Shown here: positions 1 to 23,898 of the stretch, piece after piece
How the letters are laid out: every line of letters begins with the position of its first letter
How positions within the stretch are numbered: position 1 is the stretch's first letter
IMG/VR virus record: IMGVR_UViG_3300028388_004089
Coordinates: 1-23,898 of that record
Source: a virus
DNA: 23,898 bases
Reading direction: 5' to 3' (one strand)
Position numbers and translations under genes: made by a program
Notes under the pieces: model-generated
What the model saw: the letters and a program-made list of their open reading frames with translations, nothing else
What the model was told of the DNA's origin: nothing
Database searches by the model: none

Positions 1-50
1 GCTGGCCCCTGTTGGAGGACCCGCGAAACCCCTTTAATTTCGTTTTGACT

Positions 51-638
51 TTAAAAAACTCCCCTTTTTAGTTTGTCGAAAGTTTGAGTGAATCTTTCGG
101 AATATTTCTCACGACCTAAGTCAAAAGTCTTTTGTCTTATTTCTTTTATTTCCCACAAGTCGCGCAGCCAGCGCCCGTAGAGAGCCTCGAGCTTTGAGGT
201 CGGGTTTCTTTTATCCTCCCTCCTAACTACTAATGGATTGCCTTCACTACCTCTAATGAGGAAAGTCCCAGGCACCACTGCTCTAGGCCTTGTTTTAAAA
301 TAGCGTATAGAAAGGCCTTTCTTTTTCTGGTCTCTATACATTAAGCCCGTGAGCTTTCTCTTTTGAGCGGGAGTCAAGAATTGAAATAGAGTCGGCGCTC
401 TCCCTGAGATCGTTAGGCGTCCTGCCCTTGGCACGACTTTAATAGCTGATTTAATTCTAGAGACCTTTAAATTGAATCGGCTTTTTGACTCATTAATCAA
501 GAATCGCTCGACCTGCTTTATAGTGCGCTTGGTAGCGTCGTTTTCTGCTATTCCTGACAGGTCCGAGATTCGATCTCTAATCTTATTAATCTGTCTATTG
601 TCTATTGTTATAGCAAAAAAATCTTTTTTAGATGCCAC
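51..638 (-). CDS. Minor tail protein, lambda gpZ-like
   Basis: This 195-residue protein resembles the lambda gpZ family (Minor_tail_Z), which helps complete the head-proximal end of the tail before head joining. Visible family features are the basic N-terminal helical half with the segment SRFNLKVSRIKSAIKV, the strand-turn motif ISGRAPTL, the central VPGTFLIRG segment, and a helical C-terminus (residues about 145-195). Its length matches lambda gpZ (192 aa). The start is GTG at 638, preceded by a GGGAG Shine-Dalgarno. In lambda, Z lies between FII and U; here those two genes abut at 17091 and this gene lies beyond the early region instead. The family call rests on sequence pattern recognition, not a search. 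Confidence 0.82.
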   Translation of the reverse strand: MASKKDFFAITIDNRQINKIRDRISDLSGIAENDATKRTIKQVERFLINESKSRFNLKVSRIKSAIKVVPRAGRLTISGRAPTLFQFLTPAQKRKLTGLMYRDQKKKGLSIRYFKTRPRAVVPGTFLIRGSEGNPLVVRREDKRNPTSKLEALYGRWLRDLWEIKEIRQKTFDLGREKYSERFTQTFDKLKRGVF

Positions 639-757
639 AAAATCTCCCTTTTTAGCTTTATAAGCTCTAATCGTAATTCTAAAACTGCCCCGCTTAGGGT
701 TTCTTTTCCTTTTCTATGAGCCCTTAAAGTAATCCGCTGCCCCTGATTTAAAATCAC
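608..757 (-). CDS. Small 49-aa basic helical ORF upstream of gpZ
   Basis: A GTG-started ORF of 49 codons that overlaps the start of the gpZ-like gene by 31 bp in another frame and begins within the end of the preceding 30-aa ORF. The product is strongly basic and probably helical, with the motif RLELIKLKREIL near its C-terminus and no membrane segment. I do not recognise it. The Shine-Dalgarno is weak. It fills an otherwise empty gap of about 120 bp and keeps the run of coupled genes going, which is the main argument for it. It could equally be a chance ORF or a translational-coupling leader for the gpZ-like gene. Confidence 0.35.
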   Translation of the reverse strand: MILNQGQRITLRAHRKGKETLSGAVLELRLELIKLKREILWHLKKIFLL

Positions 758-758
758 G

Positions 759-851
759 TCAAAACCCGAAAAAATGGAAGTGCCTAAAAACGAAATAAGA
801 AAGGCCTAAAAAAAGGTAGACCCACAAAATAGAAATTCGCAAAATATTCAT
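759..851 (-). CDS. 30-aa membrane peptide
   Basis: A 30-codon ORF starting 2 bp after the regulator's stop codon. Its ATG (851-849) is preceded by a consensus Shine-Dalgarno GGAGGT, which lies in the last codons of the regulator gene, at about 6 bp spacing. The product is almost wholly hydrophobic and aromatic (segment ILWVYLFLGLSYFVF) with a single predicted membrane helix and an aromatic/His tail. The ribosome site and the coupling to the upstream gene make translation likely. The function is unknown; a small membrane toxin, anti-holin-like peptide or host-membrane effector are all possible, and the sequence does not distinguish them. Confidence 0.5.
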   Translation of the reverse strand: MNILRISILWVYLFLGLSYFVFRHFHFFGF

Positions 852-853
852 TT

Positions 854-1345
854 TTAAACCTCCAAAAGCATTAATTGCCCAAAACCGAGGGATTTTTTTT
901 CCTCAGTTAATAATTGTATCTGTTTTTCAATTCGGCACTTTTCAATAGTCCCTATTTTTGCCTGAGCTATTGCCTCCTGTTTTTGGATTTCGAGAAATTT
1001 TACAATCTCGTCGATTTCCTTAACTCTCATTTTTTTTATGCTTTTTAGCCTTATCGCTTTTCCTACCTGGTCCGATTCGGGGTCTAGTAATTCTTTTCTG
1101 ATTTTACGATATTCAGAAATCGTTTTATCGTCGAAAAGTTTAGCGTTAAAAAGCTCCTTTAAGGGAATCTCCAGAAATTCGGCTAATTTCGGAAAGTGCT
1201 CTACGGCTAGTTGCCTTTCCTCGTTTTCGACAAGGCTGATAAACTTTATAGAAACACCAAGGGCCTCGGCTATAGCCTCCTGACTGATTTCCTGGGCCTT
1301 TCGCGTTGACCTGATTAATTCACTGACTGACTTTTTAGCTTTCAC
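854..1345 (-). CDS. XRE-family helix-turn-helix regulator
   Basis: A 163-residue protein with an N-terminal Cro/CI-type helix-turn-helix (residues about 8-66; the core reads ISQEAIAEALGVSIKFISLVE) and a long C-terminal region (about 75-155) rich in Lys/Glu that looks like a coiled-coil dimerisation arm. It lacks the S24 autoprotease domain of CI repressors, so it is more likely a Cro-like or early/late switch regulator than a RecA-sensitive repressor. The start is GTG at 1345, inside the overlap GTGA with the RusA stop, with Shine-Dalgarno GGGGGAG. It is co-transcribed with the resolvase. Targets are unknown; I found no clear operator array next to it. Confidence 0.8.
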   Translation of the reverse strand: MKAKKSVSELIRSTRKAQEISQEAIAEALGVSIKFISLVENEERQLAVEHFPKLAEFLEIPLKELFNAKLFDDKTISEYRKIRKELLDPESDQVGKAIRLKSIKKMRVKEIDEIVKFLEIQKQEAIAQAKIGTIEKCRIEKQIQLLTEEKKSLGFGQLMLLEV

Positions 1346-1752
1346 TGTTCTCCCCCGATTTTATAAAGCCTAATTAATGTTTTCATTTCCCCACCTATAA
1401 AACGTCGGGCCTCGATTCGCTCGATCTGTTTATCGTTTTCAAAAACCCCCAGGCTTTCCATAACGTCTTGAGGCCCCTCGATACAGTTAGAGGTGTCCGG
1501 GAGCGCTACTCGATTTAAAAAATGAAATTCAAAGTAGGCAAAAATCGGCCCCTTATAAGGTAGGCCCTTAAATCTAGTTCTCGCGTGGGCAACGTGAGCC
1601 GAAGCGATAGCCTCCCAGGTTTTAAAACGTGTCGACGGCAAGCTGCGGCTTTTGCCGTAGGCGTCCTTAAAAAGTCGGCGACTGTTTTTTTTAATGCCCA
1701 CTCGACCCGGAATAGAAACCGAGAAAAGTAGGTTCTTTTTATGGTTTTGCAA
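1342..1752 (-). CDS. rusA: RusA-type Holliday junction resolvase
   Basis: A member of the RusA endonuclease family, which cuts Holliday junctions during phage recombination and replication. Starting at TTG 1752 it is 136 aa, close to the family norm. It begins with the typical beta-strand LLFSVSIPGRVGIKK. The active-site region reads LPDTSN-CIEGPQDVMESLGVFENDKQIE, giving Asp86, Asn89, Asp96 and Asp107. The residue matching RusA Asp72 appears to be Ser88, which may reduce or alter catalysis. The ORF stays open to a GTG at 1800, but that start has no Shine-Dalgarno and lies at the edge of a hairpin, whereas TTG 1752 follows GGGGGG at 5 bp. It overlaps the regulator downstream by 4 bp. Confidence 0.8.
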   Translation of the reverse strand: MQNHKKNLLFSVSIPGRVGIKKNSRRLFKDAYGKSRSLPSTRFKTWEAIASAHVAHARTRFKGLPYKGPIFAYFEFHFLNRVALPDTSNCIEGPQDVMESLGVFENDKQIERIEARRFIGGEMKTLIRLYKIGGEQ

Positions 1753-1802
1753 ATAAACCCCCCGTTTATTACCCTTTTTTGGGTGTTCTCCTATAAACAC
1801 TG

Positions 1803-1841
1803 AAAAGGGCCGGCTTTTTTCCCGTGGGCCGGCCTTTTTTT
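1803..1841. terminator. Bidirectional intrinsic terminator
   Basis: A 7-bp perfect stem (GGCCGGC 1808-1814 with GCCGGCC 1828-1834) around a 13-nt loop. It is flanked by four A's on the left and seven T's on the right, which extend the stem as A-T pairs. The minus-strand form directly follows the stop codon of the DUF4214-domain gene and ends in CTTTT. The plus-strand form has the better T-tract. On the minus strand it would attenuate transcription between the early genes and the rusA-regulator pair. Confidence 0.7.
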
Positions 1842-2325
1842 ATTTCAGCTTTTTAATCTCATTTTGAAAACTATCGGAGCTCATAAAGTGCTCTATAACT
1901 CTAGCGAGCGCATAAGGCACTTTTTGCCTTTCCAGTTTTTTTAAAAAATCCGACCAAAAAATAATACCGGCGCGGTCGGGCTCTCTTTTTAATAAGTAGC
2001 GATAGAGAGCTCGCAGGGCTTTCATTCTGTCGTCTTGATAGGGAACGTGTTTTTCAGACCTTGGCCCAGTTTTTAAAAATTCTGGGCTTCCATTTTTGTC
2101 GAAAAACCTAACGCCTGCTGAGAGTGTCGCCCCTTGCATTTCAGGGGAAACGATTAGTTGCTGGGATTTGGCAAAAGGGAGCGGGTCTCCGTCTAAAAAC
2201 CATAAATACTCCTTTGAGGCGTGATTTATTCCGTCGGGGTCTTTCATTCCGTTGTCTCTAATGATTAGGGTTTTGCCGACTTCAGGCTCTCCCAAAATCG
2301 AGATCGGTCCTATTGCATTTTTCAT
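1840..2325 (-). CDS. Ig-like plus DUF4214 domain protein
   Basis: A 161-residue protein of two recognisable parts. Residues about 5-88 match the bacterial Ig-like repeat pattern usually found in large surface and repeat proteins (G-x-P-E-V-G-K-T-L, then DPDG, then YLWFLDGDPL and a GATLSAGVRFFD strand). Residues about 101-156 match DUF4214 (ALYRYLLKREPDRAG, then IIFWSDFLKKL, ending in FMSSDSFQNEI), a domain common in secreted or S-layer-associated proteins. There is no signal peptide or membrane helix. The start ATG follows GGAG. It lies between small replication-region genes and the resolvase, with a hairpin at its stop codon. Possible roles are a virion-bound host-surface binder expressed from the wrong module, or an accessory gene acquired from the host; neither is shown. 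Confidence 0.65.
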   Translation of the reverse strand: MKNAIGPISILGEPEVGKTLIIRDNGMKDPDGINHASKEYLWFLDGDPLPFAKSQQLIVSPEMQGATLSAGVRFFDKNGSPEFLKTGPRSEKHVPYQDDRMKALRALYRYLLKREPDRAGIIFWSDFLKKLERQKVPYALARVIEHFMSSDSFQNEIKKLK

Positions 2326-2352
2326 TTTGTCTCCTGTTGGGTTAAAACTGGT

Positions 2353-2484
2353 TTATCCCCATCTCTTTGTCTGTATTCCAAAATCTGTTTCGATGGTTAC
2401 AACGCTCGCACCAATCCTAATTTGATTAGGCCAAGGCTTTGCCCACTTGTGGCCTCTAATTTTACATATCAGAGTTTTAAGCAT
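2353..2484 (-). CDS. Small 43-aa protein with CKIRGHKW motif
   Basis: I start this at ATG 2484, which overlaps the stop of the preceding gene and follows AAGGAT at a normal distance. An upstream ATG at 2541 in the same frame would overlap the neighbour by 65 bp and has no clear ribosome site. The product begins MLKTLICKIRGHKWAKPW. The C-x(n)-G-H-K-W signature resembles short phage proteins such as those grouped as DUF1660, but there is only one Cys, so a zinc ribbon is not supported. The function is unknown. It is part of the compact early operon. Confidence 0.55.
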   Translation of the reverse strand: MLKTLICKIRGHKWAKPWPNQIRIGASVVTIETDFGIQTKRWG

Positions 2485-2686
2485 CTTGATCCTTACGGAA
2501 ATGATTATTTTGTTGAGTGCTATCTGTTGGCTTTTGTTCAAGAATTAAATCTCTAATAAATTGAAAAGATTCATCATCTAAAACGGCCTCAAAGGCTGCA
2601 ATTTCTTCATCCAAACCTTTTAGCTCGATCTCATAAGAAAACTTAAATAAACTCTTTAACATATCTAGTTTTCTCTCACCCATCAT
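2477..2686 (-). CDS. Hypothetical early protein, 69 aa
   Basis: A small acidic, mostly helical protein with Phe-rich and Glu-rich stretches (KSLFKFSYEIELKGLDEEI, then FEAVLDDESFQFIRDLILE). There is no Cys, membrane segment or known motif. It starts at ATG 2686, overlapping the end of the upstream gene by 11 bp, with a G-rich Shine-Dalgarno (TGGGGGCG) inside that gene. Its stop overlaps the next ATG, which indicates translational coupling. I do not recognise the family. Confidence 0.6.
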   Translation of the reverse strand: MMGERKLDMLKSLFKFSYEIELKGLDEEIAAFEAVLDDESFQFIRDLILEQKPTDSTQQNNHFRKDQDA

Positions 2687-2957
2687 CGCCCCCAGCTTCG
2701 GCTAGGGCTTTTTTGGCTATTGCCGATGCCTGCGCGCTAGAGCAACTGATTACTTTAGTCAGCGCCTCTCTCAAGCGTTGGTTCTCGGCCTTAACCTTTT
2801 TAAATCTAGCATATAGTTTTAGCGTCGATTGTTTTTCAGCGCACCACTCCCTAGACCATCGACCAACTTTTACACCAAACCTTTCAGCTTCTTCAGACCA
2901 GGATTCATCTTGATTTCCGATGTACCAGTCTAGTGATTTTTCAAAATCATCATTCAT
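2676..2957 (-). CDS. Hypothetical early protein, 93 aa, Trp-rich N-terminus
   Basis: A 93-residue protein. The N-terminal half is acidic and Trp-rich (W11, W20, W34 and W38, with WYIGNQDESWSEEAERFG). It is followed by a coiled-coil-like segment (residues about 52-75, KKVKAENQRLREALTKV) and an Ala-rich end. Heptad spacing in that segment suggests dimerisation. The start ATG follows GGGAG in the last codons of the upstream gene. Its place in the replication operon suggests a role in replication or host takeover, but nothing in the sequence identifies one. Confidence 0.65.
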   Translation of the reverse strand: MNDDFEKSLDWYIGNQDESWSEEAERFGVKVGRWSREWCAEKQSTLKLYARFKKVKAENQRLREALTKVISCSSAQASAIAKKALAEAGGDDG

Positions 2958-2959
2958 TT

Positions 2960-3277
2960 TCAGAACTCCCTTTCTAACTGAACTGACAATAGCGACTGAA
3001 TGACCTGGGCCTTAGGCACCTTTTTAAAATTCTTTTCCAATACGCTATAAAGCTCATGCTTTCGTTTCGCTGAAAGTCCTGGAATTTTATTTAAGGCGTT
3101 AGAGACTCGCTGAAAATCCTGATTTAGTGAAATCGGTTTATTGTCTTGAGGCTCTACGACTGGCGCCCTGGTCGTTAGCTCCGGGCGGGCGGCAATTTCG
3201 GGCGCACTTTCAACGACCTTTTTTGCTACTTTCTTTTTTCGCACGGCTTTCTTTTTAGTTGTTTTTGTTTTTTTCAT
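2960..3277 (-). CDS. Lys-rich-tailed early protein, 105 aa
   Basis: A 105-residue protein with an extremely basic N-terminal arm (residues 1-21, mostly Lys, Arg and Thr) resembling histone-H1-like or nucleoid-protein tails. A Pro/Ala-rich linker (about 22-48) leads to a compact helical domain (about 50-105) with LNKIPGLSAKRKHELYSVLE. This architecture is typical of proteins whose arm binds DNA or RNA nonspecifically, but it matches no family I can name. The start ATG follows AGGGGGA and overlaps the preceding gene by 23 bp. It follows the helicase region, so a role in replication or DNA handling is a reasonable inference. Confidence 0.6.
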   Translation of the reverse strand: MKKTKTTKKKAVRKKKVAKKVVESAPEIAARPELTTRAPVVEPQDNKPISLNQDFQRVSNALNKIPGLSAKRKHELYSVLEKNFKKVPKAQVIQSLLSVQLEREF

Positions 3278-3608
3278 TTTTCCCCCTTGGGTTGTTTTTT
3301 AAAAAGGGCCACGCCGAAAGCATGATCTCCTTGGTTTTCTCTCTCCAGTTTTTACCATGTTTCATTTCTAGGACCTCGACCTCATGCCAATAGTCTAACC
3401 CACCACTGTTATCAGTCGATATAAGGCAGTTTCGGAATAGTTCTCGGCCCTCGGGTGTTTTTAGTAGGCGCGGGTGTTTTTTTAGGACCTGAATGAACAG
3501 GTCGGCTCCGTGCGGCCTTAGCCCACCTTGGATAATCATTTTGTTCCAGAGTTTTAAATTCTCTCTCTCTTGTCTGTTGTGATTTTCCGATTTCATATTT
3601 TTTCTCAT
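3255..3608 (-). CDS. Hypothetical early protein, 117 aa
   Basis: The start ATG at 3608 has a strong Shine-Dalgarno (AAGGGGAG); a second in-frame ATG is at residue 5. The product is a soluble, probably alpha-helical protein with a regular mix of charged and hydrophobic residues (KKHPRLLKTPEGRELFRNC, then WHEVEVLEMKHGKNWREK) and a Lys/Asn-rich tail. No known domain is recognised. It overlaps the 3' end of the DnaB-like gene by 197 bp in a different frame. The good ribosome site and protein-like composition favour it as real. Confidence 0.65.
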   Translation of the reverse strand: MRKNMKSENHNRQERENLKLWNKMIIQGGLRPHGADLFIQVLKKHPRLLKTPEGRELFRNCLISTDNSGGLDYWHEVEVLEMKHGKNWREKTKEIMLSAWPFLKNNPRGKNEKNKNN

Positions 3609-4458
3609 AGTCTCCCCTTAAGGTATTAAAGGCCAGACGGCCCGTGTATCTGTTCGCCGTGCTATTCAATCTATTTTTAACAATTGAGACGTAAGTCTCG
3701 GCAATTCCCGTTTGAGGGAAAAACGCTCCAGGCCCCACAGTGATCGCAGTCGTTGCAATTTTATAAAGGTCGCTAGAGCCGTGAAAGTCCTCAATGCTGG
3801 GGGCGTAGGTCTGGTTATTGCTTTTTCTCATGTGACTGACGAGAATGATTGGAACGTTTTCCTCAAGGACGAGATCGCGAGCGGTTTTTGCAATCTCTTT
3901 AATCGCTCGATTTTCGTTAACGTCGTCGAAATCGAAGTAGTGAACATGGTCGATAATTATCAGGTCGGTTTTTTTGGAAATTTGGAGAACTCGCTCGACC
4001 ATTTGCGTCACTCCAAAATCCCCACGTTTATAAAAAATTTTCAGGTCTCCCCGGTATTTTTCCAAGAACTCCATATTTGCCTCGTGTTCAATTTTCGCGT
4101 CTTCCGGGAGTGTTTGCCCAAGTGCCCACCGTTGAAAGTCACACGGGCGATTGTGGTGCGTCTGATAGCGTCTCTGGAATATTTCGAACTTCAATCTGCG
4201 CGTAATTTCGTAACGCGACGCCTCAAGCGCAAAAAAGTGGCAGCGCTTTTTTTGGGCTAGACACGCCTTGGCAATGTTGACGCAGAACTGGGTTTTGCCG
4301 GCCCCGCTGGGCGCCCCGATCAGGATTAAATCGTCCGGCGCGATGCCGACAAGGGCGTCGTCGAGAAACGAGTTTCCGTAAGAAATCAATCGGTCGCGCA
4401 GGTCGAGCCTGTAGGCGCAGTCGGGCTTTAAGTCGTCACTCACTGATCTAAAAAACAC
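3412..4458 (-). CDS. DnaB-like replicative helicase / RecA-fold ATPase (compact)
   Basis: A P-loop ATPase of the DnaB/SF4 type, expected to drive or load at the phage replication fork. Numbered from GTG 4458: Walker A GAPSGAGKT at 48-56, the catalytic-Glu segment ALEAS with Glu79, Walker B LIIIDH with Asp170, and a sensor motif VSHMRKSN at about 207-214. At about 348 aa it lacks the usual DnaB N-terminal primase-binding domain. I chose GTG 4458 because AGGAGG lies 9 bp upstream; a TTG at 4500 is in frame but embedded in the upstream gene. The last 65 or so residues are basic and Pro-rich, beyond the conserved core, and overlap the next gene for 197 bp. It follows the replisome organiser directly. 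Confidence 0.8.
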   Translation of the reverse strand: MFFRSVSDDLKPDCAYRLDLRDRLISYGNSFLDDALVGIAPDDLILIGAPSGAGKTQFCVNIAKACLAQKKRCHFFALEASRYEITRRLKFEIFQRRYQTHHNRPCDFQRWALGQTLPEDAKIEHEANMEFLEKYRGDLKIFYKRGDFGVTQMVERVLQISKKTDLIIIDHVHYFDFDDVNENRAIKEIAKTARDLVLEENVPIILVSHMRKSNNQTYAPSIEDFHGSSDLYKIATTAITVGPGAFFPQTGIAETYVSIVKNRLNSTANRYTGRLAFNTLRGDYEKKYEIGKSQQTREREFKTLEQNDYPRWAKAARSRPVHSGPKKTPAPTKNTRGPRTIPKLPYID

Positions 4459-5200
4459 GTTTTTTATCCTCCTCGCGCTCTCGCGCCTCTCTCTCCGCAA
4501 TCTCGGCGGCGACTTGCTCGATGAACTCGGGCACCTTTTCCCTAGTAGGCTTTTCCTCCTTGAAACTCTCCCAGTAGGCTTTCTCGCCGAAGAAGTTTGA
4601 AAGCCGGTAGGGAAATTTCATTCCTGGGTTTTCAGAAAACGATCGAACGTAATTCCATGCGTATTGATACAGGTTTTCAATTGGCTCTAATTGAGAAAGC
4701 TTTTCAATATTCTTGAGAGCTAGTTTTTTGCTTCCCTTGTCGCCGTCGCTTGGCCAATTTTTCCAAAGCTCCAAAAACTCCGGAGGGTAATTTTTTGGCC
4801 CGATTTTGGGCGCCGATTTCGTGGATTTTTGCGAGCGTTGCGATTTCGTTTTTTTCGAAATCGTCCTCTCCTCTCTTCTTTCTTTCTCTTCTAGGGGTAA
4901 AATGAGCCCTAATTCCAGTAACTTGGAAACAGGCCTCGTGGTAGCCTCGTGGTAGATTCGCGCAATGTGCCTCAAGGTTGCCACGAGGGTCACACAAGCC
5001 CCGTCCCTGGATAGGTCAAGGATAGCCAAAAAAACTCGAAATTCTGTATGATTTAATTGCTGGATTTTTGGGTCCAACATGAAGCCCCTTTGAAGCCTAA
5101 AAAACTGCGAAGTATTAAACAATTTTCCTTTACTATCTGTGTGATATTTTTCCCAGTTAGCGATTCTAACTCGGATTATTTCTGGTTGTTTTTTAGGCAA
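4448..5200 (-). CDS. Phage replisome organiser / replication initiator
   Basis: A 250-residue protein with a winged-helix N-terminal region (about 38-100), preceded by the typical opening IRVRIANWEKYH. There is a Lys/Ser-rich linker (about 105-132) and a C-terminal domain (about 135-222) ending in FPYRLSNFFGEKAYWESF, the pattern seen in DnaD/lambda-O-like initiators that recruit helicase. The tail is highly charged. It probably binds the origin and recruits the ATPase encoded next; the genes overlap by 11 bp. The start is taken as TTG 5200, after GGGGG, because the conserved opening lies upstream of the first ATG (residue 41). It is the first gene of the early operon after the 176-bp intergenic region. 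Confidence 0.7.
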   Translation of the reverse strand: MPKKQPEIIRVRIANWEKYHTDSKGKLFNTSQFFRLQRGFMLDPKIQQLNHTEFRVFLAILDLSRDGACVTLVATLRHIARIYHEATTRPVSKLLELGLILPLEEKERREERTISKKTKSQRSQKSTKSAPKIGPKNYPPEFLELWKNWPSDGDKGSKKLALKNIEKLSQLEPIENLYQYAWNYVRSFSENPGMKFPYRLSNFFGEKAYWESFKEEKPTREKVPEFIEQVAAEIAEREAREREEDKKRVF

Positions 5201-5376
5201 TTTGGCCCCCGTTTTGTTTTGCCGGTTGCCTTTCGAAAGAAAAAATCGTAAAAAAAAGATTAAAATTTTTCCGGTTTCGGCAAGGTTTCCGGTAAATAGG
5301 CCTGGAGTAATCCGGGCTTTTTTTTTGCAATTTTATTCAATGATAGCGAAATTTTGCAATCTTAAAAAAAACTAGG
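5201..5376. other. Intergenic region upstream of the replication initiator
   Basis: This is the largest intergenic gap outside 639-853. It holds the plus-strand terminator at 5298-5326. It also holds short G/C-rich elements at 5221-5230 (GCCGGTTGCC) and 5271-5292 (CCGGTTTCGG and GGTTTCCGG), and two copies of TTTTGCAAT at 5323-5331 and 5352-5360, 29 bp apart. The rest is A/T-rich runs. These could be initiator- or regulator-binding sites or part of an origin. I could not find a convincing minus-strand promoter for the early operon. Confidence 0.45.
5298..5326 (+). terminator. Strong intrinsic terminator on the plus strand
   Basis: The hairpin AGGCCTGGA-GTAA-TCCGGGCTT has nine pairs (two G-T) closed by a GNRA-type GTAA tetraloop. 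It is followed by an uninterrupted T-run (5318-5326), all on the plus strand. Read on the minus strand the run is upstream and the downstream bases are TATTTACC, so it would terminate minus-strand RNA poorly. No plus-strand gene is visible upstream, which makes the orientation odd. Confidence 0.75.
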
Positions 5377-5649
5377 TTAACGAAAAAGACCATTCCCTAG
5401 AACTTTCGGGGCCTTGGGGTCGTTGACGTTTTGCTTCTCACGAATAACCCATTTTAAAAATTTTAAGGGTTGGGCGTCGCACTTTGTATGGATAAAATCA
5501 GTTAACAATTTCCCGCGCAGGCTTTTTTTCTCGAGCACTTTTAAAAGCTCGGGACCGTGGGCGTGAGACATTACGACATAAAGGTACGGCAAGTTTTCAA
5601 CGTCGCCCCCACTAATAAATAAAATTCTAGATCTTAATAACGGGTCCAA
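5377..5649 (-). CDS. Hypothetical protein, 90 aa, end of the late operon
   Basis: Starts at TTG 5649, just after the upstream stop, with AGGG about 7 bp before. The product has a hydrophobic strand-rich N-terminal half (ILFISGGDVENLPYLYVVM), then a basic helical half (LLKVLEKKSLRGKLLTDFIH, later LKFLKWVIREK). There is no signal peptide or recognised domain. It is the last gene before the 176-bp intergenic region and is probably transcribed with the lysis and accessory genes. The function is unknown. Confidence 0.55.
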   Translation of the reverse strand: MDPLLRSRILFISGGDVENLPYLYVVMSHAHGPELLKVLEKKSLRGKLLTDFIHTKCDAQPLKFLKWVIREKQNVNDPKAPKVLGNGLFR

Positions 5650-5651
5650 AG

Positions 5652-5942
5652 CTACGCCCTAAAATAAGTCACGGTTACGCCGTCACCACTGTTTTCGGCG
5701 TCGACAAAAATCGTTGCTAGGTTATAAAGATCATGCGACCCGCCCTGGGCTAACGTGTAACCCTCGCCGGCAGCAAGTGCCGTTCCAGTATCCCCACTGT
5801 TGTCGACCCCACTACTACCGATAAAAACATTTCCAGCGTTTCCGGTCTTGGCTTGAATCACTGCGCTCCTAACTTGCAAGGTCGAGCTCGAGAGAGCAAC
5901 GGCGGTTCCAGCGCTACTAACATTTTTTGCAGTCTGTTCCAT
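5652..5942 (-). CDS. Small beta-rich virion-type protein
   Basis: A 96-residue protein with no Cys and a beta-sandwich-like pattern: an alternating N-terminal strand, a central VRSAVIQAKTGNAGNVFIGS strand-turn-strand, and a closing segment DLYNLATIFVDAENSGDGVT followed by a final strand. Small phage proteins with this arrangement (A-x-T-G-N-x-G-N-V-x-[VI]-G and Y-V-D-A-x-x-S-G-D-G-V-x-V-x-Y) occur near virion genes and are thought to be structural or decoration proteins. The start ATG follows GGAG. It sits after the LamG-like gene, and the two may form a surface-binding pair. The exact role is not known. Confidence 0.6.
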   Translation of the reverse strand: MEQTAKNVSSAGTAVALSSSTLQVRSAVIQAKTGNAGNVFIGSSGVDNSGDTGTALAAGEGYTLAQGGSHDLYNLATIFVDAENSGDGVTVTYFRA

Positions 5943-5956
5943 TGTTTTTGTCTCCT

Positions 5957-6733
5957 TTAAATTCCGTGTCTACTATTCGAAAAACTTTTTTTCGAGCTCC
6001 CACCGCTAGCCGATGGGGCCACGTCAACGAAAGCCGTGCGAGAGCTCCCATTTAGTGAGCCGCTCCCGCTTGTTAGCGTTACGCTTGTCGGGTCTATAAC
6101 TGAGTCCCAAAAGATAGCTTCATTGATTCGGTAATGAGCGCCGTCGACAAAATTACCATGCCCAAAAACAAGCTCTCCTAAATGGTCCATTTCCCCAGGA
6201 GAGAAAAATAGCCTTGTGTTTGTAGTAGACCCTAAGCTAACGGCGTCCTGATATATCGTATAGGCGCCGGTTGAATTATTATAAGTAAAGGATAGATCAT
6301 ACCATGTTCCAGTCACTATCGAATCGTCGGCGATATAAGTGCCCCCAATTCCTAGCAAGGCCCGGTCATTATACTGATAGGTCTGAAAGCCCCCACTACC
6401 TTGTTTAAAATTGGTTTCAAAAAGAGGCTGAGAAAAAGACGCCGACGGTCTCCCGTATCTCCAGATTTGCTGAGTCGCCGTAGCACTTGAAAACTTTATT
6501 CTCACTAGGACGGAAAAATCGCCAGTTTTTGTGAAATTGTCTCGAGCTGAATAGGAAAGGCCCCCTCGGGTATTCCCCTCCATAACGATCGCTTGCCCAC
6601 CGATTGCCGTGGCGTCGGCTGTGACCGTCGGTATTCCCCCCACACGGCCTGGGTCGAGAACCCCGGCCTCTTTATAGCCTCCGGCAAAACGGGCGCTTAG
6701 AGAGTCGCCTCGAACGGCTAGCGTGACACTCAT
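5957..6733 (-). CDS. LamG/concanavalin-like lectin-fold protein
   Basis: A 258-residue protein with a concanavalin A-like (LamG/Laminin_G_3) jelly-roll over residues about 40-220. Diagnostic strands are GDFSVLVRIKFSS, then TWYDLSFTYNNSTGAYTIYQD, then FSPGEMDHLGELVFGHGNF and the closing INEAIFWDSVIDPTSV. The C-terminus (about 225-258) is Ser/Gly-rich and probably disordered. Such folds in phages bind carbohydrate or act as virion decorations or tail-tip receptor modules. There is no catalytic motif. The start ATG overlaps the stop of the upstream gene (ATGA). Its location after the endolysin, away from the fibres, leaves open whether it is in the virion. Confidence 0.7.
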   Translation of the reverse strand: MSVTLAVRGDSLSARFAGGYKEAGVLDPGRVGGIPTVTADATAIGGQAIVMEGNTRGGLSYSARDNFTKTGDFSVLVRIKFSSATATQQIWRYGRPSASFSQPLFETNFKQGSGGFQTYQYNDRALLGIGGTYIADDSIVTGTWYDLSFTYNNSTGAYTIYQDAVSLGSTTNTRLFFSPGEMDHLGELVFGHGNFVDGAHYRINEAIFWDSVIDPTSVTLTSGSGSLNGSSRTAFVDVAPSASGGSSKKSFSNSRHGI

Positions 6734-6969
6734 TGTTTTAAAGCCTTTCGCTGCTTAAATTCTCGATCATTGATTTTTTTTTCGGCCCTGTCGCATTTGG
6801 CTCTCTCTTTACTCCAGAAATTCAAAAGGTCCTGCGAGTCGCTAGCTAGAGCTAGGTCCTGGGCAATATTGAGAATCATTCTCTTTTCATTGACTTTCTC
6901 TCGGTCTGTGAGGCTTGGGTTTTTGTCGATCTTTTTAAAGGCCCTTTTGAAATAAGTGTTTTTAAACAT
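6730..6969 (-). CDS. Hypothetical 79-aa helical basic protein
   Basis: A small, highly charged, probably all-helical protein (net basic; motifs KRAFKKIDKNPSLTDREKV and ERAKCDRAEKKINDREF). The start ATG follows GGGGGA at the end of the endolysin gene, and the stop overlaps the LamG-like gene start. I see no membrane segment, so it is not an obvious holin. The family is not recognised. Confidence 0.6.
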   Translation of the reverse strand: MFKNTYFKRAFKKIDKNPSLTDREKVNEKRMILNIAQDLALASDSQDLLNFWSKERAKCDRAEKKINDREFKQRKALKQ

Positions 6970-6977
6970 CTTTCCCC

Positions 6978-7619
6978 CTACTCGACGTCGTGCGAAAGCT
7001 CGACCTTGTTTCCTGCTAATATTTGGCCGGAGAGTTTCCTTAGCTTTTGAATATCTCTTTTGCTTAACTCTCGGCTTTTGCTCGATCTCCGGTAGTCGAG
7101 GAGGCCCATCCTAGACCCGTTTAGCGGGTATTTGCCCACGCTGACCTGATTAGCCTGGTTTCCCCCGATAATCCAACAGTGGGTCGAGTCGTGAGCAAGG
7201 TAGACACCACAGTGCCCAGTCCAGCCTGCGCGTTTTCCCCTCCATAGCACGACGAGATCTCCGGGGAGCGGGTGTTTTCTCGTTGAAACCCCCCATTTTA
7301 GAAAAGACCTTGCTAGCATTGAGTTCGTTGAGCCCATGCCTACCATTTCTAGGCAATAGCAGAGAAAGCTCGCGCACCAAGCTGTTGAATCAGGCTCGGC
7401 CCTTGCTAAGTCGTTATCTTCTCTAGCGTAGGCGTGGTAGAGCTTAACACGGGCTGAATCGCCGGAGCCCTCGACCTCCTTAACCCCGATCTCATTAGAG
7501 GCAAAAACTAAAAGCCTTTCGTTACGGCTAAACGTGGGCTCTCGACCTGGGACGGGCTTAGGCTTGGTTTTGATTAGACTAGAAAGAAACTCTATAACAA
7601 TTTTGATAATTCTTCTCAT
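6978..7619 (-). CDS. Endolysin, cysteine peptidase (TIGR02594/CHAP-NlpC type)
   Basis: A 213-residue peptidoglycan-degrading enzyme. The catalytic domain (about 33-175) follows the TIGR02594 pattern: ASNEIGVKEVEGSGDS, AWCASFLCYCLE with nucleophile Cys82, PLPGDLVVLWRG, GHCGVYL with His136, and IGGNQANQVSVG. The N-terminus has a short hydrophobic-basic stretch (RRIIKIVIEFLSSLI, residues 2-16), which could be a weak membrane anchor or amphipathic helix. A SAR-type signal anchor is possible but not clear. The C-terminal 40 residues are basic. The start ATG overlaps the stop of the lipoprotein candidate (ATGA), with AGG upstream. It probably cleaves stem-peptide or amide bonds at the end of infection. 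Confidence 0.83.
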   Translation of the reverse strand: MRRIIKIVIEFLSSLIKTKPKPVPGREPTFSRNERLLVFASNEIGVKEVEGSGDSARVKLYHAYAREDNDLARAEPDSTAWCASFLCYCLEMVGMGSTNSMLARSFLKWGVSTRKHPLPGDLVVLWRGKRAGWTGHCGVYLAHDSTHCWIIGGNQANQVSVGKYPLNGSRMGLLDYRRSSKSRELSKRDIQKLRKLSGQILAGNKVELSHDVE

Positions 7620-8011
7620 TTAGAACCTGCTTTGTTTAGAAACTCTTTTTCAAAGGTCTCGAATATTTTTTTGTAATAGGCCTGAAGCTCGACCCAGTCG
7701 CTATGGGGAGTCCCGACCATGTTTTTCGCTGATTTGCTATTCCAAGCGATTTCAAACTCGGTCCCATTGGCTGCAGAGCAATGAAAGGCGGGGCTTTTCG
7801 AGTAATCTCTCCCCGTTTTCTGGTCTTTTGAATAATTATCATAAAGGCAGATCGGTGTTTCCGGAGGGGTCGGGAGCGCCACACAAGCGCTAAACGTCAA
7901 GAGTAGCGCGAAACTCTTTAAGGCGCCGTAAATGAGCCTTAACTTCCTCAGTCGTCGAGGCGTTTTCAGCTTGCTCGATAAGCTCCTGCGCTTTTCTATC
8001 GAATTTCTCAT
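7616..8011 (-). CDS. Candidate lysis lipoprotein (o-spanin-like)
   Basis: The frame is open from ATG 8011 (131 aa), but that start lacks a Shine-Dalgarno. The segment LKSFALLLTFSAC, ending at Cys43, looks like a lipoprotein signal, followed by a Pro-rich ALPTPPETP stretch and a soluble C-terminal domain of about 75 residues. An ATT at 7933-7931 would give a compact signal peptide ending at Cys17, with GAGG about 11 bp upstream. Position -3 of the lipobox is Phe, which is not ideal. The gene lies directly before the endolysin and overlaps the preceding ORF, like Rz/Rz1 arrangements. The outer-membrane spanin role is an inference from position and signal only. Confidence 0.5.
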   Translation of the reverse strand: MRNSIEKRRSLSSKLKTPRRLRKLRLIYGALKSFALLLTFSACVALPTPPETPICLYDNYSKDQKTGRDYSKSPAFHCSAANGTEFEIAWNSKSAKNMVGTPHSDWVELQAYYKKIFETFEKEFLNKAGSK

Positions 8012-8120
8012 AGGCTTTTTTTCTCGCGACCGATTGACTGATAAACTGCTTTAATTCGTTAAATTGCTCCTGAATTATGGGCCTAAGGATTTCAGCCAAA
8101 AGGCCCCGGAGAAACTCCAT
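7890..8120 (-). CDS. Small amphipathic coiled-coil protein, 76 aa
   Basis: Starts at ATG 8120, sharing a base with the upstream stop (TAATG). The N-terminal helix (MEFLRGLLAEILRPIIQEQF) is amphipathic, and the rest is a charged coiled-coil (QELIEQAENASTTEEVKAHL). There is no full membrane helix. It shares the sequence ILRP followed by a similar helical stretch with the gene just upstream, suggesting an old duplication. Its 3' part overlaps the lipoprotein frame by 122 bp. By position it could be the inner partner of that lipoprotein, but it lacks the expected transmembrane anchor. Confidence 0.55.
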   Translation of the reverse strand: MEFLRGLLAEILRPIIQEQFNELKQFISQSVARKKAYEKFDRKAQELIEQAENASTTEEVKAHLRRLKEFRATLDV

Positions 8121-8329
8121 TAGCTGCCCTCTACCCCGTCGATGTCGTCGAGAGCCTCAACGATAGCCGCCTCGAGCTCGTCGAAAAATGGGAGTAAAAT
8201 GTCGTCGATTTTGTTTTCGCTCTGAGTGATATAATACTCGGCAAAAGGTCTAAGGATTTTTTTAACGACGTCCTGAGCAATATCTTCGCCTAGAGCCGTG
8301 CCTAGCTTTTTTAAATCTGGTTTTTCCAT
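8120..8329 (-). CDS. Small amphipathic protein, 69 aa
   Basis: Starts at ATG 8329 after GGGG with a normal spacer. The product is acidic at the C-terminus and amphipathic-helical throughout (IAQDVVKKILRPFAEYYI, then DILLPFFDELEAAIVEALDD). The ILRP-containing helix resembles the start of the next gene. There is no classical transmembrane helix, though the C-terminal helix could lie on a membrane. It sits between the tail-fibre/holin-like genes and the endolysin, so a part in lysis is plausible but unproven. Confidence 0.6.
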   Translation of the reverse strand: MEKPDLKKLGTALGEDIAQDVVKKILRPFAEYYITQSENKIDDILLPFFDELEAAIVEALDDIDGVEGS

Positions 8330-8405
8330 GGTTTCCCCTTTTTTGGTTTTTTTTAGGGTCTTTTAAAAAAGGAGTTTCGGCAAAACATCGCCTTGAACGT
8401 CGGGC

Positions 8406-8780
8406 CTATTTTTCTCTACGTCCCTTGCTCTCTATTTCAAAAAGACGCTGCTCAATCTTATTTATTCGCTGCCTAACCCGCTCGCTATAATTATCATGGT
8501 CTCGCCTGGTCCAGCGGTCTAGCGTTGAGTCGTTAAGGTTATCCGCTAATTTATTGATGGATTCCTTAACCTCAAAAAAGCCCCGGTCAATTCTCGACTC
8601 AAGCCTGTCGATTCTTTTAGAATTTTCGATAGACTTTTCAATCGCTAGCTTGATTTCTGTCGTGTAATTATCGGCGACCATGTTAACGCCTTGCTGCTGA
8701 AATATCGCAAGCAAAACGGCAATAAGCCCCCCACCTGCGGCGGCCCCCCCGCCTATTTGCTTGTAATCAACTTGAGCGAT
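8406..8780 (-). CDS. Membrane-anchored coiled-coil protein (holin or i-spanin candidate)
   Basis: The frame is open from the fibre gene's stop codon. It encodes a Gly/Ala-rich hydrophobic segment (GGGAAAGGGLIAVLLAIF), then a long coiled-coil (heptads in IDRLESRIDRGFFEVKESI and RINKIEQRLFEIESKG). I list the start as ATC 8780 because GGGGGGG lies 5 bp upstream and this keeps the membrane segment (124 aa). The canonical alternatives are TTG 8714, which keeps only part of that segment, and ATG 8681 after AAGG, which gives a soluble 91-aa protein. One N-terminal membrane helix plus a periplasmic or cytoplasmic coiled coil fits an i-spanin or a class of small phage holins. The start is uncertain. 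Confidence 0.5.
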   Translation of the reverse strand: MAQVDYKQIGGGAAAGGGLIAVLLAIFQQQGVNMVADNYTTEIKLAIEKSIENSKRIDRLESRIDRGFFEVKESINKLADNLNDSTLDRWTRRDHDNYSERVRQRINKIEQRLFEIESKGRREK

Positions 8781-8798
8781 ATTATCCCCCCCTATTTT

Positions 8799-9806
8799 TT
8801 AATTCACGTCAAAAGAAACGTTACAAGACACGTCCCATCCGCAGTTTGTGGTTGAGTCTCCTATATTATTTCTGCCAGCTCCACTGTAAAACAAAACAAG
8901 GCCTGACGTGTTTATCAATATCGAGTTAAATCCGTAGGTCCCGCCTATTCTCGAATTAAAAGGAAAAACTAGGGTTTCACTCGGCCTAAACCCCACGGGC
9001 AGCGTTCCAATCGTCACGGCTCCGGTCCCCGATTTTGTGTAGGTCACGGCTAGGGCTGGAATTTTTAGAAAAACAATTGGCCCGTTTTTTTTCACTAACA
9101 TAGTAATTGATGGGCTTAACGTGAAACCTAAAACCGAATCTAAGAGGCTAAATTCCTGAAATTCTGTGACTGTAATCCAATTAGAGCCGTCGCTGACAAG
9201 CTGAATAGTCGCTTGCTCGCCGTAGAGAATCCGAGTCGCCTCCCCGTCAATAGTCTCGGAGCCTGCGGCGTCAATCGTTACTCCGTTGGCCGTTGAGTCG
9301 ACCTTTTTTATAAAAAAAGCCTTTCCCGTGTTTCCGCTCGACGTCGGTAGCGTTAACGTGAAAGCTCCGCTCGAGGCATCTGCTAGGATATAATCGTCGG
9401 AGGTTGTTAGAGTATAAGCCGTTGTTTTTGTCGAAACTGCGGCCCCACTGGACGCCGCTGGAGTTTTCCAAGCTAGGCCCGTCGGCTCCGTTGAGTCGGC
9501 GGTTAAAACCTGGTCGTTACTCCCGACCCCTAATCGAGTCACCGTGGCCGCCGCCGTGGCCGCGTAGAGATCGCCCTTTGTGGTGAGTGTCGAGCGGGCT
9601 TGCTTAGTGTCGGCGTATACCTTAACGGACTGCTGACTAGGCACTTTTTCCGCTGAATCGCTTGAGAAATCGTCCTCGTCTAGAATTAATCCACCGGCAG
9701 GAATCGTCGGGAAAGCCTCGACTAGCTTTTCCTTTATCGTGTTCCACCACGACGCCTCAACGTCTACATTTCCATTTTCTCTTGTCGGAATATCTTCAAA
9801 ACCCAT
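8799..9806 (-). CDS. Tail fibre / receptor-binding structural protein
   Basis: A 335-residue protein. Residues about 70-115 carry a repeat common in phage fibres (TTKGDLYAATAAATVTRLGV, then NDQVLTADSTEPTGLAWKTP). A beta-rich middle (about 125-215) contains TLTLPTSSGNTGKAFFIKK, DGEATRILYGEQATIQLVSD and NWITVTEF, a pattern seen in many fibre shafts. The C-terminal 115 residues are also beta-rich, with two Cys (TTNCGWDVSCNVSF), and probably form the receptor-binding head. The start ATG follows GGGG 8 bp after the stop of the adhesin gene. The tail-fibre call is strong; which of the two fibre-like proteins contacts the receptor is open. Confidence 0.75.
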   Translation of the reverse strand: MGFEDIPTRENGNVDVEASWWNTIKEKLVEAFPTIPAGGLILDEDDFSSDSAEKVPSQQSVKVYADTKQARSTLTTKGDLYAATAAATVTRLGVGSNDQVLTADSTEPTGLAWKTPAASSGAAVSTKTTAYTLTTSDDYILADASSGAFTLTLPTSSGNTGKAFFIKKVDSTANGVTIDAAGSETIDGEATRILYGEQATIQLVSDGSNWITVTEFQEFSLLDSVLGFTLSPSITMLVKKNGPIVFLKIPALAVTYTKSGTGAVTIGTLPVGFRPSETLVFPFNSRIGGTYGFNSILINTSGLVLFYSGAGRNNIGDSTTNCGWDVSCNVSFDVN

Positions 9807-9814
9807 AATTTCCC

Positions 9815-10924
9815 CTAAACGTGAAAGATCACGACTCGACCGGAGCCGCCGTTCCCACCCGTGGCACCTGTGGCGACACCACTAGCTGCACCACCACCAC
9901 CGCCGCCGCCTGCACCGCCGTTTGTACCCGCAGATTGACCATTGAAAGGCGCTACTGCGCCTGCGTTAACACCGCCTGCACCGCCGTTTCCTCCGTCTCC
10001 TAGGCTTGCACCGCCTCCGCCACCGCCACCGCCGTCGGCTCCGGCTCCGTTATAAGCCCCACCACTACCTGCGCTTCCCCGAGTCGTGGCTTGACCGGCA
10101 GCGCCCGCCGCTCCAGTAACAACTGCGAAATCGCTACCATTTCCTCCGGTTCCAGCAAAAGCTCCCGGCGCGTTAGCGAAAACGGTATTAGTTCCGCCGG
10201 CGCCGCCTGTCCCTCCGGTCCCTGAAGTATTTGGATTTCCCCCGGTCCCACCGACCCCGCCTGCGGCGGTTATAGTAGCAAGTGCTCCTGACACGACGCT
10301 ATTTGCTCCGGGGTCGCCTGAGGTTCCAGTCGCGCCGCCTGTCCCACCGCCGCCGCCGTTTCCTCCGGCCCCGACTGTAATCGTCAAGGTTTCTCCTGGA
10401 GTCGTTTTCATTGCCTCAAAAGCAATAGACCCTGCTGCGCCGCCGCCGCCGCCGCCTCCGCCGCCTCCTCCAGCTTGGGTCCCGCCGCCGCCTGCACCCC
10501 CACCGCCTGCACCGATAACTAGAGCCAAGACCCCTCCGGTGTTAGCTGGAACGTTAAAAGACCCGGACGCTGTAAAATCGGAGGCTTTGAGCTCTTTTAA
10601 AACCCCACTAGCAGGAAAGCTGCTCGCCGTGATTCCTGAGGCGTCGATTCTCGCTTTTTCAGCGCCCCCCACGTTAAAAACAAGCTCTCCGGCGTCCTCC
10701 TCGATTGAGATTCCCGACGCCGTGGCTCCGATATTTAAAACGCCTTTAATAAAAGCATTAAGCCATTTAAGAGTCGAGGTTCCAAGAGAGCCGCTTTCTG
10801 TCGTGGCGACGCCTCCTGAATTTCTAGGAACAAAATCCTCAGTTAACGCGGTTTTATATTGGTTTACGTCGGAGGCGTCGGCGACATTCCCGTCCGATTC
10901 GGTATTAAGTGAATTAGTCCCCAC
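9815..10924 (-). CDS. Glycine-rich tail adhesin (polyglycine type)
   Basis: A 369-residue protein. The N-terminal 60 residues look like a tail-attachment module (DVNQYKTALTEDFVPRNSGG, then GSLGTSTLKWLNAF). Next comes a short shaft-like segment (about 65-100, ISIEEDAGELVFNVGGAEKA). Residues about 136-362 are dominated by Gly runs separated by short hydrophobic strands, and the end reads GGSGRVVIFHV. This matches phage glycine-rich domains, including the polyglycine II sandwich known from T-even-type gp38 adhesins, where loops between Gly runs carry receptor specificity. The start is GTG 10924 after GGAGG. The variable loops are the likely receptor determinants. Confidence 0.75.
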   Translation of the reverse strand: MGTNSLNTESDGNVADASDVNQYKTALTEDFVPRNSGGVATTESGSLGTSTLKWLNAFIKGVLNIGATASGISIEEDAGELVFNVGGAEKARIDASGITASSFPASGVLKELKASDFTASGSFNVPANTGGVLALVIGAGGGGAGGGGTQAGGGGGGGGGGGAAGSIAFEAMKTTPGETLTITVGAGGNGGGGGTGGATGTSGDPGANSVVSGALATITAAGGVGGTGGNPNTSGTGGTGGAGGTNTVFANAPGAFAGTGGNGSDFAVVTGAAGAAGQATTRGSAGSGGAYNGAGADGGGGGGGGASLGDGGNGGAGGVNAGAVAPFNGQSAGTNGGAGGGGGGGAASGVATGATGGNGGSGRVVIFHV

Positions 10925-10926
10925 CT

Positions 10927-12156
10927 CTAAACCTCCTTAAGCTTAAATTCTATAGTTTCATTATTAGACTTGATTTTGCGAGCTATGATCTTGAACTTTG
11001 TAGACTGGTTTATAGTGAGCTCAAAAGACCCGATCGGGTAGACAAAAGACCCCCATAAGTCCTTACCCCAGACCGGCAGCGGGTTGCTGTCGGCTGGAAC
11101 GTAGACCGTAGGGTAATCAATATCGACTTTATCTAAAAGGCTTAGGGCCGCCGTTTCGTAGGTTAGAGGAGCGATTAAGGTTAGCTCCAGTTTAGGGTCT
11201 GCGAAGTCGTCGCGCAGGTCGTTTAGAATGTTTTGCCGTTTTGTCGTGTCGGTGATTATTTTACTTGAGATCGAGCGCTTTTGGATTCCATACCTATCAA
11301 CACTGCTCGAACTTTCAGCAAAAAGGCTCGTTTCCTCCCAGGCCCAGAAATTCACAACGGAATTAAAGCCCCCGCGCAGGTTTTTCACGTCGACTATGTT
11401 TTCATTGCCTAAATTGCTGGCAGGTCCGAAAAAGCTATGCTTTACGGTAGCCGACGGGTCTCTTGTTTTTATTTCTAGCACCTGGTCTTTTGTGGTGAGA
11501 ACCGACTGAGATAAAAAAAGGAGATTTGCTCCCGACCCGAGGCTTTCTTTTGCCGTTTTGTTTTCTAGGTCGGTTTTTGTGTCGATTGCCTGGTCAAGGC
11601 CTGGATTTATATTGCCTGAGCTTAAGCTCAATAGATCGGTAATCGGCGACTGATTTAAAATTGAAAAAAACAGGTCGGAAAGTAGCTCGCTGCCTGAAAT
11701 ATCAGCATAGGGCACCTTAACTCGATCTAAAAGAGATTCTAGGCCTAAAACGTCAAAATCAACGGTTTGGCTTTCAATATCCGACCGGCTTGTCGTTTCA
11801 CTGATTAGACCCCTGAAAAGCTCGACCTCAGGACCGACCGGCCCGCATTCGCCGGCCTTAAAAAAACCGACACATAGGGGCTCCGCTCGCCTACTCCATG
11901 TAATTTTGACCTGAGTGTCCTTTGTCTTGAATTTAAAAATAGACTTAGCGTTAGGCGGCTGACTGTATCGACCATGGTCGTTTCTAAGGCTGATTTTTAT
12001 GGAATTGAGCCTAAAAACCCCCAGGGAGTAATCGGTCTGGTCTAGGTTTTCATTGACGTCGCTAACCTTTAAAACATCGCTCGAGATCTCTTGAAAGTCG
12101 CTCTCGTAGGCACCTGAGAAATCAAATGTTTTAAGGTAGACCCGAAAAAGCCCCAT
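10927..12156 (-). CDS. Tail-tip / hub-like minor tail protein
   Basis: A 409-residue, strand-rich, acidic protein. The N-terminal 160 residues look like a tail-hub beta-domain: FRLNSIKISLRNDHGRYSQP is a signature often seen in minor tail proteins, followed by FRGLISETTSRSDIESQTVDFDVLG and LESLLDRVKV. A middle helical insert (about 165-235) is followed by further strands to KFKIIARKIKSNNETIEFKL at the end. Its position after the distal-tail-like gene and before the fibres fits a gpL/gpJ-N-terminal or hub role in siphoviruses. The start ATG overlaps the upstream stop (TAATG) with AGAGG before it. No catalytic motif is seen. Confidence 0.6.
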   Translation of the reverse strand: MGLFRVYLKTFDFSGAYESDFQEISSDVLKVSDVNENLDQTDYSLGVFRLNSIKISLRNDHGRYSQPPNAKSIFKFKTKDTQVKITWSRRAEPLCVGFFKAGECGPVGPEVELFRGLISETTSRSDIESQTVDFDVLGLESLLDRVKVPYADISGSELLSDLFFSILNQSPITDLLSLSSGNINPGLDQAIDTKTDLENKTAKESLGSGANLLFLSQSVLTTKDQVLEIKTRDPSATVKHSFFGPASNLGNENIVDVKNLRGGFNSVVNFWAWEETSLFAESSSSVDRYGIQKRSISSKIITDTTKRQNILNDLRDDFADPKLELTLIAPLTYETAALSLLDKVDIDYPTVYVPADSNPLPVWGKDLWGSFVYPIGSFELTINQSTKFKIIARKIKSNNETIEFKLKEV

Positions 12157-12977
12157 TAGATAACCTCTAAAAGCGTTAGGTTAAAATTGAGCCCATTAGA
12201 ATAGATTCCCTTTTCCCATACTGGGTCAAACTCGCCCGCGGGTTTCACTAAGGTAATATCCTCTAACCGATAGCCGACCCGAGAGTATTTAAATTGAGTT
12301 TCATTCCCCCCACTGGGCCAAAAAAGGACCCCCTGGTAATTCTCAAAGTAAAGCTTTTCTATTATAGAAAAATCCGAATCATAGGGCCACGTTTTAAATC
12401 TTAACTGATATTCCAGGCCCCCCACGCTCTCTCTAACGTGGTGTTTTCCCGAAAGCGTTTTTGTGGCCCTGCGGTTTTGGTTTTTTTGAAACCTTGAGAT
12501 TTCAGGCCAGCCGGCTAATTGCCCCGCGCCGACCTTGCTCGTGATAATAAGCTGCCTAAGCAATTTTTCGGCGTCGGCGACTTGGGTGGAATTAATATCA
12601 ATTCGGATTCTCGATAGACTTTGTTTTGGGATTTCGTGCTCGGTTACAAAATCAGTCGAGTTAGTAGGAGCGATGGGCGTCGCGAAGTCCTCGAAAGCGG
12701 CCCCGTTCCAGCGCTGAATGGTATAGCTTTTGAAATTATTGCCCACGAGGATAATTGATTCCACGTCGCGGGAATCGACCCAGTCAATGTCGAGGTAGGT
12801 CGTAGCCGTGTCGCTTGAGCCGGTCGTCGCCCAGCCTGTCGTGTTGTTTCGATTTCTAATCTGATTTACAAAACTTGAGCCGTCGCTAGCCGCCTCGCTA
12901 TCCGATACAGTGATAGTCACGTCGGGATTGTCTATATCGATTAGGTTTTTTTTAAAAAATTTAGGCCTAGAACCCAT
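12156..12977 (-). CDS. Distal-tail-like protein with discoidin-like N-terminal region
   Basis: A 273-residue protein directly after the tape measure gene, the usual place for the distal tail protein. Residues about 25-150 have a beta-sandwich pattern reminiscent of F5/8-type C (discoidin) domains: YLDIDWVDSRDVESIILVGN, then YTIQRWNGAAFEDF and LSRIRIDINSTQ. Residues about 165-270 form a second beta-rich domain (VGGLEYQLRFKTWPYD, then LFWPSGGNETQFKYSRVGY). The start ATG follows AAGGGG. A structural role at the tail tip is likely; carbohydrate binding by the first domain is inference. The exact family is not recognised. Confidence 0.6.
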   Translation of the reverse strand: MGSRPKFFKKNLIDIDNPDVTITVSDSEAASDGSSFVNQIRNRNNTTGWATTGSSDTATTYLDIDWVDSRDVESIILVGNNFKSYTIQRWNGAAFEDFATPIAPTNSTDFVTEHEIPKQSLSRIRIDINSTQVADAEKLLRQLIITSKVGAGQLAGWPEISRFQKNQNRRATKTLSGKHHVRESVGGLEYQLRFKTWPYDSDFSIIEKLYFENYQGVLFWPSGGNETQFKYSRVGYRLEDITLVKPAGEFDPVWEKGIYSNGLNFNLTLLEVI

Positions 12978-12978
12978 T

Positions 12979-15039
12979 TTAACCCCTTAATGAAGTGCCG
13001 AGAGTTTCTCTCTCGATTAGCTTTTCCTCGATTATTTCAAAAGCGTCGTCGCGAAAGCCTATCGTTACCTGCATTTCCTTAGCCCCACCTGGAGCGTTTT
13101 GATTAGGTCCTGAGAGTGAAAACTCGCCTTTTTTGATTCCCTCCGAAAATCTCTCAGGAACGACAATCTCACGGGGAGTAAAGGTCGAGACAAAAGACTC
13201 TCCAAAAGCCGAACCGGAGCCTGAAAACCCCTGGGCGGCCTGAAAAGTCTGGGCCTGGATATTAGCGACCTGGGTTAGCCCCGCCGCAGTCACCGCCGCA
13301 GCAAGTGCCGGCCCGATAATCCCACCTTGAGCTAGAGCTTTCGACGCGCCCTCATAGGTATTGATAAGCGCCTGGGAAATACTGGCCGCTTTCCCCACGT
13401 TAAAAAGAGACTTATTACTCGATCTCGTGAGAGTTTCGGTCGTCGATAGGAACTTATCCTCATTTTGATTAAGGAGTTTTTTCTCGTCCTGGTCTAATTT
13501 AACGACCTTTTTCGTTGTTTCTTTTTTTAACTTTAGGTCCTGGTCTTTAATTGATTTCCGGTCTTTTAGCTGGTCCTGGAGTTTTTTCTTTTCGAGCTCG
13601 GTTTCCTGGGCGTCGGTCTCGGCCTTAAGCTCTAGCTTTTGGTTCTCAAGCTCTCGCATGAGCTCGAGTTTTTCAGCGTTCTCCGTTTCCTGCATTTCGA
13701 GGCGCTTGGCTTTTGCCTCCTCCTCCTTGGCTCTCTCTTCGGCTCGAAATTCCTCCATACGGCGAGAATAACCGTCGGAAAAGCTGCTCGCTGCTCTAGT
13801 CCCTAGGTCCCCCAGGCTTGCAAGGTCTGCAAAACCCTCCTTAATCTGCGAAACGTCAAAAGTCGCTATTCCTTTTAGAATTTTTCCAAAGGCCCTTAGA
13901 TTCGTGCCGGCTTGCTCAACGAAAATTTTAACGACGTCGAAAGCGGCTCCGAAAGCGGCGCTCAATTCATTGCGGAATTTATAGGCAGCAAAACCCGCAG
14001 CGATTAAAGCCGTAATTGCTAGACCGATAGGGTTAGCAAAAAGAAATCGAACACTCGTGCCGGCGAAACGTGCGGCCCCACCAAGTAGGTTTAGAGCCCC
14101 TGCAAAAATAGCACTTTTAGAGGCGGCGAGCGTTGTAATCGTTGAGAATTTAACAATTGCTAGGCCCGTTACCCCTACCACTGTCGTTAGGCCTGCGAAA
14201 GCCGTCGCGACGCCGATAATTACGGCCCCGAATTTAACAATGCGCGGGTTTTCTCTCACGACCTTAATTAAGCCGGTGAGAGCTCCTACCGTGCTTTTAA
14301 CAACAGGGAGAAACTCTTTTCCAAGGTCTGCGGCCAAAAATGAAACATTATCTTTTAAGTTTGAAAACTGCCCGCTCGTTGTTCCCGATTGCTTTTCCAA
14401 GGCATTAAAAGCGATTCCTCCCTCCTTTGAAAGACTAGCGAAAGCTTTTTCAAAAGTCGCAAAATCGACAAGACCCTTAGAAACGAACTCCTTAACCTCA
14501 CTCTCGGCGATGCCTAAGGTTTCGGCAATCGCTGGGCCGATGGGGATAGCTCTCTCCTGGAACTGGAGCAAGCGCTCCCCGGTGAGCTTTCCGGCTGCTG
14601 AAACCTGCCCAAAAATTAGGCCAATATCGTCGATGGGCTTTCCTATCGCTGCGGCGACGTTTCCGATTTGCTCCAGCTTAGGCCTTAGCTCGTCGGCTGA
14701 AAATCCGAAACCCAAAAGCTGCTGGCCGGCTTTCGCGATTGAATCGAACTGGAAATTGGTATTAGTTGAAAAGTCTTTTAGGTCCTCAAGTGCAGCCTGG
14801 GCCTCCTCGGTGTTTCCGATTAAAACCTCGAATTGAGTGTCAATCTGTTCAAATTTTGCCGCCTGAGAAACGGCTAGGCCGATACCCGTTGAAAGGCCCG
14901 CAAAAGCGATCGCCCCACGGGTCGCTACTGTCTGGAGGCTTTGCTCAAGTGAGCGGGTTTCTCGTTTTATCTGATCTAGGGAGCGCTTGAAATTCTCCGC
15001 GTTTCCAGCAATGTCTATTATTACTTTGCTACGGCCCAC
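12979..15039 (-). CDS. Tail tape measure protein
   Basis: A 686-residue protein that sets tail length and is ejected with the DNA. The N-terminus (about 10-250) has the typical tape-measure pattern (LEQSLQTVATRGAIAFAGLS, then TNTNFQFDSIAKAGQQLLGF and QVSAAGKLTGERLLQFQERA). Two strongly hydrophobic segments lie at about 270-297 and 335-354. A long charged coiled coil spans about 425-540, and an Ala/Gln-rich region follows (ISQALINTYEGASKALAQGG, residues about 560-580). The start is GTG 15039 after GAGGGGG. It overlaps the -1-frame extension of the chaperone gene by 11 bp. At the usual 1.5 A per residue, a tail of roughly 100 nm would be expected. Confidence 0.85.
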   Translation of the reverse strand: MGRSKVIIDIAGNAENFKRSLDQIKRETRSLEQSLQTVATRGAIAFAGLSTGIGLAVSQAAKFEQIDTQFEVLIGNTEEAQAALEDLKDFSTNTNFQFDSIAKAGQQLLGFGFSADELRPKLEQIGNVAAAIGKPIDDIGLIFGQVSAAGKLTGERLLQFQERAIPIGPAIAETLGIAESEVKEFVSKGLVDFATFEKAFASLSKEGGIAFNALEKQSGTTSGQFSNLKDNVSFLAADLGKEFLPVVKSTVGALTGLIKVVRENPRIVKFGAVIIGVATAFAGLTTVVGVTGLAIVKFSTITTLAASKSAIFAGALNLLGGAARFAGTSVRFLFANPIGLAITALIAAGFAAYKFRNELSAAFGAAFDVVKIFVEQAGTNLRAFGKILKGIATFDVSQIKEGFADLASLGDLGTRAASSFSDGYSRRMEEFRAEERAKEEEAKAKRLEMQETENAEKLELMRELENQKLELKAETDAQETELEKKKLQDQLKDRKSIKDQDLKLKKETTKKVVKLDQDEKKLLNQNEDKFLSTTETLTRSSNKSLFNVGKAASISQALINTYEGASKALAQGGIIGPALAAAVTAAGLTQVANIQAQTFQAAQGFSGSGSAFGESFVSTFTPREIVVPERFSEGIKKGEFSLSGPNQNAPGGAKEMQVTIGFRDDAFEIIEEKLIERETLGTSLRG

Positions 15040-15762
15040 GCTGCCCCCTCATTTCATTATTAATCTTTTTTAAGTATTGATCGGCCTTGCGCTCCTGCTC
15101 AACCGATAGACTTGAACTCTCGGCGTCGCCTAGCCTTGTCTCAAGTTTGTGGCCTTGGAGTTTTGCTAAAAACTCGTAATGATCTATTTTTGAATCGTTT
15201 ATCTTTTTTGAAAGCTCTACAAGCTGCCTAGTCGTCCTACTTAAAAAGTAATCAATAGACCATCCGTAGGCCTCAAAAAAGACGTGCGCTATCGCCGCCC
15301 AGTCCGTCGTGTCGTTTTCTTTTTGGCTTTCTTTTTGGCCTTGGGACGGGCTGGTTTCAGGTTTTTTTTTACGACTTCATCGATCTTTTCGATTAGGGGC
15401 TCGCTCCCATGCAAAACATAAAGCAAGGCTTTTTGCAGGCCCATTAAAACCTCGACCGTGGAATCTAGACTTTCAGCTAAACTCTCCCAGCTAGGGAAGT
15501 CCTTTTTATGATTATCCTCTAGCAAGTGATGGGTCGTTTTTAACACGGCCTCAAGCCAAGCCGCCTCGTTGTAACCCTCGTCGGATGGGAAAAGCGTTTC
15601 CTCCCAAGCCCTAAGACTAGAAAATTCGCGCTCCACCCAAAGCCTGTCGAGCAAGTTAAATTTTCTAAGCGACAAGGTTAAAACCTCATCGCCCCCGGCT
15701 CTCACTTCTATATCACAAGCCCTTGAATCAAAATCTGAGAGCTTGAAAGTCTTTTTAGACAA
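15029..15762 (-). CDS. Frameshifted tail assembly chaperone fusion (gpGT-like), via -1 slip
   Basis: Slipping back one base at A-AAA-AAC (15367-15361) joins the first 134 residues of the chaperone to a 110-codon open -1 frame. That frame ends at TAG 15031-15029, giving 244 aa in total. The -1 frame has no stop through the whole gap up to the tape measure gene. It encodes a protein-like sequence (AAIAHVFFEAYGWSIDYFLS, then RTTRQLVELSKKINDSKIDH), with FEAYGWSIDYF typical of chaperone T domains. It has no start codon with a ribosome site of its own near its beginning. In lambda, gpGT binds the tape measure protein while gpG coats it; the same division of labour is expected here. Confidence 0.85.
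15289..15762 (-). CDS. Tail assembly chaperone, gpG-like (unshifted product)
   Basis: The 157-residue zero-frame product. The N-terminal 125 residues are a soluble mixed domain (FKLSDFDSRACDIEVRAGG, then LSLRKFNLLDRLWVEREFSS and KDFPSWESLAESLDSTVEVL). The C-terminal 30 residues are strongly basic (KAKKKAKKKTTRRTGRR). The start is TTG 15762, 3 bp after the tail tube stop, with GAGG upstream. Position between the tail tube and the tape measure gene, length, and the frameshift site near the 3' end all match the lambda G gene and its relatives. It is expected to solubilise the tape measure protein during tail assembly. Confidence 0.82.
   Translation of the reverse strand: MSKKTFKLSDFDSRACDIEVRAGGDEVLTLSLRKFNLLDRLWVEREFSSLRAWEETLFPSDEGYNEAAWLEAVLKTTHHLLEDNHKKDFPSWESLAESLDSTVEVLMGLQKALLYVLHGSEPLIEKIDEVVKKNLKPARPKAKKKAKKKTTRRTGRR
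15361..15367 (-). promoter_or_regulatory. Programmed -1 frameshift slippery site A-AAA-AAC
   Basis: On the minus strand the gene reads GTA AAA AAA AAC CTG, a run of nine A's followed by C. The heptamer A-AAA-AAC fits the X-XXY-YYZ rule exactly in the zero frame, so both tRNAs can re-pair after a one-base backward slip. It lies 23 codons before the zero-frame stop. I did not identify a clear downstream stimulatory hairpin by eye. Confidence 0.83.
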
Positions 15763-15765
15763 GAC

Positions 15766-16638
15766 CTAAACCTCGTCGAAAGCTGTAATTTTCATTACGG
15801 CGTCCTGATCGTCGTCGCGTAGTAGCTTCATGGTTAAGTCTGAAATCATCCAAGTTTTTTCCTGCATTGGAAAAGGCATACCAGACCCCACACAATTAAA
15901 AGCTTGAATCTGAAAGATCTCTCCGTTGCTACGCTTTTGAGCAACGAGATAGGCTCCAAAGCTAGGAAAGCTCGCCGTTTCGCTACCGATAACAATTTCA
16001 GACCCCCCACTGTGAGCCGGCAAAACATCAAAAACCGCCGTGTCGTCGGTTGTAAGAGCAACGGTTCCAGACCCTCCTGTAATTGTTAAACCGTAATCTG
16101 CCACGTCTACAGTCCCGCCCGTACTTGGAACGGTAATTGCGCTCTCGATTAGGAGAAGGTTATCGGAATAGGCGCCCGCAGTTCCTCGGTTGAAATCGAC
16201 GTCGGTCATTAGGTACAGAGAGATTTCTGCGGCTCCCGTGGCTTTTATAACGTATCGACCGAATTTCGCGTCGGCCTCGTCGCCTGAAGTAATCCCCACG
16301 CTAGCGATTCCAGTCGTCGCGTCGCTGACTGAAGTGCCTTTATAATTAGCAAAATTACGGGTTTCGCCGTTAGCTGCGGCGGCAATTGACGTAACGGACC
16401 CACCGAGAAAAAGCTCCATTAAAAAATCGGGATAGCTTTTTACATTCATTGTCGCGGTCGCCCCAATCTGGGTCTGCTCGGAGGCGTAGGCGAATTTCGA
16501 GGAGCCGCCGAAAAGGTCCTCGGTCTCCCCAGTTAGCTCCATATTACCCCCACCCAAGACTTTTAAAATCCCGTAGGGCAGGCCCGTGTCGCGATTATAA
16601 GGCGTGAAACTGTGAATCCCGAATACATTTCTTCTCAT
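15766..16638 (-). CDS. Major tail tube protein
   Basis: A 290-residue, Gly/Ala/Thr-rich, beta-dominated protein in the gpV position between the gpU-like gene and the tail chaperone. The N-terminal part (about 1-70) reads FGIHSFTPYNRDTGLPYGIL, then GEMELTGETEDLFGGSSKF-like strands, typical of tail tube openings. The middle (about 145-215) contains an Ig-like or inserted beta domain (IESAITVPSTGGTVDVADYG, then LTITGGSGTVALTTDD). The end FKIQ-like strands lead into DDDQDAVMKITAFDEV. The start ATG follows AAAAAAGGGG. An abundant structural protein is expected. The fold call rests on gene order plus composition; the family was not searched. Confidence 0.75.
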   Translation of the reverse strand: MRRNVFGIHSFTPYNRDTGLPYGILKVLGGGNMELTGETEDLFGGSSKFAYASEQTQIGATATMNVKSYPDFLMELFLGGSVTSIAAAANGETRNFANYKGTSVSDATTGIASVGITSGDEADAKFGRYVIKATGAAEISLYLMTDVDFNRGTAGAYSDNLLLIESAITVPSTGGTVDVADYGLTITGGSGTVALTTDDTAVFDVLPAHSGGSEIVIGSETASFPSFGAYLVAQKRSNGEIFQIQAFNCVGSGMPFPMQEKTWMISDLTMKLLRDDDQDAVMKITAFDEV

Positions 16639-16659
16639 TTTAAACCCCTTTTTTATAAA

Positions 16660-17091
16660 TTAAATTTCTTCAGTTTCGTAATCAATCTGGTAGTTAAGCC
16701 TAGCCGCCGCTTTCGGCGTCCGACCCTCGGCGATAAAAGCGACGTCGGTCCCCTGGTATTCAATCGCGTTATAATTGGCCGACCTTTCGTATTTTGCAGA
16801 ATTTAGGGCCGCCTCTATTTCTTCACAGATAGCATCAATTGAGTCGTCGCTGTCGCTATTGCCTTGAACTAGAATCTCTACTGCTAGGCTTAACGACCTA
16901 ACGTAGGCAACAGACCCGGAGGCGAAACGCTCCGCAGTTTCCTCCCTGGTATAGACTGCAATAGCTGGTAATAGGCTGCTTTGAAAAATAGGCTCGACCC
17001 GCGACTCAAAAACTGAAGTCGGCGCGACTAGGGTGAGCTCATTTTTTAAAGCATTGACTATTTCCTCGCGGATTAGCTTTCTTTTATGCAT
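16660..17091 (-). CDS. Tail terminator, lambda gpU-like
   Basis: A 143-residue protein of the gpU family, which caps the growing tail tube and forms the head-proximal end. It shows the family pattern: an N-terminal helix (RKLIREEIVNALKNELTLVA), LLPAIAVYTREETAERF, a strand region SLSLAVEILVQGNSDSDDSI, a long helix (AICEEIEAALNSA) and a closing strand AARLNYQIDYETEEI. Length matches lambda gpU (131 aa). The start ATG overlaps the stop of the gpFII-like gene (TAATG). In lambda, gene Z lies before U; here it does not. Confidence 0.75.
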   Translation of the reverse strand: MHKRKLIREEIVNALKNELTLVAPTSVFESRVEPIFQSSLLPAIAVYTREETAERFASGSVAYVRSLSLAVEILVQGNSDSDDSIDAICEEIEAALNSAKYERSANYNAIEYQGTDVAFIAEGRTPKAAARLNYQIDYETEEI

Positions 17092-17402
17092 TAGGCTAGT
17101 TTCTCCCTTAGCATTATCTTAGCGCCTCCCTCGCCGTCCTTTTCAAGATAGGCGACAAAAAACTCGACCCCTCGAATCTCAAAAATATCGGCCTCGCTAG
17201 GCTCCTGAGATAAGTCGGAAAGCCTAACTAGGACCTGGGGCTCCTGGTCTACGATCTTGTTAAAATTCGTTAGATCAAGCATCATTCCCGCGTCGGAAAA
17301 AACGCCTTTTATTTCCTCATTCAGGGAGCCCGTGCCTTTATAAGTCACGGTTTCCCCTATTGAGTTTCTAATCGTTTTGAGAGCCGTAGACCACAAGCTC
17401 AT
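17091..17402 (-). CDS. Head-tail attachment protein, lambda gpFII-like
   Basis: A 103-residue protein with the FII layout: helix (SLWSTALKTIRNSIGETVTY), then KGVFSDAGMM, a strand pair VLVRLSDLSQEPSEADIFEI, and RGVEFFVAYLEKDGEGG near the end. Lambda gpFII (117 aa) has the same order of elements, including the IRGVF and SLFVRTDEV-like strands, and bridges the portal-side connector and the tail tube. The start ATG lies 3 bp after the stop of the decoration gene. The Shine-Dalgarno is weak, so translation may be coupled to the gene upstream. Confidence 0.7.
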   Translation of the reverse strand: MSLWSTALKTIRNSIGETVTYKGTGSLNEEIKGVFSDAGMMLDLTNFNKIVDQEPQVLVRLSDLSQEPSEADIFEIRGVEFFVAYLEKDGEGGAKIMLREKLA

Positions 17403-17405
17403 TGT

Positions 17406-17753
17406 TTAGGCACCGTCGGCGTTAGCCTGTCCAGAAAGTCTCACGTCTACGACCGTCACGCCGTTGCCGGCAGCACTTGTCGCGTAGCCGACGAGAGTGT
17501 TTCCAAGAGCGGTCTTGTTTAGCTCGCCGTCGGCAGCATCCCAGTAGAGCAAGTCGCCCACTGCAATTACCGCAGCACTTGCGCAAGGAAACTCGTATAC
17601 GCCACGAACCGCGACCTCGACGGTTTCGCCGCTAGCCGCTGCATTAATGGTCATTCCGATTATTTGCCCGACTTTTACGACCTCATTTGCTGAGATCGCC
17701 TCGGGAGCCGTTAGGCTTAGAATATCTCCAGGCTGCTTGTATTTTGTACTCAT
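17406..17753 (-). CDS. Capsid decoration/cement protein, DUF2190 family
   Basis: A 115-residue, Cys-poor, Ala/Val-rich beta protein following the major capsid gene. It carries the DUF2190 pattern: PGDILSLTAPEAISANEVV, then VGQIIGMTI, a central VEVAVRGVYEFPCA strand, VGDLLYWDAADGELNKT, and NTLVGYATSAAGNGVTVVDV near the end. Family members bind the outside of the capsid and stabilise it. The start ATG is preceded by the strong leader AAAAAAGGGGTTTAAAA, almost identical to that of the tail tube gene, which fits high expression. Confidence 0.85.
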   Translation of the reverse strand: MSTKYKQPGDILSLTAPEAISANEVVKVGQIIGMTINAAASGETVEVAVRGVYEFPCASAAVIAVGDLLYWDAADGELNKTALGNTLVGYATSAAGNGVTVVDVRLSGQANADGA

Positions 17754-17793
17754 TTTTAAACCCCTTTTTTAATTATTTTTTAAGACAAAAGCA

Positions 17794-17811
17794 GGGGCCC
17801 CGGAGAGCCCC
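17794..17811 (-). terminator. Weak hairpin/attenuator after the capsid gene
   Basis: On the minus strand GGGGC and GCCCC pair around an 8-nt loop, 12 bp after the capsid fusion's stop, followed by TGCTTTTG. The short, interrupted T-tract suggests partial termination or 3' mRNA stabilisation rather than a full stop, since genes on both sides must be expressed. It fits the common practice of uncoupling capsid mRNA levels from downstream genes. Confidence 0.45.
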
Positions 17812-17822
17812 ACGAAACTATA

Positions 17823-19700
17823 TTAGGAACCGGCGTTGTAAGCCATTGATCGGTAATTGATCGCCTTGGCTGCAAAATCCAAGTAGGCTCGAATTTTAAC
17901 CCCTAGAACGTCAAAAGTGTTTTCGCTCTCTACCTGCACTCCGCGAGCTCCCTCAAGATAGGCGTATTCTACGTTCTCAATCTGATTAGGATTAGCGATC
18001 AGGTAATAGTCGCCGGCGCCTACTAGCGAACTAACTAGCAATTGGAACTCATTTCCAAAAACATTATAACCGCCGTTGGCAGTTTGCGCGGCCAAGAGTT
18101 TTTTCGCCGCGACCTCGTTATCGGCTCCCACTAGCAAAAATGCAGGCATTAGCTCCATTTCGCGCCCCTGAGTGTCGGTCTGCTCTCTCATTAGCTGCTT
18201 AAGCTCCGCTAAAGTCGTTTCAGAAAGCGCTCCAGCCGTCCCTAGGTTGGAGTGACTTGAGTGGAATAAAGCCGTCCCGTCGCCCATTGTAGGATTGTCG
18301 ATGATTTGGTTTTTCAGGGCGACCGTGTTCTCAAGGTGAGCCGCTGCTCGCCCAAAACTCATAGCAACTTTTCCTAGTGCGCCGAGATCGTCGTTAATAA
18401 TATTTTGACGGGTGACTGAAATACCTTTCGCGTAGGTAGCGAGCTGATAGACTTCTTTCGAATCGCCCATAGTCCCGTACTTAACTTCGGCGCCCTCGCC
18501 TAGCTGCTCAAGCGCTGGGGCCTCGTCTAGGTGAGCAATAGAAGTTTGTTTAAAGTCGCGGAGCGTGGTTTCACTCATAAAGGAGCGCCACACCTGAGGG
18601 ACTGACTCATAGCCGCGCTGTAATCGCTTGGAGGCTACGTTTTCAAGGATATTAGTAAAATCGCTCGTAGAGTGAAAAGCTCGTTTGATAATCTCATGCT
18701 TTGAAACCCCTCGAACGTCAAAACCGGCGTCGGCGACTAGCTCCTTGCAGATTTCCATAGCTGACAAGTGCAGATACTGATTCCCTTGAATATCGCCCTC
18801 GTGTTTTGGGTCTTGTCGGTGAATAATTGCATCGGTGATTAGCCCGCGCTTTTTGTCTGTCTGGTCTTTTGTAACCTCAACGGATTCGACCGTGGCCTTA
18901 TCAGGCTGGGGAGCTTTCGTGTCTTTTTCGGCCCATTTCTCCTGAATAATCTCTAGAGACTTCGCATAGGAGTGACCTTGGTCGATAATCTCCTCGGCTA
19001 GATCGTCGCCTAGTCCGGCTTGTCGACAAGCTCGAATGATTTTCGCCGCTTTTTGTCGCTCTTGAGCCTTAGCGTTTTCGAGCTCGGTTTTTGTGTTTTC
19101 TTCTTTTGCCTGTGGCATAGCTAACCCCTTTTCTTTTATTTCTATTTTAACTTCGTTTTTCTCAGTTTTAATTTCTGATTTAATCTGCGCACTCGAATCG
19201 GCTGGAACGGTAACAAGTGAAATCTCGTGAGGCTCCCACCGAACGGCCCTTAGGGTCCTTATTCTGTCGTCGTCGCTGGAAATATCCTCATAGTTATAAA
19301 CGCGATACCCGATTGAGGCATTTTTTATAATCCCGTCTTTCACGTCCTGAAAAAACGGCTCCACGTCGTCGCGCCGTGAAAATCTCACTCGACCCCTAAG
19401 CTCGTCGCCTGAAAGCCAAACGTCCTCAACGACGCCAAGCTGTTCTTTCAAACCACTATAGGCCTTGTGAGAATTTAAAAGGGGAGCTCCCTTTTTCATT
19501 CTTTCTAGGTCGACGTGCTCCGGGTCCATTGAAAGAGACTCTTTAAACTCCTCAAAACCCTTGTCTGTAAAGCCGATCATTCGCACCGGCTTTGAAGTCG
19601 TGAAAATTAGCTCGACCGTGCGATTTTCCTCATGCAATGTTTCGGGCTTAAATCGCATCGAGTCGAAATGCTTTTCTATTTTGGTTTTTCTAGTAGGCAT
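17823..19700 (-). CDS. Prohead protease / scaffold / major capsid fusion protein
   Basis: A 625-residue three-part protein. Residues about 25-170 are an HK97-type prohead protease: PLLNSHKA with His78, IIKNASIGYRVYNYE with Ser129, and RWEPHEISLVTVPAD with Glu159. Residues about 195-285 are a charged helical scaffold-like segment. Residues about 290-625 are a major capsid protein of the Mu gpT-like/HK97-fold type, with ASKRLQRGYESVPQVWRSFM, then GTALFHSSHSNLGTAGALSE, LMPAFLLVGADNEVAAKKL and GVKIRAYLDFAAKAINYRS near the end. Fusions of this kind are known in databases. The start ATG follows GGGAGGG. An internal ATG at 19118 may also be used. Self-cleavage is expected to release the mature coat subunit. 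Confidence 0.85.
   Translation of the reverse strand: MPTRKTKIEKHFDSMRFKPETLHEENRTVELIFTTSKPVRMIGFTDKGFEEFKESLSMDPEHVDLERMKKGAPLLNSHKAYSGLKEQLGVVEDVWLSGDELRGRVRFSRRDDVEPFFQDVKDGIIKNASIGYRVYNYEDISSDDDRIRTLRAVRWEPHEISLVTVPADSSAQIKSEIKTEKNEVKIEIKEKGLAMPQAKEENTKTELENAKAQERQKAAKIIRACRQAGLGDDLAEEIIDQGHSYAKSLEIIQEKWAEKDTKAPQPDKATVESVEVTKDQTDKKRGLITDAIIHRQDPKHEGDIQGNQYLHLSAMEICKELVADAGFDVRGVSKHEIIKRAFHSTSDFTNILENVASKRLQRGYESVPQVWRSFMSETTLRDFKQTSIAHLDEAPALEQLGEGAEVKYGTMGDSKEVYQLATYAKGISVTRQNIINDDLGALGKVAMSFGRAAAHLENTVALKNQIIDNPTMGDGTALFHSSHSNLGTAGALSETTLAELKQLMREQTDTQGREMELMPAFLLVGADNEVAAKKLLAAQTANGGYNVFGNEFQLLVSSLVGAGDYYLIANPNQIENVEYAYLEGARGVQVESENTFDVLGVKIRAYLDFAAKAINYRSMAYNAGS
19116..19128 (-). promoter_or_regulatory. 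Candidate internal start for scaffold-capsid product
   Basis: Within the protease-capsid gene, codon 195 is ATG (19118-19116), preceded by AAAAGGGG with a 6-bp spacer, the same kind of ribosome site used by many genes in this window. It lies exactly at the junction after the protease domain and would give a 431-residue scaffold-plus-capsid protein in the same frame. Lambda uses an analogous in-frame internal start (Nu3 within C). Confidence 0.55.
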
Positions 19701-19716
19701 CTAAGCCCTCCCTATT

Positions 19717-21261
19717 TTAATCACTCGGCTCGTCGTCGGTTTCCTCGCTGTCCTGAGGCTCCTCGACGGGCTGCGGGTCCGGTTTTGGAGCTTGCTTTCC
19801 GAGAGTCGGGTCTGAATCTGTCGCTATTCCCATCTCTTTTAAAAGCTCGATCTCGCGAGCTCGCTCCTCGAAAACCTCATCTGGATTATATCCAAGCCCC
19901 CGAATAACTTCAGAAATCGACTTGAACCCTGCTTTCACGGCGTCTCGATAAGCTGGAATTTCTTTTCCAGGGTCGACCATTTCACGGGCCGGGGTCGTAA
20001 AGGTAACGCCTATCTTTTCAGGGCTTATGTTATAGGCCTGGGCTCCAGTAGAGAATTGAATCGAGTCAACGAACCAGTCGAAAACCCCCCGCATAAACTG
20101 CGAAACCATGAGCTCGTTTTGCCACCTTTTTATAGTGCGCTGGAACTCCAGGAAACCCATCCTTGCACTCGAAAAATTGACATTAGAATAATCGCCGGTT
20201 AGAGCCTCGTAGGTGATGGAAAGACCTGTTGCAATCGACATTAGCTCCGTTCTCACGAAATCAGGATACTGATTAGAACTAGGCGGGTCGGCGAATCGAA
20301 TATCATAGCCTGGAGGCAATTCCTCGATTGTCCCGGAGTCCAGCTTTTCAAGTAATTCCCAGTCTGAGCTTTGTTTGTAAGGATTGTCGAGACTGTCGCC
20401 CGTGGCATTATAAATAAATGCTGAATAACAGGCCGAAATTTGCTGCTTTTTTAGGCTCGCGTCCTGAAAAAGGTCTAGGTCTCGTAGGCGAATCATTACG
20501 GGATGCAAAAAAGTCACACCCCTAATCTGTCCTGGGCGTTTTTTTTCAAAAACATGGATAACTTGATCGGCTGGAACTCTAACTTTTTCGGTCCCCTTAG
20601 CCGCCGCTCGAATCGTCCCGGTTTCTCCTGGGTGATTTTTATAAAAGTGATAGGCTCGAATCTCCCCAGAAATTCCAAACTCAATCCCCTGCCTAATTTT
20701 AGAGCCGCCTGCCAAGTCCTCATTATGAGACGTGTCTAGGAAATCGGCCTCTAGCACTTGCAATTTTAACGGAATAGATCTCGAGCGGTTTTGACGCTTT
20801 CGTAATATAAAGACCTCGCCGCTTTCCGCTACGGCGTCCATAACCTGCGCTTGGAGCCCCTGGAGGTTTTGGAAATTATCAAAATCGCAGTCCTTTGAGC
20901 TCTCGGCCCATTCTTTCCAGCTAGTCTCAAAAAAGTCTTTCAAGGCCTTATTTTTGATTTTAAAAACGGGCTTAATCCCGGTCCCCACGACGTTCGTGGT
21001 AATAACTTGAATTGCTCGATGGGCGTAGGCGTTATTTCTGCGGAGCTCTCTAGCTCGCTGCCTTAGGGAAACCGCGCCCCCTTTTATTTCTTCATTAGCG
21101 CTTGAATCGGTCGGATTCCACAATTTAAGTCGGTCGGATTTTGAGGCGCCCTCGTATTTGCGAGCGCTACCCCCTAGCAATTTAAGGTGATTTCTAACGG
21201 CTTGCCGTCTTAAGGCGGTTTTTGGAGATATTACAGAAATTACCTTTTCGAGAAAATTCAT
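19717..21261 (-). CDS. Portal protein, lambda family
   Basis: A 514-residue portal subunit of the lambda gpB type; twelve copies form the DNA channel at one capsid vertex. Family features in order: RELRRNNAYAHRAIQVITTN followed by VVGTGIKPVF (about 70-100), FFETSWKEWAESSKDCDFD (about 108-128), LQVLEADFLDT (about 168-178), PGQIRGVTFLHPVMIRLRDL (about 243-262), and TGLSITYEALTGDYSNVNFS (about 345-365) with the conserved SSARMGFLEF. The C-terminal 40 residues are acidic and Pro-rich. The start ATG overlaps the gpW stop (ATGA). It may be processed at its N-terminus as in lambda, but that cannot be seen. Confidence 0.92.
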   Translation of the reverse strand: MNFLEKVISVISPKTALRRQAVRNHLKLLGGSARKYEGASKSDRLKLWNPTDSSANEEIKGGAVSLRQRARELRRNNAYAHRAIQVITTNVVGTGIKPVFKIKNKALKDFFETSWKEWAESSKDCDFDNFQNLQGLQAQVMDAVAESGEVFILRKRQNRSRSIPLKLQVLEADFLDTSHNEDLAGGSKIRQGIEFGISGEIRAYHFYKNHPGETGTIRAAAKGTEKVRVPADQVIHVFEKKRPGQIRGVTFLHPVMIRLRDLDLFQDASLKKQQISACYSAFIYNATGDSLDNPYKQSSDWELLEKLDSGTIEELPPGYDIRFADPPSSNQYPDFVRTELMSIATGLSITYEALTGDYSNVNFSSARMGFLEFQRTIKRWQNELMVSQFMRGVFDWFVDSIQFSTGAQAYNISPEKIGVTFTTPAREMVDPGKEIPAYRDAVKAGFKSISEVIRGLGYNPDEVFEERAREIELLKEMGIATDSDPTLGKQAPKPDPQPVEEPQDSEETDDEPSD

Positions 21262-21458
21262 AGACCTTTTCCCGTGACTGCAGTTTTTCGGCGCTTAGTT
21301 GAATCTTTCAAGCCTAGCTCCCTTTTCATTAAATTTCGAAGCTTTATCATATCGTCGAGGCTGCGATATTTTACCCGCTTGTCTGTGTATTGGACTTCTA
21401 GTGCCCCGGAGGCGATCGCCTCGTCTAATGCTGTAAGGTCTGCGCTTGAGAATGCCAT
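21258..21458 (-). CDS. Head-tail joining protein, lambda gpW-like
   Basis: A 66-residue protein of the gpW family that fills the portal-proximal connector after DNA packaging. It has the characteristic sequence order: helix SSADLTALDEAIASGALEVQ, the beta-hairpin VQYTDKRVKYRSLDD, and helix MIKLRNLMKRELGL with a basic tail. Length (66 vs 68 aa) and position between the large terminase and the portal match lambda. The ribosome site is a GGGG about 11 bp upstream, inside a 13-codon ORF, so coupling may assist it. Confidence 0.88.
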   Translation of the reverse strand: MAFSSADLTALDEAIASGALEVQYTDKRVKYRSLDDMIKLRNLMKRELGLKDSTKRRKTAVTGKGL

Positions 21459-21461
21459 GCT

Positions 21462-21503
21462 TTAACTAAACCCCACCGCGCTGAGTTTCTCCAGGGCCTC
21501 CAT
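21462..21503 (-). CDS. 13-aa leader-like micro-ORF before gpW
   Basis: ATG 21503 begins a 13-codon ORF (MEALEKLSAVGFS) that stops 3 bp before the gpW ATG and spans gpW's only plausible Shine-Dalgarno. AGG lies close upstream of its own ATG. It could serve as a translational-coupling leader across the 50-bp gap after the large terminase gene. It is too short to support by sequence content, so it may be chance. Confidence 0.2.
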   Translation of the reverse strand: MEALEKLSAVGFS

Positions 21504-21508
21504 TGAAC

Positions 21509-23371
21509 CTACTTTAAAAAACTAGACTTTTTTCGCCGAATCTTAACGGGTTTCTTTTGTGGCTCGGGGTCGTCCACAAGCCTTAGGCTCCGCTCAAAAA
21601 GCGATTGCAGTCCCTCATTGCTTAACGAATCGATACCTAAGGTCGAGGCTACGGCCCTGTTATAAACCCTGAGATCGAGCGCCTCGTTTCGGTCCCTGGT
21701 TTTTACAAAGTGATAGACTGGAAAGCCGTTAACAATTTTAACGTGCTCGGATTCAGAGCAAAGCATCCTAAAATATTCCTGATCGTAGTTATCGGGAAAC
21801 CGGCAAAAGCCGAAAGGGTCGGCCTGGGGCTCTCCGCTATCGGCTGGCTCCTCTAGCTTGAACCATGAGAAAAGCTCCCTTTTAATTAAATTCGTGCCAA
21901 TATTCCAGACTCTAACTAGGGGCCTCGATTTTTTCGATCTTTTCATTATGTTTTTAGGCATGGAAAAAATAGCGTTTAGCCGGTCCTGCCCCTTTAGAAC
22001 GATAACTCTACTTTCCGGGTAGCGTCTCGCCCACGAGTACACGTTTTGGGTCTGGTAGCCTGAATCGATACCGCATCGAAGTATTGAGAGCCTGGAGCCG
22101 TCGTCACGCTCCCAGGTCTCACTTAACAAGGGGTCTATAAGCTCAAAGGTCGATTTTTGCGACGTGTCCCCATAAAACACCCGGTAATCAATCGACCAGG
22201 ACCTCTTATCAGTCCCCCACCCGCAGATTTCCGTTTCGATTCGGTCTTTTTGCACGTCGAAACTAGCCGTTAAAAATAAAACCTCGCTAGGTAGGGTATT
22301 CTTTTTGTAATCCGATTTTCTTTTATATAGCAATTCCCATTCCGGGGCGTCGCCCTGGGCCTCATAAGGCAGGCCTAAGGACGTGTTATAAAAGACCCTA
22401 AGCGTTTCCTCGCTTTTTTTGGCCTCCTCCCAGTCTCTAGCAATTTCGCTCCAGGCTTTCCAAGGACTGTAAAACTCGTTTAAATGAAAGCCGGCGACTC
22501 GTGACTTAGTGTCTCCGGTGATCTCCCATATCCCAGCACTTAGCATTTCGTGCTTTTCCGAGTGTTCTATCAGGGCCTCGCATTCTGGGCACTTGAAAGC
22601 GGCGTCGTCGACGTTCTCCGGGTCGTAATAAAAAGACCTGTGATCGAGGAAAAAATAGGTTTTGCAATGCGGGCAGGGCAGCTTAAAAAGTCTCTTGTCG
22701 CTGGATTCCCAGGCTAGCTCAATTCGAGAGTGTCCTTTTCTCGTAGGCGTCGAAACCATAAAATGAAAACGATTTAGAAACGCTGTAGTTCTTTTTTTGG
22801 CAAGGTTAACGGGGTCTCCCTCGGTTCCAGCGCTATAAGGAAAGCGGTCCACCTCGTCGAGTAGCACGACTCGAACCGGGCGCGACGCGAGCGACGCTGG
22901 ACTATTCGAGCCGGCTAACGTGACGTGCCCACCTGGAAAATTTTTGTGTAAAAGAGTGTTTCCGGTTTTTTTCGCTTTCCCATCGCCTACCTTTTTACTG
23001 AGATTTGGAGTGTCGCGAATCATTGTGGCGAGCCGGTCTTTTGAATAGTCTTCAGCCATTTTAAGAGTCGGCTGAACTATCAAAACGGGCGCCGGGTCCT
23101 GGTCTATAAAATAGCCGACTATGTTATTAAGGACCTCGGTTTTGCCGACCTGGGCGCTTGTCATCATTACACCCTCGTCCTTTGATGGGTCGTTAACTAT
23201 ATCCATTATTTCGCGCTGATAAGGGGCGCGGTCGGTGCTCCAGTTTCCGGGCTCGCTCGAGCTCTCGGGGCTGAGTTTTCTCTCGGCGTCGGCCCATTCG
23301 CTAACCGTTAAATCAGGAGGGGGAGCGAAAACCTCAAGGGCCTGAGAAACCGTGTCGTCAATTAGACCCAT
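21509..23371 (-). CDS. Terminase large subunit, GpA family
   Basis: A 620-residue packaging motor and nuclease. The ATPase domain has Walker A SAQVGKTE (72-79) and Walker B VVLLDEVD (168-175). A zinc-ribbon-like pair CPHC (233-236) and CPEC (261-264) follows. The nuclease domain carries acidic residues in TASFDVQKDRIE (Asp372) and RCGIDSGYQT (Asp436), then VRVWNIGTNLIKRELFSWFK. The C-terminus is basic (KKPVKIRRKKSSFLK). It resembles lambda gpA, which cuts at cos sites, so cos-type packaging is plausible. The start ATG overlaps the small subunit gene by 14 bp. Confidence 0.93.
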   Translation of the reverse strand: MGLIDDTVSQALEVFAPPPDLTVSEWADAERKLSPESSSEPGNWSTDRAPYQREIMDIVNDPSKDEGVMMTSAQVGKTEVLNNIVGYFIDQDPAPVLIVQPTLKMAEDYSKDRLATMIRDTPNLSKKVGDGKAKKTGNTLLHKNFPGGHVTLAGSNSPASLASRPVRVVLLDEVDRFPYSAGTEGDPVNLAKKRTTAFLNRFHFMVSTPTRKGHSRIELAWESSDKRLFKLPCPHCKTYFFLDHRSFYYDPENVDDAAFKCPECEALIEHSEKHEMLSAGIWEITGDTKSRVAGFHLNEFYSPWKAWSEIARDWEEAKKSEETLRVFYNTSLGLPYEAQGDAPEWELLYKRKSDYKKNTLPSEVLFLTASFDVQKDRIETEICGWGTDKRSWSIDYRVFYGDTSQKSTFELIDPLLSETWERDDGSRLSILRCGIDSGYQTQNVYSWARRYPESRVIVLKGQDRLNAIFSMPKNIMKRSKKSRPLVRVWNIGTNLIKRELFSWFKLEEPADSGEPQADPFGFCRFPDNYDQEYFRMLCSESEHVKIVNGFPVYHFVKTRDRNEALDLRVYNRAVASTLGIDSLSNEGLQSLFERSLRLVDDPEPQKKPVKIRRKKSSFLK

Positions 23372-23846
23372 CGAAACTACTTTCCGAGAGCTCCTTTAAA
23401 GCATCCGAAACCTGTTTTTTTAGGTGGGCTTGCAATTGTTTTTTTGTCGGTTTATCGGGCAGCGATTGAATCGCTTTCACGGGTATGTTTAGAATTTTCG
23501 ATCTCACGGCCCCAAAAACATTAGCAAGCGTAGCCCTTAACTCGCTCCTTGGAATCAATTCTTTCCGTTTTATCTGATTATCGAGCTCAACGGAAAGTCG
23601 GCGAGCTCGGTCGAGCTTGGCTTTCTCTAGAATAGGATTGATCGGCCCGTCGTCCCCCTCGGGGTCGTCGTGAGGAGGCTCGTAAATATATTTTAAGGCG
23701 AGTTTTAAATCGTATTTTTTTAGCGTTTTTGTCGCTTTTAAAGGCTCAACGTCTCTTAATCTGCGGGTAATCGTCCCCCGATCTTTTCCCGTTAACTCGT
23801 GCAGCATATTGATAGAAATCTCTCTCGGATAACTATTTCGTTTCAT
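23358..23846 (-). CDS. Terminase small subunit, Nu1-like
   Basis: A 162-residue DNA-recognition subunit. The N-terminal winged helix-turn-helix (about 8-55) reads SINMLHELTGKDRGTITRRL, as in Nu1-type proteins. A charged middle (about 60-95) is followed by a helical, Lys-rich C-terminal region (about 95-155; ELRATLANVFGAVRSKILNI) expected to mediate self-assembly and contact with the large subunit. The start ATG follows GGGGGAG. Being the first gene of the late block, it is probably preceded by the packaging site and late promoter just outside or at the window edge. Confidence 0.82.
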   Translation of the reverse strand: MKRNSYPREISINMLHELTGKDRGTITRRLRDVEPLKATKTLKKYDLKLALKYIYEPPHDDPEGDDGPINPILEKAKLDRARRLSVELDNQIKRKELIPRSELRATLANVFGAVRSKILNIPVKAIQSLPDKPTKKQLQAHLKKQVSDALKELSESSFDGSN

Positions 23847-23898
23847 TTTTCTCCCCCGTGCCCTGTTGTTGCAGGCTATGTTATTGAAATGTCTAGGT

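Follow-up and report, generated by a model that had tools for sequence, protein, structure and literature searches.

Opposite the 5' leader of a phage replication initiator gene we found two consecutive hairpins, the second of them terminator-like, that probably mark a cis-antisense RNA which would pair with the leader and lower expression of the initiator. The gene lies in a stretch of 23,898 bases from a viral record (the window), and what is established by computation is the hairpins themselves, a strand bias in their folding in the window and in one relative (L011), and a fixed distance to the initiator start in three phages. Since the same arrangement stands at a near-equal distance in two distant phages, we infer that an antisense RNA probably limits the amount of initiator. 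The regulator would be of an ordinary kind, unusually placed; its anatomy is well supported, and the transcript itself is predicted from sequence.

Genomic context of the initiator gene

A sequence-only reading of the window had placed every gene on the minus strand, and the family searches are consistent with this: 11 of the 20 minus-strand ORFs scanned matched a Pfam or PHROGs family, and one of ten plus-strand ORFs gave a marginal match of unknown function (E 0.0009). The genes fall into two modules: a late one of tailed-phage type, with terminase, portal, head, tape measure and endolysin-like genes, and one for replication, with the initiator, a DnaB-type helicase, RusA and an HTH regulator. 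The late module closes with an ORF that stops at 5377 and has no family match in Pfam or PHROGs, the initiator starts from TTG 5200, and the 176-nt gap between them holds, in minus-strand order, a weak terminator, a possible promoter and the leader. The features discussed below are as follows.

5400–5364, minus strand: possible terminator closing the upstream (late) operon, a weak stem followed by T8 (terminator scan)
5359–5330, minus strand: possible promoter of the initiator mRNA, TTGCAA/18/TAAAAT, 9/12 (consensus match only)
5298–5326, plus strand: intrinsic-terminator-like hairpin with T-run, at which the antisense RNA is proposed to end (sequence, terminator scan)
5218–5296, plus strand: long rod-shaped imperfect (bulged) hairpin over the initiator 5' leader, proposed main stem-loop of the antisense RNA (folding)
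5210–5206, minus strand: GGGGG run resembling a ribosome site (sequence)
5200–5198, minus strand: TTG, initiator start codon, in agreement with aligned relatives
4448–5200, minus strand: replication initiator, 250 aa, proposed target (position, alignment to relatives)
5090–5118, plus strand: promoter of the sequence-only reading, TTGAAG/17/TATTAA, consensus match 8/12, not supported
4933–4988, no strand assigned: iteron-like repeats in the initiator gene, GCCTCGTGGTA twice in tandem (4933–4954) with an inverted arm that reaches 4988; candidate for the origin (repeat search)
3412–4500, minus strand: DnaB-type replicative helicase, after the initiator (family match)

The protein that we call the initiator has no Pfam or PHROGs match of its own; its putative identity comes from its place before a DnaB-type helicase and from alignment to relatives, of whose initiators 10 were scanned: 5 matched PHROGs for replication initiation and a sixth a PHROG for helicase loaders (E ≤0.001). 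GGGG runs and TTG starts are also seen in several of the initiators compared here, and the RusA ORF (1342–1800, minus strand) probably has its true start at an internal TTG preceded by GGGGGG, judging by the sequence and the RusA of L007. If used, the possible minus-strand promoter would set the 5' end of the initiator mRNA at the A-run facing the tail of the terminator. It is flanked by a direct repeat, TTTTGCAATTTTA (5323–5335) and TTTTGCAATCTTA (5352–5364), 29 nt apart, which could be regulator sites.

A rod and a terminator opposite the initiator leader

The plus-strand hairpin from which the sequence-only reading set out, 9 bp with a GTAA loop and a T-run, is present as described: arms at 5298–5306 and 5311–5319 enclose the GTAA, and the T-run extends to 5326. 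Five of the nine pairs are G-C, and two are G.U on the plus strand, becoming A.C mismatches on the minus strand. In our terminator scan, which scores stem energy plus T-tail, the hairpin (there 5299–5318) ranks second on the plus strand. By score alone it is not significant over 24 kb, because plus-strand matches scoring at least 28.9 arise 0.44 times per block-shuffled window. Its placing is less expected, as both best plus-strand terminators fall within the 1167 of 23,898 bases (4.9%) outside minus-strand genes, for which random placement gives 0.0024. Searched for as a DNA pattern in viral contigs, the hairpin was found at six loci, none with a T-run directly after it or a related context. 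The first-ranked match, 1807–1835 (plus strand, dG −17.8, T-run), lies in a 39-nt gap before the RusA ORF; it has a short T-run on its minus side too, perhaps making it bidirectional, and no rod upstream (z −0.83).

The rod, which the earlier reading had missed, adjoins the terminator on its 5' side and lies on the same strand. Rod and terminator together (5215–5327, plus strand) fold at −38.7 kcal/mol with a z of −4.36, and none of 200 shuffles folded as well, whereas the minus strand of the same stretch reaches −28.2 (z −3.08) with a looser terminator stem. A sliding fold in 25-nt steps missed the rod's register, the plus strand there never falling below z −2.41. Structured stretches of similar z occur elsewhere in the window, for example at 4900–4984.

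The same arrangement in distant relatives

Helicase searches gave loci L002–L022 at 41–49% identity, apart from one short weak match (L021). No close relatives were found by initiator, helicase, L022 helicase or initiator, or phage DNA search, and a terminase search for them gave one locus only, at 42%. Two distant relatives, L022 and L011, with helicases 45–46% identical, have a rod and a terminator antisense to the initiator. L022, a phage contig from a metagenome-assembled genome, has neighbouring genes that match exonuclease VIII, RecT and metallophosphoesterase families; its antisense strand carries a 10-pair terminator hairpin with T-run at 3028–3054 and the rod, folding at z −6.48, which none of 200 shuffles equalled. 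In L011 the initiator starts at TTG 3311, and the antisense terminator (3181–3213) with its rod folds at z −3.05, the sense strand at −1.35; this terminator scored 24.5 and was included only after the cut-off had been lowered from 25. As L011, L012 and L020 are identical over the element, they were counted once and give no covariation signal. A survey of 200 genomes near the L022 assembly produced matches at E ≤0.001 in 133, and adds no relative because the best match besides L022 itself (E 1.8e-7) covers the ATPase motif region.

The distance from terminator edge to TTG start is 98–99 nt in the window, 97 in L022 and 98 in L011. When the leaders of 12 relatives were shuffled (400 shuffles per leader, with a score limit of 24 chosen after L011 had been seen at 24.5), 0.0075 loci were expected to have an antisense match at that distance and 2 of 12 were seen, while 0.19 loci were expected to have any such match within 240 nt; the start codons of L002 and L018 are uncertain in this comparison. 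At that distance ten of the 13 loci, window included, show no such antisense match; in some of them weaker ones occur elsewhere. The initiators of L008 and Pseudanabaena phage Pan5 begin close behind the upstream gene, which leaves no comparable leader, and such tight spacing may explain some of the absences. That the hairpins are chance structures with no function would fit the 0.44 expected per shuffled window, but not the same distance in two further phages or the rods, and we regard it as very improbable.

Terminator-like matches in general are not preceded by such structure. Both strands of 13 loci (141.6 kb) gave 15 matches scoring at least 25; upstream z is −5.7 and −3.9 for the two that precede initiators and ranges from −1.2 to +1.0 for the other 13. 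This set used 13 of 23 sources (the window and L001–L022), leaving out L001 (part of the window); L010, L013, L016, L017 and L019 (from the same contigs as L002–L006); L012, L020 and L015 (match scores equal to those of L011 or L014, identity having been checked for L012 and L020 only); and L021 (37% over 62 residues). These figures bear on the idea that the terminator merely keeps stray antisense transcription out of the initiator promoter and the late operon, with no regulatory RNA or with interference alone. The rodless terminator before RusA and the possible initiator promoter just past the 5298 terminator agree with this, as does lambda, where, in the available parts of PMC3985674, the pO promoter acts on pR transcription and oop RNA leaves O-P mRNA stability unchanged. 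An insulator needs no rod, however, and all three initiator-linked terminators have one while 13 other terminator-like matches do not; we think this explanation rather unlikely.

Another explanation places the function on the sense strand or in the DNA, with the dyads and repeats acting as operator or as sites bound by the initiator, or with the 5' leader folding so as to stabilise the initiator mRNA. The minus strand beats its shuffles too, in the window (above) and in L022 (sense z −3.74), where the strand bias in folding energy is almost nil (−43.8 vs −43.6). One arm of the L022 rod also contains an operator-like 17-bp palindrome, AGTTGTTGGGTACAACT (3061–3077), and the window has TTTCCGGT twice together with a 10-bp palindrome. 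Such an element would not account for the antisense-side T-runs at three loci, or for the sense strand folding less well in the window and in L011, and we consider it improbable.

Promoter matches and the 5' end of the RNA

The sequence-only reading had started the RNA at about 5125, from the TTGAAG/TATTAA pair, so that it overlapped the initiator's start codon and ribosome site. The pair is indeed in the sequence, yet a match of 8/12 is uninformative: matches of at least 8/12 number 142 on the window's plus strand (5.9 per kb, one every 170 bp), and the pair is absent from a 9-of-12 scan. An RNA of 5125–5330 folds at z −1.67 only, which disfavours that 5' end, and with the promoter unsupported both the start at about 5125 and the overlap with start codon and ribosome site lose their basis. 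An antisense RNA ending near 5326 is backed by the plus-strand fold, the same anatomy and distance in two relatives and the recovery of the corresponding lambda terminator (below).

Matches of 8/12 or better number 7 in 5000–5290 against 2.6 in shuffles, and the search for an antisense promoter in or just before the window initiator gave only weak 8/12 matches near its start. In L022 the antisense strand has TTGACA/17/TATACC (10/12) inside the rod, where about 0.03 such matches are expected in 125 bases (at a density of four per 14.6 kb); an RNA begun there would therefore be without half the rod. The L011 antisense rod also contains TTGACA. RNAs begun at these TTGACA sites, if made, would be about 80 nt long and would overlap no more of the leader than its distal half. 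Two 14-nt arms, 5172–5185 and 5301–5314, are 79% complementary and join the first initiator codons with the terminator stem; in a longer antisense RNA this pairing could act as an antiterminator.

A candidate origin within the initiator gene

The iteron-like repeats at 4933–4988, a region that folds strongly, suggest a lambda-like origin inside the initiator gene, and the L022 initiator gene has iteron-like repeats of its own at 3460–3504. With an origin so near, the plus-strand RNA might be a replication primer or an origin-activating transcript, as was once proposed for OOP and as in RNA-based origins, and transcription near ori does matter in lambda according to the available text of PMC3985674. 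The RNA would run away from the repeats, however, and according to the same text the idea that oop RNA takes part in replication came to be seen as unlikely; we rejected the primer role on the direction of the RNA and give it hardly any weight.

Proposed mechanism

On the antisense reading that we prefer, a cis-antisense RNA of roughly 70 to 130 nt would be encoded on the plus strand, in the stretch from the initiator start to the region of the minus-strand promoter. It would consist of the rod and the intrinsic terminator and be transcribed from a putative promoter between mid-rod and the first initiator codons. As the full complement of the initiator mRNA 5' leader, it would pair with the leader and so reduce the initiator, through a duplex cut by RNase III or by hindering ribosome loading, and the initiator level would thereby follow genome copy number or the phase of the phage. 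The terminator would halt antisense transcription short of the initiator promoter. Two more specific mechanisms known from plasmids were tried and not supported. For sense-leader attenuation of the pT181 or pIP501 type, no sense terminator scoring at least 19 lies in the last 100 nt. For sequestration of the ribosome site, as in pSK41, blocking the 5' leader failed to lower the accessibility of that site, which went from 0.22 to 0.45 in the window and from 0.69 to 0.65 in L022. The two routes named above remain, together with transcription interference.

Comparison with known systems

Among plasmids, controlling the initiator by antisense RNA is a standard means of setting copy number. The window element shares the position of plasmid counter-transcribed RNAs (ctRNAs), 5218–5326 on the plus strand lying between the initiator start at 5200 and the next ORF at 5377, antisense to the leader, and also their predicted form, a stem-loop or stem-loops and an intrinsic terminator on the antisense strand. 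Rfam gave no match at the gathering score and no ctRNA family among the matches below threshold.

Run on lambda as a control, the scan found one strong antisense terminator, at 38605–38626, 60–81 nt before O (score 27.0, upstream z −2.25), which from the lambda map we take to be the OOP terminator. A figure legend in PMC3985674 names tO and pO in this region. The likeness of the window to lambda lies in an antisense terminator shortly before an O-type initiator and, as far as the accessible parts of PMC3985674 and PMC12197685 go, in a short opposite-strand RNA running away from the initiator gene, with ori inside that gene. The position is thus common to both but the target is not, OOP being directed at cII in those sources. 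Overlap of the OOP type with the 3' end of cII is absent from the window, whose terminator ends at 5326; the upstream ORF, which has no family match, has its end at 5377, past the terminator, so that the initiator leader is the only transcript overlapped.

Plasmid ctRNAs are likewise antisense to the initiator mRNA leader, and in the available portions of PMC5703833 and PMC4485353 their sizes are about 83 nt for pSK41 RNAI, 87 nt for pT181 RNAI and 48 nt for pMV158 RNAII. In those portions, pSK41 RNAI, with two stem-loops and pairing about 100 nt upstream of the initiation region, comes closer to the window anatomy than pMV158 RNAII, a single hairpin with an intrinsic-terminator end. Unlike these plasmid systems, the element sits in the genome of a tailed phage, beside an O/DnaD-like initiator and a helicase, and has no predicted attenuator or ribosome-site-sequestering fold, no convincing antisense promoter and no Rfam ctRNA match. 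ArrA of Bacillus subtilis, in the accessible part of PMC12112137, is an antisense RNA over the 5' untranslated region of an initiator gene, though of the chromosomal initiator DnaA, and the parallel is drawn by position, not by sequence. The literature searched, mostly titles and abstract openings with subscription literature largely outside it, contained no antisense RNA against a phage O-type initiator leader, and the available parts of PMC7067206 and PMC7157519 held no counter-example.

Tentatively, and with less assurance than for the antisense RNA itself, these phages could represent a ctRNA class that controls O/DnaD-type initiators by leader pairing, with a fixed geometry, a rod and a terminator edge 97–99 nt from the start codon, kept between phages whose replication proteins are less than 50% identical, and possibly with plasmid-style copy control. 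The lambda RNA in this position acts on cII, and here the proposed target is the initiator. If this holds in several distant phages, it would mean a plasmid-like brake on replication in uncultured phages, and an antisense rod and terminator about 98 nt before the start would provide an anatomical signature that can be searched for in other phage genomes.

Follow-up and report, generated by a model that had tools for sequence, protein, structure and literature searches.

The window, a stretch of 23,898 nucleotides from the IMG/VR virus record IMGVR_UViG_3300028388_004089, contained lambda/Mu-like head genes (terminase, portal and a protease-capsid fusion) together with a tail terminator and a tape measure protein of the TMP_3 family. 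The 625-aa ORF fusing protease and major capsid protein (Peptidase_S78 plus Phage_capsid_4) located at 17823-19700 on the minus strand, and was 62% identical to IMG/VR contig L002. Between the major tail protein and the tape measure we found a further ORF, overlapped by a startless -1 ORF that ends at the tape measure. The features of this locus are as follows.

15766-16638: tail tube gene, adjoining the G-like ORF on the side away from the tape measure.
15289-15762, minus strand: putative G-like tail assembly chaperone ORF, 157 aa, TTG start with GAGG 8 nt upstream, stop TAG at 15289.
15362-15370, minus strand: putative nine-A slip site, with A9 or A10 at the equivalent place in 25/27 loci of the family.
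15364-15370, minus strand: in-phase heptamer A_AAA_AAA, the second of two.
15361-15367, minus strand: in-phase heptamer A_AAA_AAC.
15292-15361, minus strand: zero-frame tail past the A run, basic, about 23 aa, unconserved in relatives (0 to 75 codons).
15299-15354, minus strand: possible 9-bp stem CCAGcCCGTC / GACGGaCTGG starting 7 nt past the run, weak and unconserved in the family.
15029-15361, minus strand: -1 frame extension with a T-like domain, 110 aa, ending in TAG (family alignment; phrog_33493 in relatives).
12979-15039, minus strand: tape measure protein (PF20155 TMP_3), GTG start at 15039, preceded within a few bases by its own GAGGGGG.

Codons 131-134 of the G-like ORF read GTA AAA AAA AAC and span the A9 run (15370-15362), the C being at 15361. 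A slippery X_XXY_YYZ heptamer is present in the zero frame within the overlap, and these codons confirmed the original prediction that A-AAA-AAC at 15367-15361 lies in the correct frame. Through translation, we also verified that the -1 frame stays open from 15361 to TAG 15029, through 110 codons (PETSP...RGP). Its claimed 11-bp overlap with the tape measure start (GTG 15039) was found as described, and the gap of some 250 bp between the listed ORFs, exactly 249 bp, is indeed occupied, by a -1 ORF conserved in 26 other loci. At this base composition, the probability that 110 codons of the -1 frame are open by chance is about 0.001; the decisive support for the extension is its conservation in relatives, beyond this open-frame chance.

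In some phages two tail chaperones are encoded as separate proteins, and the extension could likewise be a separate small protein made from its own start, as the original prediction had considered. In the window, no ATG, GTG or TTG is found in the -1 frame before codon 104 of 110, so an independent start is not credible. Most relatives, too, have no start codon ahead of the conserved W..YGW motif. The separate protein was rejected on these absent start codons and is very improbable.

The family was reached through tape measure relatives and then through a T-domain alignment search. Searches with the G-like protein alone, the T of the window alone, or the next tail protein revealed no close relatives, and alignment A1 was dropped as a scan query for being too diverse. 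The tape measure relatives share the layout of a G-like ORF and an overlapping -1 ORF abutting the tape measure. At 26 other loci the -1 ORF at the equivalent place encodes a recognisable domain, with the family motif W..IFDLLSSEYGWTTEYI..T..E in an alignment of 25 rows. Y, T and I were invariant in this alignment, and W, D, G and R near-invariant. The differences at codon positions 1/2/3 of the T domain were 0.51/0.39/0.65, fewest at the second and most at the third, in an alignment that was protein-guided and so favours such a pattern. Sixteen of the 25 family members matched phrog_33493, 'tail assembly chaperone' (best E 1.1e-6). Since the relatives carry the same -1 domain with these matches, the proposed T-domain-like extension is borne out. 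The T of the window is the most diverged of the set on the T-domain tree; this copy matched neither phrog_33493 nor any other Pfam or PHROG family, giving only a weak chance match to DUF2333, and Foldseek with its model returned nothing useful.

The relatives also bear on whether an error of sequencing or assembly in the homopolymer split one gene, the true run being A10. Homopolymers are error-prone, and one more A would join the frames. However, more than 20 independent contigs have A9 or A10 with a -1 T frame, among them A10 cases likewise out of frame, and zero-frame stops follow close behind the run. Sequencing error was rejected as extremely improbable and is, for practical purposes, refuted by the relatives.

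The AlphaFold model of the G-like protein had a mean pLDDT of 83, and its best named Foldseek matches were tail chaperones: protein G of Xylella phage Sano (prob 0.99, E about 0.02) and a protein of Gordonia phage Sixama (prob 0.98, E about 0.02). A 'pre-tape measure frameshift protein G' was among the most similar annotated tail chaperones. Against the PDB, 3klu was matched with prob 0.60 and HK97 2ob9 weakly. With E-values near 0.02 the resemblance of the model to tail chaperones is suggestive, and the protein gave no Pfam or PHROG family match. Taken together, the same -1 T ORF in relatives, its missing start, the PHROG matches and the G model indicate that the locus is almost certainly a lambda-type G/GT tail assembly chaperone pair. 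G/GT frameshifting is a textbook example of conserved recoding by the ribosome, and the original prediction described the locus as a lambda-style programmed -1 frameshift. The G/GT organisation stood, through the T family and the gene order, while for the mechanism the ribosome is just one of two live candidates.

Among the 27 distinct loci (window included), the run was A9 in 19, A10 in six and A6 in one (L008), and one (L033) had the heptamer GGGAAAG without a run; A7 or A8 was found in the overlap at none of the 27. A homopolymer of at least nine A's at the frame junction, as looked for in transcriptional slippage, is present in the window and in 25/27 loci overall. Outside these overlaps, the same DNA (185 kb) contained 219 runs of A6, 84 of A7, 15 of A8, two of A9 and none of A10. 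Both background A9 runs lie in the window, on the minus strand: one at 6774-6782 in a 79-aa ORF (6730-6969; GAA AAA AAA ATC) with no frame junction seen, and one at 5318-5326 outside the listed ORFs. The replacement of the A run by the lambda heptamer at L033:2992-2998, within a T-family member, is a natural switch between kinds of slip site.

Relative to the G codons, the A9 run falls in phases 0/1/2 at 5/6/8 loci. On the T-domain tree the codon phase changed at least 11 times, a rough count as many branches are poorly supported, and the length switched between 9 and 10 five times. Conservation of run length independently of codon phase, which transcriptional slippage predicts, was therefore found. 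It seems from these sequences that the run length is conserved rather than the codon position, with the run sliding along the codons at 9-10 A. When synonymous codons were resampled with an in-frame A_AAA_AA heptamer required, a run of at least nine arose in about 58% of cases per locus. The joint probability of at least nine A's in all 25 loci was about 1e-7, a product that takes the loci as independent; it is conservative in conditioning on the lysines, and relatedness among the loci makes it too small.

In vivo, bacterial RNA polymerase slips efficiently on runs of 9 A or T, and the RNA-DNA hybrid is 9-10 bp (PMC5009743, PMC1088944). Runs of 9-10 A in any codon phase therefore favour polymerase slippage, matching the hybrid length and the known slippage threshold. 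The original prediction had mentioned polymerase slippage in a side remark, and this proved the better lead: 9-10 A are conserved in all phases, although a single phase with an A6-A7 heptamer would be enough.

A serious rival to polymerase slippage, possible though short of probable, is ribosomal -1 frameshifting alone, lambda-like, by tandem tRNA slippage on A_AAA_AAC and/or A_AAA_AAA. Surplus A's would then just add overlapping heptamers and raise the efficiency. The in-phase heptamers, present as A_AAA_AAN in every A9/A10 relative as well as in the window, are consistent with the ribosome acting alone, and ribosomal frameshifting is conserved in tail chaperones (PMC5009743), with 6-7% measured for two HK97-like cases (PMC3711429). 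The T frame is always -1 in the family, as ribosomal -1 shifting predicts, and L033 uses the classical lambda heptamer GGGAAAG; both observations speak for the ribosome and count against the polymerase. The uniform direction would also be explicable by a single ancestor or by an insertion bias. Against ribosomes alone, an in-frame A_AAA_AAN needs just six to eight A's, by phase, yet seven or eight were found in 0/25 runs, and the length is held while the phase moves. Stimulators also failed to appear: across the family we found no conserved upstream Shine-Dalgarno-like element and no conserved downstream structure. Folding downstream of the run in the window gave z -0.16 over 91 nt, no better than shuffled sequence, and z -1.8 over 80 nt, with a family mean of -0.27.

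Neighbouring families with plain heptamers have A6/A7, which again does not fit the ribosome-only explanation of the long runs. We examined further eight tail-chaperone regions of tape-measure relatives outside the T family, and a clear site was revealed in seven (L011-L016 and L020), as plain A6/A7 or GGGAAA(C/G) heptamers in exact phase. The very distant L018 and L019 contained no clear slip site. In Roseobacter phage CRP-406, an unannotated -1 ORF with an A7C heptamer lies between CRP406_31 and the tape measure (L020:6183-6365), and is likely a missed GT fusion.

Further points count against the polymerase. The other A9 within the small ORF of the window (6774-6782) indicates that A9 is not strictly avoided. 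Lambda needs a G:GT ratio of about 30:1 (PMC5009743); by analogy, this would be less GT than polymerase slippage would give at the reported efficiency of the A11 run in Citrobacter tssM1, which works by added A's at about 20-25% (PMC4256274). In G062, the relative-bearing genome examined in depth, only tRNA-Lys with the UUU anticodon was found among the tRNA genes read, a reading that leaves out about eight long tRNA genes. With the UUU type, ribosomes there should be able to slip on AAA/AAG. A Thermus-like tRNA-Lys pair in the host, considered as a reason for polymerase slippage, was dropped on this reading of the UUU type only. A strict-pattern tRNA search detected CUU-type tRNA-Lys in 12/59 genomes of the phylum, with patterns uninformative for the UUU type.

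Weighing these points, we consider the frame switch very probably a slip on the A run, and slightly favour RNA polymerase slippage as a major contributor. Our leading reading, in which the G/GT pair arises wholly or in part through transcriptional slippage, is given a probability of about 0.58. Most transcripts would give the short G-like protein, and a fraction would be translated into a G-T fusion, with its C-terminal domain encoded in the -1 frame and its stop shortly after the start of the tape measure gene. RNA polymerase would slip on the run and insert an extra A (A9 to A10), bringing normal translation into the T frame (...VKKK-PETSP...), and ribosomes slipping by -1 on A_AAA_AAN may contribute besides the polymerase. 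The predicted junction is VKKN-PETSP for a slip on A_AAA_AAC, and VKKK-PETSP for an added A or a ribosomal slip on the upstream heptamer. By analogy with lambda, we infer that the fusion would recruit tail tube protein onto the tape measure.

More than two products were also proposed originally, through +1 or -2 events. These are possible, but the corresponding frame in the window meets TGA at 15359-15357, one codon past the run. Judging from the reading frames, any such product in the window would merely be the chaperone minus its basic 23-residue tail. The family median to the first +1-frame stop was 5 codons, shorter than background though not convincingly so (p 0.014 and 0.08 against two backgrounds), and the extra products across the family would be chaperones with altered short tails.

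A scan of 84,980 bacterial and archaeal genomes revealed one confirmed match, in a Bdellovibrionales genome (L043). The T domain was found in 3/369 genomes of the same phylum, all with A9 or A10. This Bdellovibrionota hosting concerns the relatives in genomes and not the window's own host. A Silvanigrella phage, related through its capsid, had a seemingly contractile-type tail module, and no A9 run was found in the stretch read. From the runs and their conservation, we might speculate, at about even odds, that in a family of tailed phages, at least some of them found in Bdellovibrionota genomes, the G:GT ratio is set by RNA polymerase slipping on the length-conserved A9/A10 run and not by ribosomal frameshifting. 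The second chaperone of these phages can escape gene callers, and the natural series A9, A10, A6 and GGGAAAG in the family is material for testing the switch.

The layout of G and GT is already known. In the literature searched, with most subscription journals outside it, we found no description of a phage tail chaperone made by polymerase slippage, nor of a tail-chaperone family with an A9/A10 run of conserved length. Lambda gpG/gpGT (and HK97 etc.) has the same order as the window, namely tail tube, G, -1 T and tape measure, and in lambda, too, the heptamer is in phase and a startless T abuts the tape measure. However, lambda uses G_GGA_AAG, whereas the family of the window has a length-conserved A9/A10 run in any codon phase; and unlike lambda, the G and T of the window had no Pfam match, and its copy no PHROG match.

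In Cellulophaga phage phi39:1, a chaperone-like ORF (gp19) ends on A8 (L100:2061-2068) upstream of a related tape measure, as here, and the gp20 frame is open upstream of its annotated start. Relative to gp19, the downstream ORF gp20 occupies the +1 frame, whereas that of the window family is in -1; in this tape-measure relative the A8 run is a candidate site for slippage, either +1 or by loss of one A.

Citrobacter rodentium tssM1 (A11) and bacterial IS elements (A9) resemble our proposal in that A's added to the mRNA open a longer C-terminal extension, but they are host or transposon genes and not phage tail assembly genes. Thermus dnaX uses nine A's for slippage (PMC5009743, PMC1088944). 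Like the window, T. thermophilus dnaX has exactly nine A's, no conserved stimulator and two proteins with a common N-terminus; slippage there gives a shorter product, whereas in the window, known from sequence alone, it would give a longer one. If our leading reading is true, two different machines would serve one assembly step at homologous positions, like dnaX in E. coli and Thermus.
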